Source: Streptacidiphilus jeojiense (GTDB taxonomy: Bacteria; Actinomycetota; Actinomycetes; Streptomycetales; Streptomycetaceae). From it: a stretch of DNA of 64,000 nucleotides. Location: positions 421,172 through 485,171 of the forward strand of contig NZ_JOEH01000009.1 of assembly GCF_000719095.1 (NCBI RefSeq), written 5' to 3'. Position 1 is the stretch's first letter; each line of letters begins with the position of its first letter. A program made the translations under genes and the position numbers. Positions 1 through 64,000 of this stretch are shown here, one piece after another. The notes beneath the pieces were generated by a model. It saw only the letters and a program-made list of their open reading frames with translations, did no database searches and was not told the DNA's origin.

Positions 1-1025
1 TTCTCGGTCCAGGTGTAGGTGTGGCCCTCGGGCGCCTTCAGCACCTTCGGCAGCCTGGTGTTGATCGGTCCCGGCGCCAGCCCGGCCAGGGTGTCCAGGC
101 AGGCGTCGGCCAGGTCCAGCGAGTTGTGCACCTGCTCCAGCAGGCACTCGAACCGGGCCAGGCAGTCGCCCTCCTGACGGGTCACCACCCGCAGCACCCC
201 GCCCAGCTCCGGGTAGGCCAGGTAGGGCTGGTCCCGGCGCAGGTCGAAGTCCACCCCGGAGGCCCTGGCGATGGGCCCGCTCACCCCGTAGGCGTGCACC
301 AGCTCCGGCGCCAGCACGCCGACGCCCCTGGTGCGGGCCCGGAAGATGTCGTTGCCGAGGACCAGGTCGTCGAAGACGCCCATCCGGCTGCGGACCGAGG
401 CGACCGCGGCGCGCACCCGTCCGTACCATCCGGCCGGCAGGTCCTCCTTGAGGCCGCCGACCCGGTTGAACATGTAGTGCATCCGGCCGCCGGAGGCCTC
501 CTCCATCACCGCCTGGAGCTGCTCGCGCTCGTGGAAGGCGTGGAAGACCGGGGTGATCCCGCCCAGCTCCAGCGGGTACGAGCCGAGGAACATCAGGTGG
601 TTGAGCACCCGGTTCAGCTCGGCCAGCAGGGTGCGGGTCCAGGTGGCCCGCACCGGCACCTCCATGCCGAGCATCCGCTCCACACCGAGGACCACGCCCA
701 GCTCGTTGGCGAAGGCCGAGAGCCAGTCGTGGCGGTTGGCCAGCATGACGATCTGCCGGTAGTCCCTGGCCTCGAACAGCTTCTCGGCGCCGCGGTGCAT
801 GTAGCCGACCACCGGCTCGGCGGCGGTGATCAGCTCACCGTCCAGGCGCAGCTTGATCCGCAGCACGCCGTGGGTGGACGGGTGCTGCGGGCCGATGTTG
901 AGCACCATGTCGCTGGTGCCCAGCTCGGTCGCGGCCCCGGCGCCGATCCCGACCGTGGTCTCGCGGGTGCCGCTGCCCGGCGTGCTACTCGTCGGCGTGC
1001 TGGTCCTCGGCGTGCTGGTCCTCAT
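1..1025 (-). CDS. nuoD: NADH-quinone oxidoreductase subunit D (NuoD), 3' part missing
   Basis: This is the 49-kDa subunit of respiratory complex I, which lines the quinone-binding cavity at the foot of the peripheral arm. About 341 codons are present before the window edge. Visible family motifs are GPQHPSTHG (about residues 45-53), GYMHRGAEK (74-82), an NRVLNHL stretch, and near the cut end GPINTRLPK followed by EGHTYTW. The ATG at 1025 lies inside the end of the upstream methyltransferase gene (41-bp overlap), so the pair is probably translationally coupled. The first ~20 residues are a Thr/Ser/Pro repeat absent from typical NuoD. No other nuo gene is visible; it may be a stand-alone NuoD paralogue, but the left side is cut. 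Confidence 0.95.
979..1023. repeat. 15-bp tandem repeat in an overlapping coding region
   Basis: The 15-mer GGCGTGCTGGTCCTC occurs as two perfect tandem copies (994-1008, 1009-1023), preceded by a third copy with three mismatches (979-993). The array lies mostly in the stretch where the methyltransferase C-terminus and NuoD N-terminus overlap, so it encodes repeats in both: an EDQHA-type repeat in one and an RTSTP-type repeat in the other. Confidence 0.85.
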
Positions 1026-2127
1026 GGAGCAAGAGTGTGCCACCACCGGACGCCGCCAGAGCCGGCCAGCGTCCGGGTAGCGGCATGCCCACCGACTGCA
1101 GGCCCCAGACGAAGGAGCCCAGCCCGCTCGGCGCGGTGAGCTCGGCGGCCTCACCCGCCGCGGCCAGGGCGCGCAGGTAGCCGGCGGGGTCGCTCGACGC
1201 CAGCGCCAGCGGGGGGCGGGCGCCGTCCACGCCGAGCGCGGCCAGGGCGCGGCGCTGAGTCGTCCACAGGCTGTGGACGGGGCGGCCCGCGGCGGCCTGC
1301 CGGGCGGCGGCCAGGCAGGAGTCCAGGGCCACGTGGGAGGTCAGATCGCAGCCGCCGTCCGGTACCGGCCGCACCTCGCGGCCCTCACGGAAGGCGGCGA
1401 GGCTGCCGAAGGGCGGCCGGCCGGCGGCGTCGTGGGCGTAGTCGACCGCGACCGCGAGCCCCCGCCGCAGCGAGCCGACGGCTGCCGCCCAGGCCCGGTC
1501 GCGGTCCAGCCCGATCTCGGCGCGCTCGCCGGGCTCCGCGCCGTCCAGCGGCCACCAGCGGGCCAGCCAGGCGGCCTGCTCGCCGGCGACCGCCGGTCCC
1601 GGTCGCTCCTCGCCGCTGCCGCGCTCCACCTCGACCAGCCGCGCCACGCCCTCGGCGTCGACCTCGGCGATGTCCACCGGCACGTTGTCCAGCCACTCGT
1701 TGGCGAACAGCACTCCGTCCGCGGCCGGCTCGATCCGGTCGCTCCAGCCGATCCACCCGGGCAGGCCGTCCGGTCGCGGAGCCCGTTCGACGGCGCGCAG
1801 CACCAGCCGGTCCGCCAGTCCGGGCCGCTCCGCGCGGGCGCGCACCCCCAGGGCGCACAGCAACTCCGCGCGCCCCGCGCCGACGTCGGTCACCACCAGT
1901 TCCGCCGGACGGCCCAATGCCCGGTCCACCTCGGCCACCAGTTCCAGCACCGCCCCGGCGAACAGCTCGCCGCCGCCGGCCGAGGCGTGCACGGAGGTAC
2001 GGAAGTGCCCGGCCGGACCGGCCCCCGTCCGGGTGAAGAAGCCGTCCGGCCCGTACAGCGCCCGCTCGGTCGCCGCACGCCACCCGGTCCACTCCGCCGC
2101 CTGCGCGGTCCGCCTCCCGCTGTCCAT
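985..2127 (-). CDS. SAM-dependent methyltransferase, MidA/NDUFAF7 family
   Basis: Predicted class I methyltransferase of 380 residues. The glycine-rich SAM-binding motif is [11 protein letters not shown] (about residues 80-90), and NEWLDNVP (about 140) corresponds to the NEFxDALP signature of the MidA family; an AVDYAH strand follows near 225. It is known that the mitochondrial member, NDUFAF7, dimethylates an arginine of NDUFS2, the NuoD homologue. Here the gene overlaps nuoD directly on the same strand, which supports a role in complex I maturation. That role is inferred from family and context, not proven. The ATG at 2127 is the first in frame. The C-terminus ends in a short His/Asp/Glu-rich repeat caused by the 15-bp DNA repeat. 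Confidence 0.82.
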
Positions 2128-2291
2128 TGCTGCACCCTAGTTCGCGCGGCCCCGGGGCGGTTCGCGCGGCGCGGGGCCGGGCGGACGGGAGGAGTCCGGT
2201 CGCCGTACGCGCCGCTCCTCTCTCCGACCTGCGGAGGACGGCCGACTCCGCCCGGCGGGGGACCCGACCGCTGTTCCACCTGCATAGGCTG

Positions 2292-3608
2292 GTGAGTGTG
2301 CAACTCCTCTACAGCTGGTTCCGCAGGCACCCCACGGTGTCCGACGCCATCTGGGCGTCGCTGCTGTTCCTGCTGTGCCTGGTGGAGCTGGCGTCCGACT
2401 GGAAGGACGGCAGGAGCCAGGCCGCGCTGGCCGCCCTGGTCTTCGTCTCGGTGACGCTGTGCACGCTGATGGTGCTGCGCCGGCGCTGGCCCGATGTCAC
2501 CGTCTGGGTGGGCATCGCGGTGGGCCTGGGGCAGGTGGCGCTCCGCCGGGACCCCAGCAGCGCCGACATCGCGCTGCTGATCCTCGCCTACACCGCGGCG
2601 GCCTTCGCCCACATCTGGACCTCCAGGGCCGCCCTGCTGATGAGCGCCCTGGCCGGGCCGCTGACGTACTTCCGGTTCGGCCCCGACGGCAACAACCCGC
2701 ACCCCTCGGTCGCCGAGAACGTCCTGGTCAGCCTGCTGGCCTCGACCCCGTTCCTGCTGTGCTGGGTGCTCGGCCGGTTCACCCGGATCCGCCGCGCCTA
2801 CTACGTCGAGCTGGAGGACCGCGCCGCCCGGCTGGAGCGCGAGCGTGACGCCCAGTCGAAGATCGCCGTGGCCGCCGAGCGGGCCCGGATCGCCCGGGAG
2901 CTGCACGACGTGGTGGCCCACAACGTCTCGGTGATGATCGTTCAGGCCGACGGGGCCTCCTATGTGATGGACTCCTCGCCCGAACAGGCCAAGCAGGCGC
3001 TGGCCACCATCGCCGGCACCGGCCGCCAGGCGCTGGAGGAGATGCGCCGGCTGCTGGGGCTGCTGCGCTCGGCCGACAGCGCCGGCGAGTACGTTCCGCA
3101 GCCGGGCGTGGAACAGCTCCCCGAGCTGCTGGAACAGGTCCGCAACGCCGGGCTCCCGGTCGCCTTCGCGGTGGAGGGCGAGCCCAGGGAGCTGCCGCGC
3201 GGCGTCGAGCTGACGGCCTATCGGATCGTCCAGGAGGCGCTCACCAACGCCCGCAAGCACGGCGGGCCGACGGCCAGCGCCTCGGTGCGGATCCGCTTCG
3301 ACGACCGCGGCCTGGACATGCTGATCGAGGACAACGGCCGCGGCGCCACCGCCGAGCTGGCCCGCGACGGCGGCGAGGACGGCTTCGGGCACGGACTGAT
3401 CGGGATGCGCGAGCGGGTCGGCATGGTGGGCGGCACGCTGGATGCCGGGCCCCGCCCCGGCGGCGGCTTCCGGATCAACGCGGTGCTGCCGCTGAAGCCC
3501 GCACGGGGCGGGGCGGCTGCGGCTGCGCCCGCCCCGGCCCCCGCGTCACCGCCTCCGCCCGCACCGCCCGGCCCGGTGGCCGACCCCGCCGTCCACCTCA
3601 GCAAGTAG
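2292..3608 (+). CDS. Two-component sensor histidine kinase, NarL/DesK type (HisKA_3)
   Basis: Membrane sensor kinase of about 438 residues. The N-terminal ~165 residues hold about six hydrophobic segments, so the sensor is probably intramembrane. The dimerisation box ARELHDVVAHNVSVM places the phosphoacceptor at His205. The ATPase domain shows an N-box (ALTNARKHG), DNGRG and a GHGLIGMRERV G-box, and a Pro/Ala-rich tail follows. I chose GTG 2292 (GTG 2298 is also possible) because it opens directly before the first membrane segment; the reading frame runs upstream to 2127 without other support. Its response regulator starts 11 bp downstream, so the two form an operon. The signal sensed is unknown. 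Confidence 0.9.
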   Translation: MSVQLLYSWFRRHPTVSDAIWASLLFLLCLVELASDWKDGRSQAALAALVFVSVTLCTLMVLRRRWPDVTVWVGIAVGLGQVALRRDPSSADIALLILAYTAAAFAHIWTSRAALLMSALAGPLTYFRFGPDGNNPHPSVAENVLVSLLASTPFLLCWVLGRFTRIRRAYYVELEDRAARLERERDAQSKIAVAAERARIARELHDVVAHNVSVMIVQADGASYVMDSSPEQAKQALATIAGTGRQALEEMRRLLGLLRSADSAGEYVPQPGVEQLPELLEQVRNAGLPVAFAVEGEPRELPRGVELTAYRIVQEALTNARKHGGPTASASVRIRFDDRGLDMLIEDNGRGATAELARDGGEDGFGHGLIGMRERVGMVGGTLDAGPRPGGGFRINAVLPLKPARGGAAAAAPAPAPASPPPPAPPGPVADPAVHLSK

Positions 3609-3619
3609 AAGGACCCCCG

Positions 3620-4318
3620 ATGCCGATCCGCGTGATGCTCGTCGACGACCAGGAACTGCTGCGCACCGGATTCCGGATGGTGCTCCAGTCGCAGCAGGAC
3701 ATCGAGATCGTCGCCGAGGCCGGTGACGGCGTCCAGGCCCTGGAGGTGCTCGCGACGACCCCGGTCGACGTGATCCTGATGGATGTCCGGATGCCGCGGA
3801 TGGACGGCGTCGAGGCCACCCGCCGCATCTGCGCCCTGCAGGACGCCGCGGCGGCGAGCGACCCGGGCAGCGACACCGGGCCGCGGGTGCTCATCCTCAC
3901 CACCTTCGACCTGGACGAGTACGCCTTCGCCGCGCTCAAGGCCGGGGCCAGCGGCTTCCTGCTCAAGGACGTGCCGCCGACCGAGCTGGTCGCCGCGATC
4001 CGGGCGGTCCGCGGCGGCGATGCGGTGGTGGCCCCGACCACCACCCGCCGCATGATCGACCGCTTCGCCACGGTGCTGCCCAGCTCGCTGCCGCCGGCCG
4101 AGACGCCGGAGCTGGCCCGGCTCACCGAACGCGAGCGCGAGGTGCTGCTGCTGATCGCCCAGGGGCTCTCCAACGGCGAGATCGCGGCCCGGCTCTCACT
4201 CTCCGAGGCGACCGTGAAGACCCACGTCGGCCGGATCCTCACCAAGCTGCAGCTGCGCGACCGGGTGCAGGCCGTGGTCCTGGCCTATGAGACGGGGCTG
4301 GTCCGGGCGCAGCACTGA
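3620..4318 (+). CDS. Response regulator, NarL/LuxR family
   Basis: Cytoplasmic DNA-binding response regulator of 232 residues, cognate to the sensor kinase just upstream (11-bp gap). The receiver domain has the acidic pair DD at residues 9-10, phosphoacceptor Asp55 in LMDVRMP, and the conserved Lys in LLKDVPP. The C-terminal LuxR-type helix-turn-helix begins LTEREREVLLLIAQG and continues ATVKTHVGRIL. A short Ala/Asp/Ser-rich insertion sits between helix 3 and strand 4 of the receiver. No target operator is evident nearby. Confidence 0.93.
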   Translation: MPIRVMLVDDQELLRTGFRMVLQSQQDIEIVAEAGDGVQALEVLATTPVDVILMDVRMPRMDGVEATRRICALQDAAAASDPGSDTGPRVLILTTFDLDEYAFAALKAGASGFLLKDVPPTELVAAIRAVRGGDAVVAPTTTRRMIDRFATVLPSSLPPAETPELARLTEREREVLLLIAQGLSNGEIAARLSLSEATVKTHVGRILTKLQLRDRVQAVVLAYETGLVRAQH

Positions 4319-4328
4319 CCCTTTCGGG

Positions 4329-4421
4329 GTGGCTTGTCGCGCAGTTCCCCGCGCCCCCAGCAAGTGCAACTGGCCCAGTTGCAGCCCCCTAGGGGCGCGG
4401 GGAACTGCGCGACAAACCACC
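4329..4421. repeat. Dispersed palindromic repeat, copy A (convergent intergenic)
   Basis: Long inverted repeat: the left arm (4329-4357) and right arm (4392-4421) share the GCAGTTCCCCGCGCCCC core and its complement and extend into GGTGGCTTGTCGC/GCGACAAACCACC. A second small hairpin (GCAACTG/CAGTTGC) sits in the loop. It lies between two convergent genes and could act as a bidirectional terminator. Related copies are at 6391, 12364, 41689 and 44999. Confidence 0.85.
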
Positions 4422-4441
4422 CACAGCCCGCACCCGAAGGC

Positions 4442-5563
4442 CTACTTCAACCGTTCCAGCAACGCCGCCACCCCCGAGCGAACCTCCTGTGGGGACCACT
4501 CCAGCGCCGGGGCCTGCACGGTGACCTCGGTGTACGAGATCCCCGGCAGCCCGGGCTCGCGCCAGCCGCCGAACAGCGCCTGTCCGGTTTCCTCAGCCAT
4601 CCGCAGCCCCGCCTCGACCAGGGTCTCAGCCGGGTACGGCAGCCACAGCTGGAACTGGTGGGTGTGCGGCGGCTCCGGGAACACCCGGGCGCCGGGCACC
4701 TCGGCCACCGCCTCCGCCAGCGCCGCGGCCACCACCTTGGCGTGCGCGACGTACTCGCCCAGCCGCGGCAGCTCCCGCTCGATCCCGGCCAGCGCGCTCA
4801 GCGCCGCAGGCCACTGCTGGTAGAGCTGGCCGCCGTAACGGTGCCGCCAGGTCCGCGCCTCGGCGACGAACTCCGCAGGGCCGGCCAGAGCAGCCCCGCT
4901 GATCCCGCCGAGGGTCTTGTAGAACGACACGTAGACGGAGTCGGCGAGACCGGCGATCTCCGGCAGCGAACGGTCGAAGTGCGGCGTGGTCTCCCAGATC
5001 CGGGCCCCGTCCAGATGCACCACCGCGTCCCTGGCCCTGGCCGCCTCGACGGTGGCCTCCAGCTCGGTCCAGGTCGGCAGCAGGAATCCGGCGTCGCGCA
5101 GCGGCAGCTCCAGCATCAGCGTGCCGAAGGGCTCGGCGAAGTCGGCCACCTCCTCCGCGTCGGGCATCCGCCGCTCGGTCGTCGGCCAGACGCTGCGCAA
5201 GCCGCTGAGCTGCGCATACGCAAAGCGCTCATGGACCTCGGGGTGGGCCAGCGGGTGCATCGCCACCGTGCGGTCACCGGTCCGCCCGGCCCAGCAGCGC
5301 AGCGCGACCTGCTGCGCCATCGTCCCGGTCGGGAAGAACGCTGCGGCCTCGGTGCCGAGAAGACCGGCGACCCGCTCCTCCAGGACCTCGACCACGCCGT
5401 CCCCGTACACGTCGGTACGGCCGCCAAGCTCGTGCGAGCCGCCGGCGAGGGAGTCGATGCTCTCCCGCAGGCTCCTCGGGCGGGTACCGGAGAGTAGCCT
5501 TCCGGAGCCACGCAGCGCCTCGTAGCGGCGCTGCTGCGGGTCTATTTCCATCTCTTCAGCCAT
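4442..5563 (-). CDS. Threonine aldolase-family beta-eliminating lyase (PLP-dependent)
   Basis: PLP enzyme of fold type I, 373 residues. The active-site lysine is Lys216 in SFYKTLGG, and HLDGAR (183-188) carries the Asp that binds the pyridine nitrogen; YGDG (53-56) is typical of threonine aldolases. Likely reactions are retro-aldol cleavage of beta-hydroxy amino acids such as threonine to glycine plus acetaldehyde; the true substrate cannot be read from sequence. I chose ATG 5563 because GGGAGA lies about ten bases upstream; starts at 5581 and 5641 are also open. The divergent neighbour is a PlsC acyltransferase. Confidence 0.85.
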   Translation of the reverse strand: MAEEMEIDPQQRRYEALRGSGRLLSGTRPRSLRESIDSLAGGSHELGGRTDVYGDGVVEVLEERVAGLLGTEAAAFFPTGTMAQQVALRCWAGRTGDRTVAMHPLAHPEVHERFAYAQLSGLRSVWPTTERRMPDAEEVADFAEPFGTLMLELPLRDAGFLLPTWTELEATVEAARARDAVVHLDGARIWETTPHFDRSLPEIAGLADSVYVSFYKTLGGISGAALAGPAEFVAEARTWRHRYGGQLYQQWPAALSALAGIERELPRLGEYVAHAKVVAAALAEAVAEVPGARVFPEPPHTHQFQLWLPYPAETLVEAGLRMAEETGQALFGGWREPGLPGISYTEVTVQAPALEWSPQEVRSGVAALLERLK

Positions 5564-5679
5564 GGACCGATCATCTCCCATGCCGCTGGGCCGGGCTCTC
5601 GCCGACCGGGACGGGGCTGACCCGGAGGCGCTGGATGTCATACGATCCGGCGGCAGCCACCCCTCACCCGATGGTCCCC

Positions 5680-5684
5680 GGAGG
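5680..5684 (+). promoter_or_regulatory. Ribosome-binding site of the acyltransferase gene
   Basis: GGAGG five bases before GTG 5690 fixes a GTG start for the PlsC gene. Confidence 0.75.
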
Positions 5685-5689
5685 ATTCC

Positions 5690-6364
5690 GTGTTCGCTCT
5701 AGTCCTCAGGTTGATCCTCATCCCGTTGACCCGGGTGATCTACCGGCCGGTGATCGAGGGGCGCGAGAACGTACCCCGGCGCGGTCCGGTGATCCTGGCC
5801 AGCAACCACCTGTCCTTCATCGACAGCATGGTCATCCCGCTGGTGGCACCCCGCCCGGTGGCCTTCCTGGCCAAGAAGGAGTACTGGACCGGAACCGGGA
5901 TCAAGGGGCGGATCATGCGCTCCTTCTTCATCGCGATCAGCGCCGTCCCGGTCGAGCGCGGTACCCACCGCGCGGCCCAGGCCTCGCTGGACGCCTCGCT
6001 GGCCGTCCTCAACGAGGGCATGGCCTTCGGCATCTATCCGGAGGGCACCCGCTCGCTGGACGGCCGGCTGTACCGCGGGCGCACCGGGGTGGCCTGGCTC
6101 GCGCTCACCTCCGGCGCACCGGTGGTCCCGGTGGCCCTGGCGGGCACCCAGGACATCCAGCCGGTCGGCAAGCGGCTGCCCCGCGTCCGACGGGTGACCG
6201 TCCGCTTCGGAGAGCCCATGGACTTCAGCGACCGCCGCGACCTGAAGCCGGTGGGGCCGGTGCGGCGCGGGGTCACCGACGAGATCATGGACGCCATCCA
6301 CAAGCTGTCCGGGCAGACGCGGGTGGCGGCGTACAACGAGCGCCCGTCGGAGGACGCGGCGTAG
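5690..6364 (+). CDS. 1-acyl-sn-glycerol-3-phosphate acyltransferase (PlsC family)
   Basis: Membrane-associated acyltransferase of 224 residues that would acylate lysophosphatidic acid or a related acceptor in phospholipid synthesis. The catalytic HX4D motif is NHLSFID (His40, Asp45), and the acceptor-binding motif PEGTRS is at 117-122. The first ~20 residues form a hydrophobic membrane anchor. Start GTG 5690 is fixed by GGAGG five bases upstream. The gene is divergent from the threonine-aldolase-like gene and is followed by a dispersed palindromic repeat. Confidence 0.9.
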
Positions 6365-6390
6365 GTCGCGCGGCGGTGCGGGCTGCGCAT

Positions 6391-6440
6391 GGTTGCTGTT
6401 CGCGCAGTTCCCCGCGCCCCTGAAGGGGCGCGGGCAACCA
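6391..6440. repeat. Dispersed palindromic repeat, copy B (right arm shortened)
   Basis: The left arm reads GGTTGC...CGCGCAGTTCCCCGCGCCCC; the right arm is shortened to GGGGCGCGGG followed by CAACCA. Compared with the other copies, the GAACTGCGCG part of the right arm is deleted. It lies 26 bp after the acyltransferase stop codon and can still form a ten-bp stem with a four-base loop. Confidence 0.75.
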
Positions 6441-6525
6441 CCCCCCGAGGTGCACCCGTGAGCCCGCCGTACGATGGTGCGGTACGTCCGGTACCCATGA
6501 GGACTGGAACGGAAGGCAGGAACAC

Positions 6526-7458
6526 GTGAGTGCAGACGACCTCGGTCTGCCGGACTTCGGCGACCCCACCGACCCCGCGAACCGCCCGGCCCGCCTCGCC
6601 GTGGGCGTCGTCGGTACGGGCAGGGTCGGCCCCGCCCTCGCCGCCGCGCTGCAGCTCGCGGGGCACCGCGTGGTCGCCGCCTCCGGCGTCTCCCGGGAGT
6701 CGCGCCGTCGCGCCGAGACCCTGCTGCCGGGCGTCCGCCTGGTCACGCCCCCGCAGGTGATGGCCGCCTCCGACCTGGTGCTGCTGACCGTCCCCGACGA
6801 CGTCCTCGCCGAACTGGTGGCGGGGCTCGCGGCGACGGGCGCGGTGCGGCCGGGGCAGATACTGGTGCACACCTCCGGCGCGCACGGCGTCGCCGTGCTG
6901 GACCCAGCGGCCCGCGCCGGCGCACTCCCGCTGGCTCTGCACCCGGCGATGACCTTCACCGGCACCGCCGTCGACGTGGCCCGGCTGTCCGGCTGCCCCT
7001 TCGGGGTGACCTCCCCGGAGGAGCTTCGCCCGGTCGCCGAGGCGCTGGTCGTGGAGATGGGCGGCGAGCCGGAATGGGTGCCCGAGGCGGTCCGCCCGCT
7101 CTACCACACCGCCCTCGCGCACGGCTCCAACCACCTGGTCACCCTGGTGGCCCAGGCCATGGAGATCCTCGGCGACGCCGGTGTCGCCGAGCCGGGCCGG
7201 ATGCTCGGCCCGCTCCTCGGCGCCGCCCTCGACAACGCGCTGCGCAGCGGCGACGCCGCGCTGACCGGTCCGGTCGCCCGCGGCGACGCCGGGACGGTGC
7301 GCAAGCACGTGCAGCAACTGCGGGCGACCTCGCCCCAGGTGCTGGAGAGCTACCGGGCGATGGCCCGGGCCACCGCCGACCGCGCGCTGGCCAACGGAAT
7401 GCTGAAGGCGGAGGCGGCCGAGGCGCTGCTGGACGTCCTGGCGGAGGAGGACAAGTGA
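6526..7458 (+). CDS. Rossmann-fold dehydrogenase-like protein with DUF2520 domain
   Basis: Cytoplasmic protein of 310 residues. An N-terminal NAD(P)-binding fold has [12 protein letters not shown] at 27-38 and is followed by the DUF2520 helical domain, so the overall build resembles ketopantoate reductase and 6-phosphogluconate dehydrogenase. It is the first gene of the cofactor operon and its TGA overlaps the GTG of panC by two bases. Because panE is not visible and the next genes are panC and panD, a ketopantoate-reductase-like role is attractive, but it is inference only. GTG 6526 is preceded by a weak AAGGCAGG. Confidence 0.85.
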
Positions 7459-8303
7459 CCGAGCTGGTGCGGACGGCCAAGGAGCTGCGCGAGGCCGCCC
7501 CGGGCGCGCAGCGGGCCGTGGTGATGACCATGGGCGCACTGCACGAGGGCCACGCGGCGTTGATCAGGGCGGCGCGCAAGCGGGTCGGACCGGGCGGCGC
7601 GGTGATCGTGACGGTGTTCGTCAACCCGCTCCAGTTCGGCCCCGGCGAGGACCTGGACCGCTATCCGCGCACCCTGGACGCCGACGTCGAGCTCGCCGCG
7701 GAGGCCGGCGCCAGCGTGGTGTTCGCGCCGTCGGTGGACGAGGTCTACCCCGGCGGCGCGCCGCAACTGCGGCTGGCGGCCGGCCCGATGGGGGAGGGGT
7801 ACGAGGGCGCCTCGCGCCCCGGCCACTTCGACGGGATGCTCACCGTGGTCGCCAAGATGCTCCACCTCACCGCCCCCGACGTGACCTTCTTCGGCGAGAA
7901 GGACGGGCAGCAGCTCGCCCTGGTGCGGCGGATGGTCAAGGACCTCAACTTCCCGGTCGAGGTGGTCGGCGTCCCCACCGTTCGGGAGCCCGACGGACTG
8001 GCGCTGTCCAGCCGCAACCGCTTCCTCTCGGCGGAGGACCGGACCCGGGCGCTGGCGCTGTCGCAGATGCTCTTCGCCGGGCACGCGGCCCGCAAGAGCG
8101 GTCCGGCCGCGGTCATGGCCGCGGCGCGGGCGGTGCTCGCGGACCACCCGGACCTGTCCGTCGACTACCTCGCGCTGATCGACCCGTCCGACTTCACCGA
8201 GGTCGACCGGGAGGACCACCGGGGCGAGGCACTGCTCGCCGTCGCCGCGAAGGTCGGCAGCACCCGTCTGATCGACAACGTACGCATCTTCTTCCAGCCG
8301 TAG
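7455..8303 (+). CDS. panC: Pantothenate synthetase
   Basis: Catalyses ATP-dependent condensation of pantoate with beta-alanine to give pantothenate. The protein has 282 residues, the usual length. TMGALHEGH (25-33) is the nucleotide-binding HIGH-type motif; [13 protein letters not shown] and SSRNRFLS are the other family signatures. The GTG start overlaps the upstream stop as GTGA, implying translational coupling. panD, which makes the beta-alanine, follows after 47 bp. Confidence 0.96.
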
Positions 8304-8350
8304 TCCCTCGCACCGCCCCCGGCATGTACTCACCACCAGGAGACGTGACC

Positions 8351-8842
8351 ATGTACCGCACCATGCTGAAGTCCAAGATCCACCGAGCCACCGTCACCCA
8401 GGCCGACCTGCACTACGTGGGCTCGGTGACGGTGGATCAGGACCTGCTGGACGCCGCCGACCTGCTCCCCGGCGAGCTGGTCCACATCGTCGACATCGAC
8501 AACGGCAACCGGCTGGAGACCTACACCATCGCGGGGGAGCGCGGCACCGGCATCATCGGCATCAACGGCGCCGCCGCCCGGCTGGTCCACCCGGGCGACC
8601 TGGTGATCCTGATCGCCTACGCCCAGCTGGAGGACGCCGAGGCGCGCAGTCACCAGCCCCGGGTGGTCTTCGTGGACGGCGACAACCGGGTCACCCACCT
8701 GGGCTCCGACGCCGCCCACGCCCCGGCCGGCAGCGGGCTCACCTCCGGGCATACGGATTCCCGTGCGATTCCCGGACAGGCGTACCGTGACGTCGACGGT
8801 GCTGCCCACAGCACCCCTGTGCCCGCGCGGAGCGAAGCATGA
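8351..8842 (+). CDS. panD: Aspartate 1-decarboxylase
   Basis: Makes beta-alanine from L-aspartate for pantothenate synthesis. The proenzyme self-cleaves at Gly24-Ser25 (HYVGSVTVD), turning Ser25 into the pyruvoyl cofactor; Lys9 and Tyr58-type family contexts are present. It has 163 residues, somewhat longer than the ~125-140 usual, with a C-terminal extension past the beta-barrel. ATG 8351 is preceded by GGAGA; an upstream in-frame ATG (8324) lacks this. The stop overlaps the nadB start as ATGA. Confidence 0.95.
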
Positions 8843-10533
8843 CCCCTGTTCTCAAGACGCCCGTACCCGAGGACGTCAGGACGCGACTGGCCGCCCCGGC
8901 GCCCGGCTGGACCACCGCCACCGACGTGGTCGTGGTCGGGTCCGGCGTCGCCGGGCTGACCACGGCCCTGCGGCTGCGCGCCGCGGGGCTGAAGGTCATG
9001 GTGGTCACCAAGGCGGTACTGGACGACGGCTCCACCCGCTGGGCCCAGGGCGGCATCGCCGCCGCGCTCGGCGAGGGCGACACCCCCGAGCAGCACCTGG
9101 CCGACACCCTGGTCGCCGGGGCCGGCCTCTGCGACGAGGAGGCGGTGCGGGTCCTGGTCACCGAGGGCCCGGCCGCCGTGCGGCGGCTGATCGCCACCGG
9201 CGCGGCCTTCGACAAGGGCGCCGACGGGAAGATCCTGCTCACCCGCGAGGGCGGCCACCACCGCCGCCGGATCGCCCACGCCGGCGGCGACGCCACCGGC
9301 GCCGAGATCTCCCGCGCCCTGGTCGAGGCCGTCCAGGCCGATCCGCAGATCGAGGTCATCGAGCACGCCCTGGTGCTGGACCTGCTCACCGACGCCGAGG
9401 GCCGCACCGCCGGACTGACCCTGCACGTGATGGGCGAGGGCCAGCGGGACGGCGTCGGCGCGCTGCACGCCCGTGCGGTGGTGCTGGCCACCGGCGGCAT
9501 GGGCCAGGTCTACTCGGCCACCACCAACCCGGCCGTCTCCACCGGCGACGGCGTCGCACTGGCGCTGCGGGCCGGGGCCGAGGTCACCGACCTGGAGTTC
9601 GTCCAGTTCCACCCGACCGTGCTGTGGCTGGGCCCGGACGCCGAGGGCCAGCAGCCGCTGATCTCCGAGGCGGTCCGCGGCGAGGGCGCCCACCTGGTCG
9701 ACGCCGACGAGGTGCGGTTCATGGTGGGCCAGCACGAGCTGGCCGAGCTGGCGCCGCGCGACATCGTCGCCAAGGGCATCATGCGCCGGATGCTCGAGAC
9801 CGGCGCCGAGCACATGTACCTGGACGGACGGCACTTCGGCGAGCGGATGTGGGAGGAGCGCTTCCCCACCATCCTGGCCTCCTGCCGCTCGCACGGCATC
9901 GACCCGGTGACCGAGCTGATCCCGGTCGCCCCCGCCGCCCACCACGCCTCCGGCGGGGTCCGCACCGACCTGCGCGGCCACACCACCGTCTCCGGCCTCT
10001 ACGCCTGCGGCGAGGTCGCCTGCACCGGGGTGCACGGCGCCAACCGGCTGGCCTCCAACTCGCTGCTGGAGGGGCTGGTCTTCGCCGAGCGCATCGCCGC
10101 CGACATCCTGGAGCGGGACACGGCCGGCAAGCTGACCCCCCGTCACGAGGACACCACCCGCGAGGTCGAGCGTGTTCCGCTGCTGGCCTCCGAGGCGCGG
10201 GCCGACATCCAGCGGCTGATGACCAGGGGCGTGGGCGTGCTGCGCAACGCCGCCGGCATGGCCGAGGCCGCCGAGGGGCTGGCGGCCCTGACCGCCGACC
10301 CGCACAGCAGCGCCGTCACCGGCAAGGGCGAGGCCCCGCAGGTCGAGACCTGGGAGGCGACCAACCTGCACCTGGTCGCCACCGCGCTCACCGCCGCCGC
10401 CCGGCTGCGCGAGGAGACCCGCGGCTGCCACTGGCGCGAGGACTTCCCGGACCGCGACGACGCGGCCTGGCAGCGTCATCTCATCTCCCGTCAGCAGGAC
10501 GGCGTTCTGACCACCACCAAGGAGCAGCAGTGA
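8839..10533 (+). CDS. nadB: L-aspartate oxidase
   Basis: FAD enzyme that oxidises L-aspartate to iminoaspartate, the first step of de novo NAD synthesis. It has 564 residues. The dinucleotide-binding motif VVGSGVAGL starts near residue 32, followed by [12 protein letters not shown], the [15 protein letters not shown] substrate-loop region and, near the C-terminal half of the FAD domain, [24 protein letters not shown]. The ATG overlaps panD and the stop overlaps nadC, so all are coupled. The usual quinolinate synthase partner nadA is not in the window. Confidence 0.96.
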
Positions 10534-11513
10534 CCGCGCACGACCACGAGCACGACCACCCGGAACTCCAGCTCGTCGACGGAGAGGGCGGCGGCTGCGG
10601 CGACGGCTGCGCCTGCGGCGAGGAGTACGTCACCGGCCTGGACCCGGCCCTGGCCGCCCTGCTGGAGGAGGCCGGTCTGGACCCGGTCGAGGTCGAGGAC
10701 ATCGCCACCCTCGCGCTGGCCGAGGACCTGGCCGGCGGCGAGGACGTGACCTCGGTCGCCACCGTTCCCGAGGAGGCCGTCGCCACCGCCGACTTCACCG
10801 CCCGCGAGGCCGGCGTGGTCGCCGGGCTGCGGGTCGCCGAGGCGGTGCTCTCGCTGGTCGCCGAGGAGGAGTTCAGCGTCGAACGGCACGCCGAGGACGG
10901 CGACCGGGTCGAGGCCGGGCAGGTGCTGCTCAGTGTGACCACCCGCACCCGCGACCTGCTCACCGCCGAGCGCAGCGCGCTCAACCTGCTGTGCCACCTC
11001 TCCGGCATCGCCACCGCCACCCGGGCCTGGGTCGACGCCCTGGAGGGCACCGGCGCGGTGGTCCGCGACACCCGCAAGACCACCCCGGGGCTGCGCGCGC
11101 TGCAGAAGTACGCGGTGCGGGCCGGCGGCGGCAGCAACCACCGGATGGCGCTGTCGGACGCCGCCCTGGTCAAGGACAACCACGTGGTCGCCGCCGGCGG
11201 CGTCGCCGAGGCGTTCAAGGCCGTCCGTGACGCCTACCCGGACCTGGCCGTCGAGGTGGAGGTGGACCGCCTGGACCAGATCCAGCCGGTGCTGGACGCC
11301 GGGGCGGACCTGATCCTGCTCGACAACTTCAGCATCCCCGAGCTGCGCGAGGCCGTCGCGCTGGTGGCCGGCCGGGCCAAGCTGGAGTCCTCCGGCGGGC
11401 TGACCCTCGCCGAGGCCCGCGCGGTCGGCGAGACCGGCGTGGACTACCTGGCGGTGGGTGCCCTGACGCACTCCTCGCCCATCCTTGACATCGGCCTGGA
11501 CCTGCGCGGATAG
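10530..11513 (+). CDS. nadC: Nicotinate-nucleotide pyrophosphorylase (carboxylating)
   Basis: Converts quinolinate plus PRPP to nicotinate mononucleotide. The protein has 327 residues. Family motifs are RDTRKTTPGLR, KYAVRAGGGSNHR and ALVKDNHV, and the C-terminal barrel has VEVEVDRL and LLDNFS. GTG 10530 overlaps the nadB stop. An N-terminal extension of about 32 residues is unusual: it begins with a His/Asp run (HDHEHDH) and then CGDGCAC, with Cys23, Cys27 and Cys29, which could bind metal. The catalytic core starts near residue 37. Confidence 0.95.
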   Translation: MTAHDHEHDHPELQLVDGEGGGCGDGCACGEEYVTGLDPALAALLEEAGLDPVEVEDIATLALAEDLAGGEDVTSVATVPEEAVATADFTAREAGVVAGLRVAEAVLSLVAEEEFSVERHAEDGDRVEAGQVLLSVTTRTRDLLTAERSALNLLCHLSGIATATRAWVDALEGTGAVVRDTRKTTPGLRALQKYAVRAGGGSNHRMALSDAALVKDNHVVAAGGVAEAFKAVRDAYPDLAVEVEVDRLDQIQPVLDAGADLILLDNFSIPELREAVALVAGRAKLESSGGLTLAEARAVGETGVDYLAVGALTHSSPILDIGLDLRG

Positions 11514-11553
11514 TCCCCCGACTACCCCTTATTGACTTAGGAACGGCGCCAGC

Positions 11554-12339
11554 ATGCTGCTCACGATCGACGTCGGCAACACCCACACCGTCCTCGGCCT
11601 GTTCGACGGCGAGGAGATCGTGGAGCACTGGCGGGTGTCCACCGACCCCCGCCGGACCGCCGACGAGACGGCCGTGCTGATGCAGGGGCTGATGGGTTCG
11701 CACCCCGCGCTGGGCGAGGACACCGTCGACGGACTGGCGATCTGCTCCACCGTGCCGTCGGTACTGCACGAACTGCGCGAGGTGACCCGCCGTTACTACG
11801 GGGACGTCCCGGCGGTGCTGGTGGAGCCGGGCGTCAAGACCGGGGTGCACGTCCTCACCGACAACCCCAAGGAGGTGGGCGCGGACCGGATCGTGAACAC
11901 CCTCGCGGCCAAGCACCTCTACGGCGGCCCCTGCATCGTGGTCGACTTCGGCACGGCGACCACCTTCGACGCGGTCAACGAGCGCGGGGACTACGTGGGC
12001 GGGGCGATCGCTCCCGGCATCGAGATCTCGGTGGAGGCACTGGGGCTGCGGGGCGCGAAGCTGCCGAAGATCGAGATCATCCGTCCGCGCAACGTCATCG
12101 GCAAGAACACCGTGGAGTGCATGCAGTCCGGCATCCTCTACGGCTTCGCCGGACAGGTGGACGGCGTCGTGAACCGGATGGCCGCGGAGTTGGCCACCGA
12201 CCCGGACGATGTGCAGGTGATCGCCACGGGGGGGCTGGCGCCGCTGGTGCTGGGGGAGGCGAGCTCCATCGATGTGCACGAGCCTTGGCTGACGCTGATC
12301 GGGCTGCGCTTGGTCTATGAGCGGAACACCGCGGGGTAG
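11554..12339 (+). CDS. coaX: Type III pantothenate kinase
   Basis: Phosphorylates pantothenate, the first step of CoA synthesis. The protein has 261 residues. DVGNTHT (6-12) is the phosphate-binding motif, EVGADR (107-112) and DFGTATTFD (131-139) are further ASKHA-fold motifs, and GGAIAPGIEIS follows. It is the last gene of the pan-nad operon, 40 bp after nadC, so pantothenate made by PanC and PanD feeds straight into it. Downstream lies a dispersed palindromic repeat that may terminate the operon. Confidence 0.95.
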   Translation: MLLTIDVGNTHTVLGLFDGEEIVEHWRVSTDPRRTADETAVLMQGLMGSHPALGEDTVDGLAICSTVPSVLHELREVTRRYYGDVPAVLVEPGVKTGVHVLTDNPKEVGADRIVNTLAAKHLYGGPCIVVDFGTATTFDAVNERGDYVGGAIAPGIEISVEALGLRGAKLPKIEIIRPRNVIGKNTVECMQSGILYGFAGQVDGVVNRMAAELATDPDDVQVIATGGLAPLVLGEASSIDVHEPWLTLIGLRLVYERNTAG

Positions 12340-12363
12340 TGGCTTCGGGTGCGGCGTGTGCCT

Positions 12364-12455
12364 GGTTGCTGTTCGCGCAGTTCCCCGCGCCCCTAGCAAG
12401 TGCAACTGAGCCAGTTGCAGACCCCTGGGGGCGCGGGGAACTGCGCGGCCAACCC
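12364..12455. repeat. Dispersed palindromic repeat, copy C
   Basis: Full-length copy. The left arm is GGTTGCTGTTCGCGCAGTTC continuing CCCGCGCCCC, and the right arm is GGGGGCGCGGGGAACTGCGC. The loop carries the same nested AGCAAGTGCAACTG/CAGTTGCAG hairpin as copy A at 4329, so A and C are the closest relatives. It lies 24 bp after coaX. Confidence 0.85.
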
Positions 12456-12537
12456 ACTACGGCCTGCACCTGAAAACCCGTCAGAACTCAGCGCGTCGAT
12501 AATCACAAATAGGTCACAACGGGCATAGGGTCAACTC

Positions 12538-13410
12538 ATGCCTACGCCTCACGGGTCTCGCGGCGGTATGGCCTTCAGTGCGGACGAGCTGCGGGTGCTG
12601 CGGCGCGCCCTCGCTCAGGTCTTGAACCCACCGAGTCTGAACCCGCCCTCCCCGGCCCTGACACCCGCTCACTCCACCTCGCCCGCCCTGGTCCCGGCCC
12701 GCGCCCCGCACCCGCTCGGCTGGGCCTCGGACGTCCAGGACGTCCTGCGCCTCGCCGAGTCCATCGACGAGGCCGTCCACGAGGCCGGCCGGATGCGTGC
12801 CTTCGCCCTCGCCGACCTCGCCCGCTACCGCCAGGCCCTCCCCGGCAGCGCGACCGGGTACCTGGAGCGGCTGGACGAGGCCGTCGGCGACGGCTACCTC
12901 CCCGAGGCCGACGACCTCGCCGCGCTGCGCACGCTGACCGCCCAGCCCTGCGCCCCGGCCGAGCGCGCCCGCAGGCTCGCGCTCCGCGCGCACTGCGGCG
13001 AACTCGCCGAGGCCGCGGTACGCCGCCGGCTGGAGTCCGCGACGAGGCCGCCCCAGCTCGGCGGCGGTACGGTGACCGAGTTCGCCCGCCCGGCGCGCAC
13101 ACCGCGTCCGCGCGGGGGTACGGGGGGTCGCACCCCGGAAATCCGCAACAGCCCGGGGGGAGCCCCCCTCTCCCTGCCGAACCGACGTGGAGGTCCCATT
13201 CCCATGGCTTCGTCCGACACCCCCACCCCCACCCCCAGCAGCAAGGCCGGCCGGACCGGCGCCGACGAGGCCGCCGTGGAGCCGGAGGAGGAGCAGCGGA
13301 CCCGCGCCGTCCGCCCGGTGCCGACCCCGGCCGACCTCTTCCCGCGCGGGGTCCGCAAGCCGCAGGCACCGCTGCCGGGCGGATCGGAACTGGCCACCGG
13401 CACCGGCTGA
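12538..13410 (+). CDS. Hypothetical protein, helical N-terminus and disordered C-terminus
   Basis: I do not recognise a characterised family. The first ~175 residues are mostly helical and rich in Ala, Leu and Arg; the remaining ~115 are Pro/Gly/Arg-rich and probably disordered. Two in-frame starts are possible, ATG 12538 and ATG 12568 (MAFSADEL). A dispersed GGGGGTACGGGGGGTCGC-type repeat is embedded in frame at about 13111-13141. After it comes a good internal start: GGAGG at 13189-13193 and ATG 13204, which could express a separate 68-residue acidic/proline-rich protein. One long gene, or two genes joined by the repeat, are both possible. Confidence 0.6.
   Translation: MPTPHGSRGGMAFSADELRVLRRALAQVLNPPSLNPPSPALTPAHSTSPALVPARAPHPLGWASDVQDVLRLAESIDEAVHEAGRMRAFALADLARYRQALPGSATGYLERLDEAVGDGYLPEADDLAALRTLTAQPCAPAERARRLALRAHCGELAEAAVRRRLESATRPPQLGGGTVTEFARPARTPRPRGGTGGRTPEIRNSPGGAPLSLPNRRGGPIPMASSDTPTPTPSSKAGRTGADEAAVEPEEEQRTRAVRPVPTPADLFPRGVRKPQAPLPGGSELATGTG
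13111..13141. repeat. Short G-rich dispersed repeat, copy 1 (in coding sequence)
   Basis: CGCGGGGGTACGGGGGGTCG followed by CACCCCGGAA. The core matches 31091-31130 and, less closely, 57521-57566. GGGG and CCCC flank TCGCA and can form a small hairpin. Here it is read in frame as a Gly/Arg-rich segment of the hypothetical protein. Confidence 0.6.
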
Positions 13411-13541
13411 GCATGGTCACAGATGGATGACAGATGGGTCCCGGTTGCCGCATGGCGGCCTCCGGGGCCGTAGGGCGGTCCCCCGGGGTGATTTGATCTG
13501 CGGCACTGTACGTCAGCACCGCACCCTCGGGGGAAAACTCC

Positions 13542-15302
13542 ATGTCAGACCCGCTTTTGCGCCGGTTCGCCCGGATCGGTGCCGCGGTCGTCGCGGCCTC
13601 GGCCATATCCGTCGGCCTCGCTCTTCCCGCCCAGGCGGACGCCGGCACCGGCAGCGCCGGCGGTGCGCTGATCTCGGTGCTGGCCCCGCCGGCGGTGACG
13701 CTGGTGCCGCAGCCCGCGAGCGGCGGCCCGACGGCCTTCACCACGCTCACTCCGATCGTGGCGAACGAGGGCGACGTCACGCAGGTGGACGACGTCGTAC
13801 TGAGCGTCGACGCCACCGGGCTGAAGGGGGTCGCCGAGCTCTCGCTGCCCAAGGGGTGCTCCTACACCGACGCGGCGCAGACCAAGGCCGACTGCCGGCT
13901 CGGATCGGTCGCCATCGTCGGAACGCTGGACCTGGGCATCCGTACCCTGCCCGGCGCCACCGTCGGCACCAAGGCGAAGCTGTCCTTCAAGGCCACCGCC
14001 GCCAACGCGGTCGAGGACCCGTCGGACAGCGCCGAGAGCCTCACCACGGAGGTCACCGTCGGGGACGGCCCCGACCTGGCGACCACTCAGCTCGGCGCCC
14101 TCACGGTCAAGCCGGGCGGCAGCACCGGCTACACCCCGCAGCTGCGCAACCTGGGTGACCGGGACTCCGACAAGGGCGTGGTGATGCTGATCGACGCCGC
14201 TTCCATGAGCGGCGGAGCCGGCTTCAGCATCGGCGGCAACTACAGCAACTGCCAGTACGGCGTCGGCGACGTCGAGGCACCCGCCGCCGAGCGCACCGGG
14301 GTGCTGTGCCACTTCGACGACGTGGTGGTGCACCCGGGCGACGTGCTGCAGCCCTCCGAGCCGATCACCGTCGACGCGACCTCGGCCGCCACCCGCGGCT
14401 ACACCGAGTACGGCTTCGACACCGTCGGCGGCGAGCTGACCAAGGGCGTCAGCAGCGGCCACGCGGGCACCGGTGCCGCGCTGACCCTGGTGCCGGTCCC
14501 GAGCGCCGGGGTCCGGTCCCGCATCGCGGACATCGACTACACCAACAACGTCGGCTTCGCCGAGCTCAGCACCGGGCAGTCGCTGGACGTCGCCGCCACC
14601 GGCAAGGACTTCAGCGGCACGGTCGGCAGCAGCGCCCACCTCTACGCGGGCGTGGTCAACAAGGGCACCGTGCCCACCCAGGCCCTGGAGGGCGCCCCCT
14701 CGGCCGACGACACCGTCGCGCTGCTGGTCGCCCTGCCCGAGGGCATCAAGGTCACCAAGGTCCCCGCGGGGTGCGAGAGGGACGACAGCGAGTCGTCCGG
14801 GGCCGTCCGGAGCCGGGTCGGCAACGCCCTGAGCAGCAGGCTGACCGCCGCGGCCGGCTCGCTGTCCGAGCCGGACGGATCCCTGTACGACTGCCTGGTC
14901 GGCTCCGTGGTCCAGCCCGGTGCCTCCTACACCCTCGACTTCACCGTCGAACCGACCGCGGTGCTGCACCAGGCGGCGGGCGAGGTCATGGCCTTCACCG
15001 GTGACGGCATCGACGACGACATGGACAACAACGTCGCCGACTTCACCGTCGAGACGGTCAAGGGCAGCACCACCCCGGTCACCGTGACGTCCACGCCCAC
15101 GCCCACGGTGTCCGCGACCGCGACGGCGAGCGCCTCGGCCACCCCGTCCGCCCCGGCGACCGCCGCCACCGGCGGTGTCCTCGCCGCGACCGGCGGCGGT
15201 GACGACACCTCCCCGATGCTGTTCTTCGGCGTCGGCGCCATCGCCCTGGGCGTCGCGGCGATGCTGCTCACCCGGCGCCGCCGGGCCGGCAGCCACGGCT
15301 GA
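13542..15302 (+). CDS. Sortase-anchored (LAxTG) secreted surface protein
   Basis: Surface protein of 586 residues with no recognised enzymatic domain. A signal peptide is clear (basic start, hydrophobic core, cleavage after about residue 33 at AQA-DA). The body is made of beta-rich segments that look like DUF11/CARDB-type repeats, followed by a Thr/Ser/Pro/Ala stalk. The C-terminus has LAATG (547-551), a hydrophobic helix and RRRR: a cell-wall sorting signal of the LAxTG class handled by class E sortases in Streptomyces. It is probably peptidoglycan-linked. A strong hairpin follows the stop. Confidence 0.85.
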   Translation: MSDPLLRRFARIGAAVVAASAISVGLALPAQADAGTGSAGGALISVLAPPAVTLVPQPASGGPTAFTTLTPIVANEGDVTQVDDVVLSVDATGLKGVAELSLPKGCSYTDAAQTKADCRLGSVAIVGTLDLGIRTLPGATVGTKAKLSFKATAANAVEDPSDSAESLTTEVTVGDGPDLATTQLGALTVKPGGSTGYTPQLRNLGDRDSDKGVVMLIDAASMSGGAGFSIGGNYSNCQYGVGDVEAPAAERTGVLCHFDDVVVHPGDVLQPSEPITVDATSAATRGYTEYGFDTVGGELTKGVSSGHAGTGAALTLVPVPSAGVRSRIADIDYTNNVGFAELSTGQSLDVAATGKDFSGTVGSSAHLYAGVVNKGTVPTQALEGAPSADDTVALLVALPEGIKVTKVPAGCERDDSESSGAVRSRVGNALSSRLTAAAGSLSEPDGSLYDCLVGSVVQPGASYTLDFTVEPTAVLHQAAGEVMAFTGDGIDDDMDNNVADFTVETVKGSTTPVTVTSTPTPTVSATATASASATPSAPATAATGGVLAATGGGDDTSPMLFFGVGAIALGVAAMLLTRRRRAGSHG

Positions 15303-15325
15303 CCGTCCGTACCAGTGGTGTCCCG

Positions 15326-15360
15326 GTGTCCCGCCACCCGGTAATCGGGTGGCGGGGCAC
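15326..15360 (+). terminator. Intrinsic hairpin after the LAxTG protein gene
   Basis: Fifteen-bp stem (15326-15340 with 15346-15360, one G-U pair) around a five-base loop, GTAAT. It lies 24 bp after the stop codon and 27 bp before lysS. No T-tract follows. Confidence 0.75.
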
Positions 15361-15386
15361 CGTCGTCTCCTCGATACCCTTGCACC

Positions 15387-16919
15387 GTGACTGATCAGAC
15401 CCCGGTACCCGCGTCCGACGACCTTCCCGAGCAGATGCGGGTACGCCGCGAGAAGCTGGAGCGCCTGCGCGCCGCCGGCATTGACCCGTACCCGGTCGGC
15501 TTCCCGCGTACGACCACGCTGGCCGACCTGCGCGCCGCCTACCCCGACCTGGAGCCCGACCACGCCACCGGCGACCGCGCCGGCGTGACCGGCCGGGTCG
15601 TGCTCAGCCGTACCGGCGGCAAGCTGTGCTTCGCCACGCTGCGGGACGGCACCGCCGACCTCCAGGTGATGCTCTCGCTGGACCGGCTGGGCGCCGAGAG
15701 CCTGGCGGCGTGGAAGGCCGACGTCGACCTGGGCGACCACGTCGGCGTCGAGGGCGAGGTCATCACCTCCAAGCGCGGCGAGCTCTCGATCATGGTCGAC
15801 AACTGGGCGATCACCGCCAAGTGCCTGCGCCCGCTGCCGGACAAGCACAAGGGCCTGACCGACCCCGAGGCCCGGGTCCGCCAGCGCTACGTGGACCTCA
15901 TCGTCAACCCCGCCGCCAGGGAGATGCTCTACCTGCGCAGCAAGGTGGTCCGCTCGATCCGCCGAACCTACGAGGAGCGCGGCTTCACCGAGGTCGAGAC
16001 CCCGATGATGCAGCCGGTCCACGGCGGCGCCAACGCGCGTCCGTTCAAGACCCACATCAACGCCTACGACATCGACCTCTACATGCGGATCGCCCCCGAG
16101 CTCTACCTCAAGCGGCTCGCGGTCGGCGGCGCGGAGAAGATCTTCGAGATCAACCGCAACTTCCGCAACGAGGGCGCGGACTCCACCCACAACCCCGAGT
16201 TCACCATGCTGGAGTCCTACGAGGCCTACGGCGACTACAACACCCAGGCCGAGATGATCCGCGCCACGATCGTCAACGCGGCCCGGGACGCGCTGGGCAC
16301 CACGGTGATCCGCGGCGTGGACCCGCACGGCGTGGAGCACGAGATCGACCTGGCCGAGCCCTGGGCCGAGATCACCGTCTACGGCGGGATCTCCGAGCAG
16401 CTCGGCACCGAGATCACCCCGGACACCACGGTCGAGGAGCTGCGCAAGCTGGCGGACGCGGCCGGCGTCCCCTACGAGAAGCAGTGGGGCCACGGCCAGA
16501 TCGTCCTGGAGATGGTCGAGCGGCTGCTGGAGGAGGCGGCGGTCAAGCCCACCTTCATCCGGGACTACCCCACCGAGGTCTCCCCGCTGACCCGCCAGCA
16601 CCGCAGCAACCCGGGTGTCGCCGAGAAGTGGGACCTGATGATCTTCGGCACTGAGATCGGCACCGGCTACTCCGAGCTGGTCGACCCGGTCGAGCAGCGG
16701 GCCCGGCTGACCGCCCAGTCGCTGCTGGCGGCCGGCGGCGACGTCGACGCGATGCAGCTGGACGAGGACTTCCTCCGCGCCCTGGAGTACGCGATGCCGC
16801 CCACCGGCGGCCTCGGGATGGGCGTGGACCGGCTGATCATGCTGCTCACCGGCAAGAACATCCGGGAGACGGTGCTGTTCCCGCTGGTGAAGCCGGACGT
16901 CCAGGGGGCCCAGGGCTGA
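15387..16919 (+). CDS. lysS: Lysyl-tRNA synthetase, class II
   Basis: Charges tRNA-Lys with lysine. The protein has 510 residues. An N-terminal OB-fold anticodon-binding domain (about 65-165) is followed by the class II catalytic core: motif 1 region RYVDLIVN, motif 2 FEINRNFRNEG and motif 3 GLGMGVDRLIMLLTG. GTG 15387 opens only 26 bp after the upstream hairpin and no strong ribosome-binding site is seen, so the message may be leaderless or short-leadered. A perfect terminator follows the gene. Confidence 0.96.
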   Translation: MTDQTPVPASDDLPEQMRVRREKLERLRAAGIDPYPVGFPRTTTLADLRAAYPDLEPDHATGDRAGVTGRVVLSRTGGKLCFATLRDGTADLQVMLSLDRLGAESLAAWKADVDLGDHVGVEGEVITSKRGELSIMVDNWAITAKCLRPLPDKHKGLTDPEARVRQRYVDLIVNPAAREMLYLRSKVVRSIRRTYEERGFTEVETPMMQPVHGGANARPFKTHINAYDIDLYMRIAPELYLKRLAVGGAEKIFEINRNFRNEGADSTHNPEFTMLESYEAYGDYNTQAEMIRATIVNAARDALGTTVIRGVDPHGVEHEIDLAEPWAEITVYGGISEQLGTEITPDTTVEELRKLADAAGVPYEKQWGHGQIVLEMVERLLEEAAVKPTFIRDYPTEVSPLTRQHRSNPGVAEKWDLMIFGTEIGTGYSELVDPVEQRARLTAQSLLAAGGDVDAMQLDEDFLRALEYAMPPTGGLGMGVDRLIMLLTGKNIRETVLFPLVKPDVQGAQG

Positions 16920-16950
16920 CTGCCTGGCTCCGCCCGGATTCGCAGCACCG

Positions 16951-16990
16951 ACCCCGGTCCCCGATGCCTTCGGGGGCCGGGGTTAGCCTT
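16951..16990 (+). terminator. lysS: Rho-independent terminator of lysS
   Basis: Thirteen-bp stem (16951-16963 with 16971-16983, one G-T pair), loop ATGCCTT, then TTAGCCTTTTG. This is the only hairpin here with a recognisable T-rich tail. Confidence 0.85.
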
Positions 16991-17034
16991 TTGTCGCCAC
17001 GCTTTCCCCTGTCCCGCAGAGGCGGTCCGGAACC

Positions 17035-17205
17035 ATGCAGTACCTCGAGGCACTGACGCCCCCCGTTGTGATGTGCATCGCCTTCTCCCTGATGATCCGG
17101 ACGCTGTTCCGCAACCAGGGCGGAGCCAATGCGGCCAAGGAGGACGCCGTGGCCGAGGCGATCACCGTGGCCGCGACCCCGGCGCAGCGTCTCGCCAAGG
17201 ACTGA
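17035..17205 (+). CDS. Small membrane-associated hypothetical protein (56 aa)
   Basis: ATG 17035 opens a 56-codon frame that ends at TGA 17205. The first ~25 residues are hydrophobic (PPVVMCIAFSLMI) and end in arginines, suggesting one membrane helix with the rest inside. The C-terminal half is Ala/Glu-rich and helical (AAKEDAVAEAITVAA). It follows the lysS terminator by about 45 bp and precedes the BlaI-like gene. Codon use has the G/C-rich third positions of real genes. No family is recognised; conservation in related genomes would decide. Confidence 0.6.
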   Translation: MQYLEALTPPVVMCIAFSLMIRTLFRNQGGANAAKEDAVAEAITVAATPAQRLAKD

Positions 17206-17320
17206 CCGGCGGAATCGCAGCACCGGAACGCCCCCTTTCACAGCCGGAAGCTGCACAATGCTTATGTCCGGCAAAGGCGATATATGCGCCGCTCAGTCTG
17301 CCCAGGGGGAGAGAACGGCG

Positions 17321-17797
17321 ATGGTGCGCCAACTCGGTGAACTCGAGAACGAGGTGATGACCCGGGTATGGCAGTGGAACCGCCCGGTGACGGTTCGCGA
17401 GGTTCTCGAGGATCTGCTGCGGGAACGCGAGCTCGCCTACACCACGGTGATGACCGTGATGGACAAGTTGTTCCAGAAGGGGTGGCTCCGCCGGGAACAG
17501 GAGGGCCGGGCCTTCCGATATGAGCCGGTCTCCTCGCGCGAGGCCTATACCGCGGCGCTGATGAACGACGCATGGGCGACGAGCGACAACCCGGCCGCGG
17601 CGCTGGTCCACTTCTTCGGCATGATGTCACCCGAACAACAGGACGCCTTGCGCGACGCATTGCGGGTCGCCGCCCCGCCACCGGTCGAACAGTCCGACGA
17701 ACAGGTCACCGAACTGGCCACCGAACTGACCGGCGAACTGAGCGGCGGAGAACCCCCGGGGGATATCGGTTCCCCCGCTGACCCCGGGGCACGATAG
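17321..17797 (+). CDS. BlaI/MecI-family transcriptional regulator
   Basis: Winged-helix DNA-binding repressor of 158 residues. The N-terminal domain has LGELENEVMTRVWQW and the recognition region AYTTVMTVMDKLFQKGWL, both typical of BlaI/MecI. Classical members are released by cleavage triggered by a BlaR/MecR membrane protease; no such partner is adjacent. The C-terminal ~55 residues are Pro/Glu-rich and nonconserved. ATG 17321 has GGGGGAGAG seven bases upstream; an in-frame upstream ATG at 17258 is less likely. Target genes are unknown. Confidence 0.85.
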   Translation: MVRQLGELENEVMTRVWQWNRPVTVREVLEDLLRERELAYTTVMTVMDKLFQKGWLRREQEGRAFRYEPVSSREAYTAALMNDAWATSDNPAAALVHFFGMMSPEQQDALRDALRVAAPPPVEQSDEQVTELATELTGELSGGEPPGDIGSPADPGAR

Positions 17798-17806
17798 CGT
17801 CCCCCC

Positions 17807-18310
17807 ATGGAGCTCACGATCCGCCGCGCGCGGACCAGCGATGTACGGGCCATCCGCAGGCTGGTGGACGGCTATGCGCGCGAACGGATCCTGCTGAACA
17901 AGCCCACCGTCACCCTGTTCGAGTCGGTGCAGGAGTTCTGGGTCGCCGAGCGGGACGACAACGCCGAGGTCGTCGCCTGCGGCGCACTGCATGTGATGTG
18001 GGAGGATCTCGCCGAGGTCCGCACGCTGGCGGTGGACGCCTCCTGCCGCGGCACCGGCATCGGGCACCGCCTTCTGGAGAAGTTGACCCAGACCGCGCGC
18101 TGGATCGGCGTCCGTCGCATTTTCTGCCTGACGTTCGAAGTGGACTTCTTCGCCAAACACGGCTTCGTCGAGATCGGAGCGACTCCGGTGGACGCCGATG
18201 TGTACGAGGAGCTCCTGCGAAGCTACGACGAAGGTGTTGCGGAGTTCCTCGATCTGGAACGCGTCAAACCCAACACCTTGGGCAACACACGGATGCTCTT
18301 GCACCTCTGA
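17807..18310 (+). CDS. GNAT acetyltransferase, amino-acid N-acetyltransferase (ArgA-like)
   Basis: Acetyl-CoA-dependent N-acetyltransferase of 167 residues. The CoA-binding loop is CRGTGIGHRLLEKL, preceded by the strand VRTLAVDA. The C-terminal FFAKHGFVEIG is typical of short ArgA-type glutamate N-acetyltransferases, such as the mycobacterial stand-alone enzyme, which start arginine synthesis. It lies 9 bp after the BlaI-like gene and is probably cotranscribed. The substrate assignment is by family resemblance. Confidence 0.8.
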   Translation: MELTIRRARTSDVRAIRRLVDGYARERILLNKPTVTLFESVQEFWVAERDDNAEVVACGALHVMWEDLAEVRTLAVDASCRGTGIGHRLLEKLTQTARWIGVRRIFCLTFEVDFFAKHGFVEIGATPVDADVYEELLRSYDEGVAEFLDLERVKPNTLGNTRMLLHL

Positions 18311-18437
18311 CCCGGGTTCGTCAAGGGCGGTTCGGAAGGTCGCCGGGACAGCACTTCGGGCAGAGGGTTTGAATTTTCGCCGGAAAGAGGGTTTCCTTTC
18401 CTACAAGTAATCCGTGCTTTTGAGGAAAGGGAAGCCC

Positions 18438-18785
18438 GTGGCGCAGAAGGTCCAGGTCCTTCTTGTCGATGATCTCGAGGGCGGCGAGGCGGACGAGACG
18501 GTGACGTTTGCTCTCGACGGGGTTGCCTACGAGATCGATCTCACGCACACGAACGCCGGTAAGCTGCGCGAGCTGCTGGCTCCGTACACCGACAAGGGCC
18601 GCAAGCAGAGCGGTCGCGGCGCTGTCAGCGGCGGTCGCGGCCGTGGCCGTTCGCCGCGTCCGGTGGGCGGAAACCCCGACACGGCCAAGATCCGTGCCTG
18701 GGCCAAGGAGAACGGCCACGAGGTCAACGACCGCGGCCGGGTGCCGAGCACGGTCCGCGAGGCCTACGAGAAGGCCAACGGCTGA
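18438..18785 (+). CDS. lsr2: Lsr2 nucleoid-associated protein
   Basis: Bridges AT-rich DNA and silences horizontally acquired genes in actinobacteria. The protein has 115 residues, the family length. The N-terminal dimerisation half (QKVQVLLVDDLEGG, then VTFALDGVAYEIDL) joins through an Arg/Gly-rich linker to the DNA-binding domain IRAWAKENGHEVNDRGRVPS; the RGR triad that enters the minor groove is present. GTG 18438 has AGGAAAGG upstream; an in-frame GTG at 18414 lacks it. The 60 bp upstream are notably AT-rich. It converges on a hypothetical gene with only 7 bp between. Confidence 0.95.
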   Translation: MAQKVQVLLVDDLEGGEADETVTFALDGVAYEIDLTHTNAGKLRELLAPYTDKGRKQSGRGAVSGGRGRGRSPRPVGGNPDTAKIRAWAKENGHEVNDRGRVPSTVREAYEKANG

Positions 18786-18792
18786 CGCCGGA

Positions 18793-19254
18793 TCAGCCCG
18801 CAGTGCCGCTCCGCTCCATCAGGGCGCGGGCGCAGGCGTCCGCGAGGGTGTCCAGGGCCTGCGGCAGGTGCCGCTCGGTCAGGGCGCCGGAGGCGGCGTC
18901 CTGGGTGGCGTCGTGGGCACCTTCTGGGGCCCCGCAGCGGGTCTGCCGGGGCACCGCGGGCATGGGGCGGGTCCGCAGCACGCCGTCCAGGTGCCCCCAG
19001 CCGAGCCAGCGCAGCAGCTCGGGAACGTCCCCGGCACTGCCGGGGGCGAGCCGCAGCAGCAGCCGGTCGCCCTCCACGGCGACCTGGCCGCAGGGCCGGC
19101 CACGCCTGCGCATCTGCGCCAGCGCGGCCAGCCCCGCGGCCAGCGGCGCCTCGACGGCGTCATGGCGTTCGGCCGCAGGGCCGGTTCCGAGGCCGATGCC
19201 GGGTCGGGTGCCCTGTCGGATGCCGGGGCCGGCCGCCTGCTGATGGGTGGTCAC
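18793..19254 (-). CDS. Hypothetical protein between lsr2 and clpC
   Basis: Frame of 153 residues from GTG 19254, convergent with lsr2 and divergent from clpC. No family is recognised. The central part (VAVEGDRLLLRL, then DVPELLRWLGWGHLDGVL) looks like a folded alpha/beta segment, while both ends are low-complexity. Longer upstream starts to 19419 are open but run through non-coding-like sequence. The opposite strand has no competing gene, which favours this one, but the ribosome-binding site is weak. Confidence 0.5.
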   Translation of the reverse strand: MTTHQQAAGPGIRQGTRPGIGLGTGPAAERHDAVEAPLAAGLAALAQMRRRGRPCGQVAVEGDRLLLRLAPGSAGDVPELLRWLGWGHLDGVLRTRPMPAVPRQTRCGAPEGAHDATQDAASGALTERHLPQALDTLADACARALMERSGTAG

Positions 19255-19463
19255 ATGCTGCCCAACTCGCGACACCTGGCCCCGGTTACGCTGGGAGTCC
19301 CTTCCGCTGCGTGCTGTCACGCGCCCGGCCCGCACCGATCGTCCGACTTCTCGGTAGGCGAACACCTGATGCCGGAAAGTCGGTATGGACCCGGGTGCAC
19401 TGCGGGTATGAATGCCCATGTGAGGGCTTCACAGCCGAATCCTCGCGGCGTGTCGGGGGAAGC

Positions 19464-19477
19464 GTTCGCCGTCGGCG
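19464..19477 (+). promoter_or_regulatory. Candidate ClgR operator upstream of clpC
   Basis: GTTCGCCGTCGGCG exactly fits the ClgR box GTTCGC-N5-GCG known from Streptomyces clp and lon promoters. It lies about 206 bp before the clpC ATG and about 33 bp upstream of a sigma-R-like -35 element, a suitable place for an activator. Confidence 0.6.
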
Positions 19478-19509
19478 TAGCGTTTCCAGGTGGATCTGCC
19501 TGGCCTGCG

Positions 19510-19536
19510 GGAACACCATCCCGCAGCATTCGGTTG
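19510..19536 (+). promoter_or_regulatory. Candidate sigma-R (SigR) promoter of clpC
   Basis: GGAAC, an 18-base spacer, then GTTG (19533-19536). The SigR consensus is GGAAT-N18-GTT, so there is one deviation in the -35 element. Thiol-stress control of protease genes by SigR is known in Streptomyces. Confidence 0.45.
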
Positions 19537-19682
19537 GAGTCATTGTCCGCCGTCGCGAGCATTGCGGGACGGTGGGGTGTCGGCGGTTGAAGTGAGCTGT
19601 TCCGGCCTCCGGGACTAGCATGCGGAAGGACAGGGAGGGGACCGACCCCTCACTGCCCGACCGCTCTGAGGAGCGATTAACG

Positions 19683-22199
<2,517 letters not shown>

Positions 22200-22221
22200 C
22201 CGGCACGGTCGGCACCACGTA

Positions 22222-22261
22222 CGCAGGGCCCGGCCCCCCGACAGGGGGGCCGGGCCCTGCG
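22222..22261 (+). terminator. clpC: Terminator hairpin after clpC
   Basis: Perfect 18-bp stem (22222-22239 with 22244-22261) with a GACA loop. It separates clpC from the convergent DUF1906 gene, so it may work in both directions. Confidence 0.8.
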
Positions 22262-22299
22262 GCGTGTCGCCGTCGTCGCAGACCAGCCGTTGCCGCCGA

Positions 22300-23127
22300 T
22301 CAGCCGACGACGGCGACCGGAGCGTCCCAGTAGCTGGTGTCGATGCCGAGGGCGACGCCGCCGAGCGTCACCGTGTGGCCGCCCAGGTACTGCCGCGACC
22401 GGGTCCGGCCGGTCCACAGGGTGTCCGGGAGGACCGGGTCCGAGGTCGAGGTGATGACCTTCGAGGTGTCGCCGACCCAGCGCGCGATCCACAGGTCGTC
22501 CGGCAGGTCGGTGGTGCCGGCCCGGGCAGCGGCGCCCATCGCGGTGATGCCTGAGTCGGCGCTGCTGTAGAAGCCGGCCCGGTAGCCCTCGGCGTGCATG
22601 GCGGCGTCCCAGGCCCGGGTGTAGTCGAGTACCGCGGCGGCGACGGTCGGGTCCTTCTGGTCGTAGGCCTCCATGTCCAGGTAGACCGGGCTGCCGGGGG
22701 CGATACCGAGCGCGCCGGCGTCCCCCGCGGCTTCGGCGCCGTCGGCCCGGCCCTGTGAGGTGGCGGTGGCGGCGTTGATCCGGTTGGCCGAGGTCCGGTC
22801 GGGAGCCTGCGCGCCGGCGTAGATCGGCACGATGCTCCAGCCGGAAGCATCCACTGCGGCCACCCATGCGGCGGTGAGCTGCGGCTGGTCGCAGGCCCGG
22901 CTGCTGCCGCCGACGTAGACGCCGACCCCGCCGTAGCGGTTGGCGGGATCGGCCTTCCAGGCGTCCATCGTGCTCAGCGCGGGAGCCGTGCAAGCGTCGA
23001 AGACCTGACCGGTGAAGATCCTCCCCGGCGCCGGTACCAGGTCGGCCGCGGTGGCGGTGCCCGTCGGTACGGTTCCGAGGACGCCGAGCACGACCAGCAC
23101 GGTGGAGAGACGCAGCGCGGTGGACAC
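22300..23127 (-). CDS. Secreted DUF1906 glycoside-hydrolase-like protein (Rv2525c-like)
   Basis: Exported protein of 275 residues with a signal peptide of about 28 residues ending near TATA-ADL. The rest is a TIM-barrel-like DUF1906 domain, the family of mycobacterial Rv2525c: it starts with GQVFDACTAPALSTMDAW, contains GVYVGG and the acidic strand YLDMEAYD, and ends with GIDTSYWD. The family is thought to act on peptidoglycan or a related glycan, but activity is not established. GTG 23127 has AAAGGG upstream. It follows the NACHT gene on the same strand after 78 bp. Confidence 0.85.
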   Translation of the reverse strand: MSTALRLSTVLVVLGVLGTVPTGTATAADLVPAPGRIFTGQVFDACTAPALSTMDAWKADPANRYGGVGVYVGGSSRACDQPQLTAAWVAAVDASGWSIVPIYAGAQAPDRTSANRINAATATSQGRADGAEAAGDAGALGIAPGSPVYLDMEAYDQKDPTVAAAVLDYTRAWDAAMHAEGYRAGFYSSADSGITAMGAAARAGTTDLPDDLWIARWVGDTSKVITSTSDPVLPDTLWTGRTRSRQYLGGHTVTLGGVALGIDTSYWDAPVAVVG

Positions 23128-23205
23128 AGGGCCCTTTCTAACACCCGGAACTGACTGATCCGGATATTCCCGGCTCGGCCGGTGCCGTGTCCTGCCCTGC
23201 CGAGC

Positions 23206-26200
23206 TCAGCGGATGGCGAAGGTGCTGACCGAGGTGGGCCGGGCGCCCTGGCTGATGCCGAAGATGGAGAGCGGGACGGGGGGCTGGTAGTGCTGGATCT
23301 CGACCTGGCAGCCGTACAGGTCGCTGAGGTCCGAGGCCAGCAGGGACTCGTCCAGCGGCTCGGTGCCGTCCACCGCCAGGGTGAGGCTGTGGATGTTCGG
23401 GTAGACCCGGGTCAGTTCGGCGATGTGGCCGATCCGGCTCGGTACCAGCAGCTCCAGCTTGCTGATCTGTGGGAGCGGGCGCTGTCGGGGGAGCTCGGCG
23501 AGGTCCTCGTGGCTGATCCGGAGTCGGCGCAGCCGGGTGAGTTCCGGGAGCCTTCCGCGGTCGGCCGCGGTGGTGCGGAGGGCGTCGAAGGACAGGTGGG
23601 CCAGTCCGCCGAGGGAGCCCAGCTGCTCCCAGAGCCGGGGGCCGGACTCGTAACGGCCGATGTGGAGGTGGGTCAGGCCGGGCGGGAGGGCCAGCCCCGG
23701 GATCTCGGTCTCGCTGACGATGCCGAGCACCCGGATGGAGGCGGAGTCGCCGAGCGCGGCGGCGTTCCGCAGCTCGGTGTTGGTGTGCAGGTAGAGGTCC
23801 TCCACCGGGTGGTGGGGGAGCGGGCCGAGGTCGATGGGGCTGGTGCAGTCGCTGAGCCAGAAGTTGCGGGCACGGGTGCGCCCCAGTACGTCGTCGAGAT
23901 CGATCGGGTTCGGGATGTCGTGCAGCCGCAGCTGGTCCAGCCCCGGTGGGAGCAGCGCCAGGTCCGCCATGGTGAGCGGACCGGAGCACTCGATGCGCGG
24001 GCGGTGGCCCAGCGTGTTCAGGAACTCCAGCTGTTCCCGGGACTTGACCATGAAGCGGAAGGTGTCGTGGAAGGCCAGTCGGGCGATGACCCGTTCGCCG
24101 TACTCCACGGTGTCGAAGCGGTCCCAGGCCGAGGTGAGCTGGCCGCGGACGTTGGTCGAGGGATGGTCGACGTACCGGAGGATCAGCGGGATGGCCTGGC
24201 TGGTGGCGACCGTGGTGGCGGCCACCGCCACGGCGTAGGCGGTGGTCTGTTCCAGGTCCTCGGGGCCGGGGAGCAGTCCGAGGATGAGCGGTCCGGCCGC
24301 TGCCAGGTCCCGGGCGGCCTCGGTGTCCTGCGGCGGGATGAGCGTGGCGGTGCGGTCGGTTACCTGCTGTCGGACCGCGGGGTCCAGTTCGGTCGCGTGT
24401 TCCAGACAGGTAGCCGCGAGCAGCCAGAGCCGCTTGTCGCCGTTCTCGTCGGCCCGCAGCAGCAACGAGCGCAGCAGCGCGGCGCGTTCTCGGGGGCGTC
24501 CGTGGCCGACGGCCATGCGGATCACGTCGTGCCACTGGTCGTCGACGGCGTTGGCGACCAGCAGGCCGAAGTCCTCGTCCTCGACGGCGGCCTTGGCGGC
24601 GAGGTAGTCCTGGAAGGTGCGGTGGACGAAGTCCACGGAGTCGGCGGTGGGCTGGCGCAGCAGGCCGCTGCGGACCAGCAGGTGGTGCAGCACCTGCTCG
24701 GCGTCGGCGGTGATCGCGGGCATCGCCGGGAGGGCTTCGGCGAGCTTGCGGACGGCCAGCTCCCGGTCGATCTCCACCGCCCCGTTCTTGGCCAGCCAGT
24801 AGGCCAGCCGCTGCAGCAGCTGGGTCTGCTGATCGACCGTCAGCCGGAGCCCGTCCTGGCCGAGGATGCCGCGTTCGCGGTCGCGGCGGACCAGCAGCAT
24901 CTCCAGGGCAGCGGAGTAGAGCTCCATCCGGCCCTCGGGCAGGTAGCCGTTGCGGTCGCGGTTGAGGGCGCAGATCAGCGCGCACATCAACGGGCTGTTG
25001 GCGAGGCGGCCCAGGTCCTGCTTGGTGACCACAGCGGTGCGCAGCTTCTCGCACCACTCCGGCAGCCGGGGGTCGTCACCGGCTGCGGTGTGCCATTTTC
25101 CGATGAAGGCGGAGACGTCGCTGCGGCTCATCGGCAGCAGCTCCAGCTCGGTGAAGCCCGCCTGGGTCAGCCAGCCCTCGCGGACCGCGGAGGGGCGGGT
25201 GGTGACCACGTAGCGGCAGTCGGGGTAGGCGTCCAGCAGGTCCAGCAGCCAGCGGCGGGTCCGGGCCCGGTCCGCCTCCGGGACCTCGTCCACGCCGTCC
25301 ACCAGCAGCAGCACCCGGCCGGCCGCCAGCTGCGCGGTGACCCAGCCGGCCGACCCGGCGCTGCCGCTGAGCGGTCGGGCGACGGTGGCCAGGAACTCCT
25401 CGGGGCTGGGGAGTTCGTCGCGCTGGGCCACGGCGCGCAGCCGGATCAGCAGCGGGACGCAGTCGTCCAGGTCGGACAGCGGGGACGGCAGGTCGCGGCG
25501 GGCGGTGGCGGTGGCGAGCCACTGCAGCAGGGTGGTCTTGCCCGAGCCGGCCGATCCGCGCACCAGCACCCGCCGGTGGCCGGCCAGGGCCTGCTCGGCG
25601 CGCTGGGCCGTCGGCCCCTGCTCGTCGGCGTCCTGCGCGGCGGAGCCGCCGAGCAGTTCCAGGCTGAGGTAGCTGGTGTCCAGCGGCCAGGAGTCGTCCT
25701 CGTCGCCGCCCCGGCTCAGTCCGATGATGTGCAGGGTGCTGGACTGCCTCACGACGAAGGCGCGGTAGCGCTCCTCGAAGTCGTCGACCGGGGTGCGCAC
25801 CCGCTTCCAGGCCAGGGCGTTGTTGTTGCTGTCGCAGGTGGGCTTGAACAGCGGGGAGTCCAGGATGGTCGTGGCCGGGGTGATCTCCACCCGTCCGTGC
25901 CGCCACTGCGCCGGATCCGCGCGGACGACGCCGACCAGGCGGTTCTCCACGAAGACGGCCGATCCGGAGAAGCCCGCCCAGGGTGAGCCGCCGTCGGGCC
26001 GGGCCGCGGGTGCGCCGTGCAGGCTGTCCAGGACCTGGCGGTGCCGCAGCAGGCCCGAACCGGGTTTCAGGGTGCCGAAGAGCTGCTCCCCGTCCAGTTC
26101 GCCGTCGGCACCGGCGACCGCGGGGAAGCCGATGGCATGCGCGCCGGGGAGCGGCGCGAGGTCGTCGACCTTGCCCCAGACCAGGGTGCTGAACTCGCGG

Positions 26201-26448
26201 AAGCTCCGGGACGGCACCAACTCCCGTTCGGAGAGCAGCAGCGCGGCGTCGCACTCCTCGTCGTAGCGGGTCCAGGCGACGGAGCAGTGCTGCGGACCGG
26301 TCCCCCCGGGAACGACGACGGTGGGCTGCTCGGCTCCGCGGACCACATGAGCCGCCGTCAGCACCAGCCAGGGGGTGAGCAGGTAGCCGCTGCCCTGGCT
26401 GGTGCCGAAGACGGCGGCGATGCGCTGCCGCTGGGGGTGCGCCGCCAT
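23206..26448 (-). CDS. Trypsin-like protease - NACHT NTPase - leucine-rich-repeat-like protein
   Basis: Three-part protein of 1080 residues without signal peptide or clear membrane helix. Residues 1-200 are a trypsin-like protease with an intact triad: His34 (LTAAHVV), Asp67 (ECDAALL), Ser161 (GFSGSAVF). A NACHT-type STAND NTPase follows: Walker A GSAGSGKTT (298-306), Walker B VLLLVDGVDEV (379-389), sensor TTRPS (416-420), and a winged-helix region ending in VDFVHRTFQDYLAAK. The C-terminal ~300 residues are Leu-rich and LRR-like (LTHLHIG, LAHLSF, LRRLRIS, ISKLELL, IHSLTLAV). This matches bacterial NLR-like conflict or anti-phage proteins in which ligand sensing by the repeats would activate the protease. 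A TRYPCO2 partner lies one base upstream. Confidence 0.85.
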   Translation of the reverse strand: MAAHPQRQRIAAVFGTSQGSGYLLTPWLVLTAAHVVRGAEQPTVVVPGGTGPQHCSVAWTRYDEECDAALLLSERELVPSRSFREFSTLVWGKVDDLAPLPGAHAIGFPAVAGADGELDGEQLFGTLKPGSGLLRHRQVLDSLHGAPAARPDGGSPWAGFSGSAVFVENRLVGVVRADPAQWRHGRVEITPATTILDSPLFKPTCDSNNNALAWKRVRTPVDDFEERYRAFVVRQSSTLHIIGLSRGGDEDDSWPLDTSYLSLELLGGSAAQDADEQGPTAQRAEQALAGHRRVLVRGSAGSGKTTLLQWLATATARRDLPSPLSDLDDCVPLLIRLRAVAQRDELPSPEEFLATVARPLSGSAGSAGWVTAQLAAGRVLLLVDGVDEVPEADRARTRRWLLDLLDAYPDCRYVVTTRPSAVREGWLTQAGFTELELLPMSRSDVSAFIGKWHTAAGDDPRLPEWCEKLRTAVVTKQDLGRLANSPLMCALICALNRDRNGYLPEGRMELYSAALEMLLVRRDRERGILGQDGLRLTVDQQTQLLQRLAYWLAKNGAVEIDRELAVRKLAEALPAMPAITADAEQVLHHLLVRSGLLRQPTADSVDFVHRTFQDYLAAKAAVEDEDFGLLVANAVDDQWHDVIRMAVGHGRPRERAALLRSLLLRADENGDKRLWLLAATCLEHATELDPAVRQQVTDRTATLIPPQDTEAARDLAAAGPLILGLLPGPEDLEQTTAYAVAVAATTVATSQAIPLILRYVDHPSTNVRGQLTSAWDRFDTVEYGERVIARLAFHDTFRFMVKSREQLEFLNTLGHRPRIECSGPLTMADLALLPPGLDQLRLHDIPNPIDLDDVLGRTRARNFWLSDCTSPIDLGPLPHHPVEDLYLHTNTELRNAAALGDSASIRVLGIVSETEIPGLALPPGLTHLHIGRYESGPRLWEQLGSLGGLAHLSFDALRTTAADRGRLPELTRLRRLRISHEDLAELPRQRPLPQISKLELLVPSRIGHIAELTRVYPNIHSLTLAVDGTEPLDESLLASDLSDLYGCQVEIQHYQPPVPLSIFGISQGARPTSVSTFAIR

Positions 26449-26449
26449 C

Positions 26450-26782
26450 TCAGTTGCCGGCCCCGAACCTGGAGGTCCCGCCCGGCTCCTGGTTGCCGAC
26501 CTCGATCGGGGCGCCGCTCACGGCGTCCTTGGGGGTGAGCGTGAAGGACACCCGGTGCGTGGTCGCCCGCGACGCCTTGGCCTCGGCCTCGGCGCTGAGC
26601 ACCCAGGCCTTCACCCCGCCCCTGGCCCCGGCCTCGCGGCGGAGTTCCACCGCGAAGTCCATCTGGATCGGGCCGACCTCGAAACGGATCGGGGCGCCGG
26701 CCCCGTCCAGGGCGGCCCGGACCAGTTGTTCACGGATGGCACGGACTGCGGTGGAGAGCTCGATCTCGCTGAAGTCGGACAC
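26450..26782 (-). CDS. Trypsin-co-occurring domain (TRYPCO2-like) protein
   Basis: Small protein of 110 residues. It opens with a helix (IELSTAVRAIREQL), then strands IRFEVGPIQMDFAVEL and GVKAWVLSAEAEA, and ends HRVSFTLTPKD plus a flexible tail. This matches the TRYPCO2 domain known to be encoded beside trypsin-like proteases and STAND NTPases in multicellular bacteria. The stop codon and the ATG of the protease-NACHT gene are one base apart, so the two are a single translational unit. Its role, perhaps adaptor or effector-associated domain, is not established. GTG 26782 is preceded by a weak GGGGGAT. Confidence 0.8.
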   Translation of the reverse strand: MSDFSEIELSTAVRAIREQLVRAALDGAGAPIRFEVGPIQMDFAVELRREAGARGGVKAWVLSAEAEAKASRATTHRVSFTLTPKDAVSGAPIEVGNQEPGGTSRFGAGN

Positions 26783-26858
26783 GGATCCCCCGGAGCGTCA
26801 TGATCTGGAGATCCGACGGTACGACAGGTCCGGGCCCTCCGTCAGGAGTTCGGGCGGC

Positions 26859-29663
26859 TCAGCCCTGCCGCCGGCGCAGCCACCAGGCCTCGCCGCCGAC
26901 GGCCAGCAGCAGCAGGACCGCGGTGGCGATGCTGACAGCGTAGCCGAGGGTGGCGTGCGGGGGGGCCAGCCGCACCGTGACGGTGTGCTTGCCGGCCGGC
27001 ACGGCCACGGTGACCAGGCCCTGGTCGGCGGGGAGCAGCGCGGCGGACTTGCCGTCGACGGTGGCGACCCAGCCGGACTGGTCGGCGTCGGCGACGACCA
27101 GGTAGCCGGCGCCCTTGGCGTCGACCTCGGTGGTCACCGTGTCGGTGCCGTCCTTGGTGACGTCCACGCTCGCGGACTGCCCGGAGGCGGCGGGGCCGGG
27201 GGAGTTGAGCACGACCTGGTCGGCGCCGACCTTGCCGGAGGAGAGCAGGGCGAGCCGGGCCGCCTGGTCGGGCACGACCGTGGCGGTGGAGGCCCAGCGG
27301 ATCCTCGGCTGGGCGTTGAGCCGCAGGTAGATGGCGGAGTCGTCGACGTGGACCAGCCGCAGCCCGTCGTCCTCGCCCTCGATGGTGGAGAGCGCCGGCG
27401 CCCCCTGGTCGGCGGCCACGGTGAGCGGGGTGCTGCCGTGCACGGTGAGGCTGGCGGTCAGCGTGGTGCCGGCGGCCACGCTGTCGGCCGCGACCGGGAC
27501 GTTGAATCCGACGCCCTTGTAGATGGTGTTGGTCAGCCGGTTGCTGGTGGCCACCGTCCGGCCGGAGGCGTCCTTGATCACTACTTCCAGCGTCTCGGTG
27601 CTGCCGGTCTGCAGCGTGTCGGCGGCGGTCACGGCGATCCCGCGCAGCGGGCCGGTCTGGGTGACCGGCACGGTGACCGTGGTGCCGGGCTGGAGCGTGG
27701 TGGTGGTGCCGTCGGTGGGCGCGTTCACCGGGTTGCCGAGCACCGGGTCGCTCGGGGCGGTCACGAAGTACTTGGTGCCGAGCAGGTCCAGCACCGGGTT
27801 GGTCGCCTGGGCGTGGTCGGCGTTGAAGTCGATGTAGGTCTCAAAGAAGATGGGGTTGCCGGGAATCTGCTCGACCAGTGTCGCGAAGGGCGCGTTGATG
27901 AAGGTGTGCCCGTTCACCGAACGCAGGTCGTAGGCGGCGTTGGTACCGAACACCATGCCGCTGCTGGACGAGGCGAAACGCTGACCGCCCAGGTTGGCGG
28001 CCAGGTACCTGTGGGTGTCCGTCTCCGGGTAGAAGGCGGTCTTGCTGGACTTTGGGTAGTACGCCGACATGTAGGCGCCGCCCTGGGCGGCGACCAGCAG
28101 CGGCAGCGCCGCAGCGGCGGCGAAGCGCAGCACGAGCAGCGTCCGCTTGCGGCCCCAGGCCGGGTCCGGGCGGCGCACCAGACGGAGGATCAGGACGCAG
28201 GCTCCGGCGGCGGCGAGCATCAGCGCGCCGATCAGCAGATGGTGCTTGAACGCCTGCACGGACGCCCTGTTGTGGGTGGCGACCACGGCGTGGTGGCCGT
28301 GGACCACCAGTACGGCGCCCAGCGCGAGGATCCCCGCGCCCAGGACGAAGGGCCACACCCGCAGCAGGGCCAGACGTCCGGTCAGCCGGGGGAGCTCGGC
28401 ACGGCGCCGCAGCAGCAGGTCGAAGCCGACCGCGGCGAGGACGCCGAGCAGGAAGTCCAGGATGCTGCGGCTGCGACCGATGTAGTTGGCCGCGAACAGG
28501 GCCCGCGAGACCGGCAGCTTCTGCAGCACCTCCAGCGGCGCGCCGCCCACGTAGATCAGCAGGGTCCAGCCCGCGGCCAGGGCGAACAGCACGATCCAGA
28601 CCCCGCGCGGCAGCAGCGCCCGGCCCCGGCGGGGCATCGCGAGCGCGACCAGCACCAGCACCACGGCGGCGGCGCTGATGTACGACATGGCCTCGACGAG
28701 GTTGGGCTTCAGGATGAACATCGGCTGCTGGGTGACATTGGCGGTGCCGAACACCCAGGGGCTGAACGTCTCCAGCAGGTTGATGGCGGCCAGGTGCATC
28801 TGCGGGGTCTGCGCGCGCCCCTGGACCAGCCAGGTCGGATAGAAGTAGAGGAAGCCCACCATCTGGAACATCGCCAGCCCGGCCCCGGCCGCGAGTCCGG
28901 CCAGCGCGCCGAGTGCGGTGAGGGCCAGCCGCTTCGGCGTGGTCCGGTACTCGGCCAGCAGCCGGACCACGGTGTAGACGCCGGCCGTGAGCATGGCGTA
29001 GGCCATCACCGAGGGGAAGCCGCCCAGCAGCAGTGACGCGACCGGGATCGCGACCAGGGCCGCGTCGCGCACCCTGCGCTCCTGGATCAGCCGTTCCAGG
29101 GTCCAGAACAGCACCGGGATGAAGGCGGCCACCCGGGTCTGCGGGAACCCCACCCAGGACACCATGAAGGCACTGCCGGCGAAGATCAGTCCGCCGGTGA
29201 CCGCGGCGGCCGGGGAGACCCGTAGCCTGCGCAGGAAGAGGAAACTGCCGGCGACTGCACAGACGATCTCCAGCAGCCGCCCGTAGGCGGGTGCGATCCA
29301 GGTCGGCAGCAGGTAGTAGGGGACGGTCAGCGGGGACCACAGCGCCTGGTTGGGGACGTTCCCGAGGTTGGTACCGCCGGCCTCGTAGGGGTTCCAGCCG
29401 GTCCCCTCACCCTTCTGGAGCTCCTGCTTGAACAGGATGGTCGAGGGGAGTTCGGAGGTGTAGGTGTCGTCCAGCAGCCAGTTGTGGGTGGGCGGCCCGC
29501 TCAGACCGGCATCCAGCCAGGGGCTGGAGCTGACCATCTCGTCGGTGGCGGTCAGCGTCGAGTTGCCGGCCAGTTGACCCCCGATGCCCCAGAGCGCGAA
29601 CAGCACAGCGGCGAGGACTGCCAGCACGCTCAGCGGGCGTGGCAGATTACGGCGTCGAAGCAT
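26859..29663 (-). CDS. YfhO-family membrane glycosyltransferase
   Basis: Large multi-pass membrane protein of 934 residues: about twelve membrane helices in the N-terminal ~550 residues, an extracytoplasmic C-terminal part with beta-sandwich segments, and a final helix followed by WWLRRRQG. Motifs typical of YfhO are an early conserved Asp in TATDE, GWNPYEAGG and YIGRSRSILDFLLGV. In Bacillus and Listeria, YfhO transfers sugar from undecaprenyl phosphate to teichoic acid outside the cell. The divergent gene at 29971 is a CsbB/GtrB-like GT2, the expected donor maker, so a similar pathway is likely here; the acceptor is unknown. Confidence 0.88.
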   Translation of the reverse strand: MLRRRNLPRPLSVLAVLAAVLFALWGIGGQLAGNSTLTATDEMVSSSPWLDAGLSGPPTHNWLLDDTYTSELPSTILFKQELQKGEGTGWNPYEAGGTNLGNVPNQALWSPLTVPYYLLPTWIAPAYGRLLEIVCAVAGSFLFLRRLRVSPAAAVTGGLIFAGSAFMVSWVGFPQTRVAAFIPVLFWTLERLIQERRVRDAALVAIPVASLLLGGFPSVMAYAMLTAGVYTVVRLLAEYRTTPKRLALTALGALAGLAAGAGLAMFQMVGFLYFYPTWLVQGRAQTPQMHLAAINLLETFSPWVFGTANVTQQPMFILKPNLVEAMSYISAAAVVLVLVALAMPRRGRALLPRGVWIVLFALAAGWTLLIYVGGAPLEVLQKLPVSRALFAANYIGRSRSILDFLLGVLAAVGFDLLLRRRAELPRLTGRLALLRVWPFVLGAGILALGAVLVVHGHHAVVATHNRASVQAFKHHLLIGALMLAAAGACVLILRLVRRPDPAWGRKRTLLVLRFAAAAALPLLVAAQGGAYMSAYYPKSSKTAFYPETDTHRYLAANLGGQRFASSSSGMVFGTNAAYDLRSVNGHTFINAPFATLVEQIPGNPIFFETYIDFNADHAQATNPVLDLLGTKYFVTAPSDPVLGNPVNAPTDGTTTTLQPGTTVTVPVTQTGPLRGIAVTAADTLQTGSTETLEVVIKDASGRTVATSNRLTNTIYKGVGFNVPVAADSVAAGTTLTASLTVHGSTPLTVAADQGAPALSTIEGEDDGLRLVHVDDSAIYLRLNAQPRIRWASTATVVPDQAARLALLSSGKVGADQVVLNSPGPAASGQSASVDVTKDGTDTVTTEVDAKGAGYLVVADADQSGWVATVDGKSAALLPADQGLVTVAVPAGKHTVTVRLAPPHATLGYAVSIATAVLLLLAVGGEAWWLRRRQG

Positions 29664-29970
29664 CGTGGTCCCAGGCAGGTGTGTCGCGGTCGGATGAGGG
29701 CCGGCGGCGCCGACGTCCGGAGGATACGGATGAGCCTAGGCGAGGCGGGTGCGGGGGGCTCGGGAGGGGTGCCCCCGCTTGTGAATCCCCGCTATGCCGT
29801 CGCTCCGCCCCGCGAGGGACGTGGAGTCGATCATCCCGTGAAAATGAGAGGATAGCCAAAACCTCGTGCCATGGATACCGTATGGGCTTGCTGTCCGGGG
29901 GGAAGATGGCACTCCAAAACTTCGCCTCCGTGCGTAAGCGGACCGGGGGCTCCCGAGAGGAATACCCAGC
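29664..29970. other. Divergent intergenic region between YfhO and GT2 genes
   Basis: 307 bp. The half nearest GT2 is AT-richer than its surroundings (about 29838-29925) and probably holds the promoters, but I cannot assign -35/-10 elements confidently. GAGAGG at 29955-29960 is the GT2 ribosome-binding site. I see no gene. Confidence 0.5.
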
Positions 29971-30945
29971 GTGATGCTCACCGATCCCGGCCGCTCCTTC
30001 AAGGAGGCCGAGCCGCAGGCCGCCAAGGCCGGCCAGGCGGACCAGGCGGATGCGTCCGACCGGCCGCACGTCTCGATCGTGCTTCCTTGCTACAACGAGG
30101 AACCGCACCTCATGCTGGAGCTCAAGCGGATCAGCCAGGCGATGGACGAGTCCGGCTACACCTACGAGCTGCTGGCCGTCGACGACTGCTCGACCGACGG
30201 CACCCTCAAGGTGATCCAGGAAGCCGAGCTGGAGTTCCCGAACCTGCGGGCCATCGCCTTCCGCCGCAACGGCGGGGCCGGCACCGTGCGCCGGATCGGC
30301 TCGCAGATGGCCCGTGGCGAGATCGTGGTCTGGACCGACGCGGACATGACCTACCCGAACGACCGCATCCCGGAGCTGGTCCGGATGCTCGACGAGGACG
30401 GCAGCATCGACCAGGTCGTCGGCGCGCGCACCACCGAGGAGGGGTCGCACAAGATCCTCCGCGTCCCCGCCAAATGGGTCGTCCGGAAGATCGCAGAAAA
30501 GCTCGCGGGTCAACGTATCCCGGACCTGAACTCCGGGTTGCGGGCAATGCGACGGGATGTTGCGCTTCCGTATCTCCGACTGCTTCCGCCGGGATTCTCC
30601 TGCGTCACCACGATCACCCTTGCATTCCTGTCGAATCAGCATGACATCAGCTACTTGCCGATCGACTACGCCAAAAGGGCGGGTAAGTCCAAGTTCCGGT
30701 TCGTCAAGGACGCCTACCGGTACATCCTTCAGGTCCTCCGCATGGTGATGTACTTCAACCCGCTCAAGGTCCTGATGCCGCTCGCCCTGTGGCTGATCGG
30801 TATCGGCCTGGCCAAGGGCGTGTACGACATGGTGGAGCACCCGGTCCGGTTCGCCGTCAACACCGTGCTGATCTTCATCACCGGTCTGCTGGTCGCCTCG
30901 CTGGCGCTGCTGGCCGACCTGATCGTGCGGTCCCGGCAGGACTGA
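29971..30945 (+). CDS. Family 2 glycosyltransferase, polyprenyl-phosphate type (CsbB/GtrB/DPMS-like)
   Basis: Membrane-bound GT2 of 324 residues. The GT-A domain has VSIVLPCYNEE, AVDDCSTDGT, the metal-binding WTDADMTYP and PDLNSGLRAMRR. It ends with two membrane helices (about 255-280 and 292-315), the topology of CsbB and GtrB, which load sugar from a nucleotide donor onto undecaprenyl phosphate at the inner face. It is divergent from YfhO, the usual downstream transferase of such systems. GTG 29971 has GAGAGG ten bases upstream; ATG 29974 is an alternative. Confidence 0.9.
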   Translation: MMLTDPGRSFKEAEPQAAKAGQADQADASDRPHVSIVLPCYNEEPHLMLELKRISQAMDESGYTYELLAVDDCSTDGTLKVIQEAELEFPNLRAIAFRRNGGAGTVRRIGSQMARGEIVVWTDADMTYPNDRIPELVRMLDEDGSIDQVVGARTTEEGSHKILRVPAKWVVRKIAEKLAGQRIPDLNSGLRAMRRDVALPYLRLLPPGFSCVTTITLAFLSNQHDISYLPIDYAKRAGKSKFRFVKDAYRYILQVLRMVMYFNPLKVLMPLALWLIGIGLAKGVYDMVEHPVRFAVNTVLIFITGLLVASLALLADLIVRSRQD

Positions 30946-30950
30946 ACGGG

Positions 30951-30985
30951 CTCGGGCCCGGCCGGTGACACCGGCCGGGCCCGAG
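30951..30985 (+). terminator. Terminator hairpin after GT2, first of two
   Basis: Perfect 16-bp stem (30951-30966 with 30970-30985) with a three-base loop, starting six bases after the stop codon. Confidence 0.8.
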
Positions 30986-31015
30986 AGCGATGTCGGCCCG
31001 TCAGCAGAGCCTCCT

Positions 31016-31047
31016 CAGCCCCTGGTGAGAACCTTCACCAGGGGCTG
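31016..31047. terminator. Second terminator hairpin between convergent GT genes
   Basis: Perfect 13-bp stem (31016-31028 with 31035-31047) with loop GAACCT. It probably serves the GT4 gene arriving on the minus strand, or both genes. Confidence 0.75.
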
Positions 31048-31082
31048 AACCCTTGACGGGGCACTGAACGGCGCTCCGCCTG

Positions 31083-32234
31083 CTACGGGTTCCGTGGGGG
31101 TACGGGGGGTCGCTCCCCGGAGAGCTGGAGTACCAGGGGCTGAACCACTGCTGCGGGGCCGAAGCGGTCCTCGGCGGCGGCGCGGGCGGCCTGCTTCATC
31201 CGGTCCAGCTCACCACGGTCCTCGGCGAGCTTCCGCAGCGCCGCGGCCAGGGCCGCCGGGTCGCCCGGCGGTACCAGCACCGCGGCGTCGCCCAGCTCGC
31301 GCCGCTGCGGCTCGGTGTCGGAGGTGATCAGGGCGCAGCCGGCGGCCGCGCCCTGGAAGACCTTGTTGGGGACGACCCGCAGCGCCTTGGGTCCGGTGCC
31401 GAAGATGCCCAGGCAGACGTCGTGACCGGCCACCAGCGCGGGCAGCTCGGCCGCGGGCACCCAGTCCAGCCAGCGGACCGAGCCGTCGGTCGGGGCCGCG
31501 CTCCTGGCGGCCTCGGAGTCCTGCCCGCGTCCGATCATCGTCAGCTCGACCCCCGCGCCGTCCAGCGCGGCCAGTGCCTCGGTGATCACCGGAGCGCCCT
31601 GCAGCGGGGTGAACAGGCCGTAGAAGACCACGCTCAGCGGGCCGGGAGCGGGGTCTGTGGCGGGGTCTGCGGCCTCGCGGGCCGCTGCCGCCGCCGCGCC
31701 TGCCTCGAACCAGTACCCGGGTGCGCCGACCGGCACCACCACGGCGCGCTCCTGGTCGGCCTCGGGCAGCGCCAGGCGGTGCTCCTCGGTGTCCACCACG
31801 ACCACGGTGGCGGCCTTCAGCGCACCCGCGTCGATGGCCCGCAGCAGCACCTGCTTGAGGCCGCCGCTGGACAGCCTGCGGTCCTTGGCCGTGTCGCTGG
31901 CGCTGATCAGGTGGTCCAGCACGATCGGGGTGCGCCGGAACAGCAGCCGGGCCAGCCGCACGTCGAAGTGGCCGAGGTACCCCACCAGGATCACGTCGGG
32001 CCGCGGCATCTTCCGGGCCGTCCGGGCCAGCCGCCACCAGCGGTCGGCCAGCCGCAGCAGCAGCAGCGGAACCCGCCAGGGCTGGGCCAGCATGGCCACC
32101 CGCCCCGCGGTGTCCAGGCCCAGCGGGACGTTGCACTCCTCAACGTCCATGCCGTGGGACCGCAGCCCGTCGGCGATGATGCCGACCCGGGGGTGTGAGG
32201 ACGTGTCGTAGGTGCCGAAGACCAGAACGCGCAT
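31083..32234 (-). CDS. Family 4-like glycosyltransferase (GT-B fold)
   Basis: GT-B glycosyltransferase of 383 residues. The N-terminal Rossmann half begins MRVLVFGTYDTSSHPR; the C-terminal half has VVFYGLFTPLQGA, an IGRG loop, and the donor-site stretch PNKVFQGAAAGCALITSD, where E-x7-E-type loops usually sit. Donor and acceptor sugars are unknown. I chose ATG 32234, where family similarity starts; no clear ribosome-binding site is seen, so the message may be leaderless. The last ~14 codons and stop lie in a dispersed G-rich repeat, so the ERPPVPPRNP tail is repeat-derived. Confidence 0.85.
   Translation of the reverse strand: MRVLVFGTYDTSSHPRVGIIADGLRSHGMDVEECNVPLGLDTAGRVAMLAQPWRVPLLLLRLADRWWRLARTARKMPRPDVILVGYLGHFDVRLARLLFRRTPIVLDHLISASDTAKDRRLSSGGLKQVLLRAIDAGALKAATVVVVDTEEHRLALPEADQERAVVVPVGAPGYWFEAGAAAAAAREAADPATDPAPGPLSVVFYGLFTPLQGAPVITEALAALDGAGVELTMIGRGQDSEAARSAAPTDGSVRWLDWVPAAELPALVAGHDVCLGIFGTGPKALRVVPNKVFQGAAAGCALITSDTEPQRRELGDAAVLVPPGDPAALAAALRKLAEDRGELDRMKQAARAAAEDRFGPAAVVQPLVLQLSGERPPVPPRNP
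31091..31130. repeat. Short G-rich dispersed repeat, copy 2 (C-terminal codons)
   Basis: TCCGTGGGGGTACGGGGGGT, then CGCTCCCCGGAGAGCTGGAG. The core matches 13111-13141. It covers the 3' end of the GT4 reading frame just upstream of its stop codon. Confidence 0.6.
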
Positions 32235-32381
32235 GGGACGAAGAGTAGGGCACCGGTCGGTCGGGGCCGCAGCGGGCTCCGGGAGTGCGGTCCAAGGCCC
32301 GGAAATCAACCCTCGCTGCGATCGCCCCGAACGGGCTAGAGTGACCGCGGTCGGAGGATGTCAGCGCACTGAGGGGTATCT

Positions 32382-33182
32382 ATGGACGCCAGGACGACGG
32401 GAGACCGTCCGGGAACGGCGCCGGTCATGGACGCGGTCGCACCACTGATGCCCAACACGTGGCTCAGGTACGACGCGATCGCCCGGCTGTTGCCCGACGG
32501 GGTGACCGATGTTCTGGAGATCGGCTGCGGACAGGGAGCCGTGGGGGCGCGACTCGCGCTGCGCTACGACGACTACCTGGGGATCGAGCCGGACGAGACC
32601 TCGTACACCGTGGCCAGCGGGCGGGTGGCCGCGGTCGGCCGGGGCCGGGTGAAGAACCTGATGGCCAAGGAGCTGGGCGACCAGCAGTTCGACATGGTGT
32701 GCGCCTTCGAGGTGCTGGAGCACCTGGAGGACGACCGGGCGGCGCTGGCGGAGTTCGCCGGGAAGGTGAAGCCCGGAGGGTGGCTGCTGCTGTCGGTGCC
32801 GGCCTACCAGGACCGGTTCGGCGCCTGGGACGAGCTGGTGGGGCACTTCCGCCGCTACGACCCGGCCGGCCTGACCGAACTGCTGCACAGCGCCGGCTTC
32901 GAGGACGTCGAGGTGCTGCACTGCGGCGCCGGTCTGGGCTTCGTCCTGGAGGGCATCCGCAACGCCATCGGCAAGCGCAGGCTCGCGCGTGCGGCGGACA
33001 CGTCGATCGAGGAGCGCACCGCGGGCTCCGGGCGGCTGTTCCAGCCGAGCGGTCGGCTCCGCGGTGCGGCCATCCGCCTGGGCACCGACCCGTTCCGCTT
33101 CCTGCAGCGGGCGTTCCCCGAGAAGGGCACCGGCCTGGTCGTCCGAGCCCGCCGCACCAAGGACACGACAGCCGGGGCCTGA
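32382..33182 (+). CDS. Class I SAM-dependent methyltransferase
   Basis: Cytoplasmic methyltransferase of 266 residues. VLEIGCGQGAVG (about 44-55) is the SAM-binding motif, GIEPDE the acidic loop, and FDMVCAFEVLEHLEDD motif II of the UbiE/BioC-like Methyltransf_11 type; KPGGWLLLSVPA follows. The substrate is unknown. It sits between glycosyltransferases and a flippase-like membrane protein, so a lipid-linked glycan or glycolipid is plausible. ATG 32382 is preceded by GAGGGG. Confidence 0.85.
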   Translation: MDARTTGDRPGTAPVMDAVAPLMPNTWLRYDAIARLLPDGVTDVLEIGCGQGAVGARLALRYDDYLGIEPDETSYTVASGRVAAVGRGRVKNLMAKELGDQQFDMVCAFEVLEHLEDDRAALAEFAGKVKPGGWLLLSVPAYQDRFGAWDELVGHFRRYDPAGLTELLHSAGFEDVEVLHCGAGLGFVLEGIRNAIGKRRLARAADTSIEERTAGSGRLFQPSGRLRGAAIRLGTDPFRFLQRAFPEKGTGLVVRARRTKDTTAGA

Positions 33183-33242
33183 ACCGGCGCTCCGGGCCGG
33201 GTGCCCGGTTCCGGTCTCAGGTCGGGCGGATATGCTCCCCGC

Positions 33243-34328
33243 ATGCCCGACCCCGTAGTCAACGAAGCTGAGCAGGACCTTCCCCAGCACACGCACGCCC
33301 CGGAGACCGAGGCCCGGACGGGCTGGGTCGGGCGCGTGCGCGCGGCCATGAGCAAGGGGCCGATGGGGCGGGTCGTGCGGGTGGGCTTCGTCCTGGCTGC
33401 CGTCGGGGGCGGGGGCTACGCCCTGGCCTCCCAGTGGAGCCAGGTCAAGTCCGGGCTGTCGGATCTGAGCTGGCCGACCCTGGTCGGGGCCCTGGTGGCC
33501 CTCCTGGTGGCGTCGGTGGCCAGTATGCAGGGCTGGCGCACCCTGCTGGCGGGGTTCGGTTCCAGGCCGCCGCTGCGCGGAGCCGCGCAGGTGTTCTTCG
33601 TCGGCCAGCTCGGCAAGTACCTCCCGGGCTCGGTGTGGTCCGTGGTGGCGCAGATGGACCTGGGCCGGGCGTACAAGATCCCGCCGCGGCGTTCGGCGAG
33701 CGCCGCCGCGCTCGCGATGCTGGTCTCGGTGGCCAGTGGACTGCTCTGCACGGTCTGCGCGCTCCCCTTCCTCCAGGGCGGTTCGACCGGCGGCTACGGC
33801 TGGGCGTTCCTCGCGGTGCCGGTGATCCTGGCGATGCTGCACCCCCGGCTGCTCAACCCGCTGCTGGACCGGCTGCTCAAGCTGGCCCGCAGGCCGGCTC
33901 TGGAGCACCGGGTCTCCGGTCGCACGATCACCCTCTCGCTGGCCTGGTCCCTGCTGTACTGGGGGCTGGTCGGACTGCAGATCTGGATCCTGGTGGTGGG
34001 CATGGGCGTCCCCGCCCTGAAGGCACTGGCCCCCTCCATCGGTGGTTTCGCCTTCGCCTGGAGCGTGGGCTTCCTGATCATCATCGCCCCGGCCGGCGCC
34101 GGGGTACGCGACGTCATCCTGGCCGCGATGCTGACGCCGATCATGGACGTGGGTCTGGCCACTGCGGTGGCGCTGGTGTCCAGGGTGCTGACGGTCGTGG
34201 CCGATCTGCTGGTCGCTGCGCTGGCGGGCTGGCTCGGTCGGGGCAGGGCCGCCGCTGCGGCGGCAGCCACGGCGCAGGAGGGGCCTGGGGGCCCGGAGGG
34301 CAGTCCGGGGGACCAGGGCCGCGGCTGA
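33243..34328 (+). CDS. Flippase-like / lysylphosphatidylglycerol synthase TM-domain protein (UPF0104)
   Basis: Integral membrane protein of 361 residues with about eight helices from residue 40 onward, belonging to the LPG-synthase transmembrane/AglD-like family. FFVGQLGKYLPGSVW and APAGAGVRDVI are the family signatures. It has no aminoacyl-transfer domain, so it is not a lysyl-PG synthase; members are often proposed to move or glycosylate lipid-linked intermediates. It lies 60 bp after the methyltransferase gene. The last 188 bp overlap the opposite-strand AbiEi-like frame. Confidence 0.85.
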   Translation: MPDPVVNEAEQDLPQHTHAPETEARTGWVGRVRAAMSKGPMGRVVRVGFVLAAVGGGGYALASQWSQVKSGLSDLSWPTLVGALVALLVASVASMQGWRTLLAGFGSRPPLRGAAQVFFVGQLGKYLPGSVWSVVAQMDLGRAYKIPPRRSASAAALAMLVSVASGLLCTVCALPFLQGGSTGGYGWAFLAVPVILAMLHPRLLNPLLDRLLKLARRPALEHRVSGRTITLSLAWSLLYWGLVGLQIWILVVGMGVPALKALAPSIGGFAFAWSVGFLIIIAPAGAGVRDVILAAMLTPIMDVGLATAVALVSRVLTVVADLLVAALAGWLGRGRAAAAAAATAQEGPGGPEGSPGDQGRG

Positions 34329-35256
34329 TCCGCCGCTCGTCGACCCGCAGCTCGTCGCCCCGCCGCTCGCTGACCCGTAGTTCGTCCAGGGCCGCGCGGA
34401 CCAGCGCGGCCGCTCCGCCCGGTTCGCTGACGTCGGCCCAGGCGAAGCGGAGCAGCGGCTGGCCGTTGCGGTGCGAGCGGGCCGGCCCCTCGCGCCGGCC
34501 GCAGACCTCGCCGAGCAGCGGGCGGCGCAGCCCGCGGTGCCAGCAGAACGCAGCGCGGGCCACCTGCAACTGGTCCGGGGCGACCCCGCCGCGGACGCAG
34601 TCCAGCCGGACCGCGGACTCCAGCGGGGCCGCGGCTCTTCCGTCCGCGAGCGGCAGCAGCGACCGGGCCGGATCGGCCCGGGGCCGGTACCGCAGGGCGC
34701 GGTCCACCGCGCCGAGGTCGGCGAGCAGCCCCTGGTGCAGCGCCGAGTCCAGCAGCCCGAGCCCCTGCTCCTCCGGCAGCCGCAGCAGCAGGTCGGCCAG
34801 GGTGCGCGCGACCGAGGTCAGCGGCAGGCCGCGGCGGCGGACCACCTCGCCCGGCCCCAGCGCCGCCAGGTGCAGCCGTAGCCGCAGATCCGGCCGGGGG
34901 TGCCGGCCGCGCGGCAGGTAGACGTCGACATGGGGCGGTTCGGACGGCAGCCCGCGCAGCCGCAGCAGCCGGGCCGCCGTGCCGAGCCCGACCACGCTGC
35001 TGGGTCCGCAGCGCAGATGGGCGGCCCAGGCCCGGGCCAGCAGCGGCGGCCGTCCGCCCGGGCCGCGGGCCGTGGGCGGGGTGGTCAGGTACACCCCGTG
35101 GTGCAGCGCCGTCCAGCGCCCCTGGCGGACCAGGACGCGGATCTGGTCCCGGGGCAGCCCGGCCTCCAGGGCCTGGCGGGCCAGGACGACGCCGCCCTGG
35201 CGGCGGGCGAGCACCTCGACGGTGCGGTGCGCGGAGACTGCTGCGGAATGGGTCAT
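34141..35256 (-). CDS. AbiEi-type domain protein with a degenerate endonuclease-like C-terminus
   Basis: Frame of 371 residues. Residues 1-60 (VEVLARRQGGVVLARQAL, then LVRQGRWTALHHGVY) match the N-terminal winged-helix domain of type IV antitoxin AbiEi-like proteins. Such actinobacterial proteins usually end in a DUF559/Vsr-like nuclease domain; here that part looks shortened to about LLGEVCGRREGP...LLRFAWADV, missing the usual acidic core, so it is probably inactive. Past about residue 285 it is Pro/Arg-rich and runs antisense through the end of the flippase-like gene, which suggests the ancestral stop was lost. No toxin gene is adjacent. Confidence 0.65.
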   Translation of the reverse strand: MTHSAAVSAHRTVEVLARRQGGVVLARQALEAGLPRDQIRVLVRQGRWTALHHGVYLTTPPTARGPGGRPPLLARAWAAHLRCGPSSVVGLGTAARLLRLRGLPSEPPHVDVYLPRGRHPRPDLRLRLHLAALGPGEVVRRRGLPLTSVARTLADLLLRLPEEQGLGLLDSALHQGLLADLGAVDRALRYRPRADPARSLLPLADGRAAAPLESAVRLDCVRGGVAPDQLQVARAAFCWHRGLRRPLLGEVCGRREGPARSHRNGQPLLRFAWADVSEPGGAAALVRAALDELRVSERRGDELRVDERRISRGPGPPDCPPGPQAPPAPWLPPQRRPCPDRASPPAQRPADRPRPSAPWTPAPPQWPDPRP

Positions 35257-35331
35257 GGCCCGAGCCTGCCGTGCCCGGGCCGGGACCGCATCTCCGCCCT
35301 GTGGATAACCCGGCTCCGATGTGATGATCGG

Positions 35332-36441
35332 TCAGGAACTGGTCGCGCCTTCGGCGATGGCCTCCTCGACCTCCGCGACCCGGGCCGCCTCCTCGGCGGC
35401 GAAGCGCTCGGCGTCCAGCTGCTCGGCGATCTCCTCGTCCTGCTGCATCAGCAGGTCGAGGTTGGAGTCGCCCAGTTCGAGGACGCCCATGTCGACGTAG
35501 GCCTGCTGCAACCGCGGCCCCCACAGCCCGATGTCCTTGACGCAGGGCACGATCCGGGAGAACAGCAGCTTGCGGAAGAACTGGAGGTACTCGCTCTGCT
35601 CGCTGATCTCCTCGGCTTCCTGCAGCGGGATGCCGAAGTTGGTCAGCACCTCCACCCCGCGGATCCGGTCCCGCATCAGGTAGCAGCCCTCGATCACGAA
35701 CTCCTCGCGTTCGGCGAGCTCCGCCGAGGAGAGGCCGGCGTAGTAGTCGCGCAGCGCCATCCGCCCGAAGGCCACGTGCCGGGCCTCGTCCTGCATCACA
35801 TAGGCCAGCAGCTGCTTGGGCAGCGGCTTGCTGGTGGTGTCCCGCAGCAGCCCGAACGCGGCCAGCGCCAGGCCCTCGATCAGCACCTGCATGCCGAGGT
35901 ACGGCATGTCCCAGCGGGAGTCCCGCAGGGTGTCCCCGAGCAGCGCCTGGAGGTTGTCGTTGATCGGGTAGAGCATCCCGATCTTCTCGTGCAGGAAGCG
36001 GGAGTACAGCTCCGCGTGGCGGGCCTCGTCCATGGTCTGGGTGGCCGAGTAGAACTTGGCGTCCAGGTCCGGGACGGACTCCACGATGCGGGCCGCGCAC
36101 ACCATGGCGCCCTGCTCACCGTGCAGGAACTGGCTGAACTGCCAGGACGCGTAGTGCCGGCGCAGGTCGGCCCGCTCCTTGGAGCCGAACCTGTCCCAGT
36201 ACCGGGTGCCGTGGATGGCCATGGCCTCGTCCGGCAGCCCGAGCGGGTCGTAGGGGTCCACCTCCAGGGACCAGTCGATCCGCTTCACCGCGTCCCACTG
36301 CTTGTCCTTGCCCTTCTGGTAGAGCGCGAGCAGGCGGTCCCGGCCGTCGTCGTACTCCCAGTTGAACCGCGCCGCTCCGGACGCGGGGACGGTCCAGGTT
36401 CCTTCGGCGACCGGGACGGTGTAGAGGGGATGAGTCGACAT
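35332..36441 (-). CDS. Ferritin-like di-iron protein (R2-type oxidase/oxygenase fold)
   Basis: Helical protein of 369 residues with a complete set of di-iron ligands: Glu in FLHGEQGAM, EARH in QTMDEARHAELY, Glu in VLIEGLALAAF and EARH in MQDEARHVAFG. This places it in the ferritin/ribonucleotide-reductase-R2 superfamily, among oxygenase-like members rather than iron-storage ferritins. The C-terminal ~30 residues are a charged Glu/Ala helix. It lies 131 bp downstream of an aldehyde dehydrogenase gene on the same strand, so the pair may act on one substrate. The reaction is unknown. Confidence 0.82.
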   Translation of the reverse strand: MSTHPLYTVPVAEGTWTVPASGAARFNWEYDDGRDRLLALYQKGKDKQWDAVKRIDWSLEVDPYDPLGLPDEAMAIHGTRYWDRFGSKERADLRRHYASWQFSQFLHGEQGAMVCAARIVESVPDLDAKFYSATQTMDEARHAELYSRFLHEKIGMLYPINDNLQALLGDTLRDSRWDMPYLGMQVLIEGLALAAFGLLRDTTSKPLPKQLLAYVMQDEARHVAFGRMALRDYYAGLSSAELAEREEFVIEGCYLMRDRIRGVEVLTNFGIPLQEAEEISEQSEYLQFFRKLLFSRIVPCVKDIGLWGPRLQQAYVDMGVLELGDSNLDLLMQQDEEIAEQLDAERFAAEEAARVAEVEEAIAEGATSS

Positions 36442-36572
36442 CGAGGCGCTCCTCGTCGTGTGCGTCGCGGGGTGGTGCAGGGCACACTGAGGAGCGTCAC
36501 ACGAAGTTACTGACGGGTCAACAGGCAGAGTGAACCAGCTGGGTCAGCGGAGCGGATGCCCCGATGCCTGCG

Positions 36573-38120
36573 TCAGCGGGCCGGATAGAGGGAGTAGCCC
36601 GGGAAGTTGCCGTAGAGCTTCTCGTCCTCGCCCTCGGGGCCGTAGCTGACCGCCTGGACCAGCAGGTCGCCGCCGACGAACGCGCCCTTCCAGGAGGCGC
36701 CCAGGCCGCCGAAGACCTCCTCGCGGTCCCCGCGCGAGCGCGGCTTGTTGATGCCGACCTTGAAGGCCAGCAGGTCCGGCGCGATCCGGGCGGCGAAGTC
36801 GGGGTCGTCGGTGGCGATGCTGGCCACCAGCGAACCGTTGCCCGCGTTCATCGCGGCGAGCAGCTCCGACTCGGTGTCCACCAGCACCACCGAGTCCAGC
36901 GGTCCGAACGGCTCGGAGTGGTGCAGCGCCCAGTTGGGCGGCGGGTCCAGCACGCTCGCCGGGGCGATGTAGGCGCCGAGGTCCTGGCCGGGCAGGAAGC
37001 TCCCGTCGGCCAGGGTGCCCCGGTGCAGCGGGACGGCCCGGGCGATCACCGCGTCGTCGAAGTGCCGGACCAGCTCGGCCGCCTTGGCGGCATGGATCAC
37101 CGGGCCGAAGTCCAGCTCGGGCAGCGGTGCCTCGGGGTCGGCGACGGCCAGCGGGTGGCCGAAGCGCAGATTGCCGAGGACGGCCAGATAGGTCTCCAGG
37201 AACGCCGGGAAGAGCCTGCGCTGCACCACGTAGCGCGGATAGGCGGTGCAGCGCTGCTTGGCGTACTCGAAGCCCTTGCGCAGGTGCGCGGCCAGCGCCG
37301 GCCAGTCGCTGTAGTCCCAGACGCCCCAGGTGTTGAGGCCCTCCTGCTCCAGGAAGTGACGGCGGTTCAGGTCGGCCAGCGAGGTCGCGGCCCGGCGCCC
37401 GTTGGCCCGTCCGCCGACGAAGGCGAGCGCGCCCAGGCCGGGGGAGCGGATCAGCGAGTCGGCGATCTGCGAGCCCATGCCGGAGAGCAGGGTGACCGGC
37501 AGCCCGGCGCGGCGCATCAGCGCGTGCGCCAGCGTGAGGCAGTGGAAGCCGCCCTGGGAGGGGGTCTTGGCGATCACCGCGTTGCCGGCCAGCAGCTGCA
37601 CCAGCTCGGCGTGCACCTGGACGCTCATCGGGTAGTTCCAGCTGGCGATGTTGGAGACCGGGCCCGGTAGCGCGGTCCGCCCGCCCAGCTGGCGCTCGAT
37701 GTTCTCCAGGTACCAGCGCACCCCGTCCACGGCCCGGTCCACGTCGGCGCAGGCCAGCCGCCAGGGCTTGCCGATCTCCCAGACCAGCAGCATCGCCAGC
37801 AGGTCCCGCTGCGCGGCCAGCGCCTCGACGGCGGCCAGCACCCGCGCCCTGCGCTCGTCCAGCGGGGTCGACGACCAGTCGCGGTGCTCGGCGACGGCGA
37901 AGTCGACCGCGGCCGCCGCCTCCTCGACGCCGATCCTCGGCGGCCCGGGGATCGGGGTGCCGTCCAGGGGCGTGCTGTGCTCGCCGGGGGTGCCCACGGC
38001 GTACCAGTCGCCACGGACCAGGTTCAGCAGCCGGTCGGGGGTGAACGCCTCGGGCGCGGCGGCCAGGCAGCGGGCGTAGGTGTCGTCCCAGGAAGTCCCG
38101 GGCTTGAGCATGAGGGTCAC
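36573..38120 (-). CDS. Aldehyde dehydrogenase family protein (atypical)
   Basis: Predicted NAD(P)-dependent aldehyde dehydrogenase of 515 residues. Cofactor-binding SWNYPM (161-166), a catalytic Cys291 in KQRCTAYPRYVV and the base Glu258 in LEQEGLNTW are visible. The usual ELGGK motif is changed to EQEGL, so this is a divergent subfamily. GTG 38120 has AGGAG seven bases upstream; ATG 38111 and longer frames are possible. It is encoded just before a ferritin-like di-iron protein, suggesting a short oxidation pathway. The substrate is unknown. Confidence 0.85.
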   Translation of the reverse strand: MTLMLKPGTSWDDTYARCLAAAPEAFTPDRLLNLVRGDWYAVGTPGEHSTPLDGTPIPGPPRIGVEEAAAAVDFAVAEHRDWSSTPLDERRARVLAAVEALAAQRDLLAMLLVWEIGKPWRLACADVDRAVDGVRWYLENIERQLGGRTALPGPVSNIASWNYPMSVQVHAELVQLLAGNAVIAKTPSQGGFHCLTLAHALMRRAGLPVTLLSGMGSQIADSLIRSPGLGALAFVGGRANGRRAATSLADLNRRHFLEQEGLNTWGVWDYSDWPALAAHLRKGFEYAKQRCTAYPRYVVQRRLFPAFLETYLAVLGNLRFGHPLAVADPEAPLPELDFGPVIHAAKAAELVRHFDDAVIARAVPLHRGTLADGSFLPGQDLGAYIAPASVLDPPPNWALHHSEPFGPLDSVVLVDTESELLAAMNAGNGSLVASIATDDPDFAARIAPDLLAFKVGINKPRSRGDREEVFGGLGASWKGAFVGGDLLVQAVSYGPEGEDEKLYGNFPGYSLYPAR

Positions 38121-38486
38121 GGTGGCGCTCCTGACTGAGGGAGAGGGAGCAGTGCACGGTGCCGGATCAGGGCACCGAGAGTGGCACAGCCGCTGTGAGG
38201 GCGATATGCGGCCCCGGGGATCTGTGGCCCTTCTCACGGTGGGTGCGGCCCGGTCCTAGCCGGAGTAGTAGACGACGACGTACCGGTGTACACGCGGCAT
38301 CAGCGGCGATTCGGTGTATTGCGGCCAAAGTCCCCTAATCTCCTACTAGGCGAAGTAGTGGAGCCGGCCGTCCGACGAGGTTTGGGCATGGGCGTCGCTC
38401 CTGGTTACAACGGAGGATCCGGCTGCCGGCCGGTGCCCCGAACAGCAGCTGAGACAGCCCGAGAGCAGGACGAGGTCGAACCCCTG
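38121..38486 (+). other. Long leader region of the M23 peptidase gene
   Basis: 366 bp without a convincing gene. The part nearest the peptidase (38340-38486) has several inverted segments, including CTACT/AGTAG around 38345-38360, CTCC/GGAG around 38398-38416 and GCCGGCC/GGCCGGC flanks, and could fold into a structured 5' leader. Streptomyces cell-wall hydrolase genes often have c-di-AMP riboswitches. I see only a partial resemblance (ACGGAGGATCCG) and not the full conserved core, so I do not call one. Confidence 0.35.
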
Positions 38487-39233
38487 ATGCACAGCGCCCA
38501 TGCTAGGCACGCCCGCCGCAGACGGCATGCGCACAGTCGGACGGCCCTGATGGCACTGGCCGCGACCGGGGCGCTGGCCTTCGCCACGATCGGGGTGCCC
38601 GCCATGGCGTCCGCGACCAACAGCCCCGCCGTGGTGGTGGGCCCGGTGGTGTCCGGCAGCAGCGCCGACGCCGCGCAGGAGGCGGCCGCCCCCGCCATCC
38701 GCGCGGCGCAGGCCCGGCAGCAGGCAGCAGCCAGGCAGGCGGCGGTGAAGCAGGCAGCAGCGCAGCAGGCGGCCGCGCGGGCCGCGACGGTGAAGCAGGC
38801 CGCGGCGGCCGCTCCGGCGCGGGCCCAGTGGTCGGCCCCGATCCCGGGCGCGGCGCTGAGCGAGGCGTACGGCGTGGTGGACAGCGAGTACGCCGCCGGC
38901 TACCACACCGGCACCGACTTCGCGGTGGACACCGGCACCGCCGTGCTCGCGGTCGGCGACGGCACCGTCGTCTCGGCCGGCTGGCAGTCCAGTTACGGCA
39001 ACACCGTGGTGATCGAGCTCGCGGACGGCCACTACGCCCTCTACGCGCACCTGTCCGGCTTCGCGGTGACGGTGGGTCAGCAGGTGCAGGCCGGTGACCT
39101 GGTCGCCCGTTCGGGTGACACCGGGAACTCCACCGGACCGCATCTGCACTTCGAGATCCGCATCAGCGACGACTACGGCGCCGTGGTCGACCCGCTGGCG
39201 TTCCTGCGGGGCAAGGGCGTCAGCGACTTCTGA
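38487..39233 (+). CDS. Secreted M23-family metallopeptidase (LytM-like)
   Basis: Exported peptidoglycan endopeptidase of 248 residues. After an Arg/His-rich n-region comes a hydrophobic signal sequence ending about residue 40 (MASA-TNS), then an Ala/Gln/Lys-rich helical linker, then the M23 domain. Zinc ligands are intact: YHTGTDFAV supplies H-x3-D and GPHLHFEIR supplies HxH. ATG 38487 is the start of the signal peptide, with GAGG about a dozen bases upstream; the frame stays open to 38286, but that part is leader-like. Confidence 0.9.
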   Translation: MHSAHARHARRRRHAHSRTALMALAATGALAFATIGVPAMASATNSPAVVVGPVVSGSSADAAQEAAAPAIRAAQARQQAAARQAAVKQAAAQQAAARAATVKQAAAAAPARAQWSAPIPGAALSEAYGVVDSEYAAGYHTGTDFAVDTGTAVLAVGDGTVVSAGWQSSYGNTVVIELADGHYALYAHLSGFAVTVGQQVQAGDLVARSGDTGNSTGPHLHFEIRISDDYGAVVDPLAFLRGKGVSDF

Positions 39234-39258
39234 GACTTCTGAGCCATGGGCGGAGGAG

Positions 39259-39861
39259 TCAGAGCGGGTCGGGCCGGCCGATCCGGTCGGCGATGTCCAG
39301 GGCCACCCGCAGGGCGACGTCGCGGCGGCCGTCCGGGTCCGGCAGTCCGACCGACGCCTCCGGGTCCTCGGCGCAGGCCTGGCCGATGAACTGGGCGACA
39401 TTGACGGTCATCAGCGAGATCGAGGCACGCACCCGGTCCTCGAAGGTCGGCTCCGGGCCCAGCATCAGCCGGGTGAGCGCGAACATCAGGTCCTTGAAGC
39501 GGCCGCCCACCTTGAGCTCGCGGATGGTGGGCTGGTTCTCGTGGAAGAACCGCAGCAGCGGCTGACGCGACTGCATGCCGTCGGCGAAGCGGCGCACGAT
39601 CTCGTCCCGCAGTGCCGGGCTGTAGGGCTGTTCCCGGCCCCAGGCGATGGCCTCCTCGATGGGGGCGCTCATGGTGTCCACGATCCCGGCGAGGATGTCC
39701 TCCTTGGTCCGGAAGTGGTAGTACAGCGCCGCCTTGGTGACCCCCAGGCGGTCGGCGATCTCGCGCAGGGAGGTCTTCTCGTACCCGTGCTCGGCGAACA
39801 GTTCCAGGGCGATGTCGAGGATGCGCGCCCGGGTGTCCCCGCGAGGTGTCTGGGTGGTCAT
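39259..39861 (-). CDS. TetR-family transcriptional regulator
   Basis: Repressor of 200 residues. The N-terminal DNA-binding domain reads ARILDIALELFAEHGYEKTS, then LREIADRLGVTKAALYYHF, followed by an all-helical ligand-binding domain. It is divergent from a 14-helix drug-efflux gene, whose promoter carries a matching palindrome at 40009-40026; autogenous and efflux control is the natural reading. ATG 39861 is chosen because TetR similarity starts there; the frame is open further upstream through the promoter region. Confidence 0.9.
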   Translation of the reverse strand: MTTQTPRGDTRARILDIALELFAEHGYEKTSLREIADRLGVTKAALYYHFRTKEDILAGIVDTMSAPIEEAIAWGREQPYSPALRDEIVRRFADGMQSRQPLLRFFHENQPTIRELKVGGRFKDLMFALTRLMLGPEPTFEDRVRASISLMTVNVAQFIGQACAEDPEASVGLPDPDGRRDVALRVALDIADRIGRPDPL

Positions 39862-39963
39862 CGCTCCGCCTGATTGCCTGTCCGGTGAGAGGGGTGCCGC
39901 GTACTTCTGCGCGTAGGTTAGCGGCCGTTCGCGCAGGTCCCGCCAGGGGTGGCGAAAAGTGGG

Positions 39964-39993
39964 TTGACGGCCCCCACCAAGTGAGCTTACCGT
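39964..39993 (+). promoter_or_regulatory. Promoter of the MFS efflux gene
   Basis: TTGACG (39964-39969), an 18-base spacer, TACCGT (39988-39993). It lies about 60 bp before the ATG of the transporter and directly upstream of the TetR-type palindrome. Confidence 0.55.
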
Positions 39994-40008
39994 GCCGCTG
40001 TCGAGGGT

Positions 40009-40026
40009 ACTAGCCGGTCGGCAAGT
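40009..40026. promoter_or_regulatory. Candidate TetR operator
   Basis: ACTAGCCG-GT-CGGCAAGT, an 18-bp palindrome with one mismatch between half-sites. It starts 16 bases after the predicted -10 element, so a bound repressor would block initiation or early elongation of the efflux gene. Confidence 0.55.
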
Positions 40027-40052
40027 AAGTCCGTGCACGGGGAGGCAGAGGG

Positions 40053-41663
40053 ATGGCTCAGGACCAGATTCCGCAGCAGGGGGAGGCGGCCGCCGGCGGT
40101 GCCGACCCCGACCCGGACGCGCAGATCATCCGCTCCCCGCGGGAGATCCGGATCGTGCTCAGCGGGCTGCTGATCGCGATGCTGCTGGCGATGCTCGACA
40201 ACATGATCGTCGGTACCGCGATGCCGACCATCGTGGGTGACCTGGGCGGTGTCAACCACCTCTCCTGGGTGGTCACCTCCTACATCCTGGCGACCACGGC
40301 CTCGACCCCCATCTGGGGCAAGCTCGGCGACCTCTACGGCCGCAAGGGCATCTTCATGGCTTCGATCGTGATCTTCCTGGTCGGGTCGGCGCTGTCTGGG
40401 CTGTCGCAGAACATGAACGAACTGATCGGCTTCCGGGCCCTGCAGGGCCTCGGCGCCGGCGGCCTGATCGTCGGAGTGATGTCGATCATGGGCGCGCTGG
40501 TGCCGCCGCGTGAACGCGGCAAGTACCAGGGCATGTTCGCGGCCGTCATGGCCGTGGCGATGATCGGCGGACCACTGGTCGGCGGCACCATCACGGACCA
40601 CCTCAGCTGGCACTGGATCTTCTACATCAACCTGCCGCTGGGCGCGCTGGCCCTGATCGTGATCGCGATCACCCTGCACCTGCCGAAGATCCGTACCTCC
40701 GGCCGGATCGACTACCTGGGCGCCGGCCTGCTCACCGTCGGCATCGTGGCACTGGTGCTGGTCACCACCTGGGGCGGCCAGAGCTACGCCTGGGGCTCCT
40801 GGCAGGTCGCCGGGATGCTGGCGCTGGCGGCGGTCTCACTGGCCGGGTTCCTGCGGGTGGAGCAGCGGGTGGCGCAGCGCGGCGAGGAGCCGGTGCTGCC
40901 GCTGCACGTGTTCCGCAGCCGCAACTTCAGCCTGATCTGCGCGCTGGGCTTCGTCGTCGGGTTCGTCATGTTCGGCGCGATCACCTTCCTGCCGCTCTAT
41001 CAGCAGAGCGTGCAGGGGGCCTCGGCGACCAACTCCGGGCTGCTGCTGATGCCGATGATGCTGGGCATGCTGGTCGTCTCGCTGGTCGTCGGACAGGCCG
41101 TCACCCGTACCGGGCGCTACAAGATCTACCCGGTGATCGGGACCCTGGTGATGACCGCGGGCATGCTGCTGCTGTCCCGGCTGGACACCGGCACCACCCG
41201 CTTCACCTCCGGCCTGTTCATGGTGGTGCTGGGCGCCGGAATGGGCTTCCTGATGCAGATCACCATGCTGGTGGCGCAGAACAGCGTGGCGCTGCGGGAC
41301 ATCGGCGTCGCCTCCAGCAGTTCCACGTTCTTCCGCACCATCGGCGGGTCCTTCGGTGTCTCGCTGTTCGGCGCCCTGTTCAGCTCCCGGGTCACCGACA
41401 CCATGACCTCCCGGCTGGGCGCGAGCGGCGGCCAGGCGATCGCGGGGCACGCGCAGCTCACGCCGGGCATGCTGAGCCACCTGCCGGCCCCGGTCCGGGA
41501 GGCGTACGACCATGCGGTCGCCAACGGGGTGCACAGCATCTTCCTGTGGGGCGCGGTCATCAGTGTGGTCGGGATCGTGGTCGCGGTGTTCCTGGAGGAG
41601 GTTCCGCTGCGGGCTACTCCGAAGCCGTCCGAAGCCGAATCCCACGTTGCCGTGGAGGTCTGA
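40053..41663 (+). CDS. MFS drug-efflux transporter, DHA2 (EmrB/QacA) family
   Basis: Proton-driven multidrug exporter of 536 residues with about 14 membrane helices. The DHA2 signature at the first helix is LDNMIVGTAMPTI, motif A in loop 2-3 is GKLGDLYGRKG, and GPLVGGTITDHLSWHWIFYIN is the helix 5-6 region. The divergent TetR gene and operator suggest drug-inducible expression. The export substrate cannot be read from sequence. A dispersed palindromic repeat lies 25 bp after the stop. Confidence 0.93.
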   Translation: MAQDQIPQQGEAAAGGADPDPDAQIIRSPREIRIVLSGLLIAMLLAMLDNMIVGTAMPTIVGDLGGVNHLSWVVTSYILATTASTPIWGKLGDLYGRKGIFMASIVIFLVGSALSGLSQNMNELIGFRALQGLGAGGLIVGVMSIMGALVPPRERGKYQGMFAAVMAVAMIGGPLVGGTITDHLSWHWIFYINLPLGALALIVIAITLHLPKIRTSGRIDYLGAGLLTVGIVALVLVTTWGGQSYAWGSWQVAGMLALAAVSLAGFLRVEQRVAQRGEEPVLPLHVFRSRNFSLICALGFVVGFVMFGAITFLPLYQQSVQGASATNSGLLLMPMMLGMLVVSLVVGQAVTRTGRYKIYPVIGTLVMTAGMLLLSRLDTGTTRFTSGLFMVVLGAGMGFLMQITMLVAQNSVALRDIGVASSSSTFFRTIGGSFGVSLFGALFSSRVTDTMTSRLGASGGQAIAGHAQLTPGMLSHLPAPVREAYDHAVANGVHSIFLWGAVISVVGIVVAVFLEEVPLRATPKPSEAESHVAVEV

Positions 41664-41688
41664 AGGATCTTGGGTGCGGGAGGTGCAT

Positions 41689-41754
41689 GGTTGCTGTTCG
41701 CGCAGTTCCCCGCGCCCCTGACGCCCAGGGGCGCGGGGAACTGCGCGACAAGCC
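41689..41754. repeat. Dispersed palindromic repeat, copy D (convergent intergenic)
   Basis: GGTTGCTGTTCGCGCAGTTC continuing CCCGCGCCCCTG, a five-base loop ACGCC, then the near-complete complement ending GCGACAAGCC. It lies between the convergent MFS and mutY genes, where it may terminate both. Confidence 0.85.
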
Positions 41755-41773
41755 AGAAGCTGACGTAGGGCCG

Positions 41774-42667
41774 CTAACCGGGCAGTCGGTAGACCCCCGG
41801 GGCGACCGGCTCCACCAACCCGTCGGCCACCAAGCCGTCCAGCGCCCGCCCCCGCTGGACGGAGTCCGCCCAGACGGAGTCCAGCGCGCTCTGCGGGACC
41901 TCCCCGTGGGCCTCCCGCAGCACCGCGAGGAGCTTGCCCCGCACCTGCCGGTCGGTCCCGGCGTAGGTCTGTCCCTTCCGTGGCGGCCCGTCGTGCGCGG
42001 GGTACCCCGCCCTCCGCCACGCGCACTCCCGTGCCACCGGGCACTCCCCGCACGCGGGGGTCCGCGCCGTGCAGACCAGTGCGCCGAGCTCCATCACCGC
42101 GACCGCCCAGGTGGCCGCGGTCTCCGGCTCGTCCGGCAGCAGTTCGGCCGCGGTGCGCCGCTCCGCGGCCGTCGTCGCCACCGGCGGGTACTCGCGGCCG
42201 TCGACCAGTCGCGCGAACACCCGCCGGACATTGGTGTCCAGCACCACATGCCGCTGCCGGTGCGCGAACGAGGCCACCGCGGCGGCGGTGTACTCGCCGA
42301 CTCCGGGCAGCGCCAGCAGCGCCGCGTGGTCCAGTGGGACCTCGCCGCCGTGCTGCTCGGTGATCGCGGTCGCCGCAGCGTGCAGCCGCAGCGCCCGGCG
42401 CGGGTAGCCGAGGCGTCCCCAGGCCCGTACCGCCTCCCCGGCGGGTGCCGCGGCCAGGTCGGCCGGGGTCGGCCAACGCTCCATCCAGGCCTGGTACATG
42501 GGCAGTACCCGCTTCACCGGGGTCTGCTGCAGCATGAACTCACTGACCATCACCGCCCAGGGCCCGGCGGAGGGCTCCCGCCAGGGCAGCTCGCGGGCGT
42601 GTGCGGAGTACCAGGCGAGGACGGTCCGGTGCAGGGCGTCCCGCTGCGGGCGAAGGGTGTCTGTCAT
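41774..42667 (-). CDS. mutY: A/G-specific adenine DNA glycosylase
   Basis: Removes adenine mispaired with 8-oxoguanine. The protein has 297 residues. EFMLQQTPVKRV carries the catalytic Glu, LPGVGEYTAAAV is the helix-hairpin-helix, and Asp in VVLDTNVRRV is the GPD aspartate. The [4Fe-4S] ligands follow the expected C-x6-C-x2-C-x5-C pattern (CTARTPACGECPVAREC). The C-terminal NUDIX-like 8-oxoG recognition domain of long MutY is absent, as in many actinobacterial forms. ATG 42667 is chosen by similarity; the frame is open much further upstream. Confidence 0.92.
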   Translation of the reverse strand: MTDTLRPQRDALHRTVLAWYSAHARELPWREPSAGPWAVMVSEFMLQQTPVKRVLPMYQAWMERWPTPADLAAAPAGEAVRAWGRLGYPRRALRLHAAATAITEQHGGEVPLDHAALLALPGVGEYTAAAVASFAHRQRHVVLDTNVRRVFARLVDGREYPPVATTAAERRTAAELLPDEPETAATWAVAVMELGALVCTARTPACGECPVARECAWRRAGYPAHDGPPRKGQTYAGTDRQVRGKLLAVLREAHGEVPQSALDSVWADSVQRGRALDGLVADGLVEPVAPGVYRLPG

Positions 42668-42826
42668 AGCGCCGTCGATCCTCGCACACACCGGGTCACC
42701 GGGAAGTAACCGGAACGGTGGCACGAAACCATCCGAACGGGCCATCAGGACGATGATGTGAAAGAAGGGGCACCAGGTACGGCGGTGTTGCTCTGAGCGG
42801 GGGTTGATCTCTCGTAAGGTTTGCTC

Positions 42827-43729
42827 GTGCCCTCTCTGCGCAATCCCGTCGGACCGCTGCCGTCCTCCATCTACTGGCGACGGCGCCTGATCGTGCTCCT
42901 CGTCGCCCTCGGGGTGCTGGTACTCCTGTTGTGGCTGTTGCTGCCCGGCGGGGGCGGGAAGAAACCAGGGACGGGCGCGGCGTCGTCCTCGCATCCGGTG
43001 ACATCGATCACACCCGGGCCGACCGGGTCCGGCGGCGGCTCCAACGACGGGACCGCGTCCGGCGGCGGGACCAGCTCCGGCAGCGGCGGCGGCAAGAGCC
43101 CCACCCCGTCCGGGGGCGCGTCGTCGAGCGCTCCGGCCGGGACCAACGGCGGGACGGTGGTGACCGTCACCGGCGGCACCTCGGGCGGCTCCAGCACCAC
43201 CGGCGGCGGGACCGGCGGCTCCGGCGGAAGCTCGTCCGGCGGCGCCGGCAGCTCGGGCGGCTCCGGCGGCAGCGGCAGCAGCACCCCGCCGAACGCCAGT
43301 GGCACCATGAACCTGCCGGTGTGCGCGGCGGCCGACGTGGAACTGTCGCTGACCAGCACCGAGCAGTCCTACAGCTCCTCGCAGTGGCCGACCTTCCAAC
43401 TGGCCATCAGCAACACCAGCGGTGCGGCCTGCCGGGTGGACCTCGGCGCCAAGTCGGCCGTGCTCACCGTCAGCAGCGACAGCGACAGCCATGTCTGGTC
43501 CTCCGGCGACTGCCCCCGCGACGCCTCGTCCCAGTGGTACGCGGTGCCGGCCTCCGCGACGCCGCTGAACGCGCAGTTCCAGTGGTCCAGGATCACCTCG
43601 GCCCCCGGCTGCACCCCGGGCGGCGGCGGCAACGGCGTGGGCGCGGGGACCTATGTCGCCCGGGTCGGGATCGCCGGCGTGACCGTCCAGCCCTCGCACC
43701 AGTTCAAGCTCGCGCCGTTCGGCAGCTGA
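42827..43729 (+). CDS. Membrane-anchored protein with a Gly/Ser-rich stalk and extracellular domain
   Basis: Protein of 300 residues. One membrane helix (about 22-40) follows a short basic N-terminus. Residues 45-155 are almost only Gly, Ser, Thr and Pro. The C-terminal ~140 residues form a folded, probably extracellular domain (LPVCAAADVELSLTSTE, then PTFQLAISNTSGAACRVDLG) with four Cys that could form two disulfides. Similar helix-stalk-domain proteins are common and uncharacterised in Streptomyces. GTG 42827 is preferred; TTG 42821 is also in frame. Confidence 0.75.
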   Translation: MPSLRNPVGPLPSSIYWRRRLIVLLVALGVLVLLLWLLLPGGGGKKPGTGAASSSHPVTSITPGPTGSGGGSNDGTASGGGTSSGSGGGKSPTPSGGASSSAPAGTNGGTVVTVTGGTSGGSSTTGGGTGGSGGSSSGGAGSSGGSGGSGSSTPPNASGTMNLPVCAAADVELSLTSTEQSYSSSQWPTFQLAISNTSGAACRVDLGAKSAVLTVSSDSDSHVWSSGDCPRDASSQWYAVPASATPLNAQFQWSRITSAPGCTPGGGGNGVGAGTYVARVGIAGVTVQPSHQFKLAPFGS

Positions 43730-43762
43730 CCCGCCCGGCGGGCCCGGCTCCGGCCGGGTCCG

Positions 43763-44869
43763 TCAGACGTAGCGCTCCAGGATCGAGGACTCGGCCAGCC
43801 GGGACAGCCCCTCACGCACCGAGCGGGCCCGGGACTCGCCGACCCCCTCGACGGTCTGCAGGTCGTCGATGCTGGCGGCGAGCAGTTTCTGCAGTCCGCC
43901 GAAGTGCTCGACCAGCCGCTCGATGACGGTGTTGGGCAGCCGCGGCACCTTCGCCAGCAGCCGGTAGCCGCGCGGGCTGACGGCGGCGTCCAGCGCCTCC
44001 GGGGTGCCCGGGTAGCCCAGCGCCTTGGCGACCGTCTGCAGGTCCAGCAGATCGCTGTGGGTCAGCCCCTCCAGGTCGGTCAGCACGTCCTGGACGGTGC
44101 GGCCGCGCTTGGCCGCGCGTTCCGGGAAGTAGTCGCGGGCGACCAGTTCGCGTTCCGGCTCGACCCCGGCGATCAGCTCGTCCAGCTGGAGCGACAGCAG
44201 CCGGCCGTCGGTGCCCAGCTCGATCACGTAGCCCGCGATCTCACGGTTGATCAGGCGGACCATCTCCAGCCGCTGGGCCACCGCGGTCACATCACGGACC
44301 GTCACCAGGTCCTCGATCTCCAGCGCGGAGAGCGTGCCGGCGACCTCGTCCAGGCGCAGCTTGTAGCGCTCCAGGGTGGCCAGGGCCTGGTTGGCGCGGG
44401 AGAGGATCGCGGCGGAGTCCTCGATGACCCGGCGCACACCGTTCACATAGAGCGCGATCAGCCGCATCGACTGGCTGACCGAGACCACCGGGTAGCCGGT
44501 CTGCTTGTTGACCCGCTCGGCGGTGCGGTGCCGGGTGCCGGTCTCCTCGGTGGGGATGTTGGCGTCCGGCACGAGCTGGACTCCGGCGCGGACGATCCTG
44601 GTGATGTCCTTGTCCAGGACGACGGCGCCGTCGAGCTTGCAGAGCTCGCGCAGCCGGGTCGCGGAGAACTCCACGTCCAGGACGAATCCGCCGGTGCTGA
44701 GGGCCTCGACGGTCTTGTCGAAGCCGACGACGATCAACCCGCCCGTACGGCCGCGCAGTACGCGCTCCAGGCCGTCGCGCAGGGGCGTGCCTGGTGCTAC
44801 GGCGCTCAGTGAGGCCCGTAGAAGGGCCTCCTCGCGGGAGGAGCGATCCGCCCGGTCGTTGGCTGCCAC
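43763..44869 (-). CDS. disA: DNA-integrity-scanning diadenylate cyclase DisA
   Basis: Makes the second messenger c-di-AMP and scans DNA for branched structures. The octamer-forming protein has 368 residues. The N-terminal cyclase domain has the catalytic motifs DGA (80-82) and RHR (113-115, in GTRHRTAER). A helical linker and a C-terminal helix-hairpin-helix DNA-binding domain ([18 protein letters not shown]) follow. It lies downstream of radA on the same strand, as in many Gram-positives, where RadA restrains DisA. A dispersed palindrome sits between them, so coupling may be partial. Confidence 0.96.
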
Positions 44870-44998
44870 GGGACGACTCCTCCGGTGGGGTGCGGTGTGC
44901 GCTCATGAGTTTACCGTCGGCCACGGCGGGTGGTGTCGGGTTATTGACGCCGGCCCCCCGGAGCGGTAGCTGCCGACGGTGGAGGAGTTGCCGTCAGC

Positions 44999-45061
44999 GG
45001 TTGTTTCTCGCGCAGTTCCCCGCGCCCCTCAGGGGCGCGGGGAACTGCGCGGACAGCAACC
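44999..45061. repeat. Dispersed palindromic repeat, copy E (between radA and disA)
   Basis: GGTTGTTTCTCGCGCAGTTC continuing CCCGCGCCCCT, with a near-perfect complement and almost no loop. It directly follows the radA stop and precedes disA on the minus strand, so it could attenuate transcription from radA into disA. Confidence 0.85.
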
Positions 45062-45063
45062 GA

Positions 45064-46470
45064 CTACTGCGCGGCAGCCTCCGCGGTACGTGCGGGCCTG
45101 CGGCGGCCGGGGATGGCCGCCAGCGCCTCGCCGATGGTCGCGACCTCCGTCACCCGCATGCCCTTGGGGACCTTGCCCGGGTCCGGCGGGACCAGTGCGT
45201 GGGTGAACCCCAGTCGGGCCGCCTCGGCGAGCCGCCGTTCCACGCCGGTCACCCGGCGCACCTCGCCGGCCAGGCCGACCTCGCCGATGGCGACCAGGTT
45301 GGCCGGCAGCGGGGTGTCCGCCGCCGAGCTGGCCACCGACAGCGCGATGGCCAGGTCCGCCGCCGGTTCGGTGAGCTTCACCCCGCCCACCGTCGCGGTG
45401 TAGATGTCGAGCTTGCCCAGCCGCACGCCGCCGTGCCGCTCCACCACGGCCAGCACCATGGCGATCCGCGGGGACTCCAGGCCGGAGGTGGTCCGCCGGG
45501 GGGAGGGGATCTGCGAGTCCACCATCAGCGCCTGGACCTCGGCGACCAGCGGGCGCCGTCCCTCCAGGGTGACGGTCAGACAGGTCCCCGGCACCGGTTT
45601 GTCCCGCTTGGTCAGGAACAGCCCGGACGGGTCGGCGACGCCGGAGATCCCGGCGTCGTGCAGTTCGAAGCAGCCGACCTCGTCGGTCGCGCCGTAGCGG
45701 TTCTTGACGCCGCGGATGATCCGCAGCCTGGCATGGCGGTCGCCCTCGAAGTGCAGCACCACGTCCACCAGGTGCTCCAGCAGCCGGGGGCCGGCGATCG
45801 AGCCGTCCTTGGTGACATGGCCGACCAGCAGCGTGGACATGGCACGGGCTTTCGATACCCGGATCAGGGCGGCGGTGACCTCGCGGATCTGCGCCGGGCC
45901 GCCCGGTGCGCTCTCCAGTTGGGCCGAGGCGACGGTCTGCACCGAGTCCAGGATCAGCAGCGAGGGCTGGACCTGTTCGATGTGGCCGAGGACGGCGGCC
46001 AGGTCGGTCTCGGCGGCGAGGTAGAGGTGCGGGGAGAGCGCGCCGATCCGGTCGGCGCGCAGCCGGACCTGGCTGGTCGACTCCTCGGCGGTGATGTAGA
46101 GGGTGCGGTGCGCGTCGCTGGCCGCCTTGGCGGCGACGTCCAGCAGCAGTGTGGACTTGCCGACGCCGGGCTCGCCGGCCAGCAGCGCGACCGCACCGGG
46201 CACCAGGCCGCCGCCGAGCACCCGGTCCAGCTCGCCGATGCCGGTGGCCCGGGAGGCGGCCACGGTGGCGTCCACCTGACCGATCGGGCGCGCGGCCGTG
46301 CTGACCGGACCCGCGGCGGTGGTGCGGACGGCGGGGGAGCCGTACTCCTCGATGGTTCCCCAGGCGTTGCACTCGGTGCAGCGGCCGGTCCATTTGGGCG
46401 GGGTGTTGCCGCACTCGGTGCAGCGGTACGAGGAGCGCGGGGCCTTGGTGGAGGTGGTTCGGGCTGCCAT
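45064..46470 (-). CDS. radA: DNA repair protein RadA (Sms)
   Basis: RecA-like helicase for branch migration in recombination. The protein has 468 residues. The N-terminal zinc finger is C-x2-C...C-x2-C (YRCTECGNT, GRCTECNAWG); Walker A is GEPGVGKST; the RadA-specific motif is KNRYGATDEVG (usual KNRFG); and the C-terminal Lon-protease-like domain lacks protease function. ATG 46470 is chosen because the zinc finger follows at the normal distance. It is divergent from the sigma-like fusion gene and upstream of disA. Confidence 0.95.
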   Translation of the reverse strand: MAARTTSTKAPRSSYRCTECGNTPPKWTGRCTECNAWGTIEEYGSPAVRTTAAGPVSTAARPIGQVDATVAASRATGIGELDRVLGGGLVPGAVALLAGEPGVGKSTLLLDVAAKAASDAHRTLYITAEESTSQVRLRADRIGALSPHLYLAAETDLAAVLGHIEQVQPSLLILDSVQTVASAQLESAPGGPAQIREVTAALIRVSKARAMSTLLVGHVTKDGSIAGPRLLEHLVDVVLHFEGDRHARLRIIRGVKNRYGATDEVGCFELHDAGISGVADPSGLFLTKRDKPVPGTCLTVTLEGRRPLVAEVQALMVDSQIPSPRRTTSGLESPRIAMVLAVVERHGGVRLGKLDIYTATVGGVKLTEPAADLAIALSVASSAADTPLPANLVAIGEVGLAGEVRRVTGVERRLAEAARLGFTHALVPPDPGKVPKGMRVTEVATIGEALAAIPGRRRPARTAEAAAQ

Positions 46471-46597
46471 GCCGTGAACGCTACAGCCCGGCACCGACAA
46501 TCACCCGAGGCCACCGACATCACAGCAGGTCACCCGAAAGAGCTATCCGGGGGCCATCCGCCCACCGACCGTGCGGGTGCGGCCTACCGTCGGAGGA

Positions 46598-48403
46598 GTG
46601 ACCACCGACTCGCAGGCCAGAGCCGTACCGCGGCCCCGTGTCCGATCAGCGGAGGCGGGAGCGCGGGCGACCGGCGCTCGCGCCCTGGACGAGGATTGGG
46701 AGCGGCTCGGCGACGCCCTGTTCACCTACTGCCTGTCGGTGCTCTGCGACCAGGAGGAGGCGGTCGCCGCCGTGCGCGAGCTGCGGCAGCTCTCGGCGCG
46801 GTACCGGCGCCGGCTGCGCCGCCCCGAGCAGCTGCGGGCCTGGCTGTACGCGCTGGCCCGGTACGTCTGCCTGGTGCGGATGGAGGCCGAGCCGGTCCGG
46901 GCCCTGACGCGCCGTCCGCTGGGCCGGCACAGCGCCGAGCACGCCCGGCTGGAACTGCTGGCCTGGCCGGAGGCGGCCGGGGTGGCCCCGGCCCAGCGGG
47001 AGGCGCTGGAGCTGGTCGGACGGCACGGCCTGGACACCGCCGAGCTCGCGGCCGTGCTGGACCTCCGCGCCGACCAGGCGGGGGTGCTGCTGGCGCAGGC
47101 GGTCTGCGAGCTGGAGCGTACGGCGGCGGCGCTGGCGGTGCTGGCCGCCGCGGACTGCCCCGAGCTGACGGTGCTGGGCCGGGGCCGCGGTCCGGTGCTG
47201 AGCGCCGCCCTGCGGGGCGAGTTGGTGAACCATGTGGACGACTGTCCGACCTGCCGGGGCACGGCCGAGCGGGCCGCCGCGGCCGGCCCCTGGCCCGGGA
47301 CCTTCCGCGCGCCGGGCGCGCTGGCGCTGGTGGAGGCGCCGCGGGAGGCCCGCAGGGCGTCGGCGGGGGATCGTTTCTTCGCCTCCCTGGGCATGGGCGG
47401 CGGTGCCGGTTCCGGTACCGCCGTCGGCAGCCCGGCGTCCCGGGACGCCGTGTCGACGGCCGGACGGGAGCTGCGCTTCGACCGGCGCGGCTTCCCGATC
47501 CACCGCAGCGCCGGGGCCGAGCGGGCCGGGATGCTGCGGCAGCGCGCGATCGCCGGGTCGGTCATCGCGCTGGTGGTCGCCGCTCCGGTGGTGGCCCTGT
47601 GGTCGACGCACCAGGGACCGGACCTGCCGGAGGACCCGGTCTCCTCGGTGCAGGTGGACCCGGCCTCGGTCGCGGCCGACGTTCCGTCAGGAGGTCCGTC
47701 GGCGACGACCGGTGCCCCGGCGGGCCGCTCGGTGCGGCCCGAGGCGCAGCCGGTGAGCCTGTCGGTGGCGGTCGGCGGCAGCCCGCTGCCGCCCTCGTCC
47801 GGATTCCCCGCCGTCGCGCCGCCCGGCGGAGGCCCGCTGGCGCCCGCCCCGGCTCAGCTGGAGGTCAGCGCCGGCGAGCTGGGCGGCCGTACCGTGGTCA
47901 CCCTGGTCAACAGCGGTGGCACCCCGGTGGCCTGGCAGGCGGCCACCGCGGCGGGGTGGCTGCGGCTGAGCCGGGACGGCGGCACGCTCCAGCCGGGGCA
48001 GCGGCTCACCCTGGTGATCACCGTGGACCGGTCCGCGCTGCCCGAGGGCCCGTGGACCGCGTTCGTCTCGGTCACCCCCTCGGGGTCGGTGGTGACCCTG
48101 CACGGCCCGGGCAGCGGATCGTCCGGCGGCGGCCGCCGGGGTATGCCGACACCGACGCCCACGGTCGGCAGCAGCACTGGCCCGACCTCGGGCTCCGGCC
48201 CGACCTCGGCGCCGCCCGCCTCGCCGACGGTAGGCCCGCCCAGCACACCGCCGGCGAGTTCCACGCCGCCCACGTCGGCACCGCCGACCGGTTCGACGTC
48301 GGCCTCCGCTTCCCCGTCGCCGTCCGCGACCGCGTCACCGTCCGGGAGCAGTTCGGCCTCGGCGGCGCCCTCGGACTCCGCTCCGTCGGCCTCGGGAGGC
48401 TGA
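46598..48403 (+). CDS. Sigma-like / zinc-anti-sigma-like / transmembrane / extracellular fusion protein
   Basis: Unusual single-chain protein of about 601 residues. Residues 35-95 resemble ECF sigma region 2 (LFTYCLSVL, AWLYALARYVCLVR) and 128-172 region 4 (PAQREALELVGRHGLDTAEL). A zinc-anti-sigma motif follows, H-x3-C-x2-C in NHVDDCPTC (His212, Cys216, Cys219). One membrane helix (about 317-335) leads to an outside part with a BACON/Ig-like domain (VVTLVNSGGTPVAWQAATAAGWL) and a Ser/Pro/Thr tail. It could be a membrane-tethered regulator. The start is uncertain: GTG 46598 has GGAGG only one base away, and GTG 46571 is also in frame. Confidence 0.72.
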   Translation: MTTDSQARAVPRPRVRSAEAGARATGARALDEDWERLGDALFTYCLSVLCDQEEAVAAVRELRQLSARYRRRLRRPEQLRAWLYALARYVCLVRMEAEPVRALTRRPLGRHSAEHARLELLAWPEAAGVAPAQREALELVGRHGLDTAELAAVLDLRADQAGVLLAQAVCELERTAAALAVLAAADCPELTVLGRGRGPVLSAALRGELVNHVDDCPTCRGTAERAAAAGPWPGTFRAPGALALVEAPREARRASAGDRFFASLGMGGGAGSGTAVGSPASRDAVSTAGRELRFDRRGFPIHRSAGAERAGMLRQRAIAGSVIALVVAAPVVALWSTHQGPDLPEDPVSSVQVDPASVAADVPSGGPSATTGAPAGRSVRPEAQPVSLSVAVGGSPLPPSSGFPAVAPPGGGPLAPAPAQLEVSAGELGGRTVVTLVNSGGTPVAWQAATAAGWLRLSRDGGTLQPGQRLTLVITVDRSALPEGPWTAFVSVTPSGSVVTLHGPGSGSSGGGRRGMPTPTPTVGSSTGPTSGSGPTSAPPASPTVGPPSTPPASSTPPTSAPPTGSTSASASPSPSATASPSGSSSASAAPSDSAPSASGG

Positions 48404-48410
48404 CGCCGGG

Positions 48411-49244
48411 TCAGCCCTGCGGGGCGTCGGCCGGGTGCGGTGCGACCGGCTCGCCCGGTGCGGCCAGGCGCCGCTCGCACAGCTCGGCCAGCACGGCGTA
48501 GCCGCCCGCGCCCATCAGCTCCACCAGCTCGGGCCGGTAACTGATGTACACCGGGTCGGGGCCGACATGGGCGTCCGGGCTGCCGGTGCACCACCACTGC
48601 AGGTCGTGGCCGCCGGGTCCCCAGCCCCTGCGGTCGTACTCGCCGATGGTGACCTGGAGGTAGCGGGTGTCGTCCGGCCGGTCGATCCAGTCGTAGGTGC
48701 GGCGCACCGGGAGCTGCCAGCAGACGTCGGGCTTGGTCTCCAGCGGTTCCTTGCCCTCGCTCAGCGCCAGGGTGTGCAGCGAGCAGCCCTCGCCGCCGGG
48801 GAAGCCGGGGCGGTTGAGGAAGATGCAGGCGCCGTCCACCCGGCGGGTGCGCAGGTCGCCGTCCTCGTCGGGCTCGCTGATGCCCTTGGGCCCGGTGCCC
48901 TTGCTGTGGAACTGCCAGGTCTCGGGGGTGAGCCGGGCCGCGTGCCCGAGGACCCGCTGCTGGTCGTCCTCGTCGGACCAGTGCGCCCCCAGGGTGCAGC
49001 AGCCGTCGCTGGCCCGTCCGGGCCGGATGCCGTGGCAGCCCCGGCCGAAGATGCAGGTCCAACGGGAGGTCAGCCAGGTCAGGTCGCAGCGGAAGACCTG
49101 CTCGGCGTCCTCGGGGTCGGCGAACTCGACCCAGGCGCGGGCGAAGTCCAGCGGGACCTCGCGCTTGCGCGCCGCGGCCGCGGCCTTCTTCGCAGCCTTC
49201 TCGGCTGCCTTGCGATCGGTGATTGTCACGTCTACGGCTGGCAC
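48411..49244 (-). CDS. Conserved Cys-rich protein, possibly YkgJ/DUF3109-like
   Basis: Protein of 277 residues without a signal peptide. The first ~30 residues are Lys/Ala-rich and helical. The middle holds a Cys cluster: Cys53, Cys64, Cys70, Cys82-Cys83 (ASDGCCTLG), Cys140 ([12 protein letters not shown]) and Cys154 (GEGCSLH). This spacing resembles Fe/Zn-cluster proteins of the YkgJ/DUF3109 type, but I am not certain of the family. Function is unknown. It converges with the sigma-like fusion gene (7-bp gap). GTG 49229 is an alternative start. Confidence 0.7.
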
Positions 49245-49338
49245 CCGGCCACCCTACGGCTTCGGTGCAGCTCCGGCGGCTACGGCCTGCGGCCGGGCGG
49301 GTGAGGCGTCGCGTTGCCGACGGGGTGTCGGTAAGCCA

Positions 49339-49367
49339 TTGACTTAGGTTAGCCTAACCAAAATAAT
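49339..49367 (+). promoter_or_regulatory. Iron-regulated promoter of the heme oxygenase gene
   Basis: TTGACT (49339-49344), a 17-base spacer, AATAAT (49362-49367). A DmdR/IdeR iron box, TTAGGTTAGCCTAACCAAA (49344-49362; 17 of 19 match the IdeR consensus), fills the spacer. Bound Fe-repressor would block RNA polymerase, so the gene should be on only when iron is scarce. Confidence 0.8.
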
Positions 49368-49404
49368 TCTGATCATGACGACCGTTCCAGCCCCTGGAGG
49401 ACCA

Positions 49405-50088
49405 GTGAGCCATCCCGATCCGACGCCCGGTCAGACCGGCGGATTCGCCGTGCTGCTCCGAACCGCGACCGCCCAGGAGCACCAGGAGGCGGAGCAGTCC
49501 GGCTTCATGGGCAACCTGCTCGGCGGCAGGCTCGGTGTCGAGGCCTACGCGGATCTCGCCGCCCAGCTGTGGTTCGTCTACGCGGAACTGGAGGCCGCGG
49601 GCGAGGCGCTGGCCGGGCACCCGCTGGTCGGACGGTTCGTGGACCCCGCGCTGTTCCGTCGGGAGGCGCTGGAGCGGGACCTGGCCCACCTCCGGGGGAC
49701 CTCGTCCTGGCGGCAGCAGCCCCCGCTGCCGGCCACCCAGGCCTACACCGCGCGGCTGCGGCAGCTGGCCGACGAGTGGCCGGTCGGCTACATAGCCCAC
49801 CACTACACCCGCTACCTGGGCGACCTGTCGGGCGGTCAGATCATCCGCGGCATCGCCGAGAAGACCTGGGGCTTCGACCGCAAGGGCGACGGCGTGCGGT
49901 TCTACGTCTTCGAGGAGATCGGCAACCCCGCCGCGTTCAAGCGCGGGTACCGGGAGGCGCTGGACCGGGTCGGCGCGGAACTGGGCGAGATCGAGCAGTG
50001 GCGGGTGGCCGAGGAGTGCCGCCGGGCGTTCCGGCTGAACACCGCGCTCTTCCGGGACCTGGGTGACCGCTACCCGCTCAGTGCCTGA
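49405..50088 (+). CDS. Heme oxygenase (biliverdin-producing, HmuO-like)
   Basis: Opens the heme ring to biliverdin, CO and Fe2+, releasing iron from imported heme. The protein has 227 residues, the normal size. The proximal heme ligand is His26 in ATAQEHQEAE, and the distal helix glycines are in YTRYLGDLSGGQIIRG. GTG 49405 has GGAGG four bases upstream; ATG 49375 has none. An iron box covers the promoter. It opens the heme-uptake locus: sortase-anchored HtaA, then HmuT, HmuU and HmuV. Confidence 0.93.
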   Translation: MSHPDPTPGQTGGFAVLLRTATAQEHQEAEQSGFMGNLLGGRLGVEAYADLAAQLWFVYAELEAAGEALAGHPLVGRFVDPALFRREALERDLAHLRGTSSWRQQPPLPATQAYTARLRQLADEWPVGYIAHHYTRYLGDLSGGQIIRGIAEKTWGFDRKGDGVRFYVFEEIGNPAAFKRGYREALDRVGAELGEIEQWRVAEECRRAFRLNTALFRDLGDRYPLSA

Positions 50089-50112
50089 GCGCGGCGACGC
50101 GGTGCCGACATG

Positions 50113-50162
50113 GCACGTCCCCCGTTCCCGCCGGTGCCGGCCGGTGGGAACGGGGGACGTGC
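50113..50162. terminator. Terminator hairpin between heme oxygenase and htaA
   Basis: Perfect 17-bp stem (50113-50129 with 50146-50162) between convergent genes, with a GC-rich 16-base loop that can itself pair. Confidence 0.8.
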
Positions 50163-50175
50163 GGCTGGTGGGCCG

Positions 50176-51159
50176 TCAGCTGTGGCCGGCGGCGCGGCGG
50201 CGGCGCAGCACCACGGTGGTCGCACCGCCTGCGAGGACCAGCGCGGTGCCGGTCAGCGCCAGCGGCAGGGTGGAGCTGTCGGAGCCGGTCTCGGCGAGCG
50301 CGCCGGTGCCGCTGCTGCTCGGGCTCGCGGTCACGCCGGCGACGGTCGCCCTGGTTGCCGAGGCGCTCGCGGAGGCGGACGCCGTGGTCGACGCGGCGGC
50401 GGATGCGGAGGCCGAGCTGGAGGCCGAGGCGCCGGCGGCGGACTTGGTCGGGGCCGCGCCGGCGGACGTGGACGCGGACGCGGACTTGGTCGGCGTCGAC
50501 GTGGTCGGGGTGCTGCCGGCGCTCTTGCTCGGGCCGGCCGAGGTCGAGGCCGAGGCCGAGCTGGAGGCTGCTGCCTGGACCAGCTTCACAGTAACCGGGT
50601 CCATCGCGGTGCCGGCCGGGTAGAAGCCCGCGAACGCCTTCACGGCGGCCGAGGAGAGCACGGTCGCGGCGGAGGCTCCGCTGAAGGTGCTCTGGCTGAC
50701 GGTGAAGGTCACCAGGGCGACGTCGTCGCCGGTGAAGGTGGAGCTGCCGTCCATCTGCTTGGAGGAGACGTCGGCGGTGAGCGTCCCGGTGCTGCCGCTG
50801 GTGTCGATCCGCAGGTCGGTCAGGACGATGTCCAGCGCCCCGCTGTGGCCGGTCATGTGCAGGCCGCCCCCGTAGGAGGAGGTGACGGCGTGGGTGGTGG
50901 TGTCGTAGGAGGCCTTGTCCAGGTCGAAGTGGAAGGTGCCGTCGCTGTTCCTGGTGGCACCGCCGGTCGGGGTTATCGTCCCGGCCGCGGCGGCGCTGGC
51001 CAGGTAGTCGCGGAAGCTGGCCTTGACGCCCCAGTCGAGCGAGCCGGAGCTGAACGAGACGGTCGCCGCCGAGGCGGACTGGGCGGTCAGCAGCGGGCCG
51101 GCGCAGAGCAGCGCCGCCGAGGCGGCGAGGGCTGCGGCGCGGAGGGGGCGTCGGGACAT
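50176..51159 (-). CDS. HtaA-domain heme-binding surface protein with LAxTG anchor
   Basis: Cell-surface heme receptor of 327 residues. A signal peptide (about 1-31, ASA-ATV) is followed by one HtaA domain (SLDWGVKASFRDYLA, then FDLDKASYDTTTHAV, GGLHMTGHSGALDIVL), the heme-binding unit of corynebacterial HtaA, with conserved Tyr and His available. A long Ser/Ala/Thr stalk leads to the sorting signal LAETG (288-292), a hydrophobic helix and RRRR, so it is probably linked to peptidoglycan by a class E sortase. AGGAGA precedes the ATG. It is divergent from hmuT and shares its iron box. Confidence 0.88.
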   Translation of the reverse strand: MSRRPLRAAALAASAALLCAGPLLTAQSASAATVSFSSGSLDWGVKASFRDYLASAAAAGTITPTGGATRNSDGTFHFDLDKASYDTTTHAVTSSYGGGLHMTGHSGALDIVLTDLRIDTSGSTGTLTADVSSKQMDGSSTFTGDDVALVTFTVSQSTFSGASAATVLSSAAVKAFAGFYPAGTAMDPVTVKLVQAAASSSASASTSAGPSKSAGSTPTTSTPTKSASASTSAGAAPTKSAAGASASSSASASAAASTTASASASASATRATVAGVTASPSSSGTGALAETGSDSSTLPLALTGTALVLAGGATTVVLRRRRAAGHS

Positions 51160-51230
51160 GGCGGATCTCCTGAAATGGCGTGCGGGCAGGGGGAGTCGGG
51201 CCTGCGGGGAGGCCGATTGCTCCAAGTAAG

Positions 51231-51249
51231 TAAGGTAAGGCTATCCTAA
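51231..51249. promoter_or_regulatory. Iron box (DmdR/IdeR type) between htaA and hmuT
   Basis: TAAGGTAAGGCTATCCTAA matches the IdeR consensus at 16 of 19 positions. It sits in the shared divergent promoter region, 72 bp from the htaA ATG and 50 bp from the hmuT ATG, so it can control both. Confidence 0.75.
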
Positions 51250-51298
51250 GTTTTGCCATCAGGTCACGGGGACCCCAGGCACCATCCGAGAGGCCGTC

Positions 51299-52339
51299 AT
51301 GCTCGCCACACAGCGCACCCCCAGGGGCCGCCGGAGCCGATACCGACATCTGCTCCTCGTGCCGCTGCTCGCCCTCGCCCTGGCCGCCTGCGGCAGCGCC
51401 ACGACGGGCGGCGCCGCTGCCGCCGGCGCCTCGGCCCCCGCCGACGCGGTGGTGCCGATCAGCAGTGGCACCGTTCCCCGACTGCCCGTCACCGTGACCT
51501 CCGACGACGGGAAGCGGACCACCGTCACCAGGGCGGACCGGATCATCCCGCTCAGCGGCAGCCTCTCCGAGCTGGTCTACAGCCTCGGCCTGGGCAGCCG
51601 GGTGGTGGCCCGCGACGTCACCGCCACCTTCGCCCAGGCCGCGAAGCTGCCGCTGGTCAGCAAGAACCACATCATCGGCGCCGAGGGGGTGCTCTCGCTC
51701 AAGCCCGACCTGGTGCTCTCCGACACCTCCACCGCGACCTCCAACGCCGACACCATCGCCAGGATCCGCGCCGCCGGCATCCCGGTCGTGGTCTTCGACG
51801 ACGCCAAGAAGATCGCCGACATCGACCCCCGGATCGGCGCGGTCGCAGCCGCCCTCGGCGTCACCGCGGCCGGCCAGGCCCTGGTCAGCAGTACCGACGC
51901 CCAGTTCGCCGCGGTCGACGCGGCCATCGCCGAGGAGAACCCGGGCGGCAGGCCGCGGATCGCCTTCCTCTACGTCCGCGGCAGCGCCTCGGTCTACTAC
52001 ATCGGCGGCGCCGGCTCGGGGGCCGAACCGCTGATCACCGCGGTCGGCGGCGAGGACGCCGGGGTGGCCGGGGGGCTCAAGGCACCGTTCACCCCGATCA
52101 CCAGCGAGGCCCTGGCCCAGGCCGCACCGGACGCGATCCTGGTGATGACCCAGGGCCTGGCCTCCGTCGGCGGGGTCCCCGGACTGCTCAAGCTCCCCGG
52201 CGTCGCGCAGACCCCGGCCGGACTGAAGCAGCGGATCGTCTCCGTCGAGGACGGCGAACTGCTCAGCTACGGTCCGCGCACCCCGGCCGTGCTCCGGTCC
52301 ATCGCCGACCAGCTCTACCGCGGGGGCGTGGCCGAGTGA
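51299..52339 (+). CDS. Heme ABC transporter substrate-binding lipoprotein (HmuT-like)
   Basis: Extracytoplasmic heme-binding lipoprotein of 346 residues, class III binding-protein fold. The lipobox is LALAACGS, with the lipidated Cys at about residue 31. ADRIIPLSGSLSELVYSLGLG and SKNHIIGAEGVLSLKPDLVL are typical of the FecB/HmuT family. GTGA overlaps with the permease gene couple their translation. It should take heme from the wall-anchored HtaA protein encoded divergently and pass it to HmuU. Confidence 0.9.
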   Translation: MLATQRTPRGRRSRYRHLLLVPLLALALAACGSATTGGAAAAGASAPADAVVPISSGTVPRLPVTVTSDDGKRTTVTRADRIIPLSGSLSELVYSLGLGSRVVARDVTATFAQAAKLPLVSKNHIIGAEGVLSLKPDLVLSDTSTATSNADTIARIRAAGIPVVVFDDAKKIADIDPRIGAVAAALGVTAAGQALVSSTDAQFAAVDAAIAEENPGGRPRIAFLYVRGSASVYYIGGAGSGAEPLITAVGGEDAGVAGGLKAPFTPITSEALAQAAPDAILVMTQGLASVGGVPGLLKLPGVAQTPAGLKQRIVSVEDGELLSYGPRTPAVLRSIADQLYRGGVAE

Positions 52340-53364
52340 CGGACCGTCCACGACTGCTGACGGCCGCTCTGGCCACCGCCCTGGTCCTGCTGGTGCTGGC
52401 CGCCGCCGGCATCGGCGCCTACCGCATCCCGCTCCCCGACCTGATCGCCTCGCTGCAGCACCGCGCCCACCTCGGCGGACACGCCCTGGACCAGGTCGCC
52501 GACTCCGTGCTGTGGAACGTACGGCTGCCCAGGGTCGCCCTCGCCGCCCTGGTCGGCGCCTCGCTGGGCTGCGCGGGCGCGCTGATGCAGGGTCTGTTCG
52601 GCAACCCGCTGGCCGACCCCGGCATCATCGGCATCTCCTCCGGGGGCGCGGTCGGCGGGGTCGCCGTGATCGTCCTCGGCATCGACGTCCTGGGGACCTG
52701 GACCGCGCCGGTCGCCGCCTTCGCCGGCGGCCTGGTCACCGTCCTCACCGTCTATGTGCTCTCCCGCTCCGGGGGCCGGACCGAGGTGGTCACCCTGGTC
52801 CTCACCGGAATCGCGGTCAACGCGCTCTGCGGCGCCCTGATCGGACTGCTGCTGTTCCTGGCCGACCCGACCGCCGTCAACCAGGTCGTCTTCTGGCAGT
52901 TGGGCTCGCTCAGCTCGGCCGGCTGGAGCCAGGTCCTGGCGGTGCTGCCGTTCGCCGCCGTCGGCCTGGCGGTGGCCCCCCGCTACGCCCGGCAACTGGA
53001 CCTGCTGGCGCTCGGCGAGGGACCGGCCCGGCATCTGGGGGTGGACGTCGAGCGGCTGCGGCTGGTGCTGATCACCGTCGTCGCGCTGCTCACCGCGGCC
53101 GCCGTCGCGGTCAGCGGCATCATCGGCTTCGTCGGCCTGGTCGTCCCGCACCTGTTGCGGATGGCGGCCGGTCCCGGGCACCGCTTCCTGCTCCCCGGCA
53201 GCGCGCTGGGCGGAGCGGTGGTGCTGGTCGCCGCCGACCTCGCGGCCCGCACCCTGGCCGCACCCGCCGAACTCCCGCTCGGCGTGCTCACCGCGCTGCT
53301 CGGCAGCCCGTTCTTCTTCTGGCTGCTGCGCCGCACCCGGTCCCGCCAGGGAGGCTGGAACTAG
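52336..53364 (+). CDS. Heme ABC transporter permease (HmuU-like)
   Basis: FecCD-type permease of 342 residues with about ten membrane helices. Signatures are RLPRVALAALVGASLGCAGALMQ (split by the membrane), NPLADPGIIGISSGGAVGG and GFVGLVVPHLLR, the contact with the ATPase. GTG 52336 overlaps the hmuT stop by two bases; the ATPase gene begins immediately after the stop. The transporter imports heme across the cytoplasmic membrane. Confidence 0.92.
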   Translation: MTDRPRLLTAALATALVLLVLAAAGIGAYRIPLPDLIASLQHRAHLGGHALDQVADSVLWNVRLPRVALAALVGASLGCAGALMQGLFGNPLADPGIIGISSGGAVGGVAVIVLGIDVLGTWTAPVAAFAGGLVTVLTVYVLSRSGGRTEVVTLVLTGIAVNALCGALIGLLLFLADPTAVNQVVFWQLGSLSSAGWSQVLAVLPFAAVGLAVAPRYARQLDLLALGEGPARHLGVDVERLRLVLITVVALLTAAAVAVSGIIGFVGLVVPHLLRMAAGPGHRFLLPGSALGGAVVLVAADLAARTLAAPAELPLGVLTALLGSPFFFWLLRRTRSRQGGWN

Positions 53365-54252
53365 ATGATGGGAAGGTTTCTGACGATGCGTGGCCAGAAC
53401 GGCCCGCCCGTCGCCCGCCACCACCCTTGGTCGACTCGCTTCGCTCGGCACCTCCAGACGCCGTCCAAGCCGGCCCCGGGCGCGGTGGTCGCCGAGGTCT
53501 CCGGGGCGGGGCTGCTGCGGGCCGGACGAACCGTGCTGGACCGGATCGACCTGCGGATCCGCGCCGGGGAACTGCTGGCGCTGCTGGGCCCCAACGGTGC
53601 CGGGAAGTCCAGCCTGCTCGCGCTGCTGGCCGGGGACCTCGCCCCGACGGCCGGTCGGGTGCTGCTGCGCGGACGGCCCCTCGACTCCTACCGCCCCGCC
53701 GAGCTGGCCCTGCACCGGGCGCTGCTGCCGCAGGCCTCGCCGCTGTCCTTCCCGTTCCCGGCCGGCGAGGTGGTCCGGATGGGCCGCGCGCCCTGGGCCG
53801 GGATCAGCAGCCCGGAGCAGGACGACGCCGCCGTGGCCCGGGCGCTGGCCGAGGCCGACGCGGCGGCCTTCACCGACCGTCCCTACACCGACCTGTCCGG
53901 CGGCGAGCGGGCCAGGGTGGCGCTGGCCCGGGTGCTCGCCCAGCAGGCCCCGCTGCTGCTGCTGGACGAGCCCACCGCCGCGCTGGACCTGCGCCACCAG
54001 GAGCTGGTGCTGCGCACCGCGCGGGCCAGGGCGGCGGCCGGGGACGCGGTGGTCGTGGTGCTGCACGACCTGGGCCTGGCCGCCGCCTACGCGGACCGCT
54101 TGGCGCTGCTGCACGGCGGCGGACTGGCCGGGTACGGCACGGTCGGCGAGGTGCTGGACGGGGAACGGCTCAGCGAGGTCTACGGCTGCGCGGTGGAGGT
54201 GCTGCCGCACCCGCGCCCGGGCGCGGCCCCGCTGGTGCTGCCGCTGCGCTGA
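53365..54252 (+). CDS. Heme ABC transporter ATP-binding protein (HmuV-like)
   Basis: ATPase of the heme importer, 295 residues. Walker A is LLGPNGAGKSS, the signature is DLSGGERARVALARVL, Walker B is LLLLDEPTAALD, and the switch His is in VVLHDLGLAA. Residues 1-40 are an unusual Arg/His/Pro-rich extension before the ABC domain. ATG 53365 follows the permease stop directly and has GGGAGG ten bases upstream; ATG 53368 or 53386 are also possible. Confidence 0.92.
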   Translation: MMGRFLTMRGQNGPPVARHHPWSTRFARHLQTPSKPAPGAVVAEVSGAGLLRAGRTVLDRIDLRIRAGELLALLGPNGAGKSSLLALLAGDLAPTAGRVLLRGRPLDSYRPAELALHRALLPQASPLSFPFPAGEVVRMGRAPWAGISSPEQDDAAVARALAEADAAAFTDRPYTDLSGGERARVALARVLAQQAPLLLLDEPTAALDLRHQELVLRTARARAAAGDAVVVVLHDLGLAAAYADRLALLHGGGLAGYGTVGEVLDGERLSEVYGCAVEVLPHPRPGAAPLVLPLR

Positions 54253-54265
54253 GGGCTCGGCGGCA

Positions 54266-54296
54266 GGGGGCAGGGGGCAGGGGGCAGGGGCTGGGG
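54266..54296 (+). repeat. G-run tandem repeat (possible G-quadruplex)
   Basis: Three GGGGG runs and two GGGG runs, each separated by two bases, within 31 bp (repeating unit GGGGGCA). It lies between convergent hmuV and AIM24 genes. Confidence 0.8.
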
Positions 54297-54299
54297 CCC

Positions 54300-55118
54300 T
54301 TACTGCACGCGGGTGGAGAACAGCCCGCCGGTGGCGCCCTCCTTGTCGCCACCCTGGGCCTTGCGCAGCGCGTTGGCCAGCCCCTCCAGCGTCATCGACT
54401 GCAGGATCACCTTGCCGTTGCCCTCCAGCGTGGCCAGCGACAGCCCCTCGCCGCCGAACATCGCGTTCATGACGCCCTGTCGGTTCATCCGGCCGACCCG
54501 CTCGACCCCGTACCGCACGCCCTCCTCGAAGGCGACGATGCAGCCGGTGTCGACCTGCAGCTTGCCGCCGAAGTCGGAGAGGTTCAGGTCGATGAAGTTG
54601 CCGGCGCCGGCGATGATTACGGTGCCCTGGCCGGTGAACTTCTCCAGGATGAAGCCCTCGCCGCCGGACATCCCGGTGCGCATCCCGGAGAAGGCGATAC
54701 CGAAGTTCACCCCCGACTCGGCGGCGACGAAGGCGTCCTTCTCGGCCAGCCAGGCCCGTCCGGGGGTTATCTCCAGCGCCCGCATCTCACCCGGCAGCGT
54801 CCCGGCGAAGCCGAGGGTGCCCTCGCCGCCCTGGGCGGTGAAGTACTGGAACGCGATGCTCTCGCCGGCCAGCATCCGCTGTCCGGCCTGCATCGCGGTA
54901 CCCATGGCCTGGCGCAGCATGCCGCCCATGCCGCCGCCTCCGCCCTGGCCGCCGCCGCCCTGCTGGTTGCCGTTCGGGGCGGAGATCCGGGTGTCCATGC
55001 TCACGTTCACGGTCTTGAACAGGAATTTCCCCGCCTCGCAGTAGACCGTCTGTCCCGGCTGGAGCTGGACGACGGCCATCTGCATGGCGTTGCCGACGAT
55101 CTGGAGTTGCAGGGCCAC
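54300..55118 (-). CDS. AIM24 family protein
   Basis: Protein of 272 residues belonging to the AIM24/TIGR00266 beta-prism family. It opens LQIVGNAMQMAVVQLQPGQTVYCEAG, shows a Gly-rich insertion near residue 55 and repeats short beta hairpins such as EGFILEKFTGQGTV and LNLSDFGGKLQVDTGCIVAF. Mitochondrial Aim24 affects inner-membrane organisation; bacterial function is unknown. GTG 55118 has AGGAGA upstream. Streptomyces genomes often encode several of these. Confidence 0.88.
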   Translation of the reverse strand: MALQLQIVGNAMQMAVVQLQPGQTVYCEAGKFLFKTVNVSMDTRISAPNGNQQGGGGQGGGGGMGGMLRQAMGTAMQAGQRMLAGESIAFQYFTAQGGEGTLGFAGTLPGEMRALEITPGRAWLAEKDAFVAAESGVNFGIAFSGMRTGMSGGEGFILEKFTGQGTVIIAGAGNFIDLNLSDFGGKLQVDTGCIVAFEEGVRYGVERVGRMNRQGVMNAMFGGEGLSLATLEGNGKVILQSMTLEGLANALRKAQGGDKEGATGGLFSTRVQ

Positions 55119-55255
55119 AGCGGATCTCCTAGGGGGACGGACCGGTCCACCGGTGAACGTACCGGGCGGCCCCGCCGTTCCTGGCCGGTGCCCACCGTGG
55201 ACGGCGGCCCGCCCCGGGATGATGGCCCTCCCGCGGTCGCGTACCGTGGCGCATT

Positions 55256-56191
55256 ATGCGACTCGGCGTACTCGACGTGGGATCCAACACCGTCCACTTC
55301 CTGGTGGTGGACGCGCACCCCGGTGCTGCCCCGGTGCCCGCCTACTCGCACAAGATCGAACTCCGGCTGGCCGAGCTGTTGGACGCCGACGGCGCCATCG
55401 GCGAGGTGGGCGTCGAGAAGCTGGTCGAGATGGTCGCCTCCTCGATGCGGGTCGCCGAGGACAAGGGCGTCGAAGAGGTGCTGCCGTTCGCCACCTCCGC
55501 CGTGCGCGAGGCCGCCAACGGCGAGGAGGTGCTCAAGCGGGTCCAGCGGGAGACCGGCGTCGAGCTCCAGGTGCTGTCCGGCGGCGACGAGGCCCGGCTG
55601 ACCTTCCTCGCCGCCCGCCGCTGGTACGGCTGGTCGGCGGGACGGCTGCTGCTGCTGGACATCGGCGGCGGTTCGCTGGAGATCGCCTGCGGCCTGGACC
55701 AGCAGCCGGACGCGGCCGTCTCGCTGCCGCTGGGCGCGGGCCGGCTCACCGCCGGCTGGCTCCCGGGGGACCCGCCGGAGGCCGAGGACGTCCGCCGGCT
55801 GCGCCGCCATGTCCGTGCGGAGATCGCCAGGACCGTGGCCGAGGTGGTCCGGCTGGGCTCCCCGGACCGCTTCGTGGGCACCTCCAAGACCTTCAAGCAG
55901 CTGGCCAGGATCACCGGCGCGGCCCGTGAGGCCGACGGCCCCTACCTGCCGCGCAGGCTCACCCGGGGCTCGCTGTCCGCCTGGGTGCCGCGGCTGGCGG
56001 CGATGACCGCGGGGCAGCGGGCGCTGCTCCCTGGGGTCTCCGAGGGCCGGGCCCGGCAGCTGCTGGCCGGGGCGCTGGTGGCGGACGGTGCGATGGACCT
56101 GTTCGGGGTGGACGAACTGGACATCTGCCCCTGGGCGCTGCGCGAGGGGCTGATCCTGCGCAGGCTGGACCAGATGTCCGGCGAGCAGTAG
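55256..56191 (+). CDS. Ppx/GppA phosphatase family protein
   Basis: Exopolyphosphatase/pppGpp phosphatase-like protein of 311 residues with the ASKHA fold. [14 protein letters not shown] (6-19) is the first phosphate motif, FATSAVREA the second, and [11 protein letters not shown] (about 138-148) the third. It is short, lacking the C-terminal HD domain of E. coli Ppx, like mycobacterial Ppx1/Ppx2. Either polyphosphate or (p)ppGpp could be the substrate. It is followed after 91 bp by a TIM-barrel gene. Confidence 0.9.
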
Positions 56192-56282
56192 CCACCGGGT
56201 TACTTCGTACACCTGTCCGGAACATGTCGGCAGTGGTGAGGCGCTGTCCCCTCCGGGGGCGGACACGCATACGCTGTCTCCC

Positions 56283-57392
56283 GTGGCGGAACCAACGGAC
56301 GACACCACTGCGCCGGAGCAGCCCGCGGCCGGGGCCACCCGGGCCGAGCAGGCGGCTGCTCCCCAGGCGAATGCTCCGAAGGCGGCTGCTCCGAAGGCGA
56401 AGAAGACCGGCGCCGTGAAGAAGGCCGTGGCGGTCAAGAAGGCGGCGGTGAAGAAGGCCGCGGGCACCGGCAAGAAGGCCGTCGCCAAGAAGGCGGCCGC
56501 CAAGGCCGCCACGTCCGCGCCGACGCTGTCGGTCACCCCGCGCGCCCTCGCCGTGCCCCCGTCCGCCCGGGCGCTCGGTACTCCGATACTGGTCCCCGAC
56601 GCCAAGGTCGCGCTGTCCACCGCCTCGGTCTACCCGGAGAACACCGCCGCCGCCTTCGAGATCGCCGGACGGCTGGGGTACGACGGCGTCGAGGTGATGG
56701 TGTGGACCGACCCGGTCAGCCAGGACATCGAGGCGCTGCGCCGGCTCTCCGACTACCACGCCGTCCCGATCCTGGCGGTGCACGCGCCGTGCCTGCTGAT
56801 CACCCAGCGGGTCTGGGGCACCGACCCCTGGGCCAAGCTGGTCCGGGCCCGGGCGGCGGCCGAGAAGCTCGGGGCGTCCACGGTGGTGGTGCACCCGCCG
56901 TTCCGCTGGCAGCGGCAGTACGCCCGGGACTTCGTCCAGGGGGTCTGGCGGATGGCGGAGGAGACGGACGTCCGCTTCGCGGTGGAGAACATGTACCCCT
57001 GGCGCTACCGCGACCGCGAGGTGGCCGCCTACGCCCCGGACTGGGACCCCACCACCGAGGACTACCGGCACTTCACCGTCGACCTCTCCCATGTCGCCAC
57101 CTCCCGCACCGACGCCCTGGCCATGGTGGGACGGATGGGCGACCGGCTGGCCCACGTCCACCTGGCCGACGGCTCCGGCTCCGCCAAGGACGAGCACCTG
57201 ATCCCGGGACGCGGCACCCAGCCCTGCGCCGAACTGCTGGAGGGGCTGGCCGGCAGCGGCTTCGACGGCCATGTGGTGCTGGAGGTCAACACCCGCCGCT
57301 CGCCCGGCCCGGTCGAACGCGAGGCCGACCTGGCCGAGGCGCTGGCCTTCACCCGGCTCCACCTGGCCGCGGCCGGAGCGGTACGGCACTGA
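56283..57392 (+). CDS. Sugar phosphate isomerase/epimerase-like TIM barrel with a histone-H1-like tail
   Basis: Protein of 369 residues. Residues 1-78 are Lys/Ala-rich ([26 protein letters not shown]), resembling histone H1 tails and the HupS C-terminus. From about residue 105 comes an AP-endonuclease-2/xylose-isomerase-like TIM barrel with candidate metal ligands in VVVHPPF, VENMYPW, VDLSH, HLADG and VLEVN. The barrel's substrate is unknown: sugar phosphate isomerisation or AP-site cleavage both use this fold. The basic tail would favour nucleic-acid contact. GTG 56283 is the assumed start. Confidence 0.8.
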
Positions 57393-57520
57393 GGCGGGGA
57401 CCCGGTGTGGCGTACCGCATTCCGGACAGCGTGTCCGAGGCGCGGGCAGCAAGCGTAGGCTCGTCTGTCACACTCCGCTTCGCTGAGGTAGAGCGGTCCG
57501 GTTCCGGCTCGCCACCCCGG

Positions 57521-57566
57521 GGTTTCGCAGGGGTGCGGGGTGTCGCGCCCCGAAAAGTTGGAGCAC
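57521..57566. repeat. Short G-rich dispersed repeat, copy 3 (divergent form)
   Basis: GGGGTGCGGGGTGTCGCGCC then CCGAAAAGTTGGAGCAC. The GGGG-TGTCGC-GCCCC hairpin and a following GGAG match the layout of the copies at 13111 and 31091, with more mismatches. It lies upstream of ilvD, ending 23 bp before its start. Confidence 0.5.
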
Positions 57567-57589
57567 GACGGACGCAGGAGATGAGCACA

Positions 57590-59434
57590 GTGCCCGAGCT
57601 GAGGTCTCGTACGGTCACCCACGGTCGCAACATGGCTGGCGCCCGCGCCCTCCTCCGGGCCGCCGGGGTAGCCCGCGAGGACTTCGGCAAGCCGATCATC
57701 GCGGTGGCGAACAGCTTCACCGAGTTCGTGCCCGGGCACACCCACCTCCAGCCGGTCGGGCGGATCGTCTCCGAGGCGATCCAGCAGGCCGGCGGGATCC
57801 CCCGCGAGTTCAACACCATCGCGGTGGACGACGGCATCGCCATGGGCCACGCCGGGATGCTCTACTCGCTGCCCTCCCGCGACCTGATCGCCGACTCGGT
57901 CGAGTACATGGTCGAGGCGCACTGCGCCGACGCGCTGATCTGCATCTCCAACTGCGACAAGATCACCCCGGGGATGCTGATGGCCGCGCTGCGGCTGAAC
58001 ATCCCGGTGGTGTTCGTCTCCGGCGGCCCGATGGAGGCCGGCAAGGCGACCCTGGTCGACGGCACCGTCCGCAAGCTGGACCTGGTCAACGCCATCTCGG
58101 ACGCCGTCAACGAGAACGTCTCGGACGAGGACATCGCCCGGATCGAGGAGAACGCCTGTCCGACCTGCGGGTCGTGCTCGGGGATGTTCACCGCCAACTC
58201 GATGAACTGCCTGGCCGAGGCGGTCGGCCTGGCCCTGCCCGGCAACGGCTCGGTGCTGGCCACCCACACCGCCCGCAAGGCGCTGTACCAGGACGCCGGC
58301 CGGACCATCGTGGAGATCACCAACCGCTACTACCAGCAGGACGACGAGTCGGTGCTGCCGCGCAACGTGGCCTCCCGGGCCGCGTTCGAGAACGCCGTCG
58401 CGCTGGACATCGCCATGGGCGGGTCCACCAACACGATCCTGCACCTGCTGGCCGCGGCCCAGGAGGCCGGCCTGGACTTCGACATGGCCGACATCGACGC
58501 GCTGTCGCGCCGGCTGCCCTGCCTGTCCAAGGTCGCCCCCAACGGCTCCTACTACATGGAGGACGTGCACCGCGCGGGCGGCATCCCGGCCATCCTCGGC
58601 GAGCTGTACCGGGGCGGGCTGCTGAACGAGGACGTGCACACGGTGCACAGCCCGTCGATGGCGGACTGGCTGAAGCAGTGGGACATCCGCGGCGGCTCGC
58701 CGTCCCCGGAGGCCGTGGAGCTGTTCCACGCCGCGCCCGGCTGCGTGCGCTCGGCGAGCGCCTTCTCGCAGTCCGAGCGCTGGGACACGCTGGACACCGA
58801 CGCGGCCAACGGCTGCATCCGCGACGTGGAGCACGCCTACTCCACCGAGGGCGGCCTGGCCATCCTCTACGGCAACCTGGCGGTGGACGGCTGCGTGGTG
58901 AAGACCGCCGGTGTCGACGAGTCGATCTGGCGCTTCTCCGGCCCGGCCGTGGTGGTCGAGTCGCAGGAGGACGCGGTCGACGCGATCCTCACCAAGCGGG
59001 TCAAGGAGGGCGACGTCGTCGTCATCCGCTACGAGGGCCCCAAGGGCGGCCCCGGCATGCAGGAGATGCTCTACCCGACCTCGTTCCTCAAGGGGCGCGG
59101 GCTGGGCAAGGCCTGCGCGCTGATCACCGACGGGCGCTTCTCCGGCGGCACCTCCGGCCTGTCGATCGGCCATGTCTCGCCCGAGGCGGCCTCCGGCGGG
59201 ACCATCGCGCTGGTCGAGGACGGCGACCTGATCACCATCGACATCCCGGCCCGGACCATCAAGCTGGAGGTCTCCGACCAGGACCTGGCCGCGCGCCGCA
59301 GCGCGCTGGAGGCCGGGACCGGCTACCGGCCGAAGTCCCGCGAGCGCAAGATCTCGGCGGCGCTGCGGGCCTACGCGGCGATGGCGACCAGCGCCGACAA
59401 GGGCGCGGTCCGCGACGTCTCCCGGCTGGGCTGA
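57590..59434 (+). CDS. ilvD: Dihydroxy-acid dehydratase
   Basis: Fe-S dehydratase of branched-chain amino acid and, through 2-ketoisovalerate, pantothenate synthesis. It has 614 residues, the usual length. Cluster cysteines are in [11 protein letters not shown] and [29 protein letters not shown] and [15 protein letters not shown] are further signatures. GTG 57590 is preferred: AGGAG lies nine bases upstream, whereas it directly abuts ATG 57581. Its product line supplies ketoisovalerate, so it links to panC and panD at the other end of the window. Confidence 0.96.
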
Positions 59435-59525
59435 GCGACACCACCGGCAGCGGCTCCGCGGGCCCCCCCCCGGGGCCGCCCAGCCCCCGCCCCCCAAATC
59501 GTGCGCTCTGGTCGACACGCTGCTG

Positions 59526-59810
59526 GTGGTCGCCGTGGCGATCTGCACCTGCGTCGCCGCGATCCGCACCTGGACCCTGCTCAGCAAGGGCCGCGCCTCG
59601 CTCGACGGCTGGATGGCCGACGAGAAGTCCATCGGCCCGATGCTGCTGATCGGCTTCGTCGGCATGCTGGTCGCGTACTTCCTGCGGAGCCTGTTCGAGG
59701 CCCCGGGCGAGGCCGAGAAGCGCTCCCGCTACGAACTCGCCCTGGCCGCCCACGCCCGCCGCCGCACCCCCGCCACAGCGGGCAGCGGCGGCAAGCGCAA
59801 GCGGCGCTGA
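59526..59810 (+). CDS. Small membrane protein (94 aa), start uncertain
   Basis: Two membrane segments (about 1-15 and 38-55) and a basic, Arg/Lys-rich C-terminus. No family is recognised. From GTG 59526 the first helix seems cut short: the codons just upstream (CTG GTC GAC ACG CTG CTG) continue it in frame, but no standard start codon serves them. A run of nine C lies at 59463-59471, where an indel could have displaced the true start. It is 91 bp after ilvD. Confidence 0.6.
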   Translation: MVAVAICTCVAAIRTWTLLSKGRASLDGWMADEKSIGPMLLIGFVGMLVAYFLRSLFEAPGEAEKRSRYELALAAHARRRTPATAGSGGKRKRR

Positions 59811-59840
59811 CCCGTCCGCCGACCCCGCCCGCGGGTGGCG

Positions 59841-60302
59841 TCAGTAGCTGCTGCCGCCGCTGCTGCGGCGGGCGCCGGCGACCGAGCCGACGACGCCGAC
59901 GATGGCGCCCAGGATGGCCGCGTGCCACAGCGCGGTGAAGATGCTCATGAACACGCCGTCGCTGCTCAGGATGAACTGGGTGATGGTGTTGGTGACGAAG
60001 AGGCCGACGGCCGGGACGGCGGCGGTCTGCCAGGGGTGCTCCGCCGCCCAGCGGCGCAGCCTGCGGTCGCCGCTCTTGCTCACCATCGAGCCGGCACCGC
60101 CGATCAGGAAGAACAGGAACAGGGTGACGCTGGCCGGCCAGGCGAGCATCCCCAGGGACCAGTGCAGACTGATCAGTTCCAGGCCGAAGGTGGCCGCGCC
60201 GCCGACCACGCCGACGACACCCGCGGTCCGCCAGGGGCCGTGCGTGGCCGAGGCGACGGCAAGCTGGCTCGATTCGCGGGATGAGACATCACTGCTAGTC
60301 AT
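59841..60302 (-). CDS. Four-helix membrane protein, hypothetical
   Basis: Membrane protein of 153 residues with about four hydrophobic segments (25-45, 52-70, 95-112, 118-142), a Ser-rich N-terminus and a Ser/Gly C-terminal tail. The last segment is Gly/Val-rich. No family is recognised. It converges with the small membrane protein upstream and diverges from the proline dehydrogenase gene. Confidence 0.7.
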   Translation of the reverse strand: MTSSDVSSRESSQLAVASATHGPWRTAGVVGVVGGAATFGLELISLHWSLGMLAWPASVTLFLFFLIGGAGSMVSKSGDRRLRRWAAEHPWQTAAVPAVGLFVTNTITQFILSSDGVFMSIFTALWHAAILGAIVGVVGSVAGARRSSGGSSY

Positions 60303-60422
60303 GCCTCCACGGTGCGCTTTCCCGAGGCCGAACGCTATAGGGGACAACCCTGAGTTTCTCCCTGCACCGTTCCCTGCCACGCCGTTCCCGGATCCCGGTC
60401 CGGGCTGACCTACGCTGAGGAG

Positions 60423-61352
60423 ATGCTCACCCGTCAGTTGCTGCTGGCCGCGGCCCGCAGTCCGGCCGCCCGCAGGGCCGTGGTGACCGCGCCGCCCGCC
60501 CGGGCGCTGGTGCGGCGCTTCATCGCCGGGGAGGACCGCGAGGACGTGCTCCGGGTCGTCGACCGGCTGATCGTGCGCGGGCTCCACGTCAGTGTCGACC
60601 ACCTCGGCGAGGACACCGCGGACCCGGCCAGGGCCGACGCCGTCCGGGACGAGTACCGGGCGCTGCTGGACCGGCTCGGCGCGGCCGGGACCGGCGGCCG
60701 GGCCGAGGTGTCGGTCAAGCTCTCGGCGCTGGGCTCGGCGCTCGGGGCCGACGGCCCCCGGGCCGCGCTGGGGCGGGCCAGGGCGGTCTGCGAGGCGGCT
60801 GCGGCGGCCGGTACCACGGTGACCCTGGACATGGAGGGACACAGCACCACCGACGACACCCTCGCCGCCGCGGCCGAGCTGCGGGCCGACTTCCCGCGCA
60901 CCGGTGTGGTGCTGCAGTCCTGTCTGCGCCGCACCGAGGGCGACCTCCGCGAACTGCTGCACGCGGGCTCCCGGGTGCGGCTGGTCAAGGGCGCCTACGC
61001 GGAGCACGCCGGGGTGGCCTTCCGGGACAAGGCCGAGGTGGACCGCTGCTACGTGCGCTGCCTGCGGCTGCTGATGGAGGGTCAGGGCTACCCGATGGTG
61101 GCCACCCACGACCCCCGGCTGATCGCGATCGCGGGCGCGCTGGCGGTACGGACCGGACGGCCGCAGGGCAGCTACGAGTTCCAGATGCTCTACGGGATCC
61201 GCTCCGAGGAGCAGCGCCGGCTCGCCGCCGCCGGGGAGACGGTGCGGGTGTACGTCCCCTACGGCGACGACTGGTATGGCTACTTCATGCGGAGGCTGGC
61301 GGAGCGGCCGGCGAACCTGGCCTTCTTCCTCCGCTCGCTGGGGCACCGCTGA
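60423..61352 (+). CDS. Proline dehydrogenase (PRODH)
   Basis: FAD-dependent oxidation of proline to pyrroline-5-carboxylate. It is a stand-alone PRODH of 309 residues, unlike the fused PutA of Gram-negatives. Barrel motifs include VSVKLSALGS, TLDMEGHST, VLQSCLRRTEGD, RLVKGAYAE, ATHDPRLI and YEFQMLYGIR. ATG 60423 is the likely start. proC, the reverse-direction reductase, follows after 116 bp. Confidence 0.94.
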   Translation: MLTRQLLLAAARSPAARRAVVTAPPARALVRRFIAGEDREDVLRVVDRLIVRGLHVSVDHLGEDTADPARADAVRDEYRALLDRLGAAGTGGRAEVSVKLSALGSALGADGPRAALGRARAVCEAAAAAGTTVTLDMEGHSTTDDTLAAAAELRADFPRTGVVLQSCLRRTEGDLRELLHAGSRVRLVKGAYAEHAGVAFRDKAEVDRCYVRCLRLLMEGQGYPMVATHDPRLIAIAGALAVRTGRPQGSYEFQMLYGIRSEEQRRLAAAGETVRVYVPYGDDWYGYFMRRLAERPANLAFFLRSLGHR

Positions 61353-61468
61353 CCGCCGCGCCGGGCTGACCGCCGGACTGACCGCCTGGCGGACGGTTCG
61401 GGCCCGGTGTCGGTGCCTGGTGCGAGGATGTGCGCAGCACCGTCGGCACGTTCCGCAGGAGGTCCCCC

Positions 61469-62278
61469 ATGTCGCAGCGAGTCGCCGTCCTCGGCACCGG
61501 CAAGATCGGCGAGGCCCTGGTCTCCGGGCTGCTGCGGGCCGGCAAGCCCGCGTCGGACGTGCTGGTCACCGCCCGCCGCCCGGAGCGCGCCGCGGAGCTG
61601 CGCGAGCGCTACGGCGTGGAGGCGGTCGGCAACGCGGAGGCGGCGAAGGCCGCCGACACGCTGATCCTCACCGTGAAGCCGCAGGACATGGGCACGCTGC
61701 TGGAGGAGCTCGCGCCGTACGTCGGCGCCGACCGGCTGGTGATCTCGGGTGCGGCCGGGGTGCCGACCGCCTGGTTCGAGGAGCGGCTGGCCCCGGGCAC
61801 GCCCGTGGTCCGGGTGATGACCAACACCCCGGTGCTGGTCGACGAGGCGATGAGCGTCATCTCGGCGGGTTCGCACGCGGGCGAGGAGCACCTGCTGCGT
61901 ACCGAGGAGATCTTCAAACCGGTCGGCAAGACCCTGCGGGTGCCAGAGTCGCAGCAGGACGCGGCCACCGCGCTGTCCGGCTCCGGGCCCGCCTACTTCT
62001 ACTTCCTGGTCGAGGCGATGACGGACGCCGGCATCCTGCTGGGCCTGCCGCGCGCGGTCGCCGCCGACATGATCGTGCAGGCCGCGGTGGGCGCCTCGGT
62101 GATGCTGCGGGACTCCGGGGAGCACCCGGTGAAGCTCCGCGAGGCGGTCACCTCCCCGGCCGGGACCACCATCGCGGCCATCCGCGAGCTGGAGAACCAC
62201 GGGGTGCGGGCGGCCCTGCTCTCCGCGCTGGAGGCGGCCCGCAACCGCTCCCAGGAGCTGGCCTCCGGCGGGAAGTAG
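61469..62278 (+). CDS. proC: Pyrroline-5-carboxylate reductase
   Basis: Last step of proline synthesis: reduces P5C with NAD(P)H. The protein has 269 residues. VAVLGTGKIGEALVSGLL is the dinucleotide-binding motif; SGSGPAYFYFLVEAM and VTSPAGTTIAAI are the family signatures. ATG 61469 has AGGAGG six bases upstream; the frame is open to 61430 without support. It lies next to proline dehydrogenase, so synthesis and breakdown genes of proline are neighbours. Confidence 0.96.
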   Translation: MSQRVAVLGTGKIGEALVSGLLRAGKPASDVLVTARRPERAAELRERYGVEAVGNAEAAKAADTLILTVKPQDMGTLLEELAPYVGADRLVISGAAGVPTAWFEERLAPGTPVVRVMTNTPVLVDEAMSVISAGSHAGEEHLLRTEEIFKPVGKTLRVPESQQDAATALSGSGPAYFYFLVEAMTDAGILLGLPRAVAADMIVQAAVGASVMLRDSGEHPVKLREAVTSPAGTTIAAIRELENHGVRAALLSALEAARNRSQELASGGK

Positions 62279-62319
62279 CCGCCGGGAAGCAGCCGCCGCC
62301 CGGCCCGTACGCTGGGCGG

Positions 62320-62970
62320 ATGCGCTACGACCTGGTGATCTTCGACAACGACGGCGTGCTGGTGGACAGCGAGCCGATCTCCAACCGGCTGCTCGCGGAC
62401 TACCTCACCGAGCTGGGCTTCCCGACCACGGTCGAGGACTCCTACCGCGATTTCATGGGCGCCGCCGCCCACACCGTCCATGACGTGATCGCCGAGCGCT
62501 ACCACGGCGCGCGGCTGCCCGACGGCTTCGACGAGGACTTCCACGCCCGGGTCTTCGCGGCCTTCCAGGAGCAGCTGACGCCGGTGCCGGGCGCGGCCGA
62601 ACTGCTGAAGCGGGTGCGCGAGACCGGGGTGCGCTACTGCGTCGCCTCCTCGGCGCACCACGCCTGGATCCGCACGGCGCTGACCAGGACCGGCCTGTCC
62701 GGCTTCTTCACCGAGGAGCAGCTGTTCAGCGCCCAGGACGTGGGCCGGGGCAAGCCCGCCCCCGACCTCTTCCTGCACGCCGCCGCGACCATGGGCGTCG
62801 CCCCGGACCGCTGCGTGGTGCTGGAGGACAGCCCGCTGGGCGTCGCCGCGGCCCGGGCCGCGGGCATGGACGTCTACGGCCACACCGCGCTGACCCCGGC
62901 GGAGCGGCTGGCCGGCGCGACCGGCCTGTACCGGGACACGACGGAGGCCGCGGAACTGCTCGGGCTGTAG
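62320..62970 (+). CDS. HAD-superfamily hydrolase (beta-phosphoglucomutase/phosphatase-like)
   Basis: HAD phosphatase of 216 residues. Motif I is FDNDGVLVDSE (nucleophile and acid/base Asp), motif II is the Ser in VASSAHH, motif III is the Lys in GKPAPD, and motif IV is VLEDSPLG. A helical cap sits between motifs I and II. The substrate, probably a small phosphorylated sugar or metabolite, is not evident. It starts 41 bp after proC and may be cotranscribed. Confidence 0.92.
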   Translation: MRYDLVIFDNDGVLVDSEPISNRLLADYLTELGFPTTVEDSYRDFMGAAAHTVHDVIAERYHGARLPDGFDEDFHARVFAAFQEQLTPVPGAAELLKRVRETGVRYCVASSAHHAWIRTALTRTGLSGFFTEEQLFSAQDVGRGKPAPDLFLHAAATMGVAPDRCVVLEDSPLGVAAARAAGMDVYGHTALTPAERLAGATGLYRDTTEAAELLGL

Positions 62971-62992
62971 CCGCGGGAGGTCGGACGGACCG

Positions 62993-63981
62993 TCAGTCCG
63001 GGATCCGGAAGCGGCGGCCGCGCAGCGGGTCGCCCCGCAGTTCGGTGAACCGGAACGGCAGGCCGGCGCCGCTGCCCGGGGTGGGGTGCGAGGTGCGGGT
63101 CTCCGCACGGAGGTGCAGTGAGGGCTCGGCGCCGTCGCCGGAGTTGCCGACGGCGGCGACGGCGGTGCCGGCCGTCAGGTGCTGGCCGCGCCGCACCCGG
63201 ATGCTGTCCTGGCGCAGCCAGGAGAGCACGACCAGGGCCCGGCCGGTGTCGATGGCGACGTGGTTGCCCTCGGGGTGGTCCACGGCCAGCAGTTGGGGCG
63301 CGTGGTCCGGCAGGCCGTCCACCGCCGTCACCACCACTCCGTCGCAGGGGCTGAGCACCGGGTGGCCGAAGATCGCGTAGCGCTCGTTGCCGGCCGGGGC
63401 CAGGCCGAGGGCGCGCCGGCCCCGCCACTGCGGTCCGTCGCCGAGCTGGACCAGGTCCACGGCGTGGCGGCGGTGCCGCCCGGCGCCGATGGCCAGTGAC
63501 TCCTGGGCGTAGCGGTTGACGGCCGGGCCGCCGCCCTCGACCACGGTGAAGCAGCCGCCGCGCAGGGGCGAACGGAGCGTCAGCGGGTGTGCGCTGGGGG
63601 AGGGGTGGATCGGCCGGCTGCGGTACCGGGTCCAGCCGGCCAGGCCGAGGACGGCCGCGAAGATCAGCAGCTCGGGGAGGCCGGGCATGCCCCAGCGGAG
63701 GCCGGGCCCGAAGACCGGCAGCGCCCGCAGCCCGGCCAGCAGGGCCAGGCCGACGGCGGCGACGGGGAGCGCGCGGAACCAGGGCGGGAGCGCGTGGGTG
63801 GGGCCGGTGCGCAGGGCGTACCAGGCGAGCGCCGGGGTGGTGGCGGTGAGCAGCAGCCAGCCGGTGGCGGTGCCGCTCACGAAGGGGAGGGTGGCCTCGG
63901 CGAGGGCTGCGGCGAGGTAGGCCAGCACCAGCCGGGTCAGTGTGGTCGCCTGCGGCGTGCGGGAGGGGGTGGGGGTGGGGG
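62993..63981 (-). CDS. Membrane protein with a degenerate M23-like domain, 5' end cut
   Basis: At least 311 residues from GTG 63928; the frame stays open to the true sequence end, so the N-terminus may be missing. Four hydrophobic segments occupy the first ~100 residues. The C-terminal half resembles an M23/LytM domain: NRYAQESLAIGAG, HAVDLVQL, VLSPCDGVVV, GNHVAIDTG and EPSLHLRAE. The final HxH motif reads HLR and the first motif is HAVD rather than H-x3-D, so zinc binding and catalysis are doubtful. It may be a non-catalytic regulator of wall enzymes. Confidence 0.75.
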
Positions 63982-64000
63982 CTGTCTCTTATACACATCT
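63982..64000. other. Untrimmed Nextera transposase mosaic end (sequencing adapter)
   Basis: CTGTCTCTTATACACATCT is exactly the 19-base Nextera mosaic-end adapter. Read on the minus strand it starts an artificial protein MCIRDS. It is not genomic, so the preceding base, 63981, is the real contig end. Confidence 0.97.

Follow-up and report, generated by a model that had tools for sequence, protein, structure and literature searches.

As summarized in Table 1, a gene for a small Trypco2 protein and a gene for a large protein combining a serine protease, a NACHT domain, and leucine-rich repeats (LRR) lie next to each other in the window (the whole 64,000-nucleotide stretch of Streptacidiphilus jeojiense DNA analyzed here). 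On the coding strand, the junction of the two genes is ...AACTGAGATGGCG, which consists of a TGA stop codon, one base, and an ATG start codon. This junction and the match of the small protein to Trypco2 (PF19631; E 6e-29; 100.6 bits versus a cut-off of 24.2 in Pfam) agree with a first-pass annotation, in which a TRYPCO2-like protein was placed one base before the large protein. The Trypco2 domain occupies residues 7-84 and is followed by a tail of about 26 residues ending in ...GGTSRFGAGN. The AF2 model of this protein has a pLDDT of 55 with no confident fold and was kept out of the fold search. No sequence relative was found in the PDB up to E 1, and no enzyme or pore family was matched in Pfam, PADLOC, NCBIfam, or PHROGs. 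Three flanking genes in the window were scanned with Pfam: clpC, a glycoside hydrolase-like gene, and a YfhO gene.

Table 1. Features of the gene pair and of the neighboring clpC gene (positions in the window).
Feature	Position	Strand	Basis and remarks
Trypco2 gene	26450..26782	-	110 aa; GTG start; PF19631 and conservation beside the protease gene
Protease-NACHT-LRR (NLR-type) gene	23206..26448	-	1080 aa; ATG start; ORF, Pfam, AF2 model, PDB matches
HtrA/Deg-fold serine protease, residues 1-208	25825..26448	-	H34/D67/S161; S155 is the Ser six positions before the catalytic Ser
NACHT nucleotide-binding domain, residues 292-455	25084..25575	-	PF05729; Walker A 298-305; Walker B LLLVDGVDE; invariant motifs
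Helical/winged-helix region of the NLR body, residues 456-798, including FVHRTFQDY (607-615) and a helical (HD2-like) part	24055..25083	-	AF2 secondary structure; NLRP3 NACHT match
About 11 leucine-rich repeats (strands counted by hand), residues 799-1060; most variable part	23269..24054	-	Internalin profile match, model, conservation drop, dN/dS
clpC (convergent neighbor marking the locus; a landmark, not a component)	19620..22199	+	Pfam Clp_N/AAA_2; synteny survey

The large protein matched Trypsin_2 (PF13365; E 8.4e-7) at its N-terminus and NACHT (PF05729; E 1.9e-26). Trypco2, NACHT, and trypsin domains, for which the first-pass annotation had proposed profile searches with a lack of similarity to NACHT or TRYPCO2 counting against it, are all above the Pfam cut-offs. 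Across 90 aligned sequences, no variation was seen in the protease triad His34/Asp67/Ser161 reported there or in residues G303 and K304 of Walker A (GSAGSGKT) and D384, D387, and E388 of Walker B. In a comparison with the PDB, the AF2 model (pLDDT 89) matches Deg/HtrA proteases over residues 1-208 and NLRC4, NOD2, and NLRP3 over residues ~221-1060, the match to the NLRP3 NACHT running to residue ~727 with an rmsd of 5 Å. Pfam detected no LRR in this protein, and the LRR_4 and LRR_14 matches in two relatives are below the cut-off. A family profile matched internalin-type LRRs (E about 1e-15; residues ~850-1063), which, together with the NLR-like model, bears out the LRR-like C-terminus proposed earlier. 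Not every family member has the LRR, since several relatives of ~820-875 residues cover only 72-76% of the query and lack the greater part of it. As in bacterial NLRs, a STAND ATPase of the NACHT clade, its Walker motifs conserved, is followed C-terminally by the LRR. By its predicted fold, the 1080-residue protein is a protease-armed NLR resembling animal NLR immune sensors, in line with the proposed architecture of repeats, NACHT switch, and protease.

The results also support a fast-changing C-terminus. Compared with one relative (G019), the LRR is 52% identical versus 91% for NACHT, and in four comparisons dN/dS was 0.59-1.19 for the LRR and 0.22-0.59 for NACHT. The ClpC proteins of the same four relatives are 97-100% identical. 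The variation is not focused on the concave LRR face: it is similar in helices, in loops, and at polar strand positions, and lower at hydrophobic strand positions.

Does Trypco2 go with the protease or with NACHT? Among 56 protease-NACHT loci (including three duplicates of the same genome place), Trypco2 was found upstream in 45 and downstream in six, while it is absent from the fetched stretch in five, whose genomes all have Trypco2 elsewhere. The small gene, for which a lack of conservation next to the large one would have counted against the first-pass annotation, is conserved there. In four of the five loci with no Trypco2 in the fetched stretch, a MerR-family regulator gene lies upstream instead. 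When 102 Trypco2 loci were examined, the protease was directly downstream in 79, divergently adjacent in six, further off in three, and missing in 14. Among the named loci, Trypco2 is present in 11 of 16 with the protease versus 0 of 63 without it (Fisher 5e-10, uncorrected for relatedness), and at the genome level it is present in 43/43 protease-form genomes, assigned by hand from genome-search rows, versus 48/107 other genomes. Three identical places are shared between the set of 79 named loci and the set of 150 genomes. These locus and genome counts support the Trypco2-protease pairing, and Trypco2 follows the protease, not NACHT.

A mirror-tree analysis was also considered. In 85 pairs, the distances of Trypco2 and of the protease are correlated with r 0.72, and the highest of 999 permutations reached 0.22. 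This correlation was rejected as evidence of contact: in 39 NACHT-type pairs, NACHT accounts for it equally well or better (partial r within the same proteins, 0.10 for Trypco2-protease versus 0.35 for Trypco2-NACHT), and thus it may be mere shared history. As for natural Trypco2-protease fusions, the long open frames were taken as overlapping frames, and no fusion was demonstrated among them.

The clpC side was then surveyed. Of 113 NLR matches, 59 are found on the 3′ side of clpC and none on the 5′ side; every one of the 59 is convergent with clpC. Loci classed as lying elsewhere may simply end before clpC. The 113 matches are rows down to E about 1e-47, with genomes G140 and G142 matching only via the protease, and with one G113 row (6.8e-52), second fragments, and weaker rows left out. 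The clpC survey covered 147 of 149 clpC-bearing genomes, leaving out the fragmented G001 and G137; 49 Trypco2 rows possibly near clpC were entered, and the remaining Trypco2 rows were compared with clpC positions by eye. The protease form is at clpC in 13 of the 14 genomes of the genus, and neither an NLR match nor Trypco2 is at clpC in 89/147 genomes. Two forms occupy the slot, sometimes together: the protease form with Trypco2, and the same NACHT-LRR body lacking the protease and mostly bearing NNH1. The NNH1 domain (PF22733) was detected on this body with E 2e-52 to 4e-60 in all three proteins scanned, and N-termini other than the protease or NNH1 also occur on it. With NNH1 assigned by a profile built from six loci, the protease/NNH1 label requires three changes on the tree of the 134 NACHT domains. 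The tracking of the protease over NACHT by Trypco2, the other N-termini on the NACHT body, and the fixed clpC-side site had all been missed in the first reading. A Trypco2 and protease-NACHT pair was also found on a 68-kb Streptomyces plasmid; plasmid-borne copies thus occur.

A general defense hotspot beside clpC was rejected: 19 of 20 fetched clpC-side stretches have no match to the protease, NACHT, and Trypco2 profiles, and in the remaining one all three match ~15 kb from clpC. Ten slot genes from nine stretches, in genomes without the NLR unit, encode ordinary enzymes, transporters, and kinases, and PADLOC matches none of them. From just these ten genes, the slot looks specific to NLRs. 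It is tentatively proposed that Streptomycetaceae have a dedicated, core-flanked NLR immune locus 3′ of clpC with an exchangeable warhead (protease plus Trypco2, NNH1, or neither), that tandem NNH1-NLR, Trypco2, and protease-NLR sets in the same orientation may cooperate like plant paired NLRs, and that Trypco2 may be an obligatory safety subunit of such proteases on any STAND chassis. Since the NLR gene points to clpC, the sensor (3′) end would be anchored, leaving the 5′ end with the warhead and the partner gene free for exchange.

Is this a known system? PADLOC has no close model; the best two matches to the 1080-residue protein have 16-17 bits and lie in the protease part, whose weak matches are to the Avs1b, LmuA, and RT-protease families. 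Bacterial NLRs, or bNACHT proteins, were reportedly treated in Kibby 2023. According to the accessible part of PMC12169576, they likewise have NACHT and leucine-rich repeats in one polypeptide with a sensor-switch-effector plan; the window pair, known here from sequence, differs in its N-terminal HtrA-like protease, separate Trypco2 partner, and preferred clpC locus. The NCBIfam model of antiphage EruA matches residues 429-619 with 25.8 bits versus a cut-off of 1000. As in the VMAP ternary conflict systems outlined in the available text of Kaur 2020 (PMC7159879), a Trypco2 gene adjoins a gene for a trypsin-like peptidase, the arrangement that defines Trypco2-trypsin conflict pairs. Unlike in those systems, the peptidase is fused to NACHT-LRR and no VMAP-C was found in the protein with Pfam; elsewhere in the genome, VMAP-C matches just once, on another contig (C4). 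VMAP (vWA-MoxR) ternary systems also have vWA and MoxR genes in the operon; the flanking genes scanned here are the three named above (clpC, glycoside hydrolase-like, and YfhO).

In PMC12799240, trypsin-like proteases fused to defense proteins activate an upstream-encoded partner, as in AVAST type 1 and other nuclease-protease pairs. Instead of an MBL nuclease, the protein in the window has Trypco2 as its partner: directly upstream lie the Trypco2 and YfhO genes, and neither of these two encodes an MBL-fold nuclease. Avs1b matches residues 15-177 only (17.2 bits in PADLOC; 14 bits versus a cut-off of 1500 in NCBIfam), not the full length. In the CARD-NLR/LypABC system, as far as the accessible text of PMC13236601 goes, a trypsin-like peptidase likewise works with an NLR-like ATPase, and residues of both are needed for lysis; there, separate protease and NLR proteins, the latter with TPR-like repeats, are joined by a CARD-like domain, whereas the window has a single polypeptide in which the protease begins at the N-terminus and Pfam finds no CARD family. 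The NNH1-NACHT proteins of streptomycetes share the NACHT body and the clpC-side slot and differ in a helical N-terminus, with no protease and no Trypco2 in the locus; the window protein is not a member, its N-terminus being Trypsin_2. No phage-borne copies were found at E 1e-10; PHROGs gave two matches of unknown function to the NACHT part and none to Trypco2. A literature search for NNH1 returned only unrelated entries. Each component class has already been described, while the combination, the clpC locus, and the warhead exchange were not found in print.

The pair is probably a sensor of the NLR type that responds to trouble inside the cell, phage being the likeliest cause, and has a serine protease as its warhead. 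This reading is based on the domains, the conserved motifs, the predicted NLR fold, the Trypco2-protease link, the exchangeable N-terminus, the clpC-side locus, and the LRR divergence; the plasmid-borne pair and the parallels in PMC12799240 and PMC13236601 also speak for it. Against it count the near-constancy of the locus in the genus, the slot genes without PADLOC matches, the relatives that lack most of the LRR, the poorly modeled Trypco2 without PDB relatives, the mirror-tree outcome, and the five protease loci with no Trypco2 in the fetched stretch. At rest, the NACHT-LRR body would be inactive and the HtrA-like protease restrained, with Trypco2 as a dedicated protease partner (a chaperone, inhibitor, or docking subunit). 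The fast-evolving C-terminal region may bind either an invader or a host protein that has been disturbed. NACHT would then exchange nucleotide and oligomerize, so that the protease domains would be brought together and switched on, and cleavage of the target may kill or arrest the cell.

The role of Trypco2 could be more specific. It may act like an antitoxin, silencing a protease that is dangerous alone until the NLR is triggered; I regard this as a possibility of some weight, though short of an even chance. At clpC, 32 genomes have Trypco2 with the protease form and eight have Trypco2 alone, while none has the protease form alone. The eight orphan Trypco2 domains are unbroken, some being near-identical to paired ones, and one of the eight loci still has a NACHT-gene remnant. 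These observations, and the presence of some Trypco2 in every protease-form genome, argue for an inhibitor, but protease-only loci would be missing just as well if Trypco2 were an obligatory activator or chaperone. Moreover, locus L081 of the named set has the protease gene beside clpC and no Trypco2 in the examined stretch (its genome has others), the position of Trypco2 relative to the protease gene varies, and no inhibitor fold is recognizable in the low-confidence model of a protein without PDB relatives.

It is more doubtful that Trypco2 is a substrate or pro-signal cut by the activated protease, by analogy with the upstream MBL pro-nuclease in Hachiman and AVAST systems. The weak PADLOC matches of the protease part, with parallels in PMC12799240, point this way, as does the lack of another widely shared neighbor that could be the substrate: in the 22 protease loci that lack clpC, the gene shared most often besides Trypco2 codes for a MerR regulator and occurs in four. 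A Phe near the Trypco2 C-terminus is present in 32/38 NACHT-type pairs versus 7/39 others (77 of the 85 pairs, after dropping six on opposite strands and two with a wrongly cut tail). However, this motif goes with the chassis, and because the tree has only ~4 chassis changes, the link is indistinguishable from descent and not independent evidence; the lack of a Trypco2 match to enzyme or pore families also argues against a substrate. The pair could instead be a protease module for quality control or development that plays no part against invaders. The HtrA-like fold, the convergent position beside clpC with near-constancy in the genus, and the slot genes without PADLOC matches would also fit this as signs of housekeeping, but such a role is unlikely in view of the LRR divergence beside nearly invariant ClpC, the many genomes with neither gene at clpC, the warhead exchange, and the plasmid-borne copies.

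The protease-armed sensor reading thus brings together an LRR-bearing bacterial NLR and Trypco2, a partner family that has been named but left unexplained. Thanks to the clpC address, the locus can readily be located in many Streptomyces genomes. Both the job of Trypco2 and the way in which a single NLR chassis operates with different effectors thereby become testable in harmless laboratory strains.

In the window, the reading frames bear out the gene pair proposed in the first-pass annotation, with the TGA of the small gene followed by one base and then the ATG of the large frame. The Trypco2, NACHT and trypsin identities were likewise confirmed by profile searches. Judged from the sequence, the host is a Streptacidiphilus-like actinomycete; among named relatives, an S. 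carbonis protein comes closest to the large protein (79% identity).

Features of the window and of compared loci
Feature	Source	Coordinates	Strand	Remarks
Trypco2 gene	window	26450-26782	-	110 aa; PF19631, E 6e-29 (profile search)
Protease-NACHT-LRR gene	window	23206-26448	-	1080 aa, ATG start; NACHT E 1.9e-26, Trypsin_2 E 8.4e-7 (profile search)
Trypco2 tail	window	26453-26530		Phe near C-terminus
Rv2525c-like glycoside-hydrolase gene	window	22300-23127	-	between clpC and NLR gene; signal peptide by eye
Another weak NACHT match	window	45829-46188	-	22.5 bits, below cut-off; within 478-aa open frame
Second Trypco2 gene before protease gene	L090 (window's own genome, contig C60)	1876-6978		1583-aa trypsin - AAA/STAND - TPR protein
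Protease-less NACHT-LRR gene directly before protease-NACHT-LRR gene	L067	7425-13559		at clpC
Same arrangement	L076	7299-13835		at clpC
Same arrangement	L081	7354-14840		at clpC
Immune-inhibitor-A-like M6 metalloprotease gene	L234	567-3038		directly after clpC (scanned)

It was found that Trypco2 goes with the protease, across chassis. Trypco2 is present in 91 of the 150 family genomes, and 102 Trypco2 regions were examined: 100 fetched (the best match of 90 genomes and 10 second matches), the window, and the other copy in the window's genome. In 79 of them the protease gene follows Trypco2 directly, in 6 it is adjacent but divergent, in 3 it lies further off, and 14 have none, which makes 85 adjacent proteases. 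The catalytic triad is complete in 80 of these 85 adjacent proteases, the other five showing gaps and no substitutions. Of the 85, 46 are not fused to the NACHT body studied here, and Trypsin_2 was detected in 34 of the 41 such proteins scanned, along with various STAND and TPR parts. Among 79 NACHT-body loci of named genomes, Trypco2 accompanies 11 of the 16 with a protease and none of the 63 without (Fisher 5e-10). The five Trypco2-less protease loci (L011, L013, L014, L023 and L081) belong to genomes that all have Trypco2 elsewhere. Genome-wide, all 43 genomes in which a protease-form match was detected (E to about 1e-47) have Trypco2, compared with 48 of the 107 others.

The window genome's second pair has another chassis but the same pairing; the last part of its large protein looks frame-shifted by eye. 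Orphan Trypco2 genes near clpC, for which no protease gene was found, occur in L136, L139, L144, L146, L157, L164, L168 and L188, and L168 retains a remnant matching the NACHT gene. A Phe lies near the C-terminus of Trypco2 in 32 of 38 cases when the partner is fused to NACHT versus 7 of 39 otherwise; it may be a docking motif, although the pattern is not independent of descent.

The NACHT body carries exchangeable N-termini. The protease-less loci have mostly NNH1 (PF22733 matched all 3 that were scanned, at E 2e-52 to 4e-60), and 137 NACHT proteins were classed as protease (59), NNH1 (71, assigned with a purpose-built profile) or something else (7). Among these seven, two N-termini look like helix-turn-helix by eye and some are almost absent; an XRE-like helix-turn-helix was read by eye in loci L022 and L029. 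In a tree built from 134 NACHT domains (FastTree, single model), the protease/NNH1 label needs 3 changes. Set against all others together, the protease label needs 4 changes, compared with 43 for shuffled labels, and well-supported branches force at least 3 of the 4.

The locus has a preferred address. More than half of the matches, 59 out of 113, are located 3′ of clpC at a distance of up to 9 kb; every one of the 59 is convergent with clpC, and the 5′ side has none. The random expectation is about 0.1 (an estimate that sets a 9-kb target against some 8.5 Mb). At least one NLR is at clpC in 50 of 147 genomes, 32 with the protease form (Trypco2 in all) and 18 with protease-less forms only; two genomes have both. 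Trypco2 stands alone there in 8, and 89 have neither. In the window's genus, 13 of 14 genomes have an NLR at clpC. The named-genome loci agree (clpC in 41 of 79, always downstream on the opposite strand). With this convergence, the sensor end adjoins clpC and the warhead end faces outwards, so that one crossover in NACHT might presumably swap the warhead. The location label changes 17 times on the NACHT tree; thus, the address is not absolute, although some of the 'else' labels are contig ends. In nine clpC-side stretches without an NLR, the scanned genes were ordinary.

A protease-less NLR precedes a protease NLR in the same orientation at three named-genome clpC loci and in two of the 150 genomes. 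Trypco2 lies between the two genes in L067 and L076, and the protease-less gene of L067 is NNH1 by Pfam. These tandem genes are possibly paired NLRs in one operon. The clpC-NLR gap of the window is similar to that of the relative G019, whereas 9 of the 13 genomes compared in the genus have a gap of 93-260 bases. In some Streptomyces, an M6 metalloprotease gene of this immune-inhibitor-A-like kind stands directly after clpC: it was identified by a scan in L234, and L235-L238 have genes of similar length. The gaps of 3.2-4.2 kb seen for four protease-NLRs would be consistent with a gene of this sort in between.

The pair was also found away from clpC, including on a 68-kb Streptomyces plasmid, where the genes overlap by one base and are annotated 'trypco2 family protein' and 'NACHT domain-containing protein'. 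Thus, the two genes can travel together as a unit. Outside the family the NACHT body is rare: at E 1e-50 it was detected in 11 of the 197 genomes of the class, and 10 of these 11 belong to the family. In the 22 protease loci without clpC, the most shared neighbour is Trypco2. It is followed by a MerR-family regulator, which is present in precisely those four related loci that lack Trypco2 (L011, L013, L014 and L023), upstream in all and immediately preceding the NACHT gene in three; other families occur in at most three. Within about 4.5 kb of these 22 loci, the shared neighbours thus offer neither a general third component nor an encoded substrate.

The C-terminal region diverges fastest. An alignment of 32 sequences, read in 40-residue blocks, gives the majority residue a share of 0.54-0.87 over residues 241-800 and of 0.25-0.46 over residues 801-1080. 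Against G019, identity is 91% in NACHT and 52% in the LRR. In four pairwise comparisons, dN/dS is 0.59-1.19 for the LRR and 0.22-0.59 for NACHT, by simple counting on GC-rich codons; for the two most distant of the four, the LRR alignment is uncertain. ClpC identity in those four genomes is 97-100%. A sensor under changing selection would be expected to show such a pattern, which is not proof. The concave face of the LRR is not a focus of the variation.

NACHT-LRR proteins (PMC12169576), Trypco2-trypsin pairs (PMC7159879) and trypsin fusions to defence proteins (PMC12799240) have each been described. In the open-licence literature, outside which most subscription papers lie, no report was found on the Trypco2 and protease-NACHT-LRR combination, the clpC-side NLR locus or a Trypco2 function. 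The closest published logic is that of Hachiman and AVAST, in which the defence protein carries a fused trypsin-like protease that activates an upstream-encoded partner (PMC12799240), and of LypABC, a peptidase/NLR-like lysis system (PMC13236601).

Trypco2 is a candidate inhibitor, activator/dock or substrate. At clpC, 32 genomes have the protease form with Trypco2, 8 have Trypco2 alone and none has the protease alone, which fits an antitoxin-like Trypco2 but also an obligatory helper. Possible substrates of the protease are Trypco2, a protein of the host or one from a phage. The general NLR-protease model is somewhat likely: in it, the C-terminal region would sense, NACHT would assemble and the protease would fire, with Trypco2 as its required partner.
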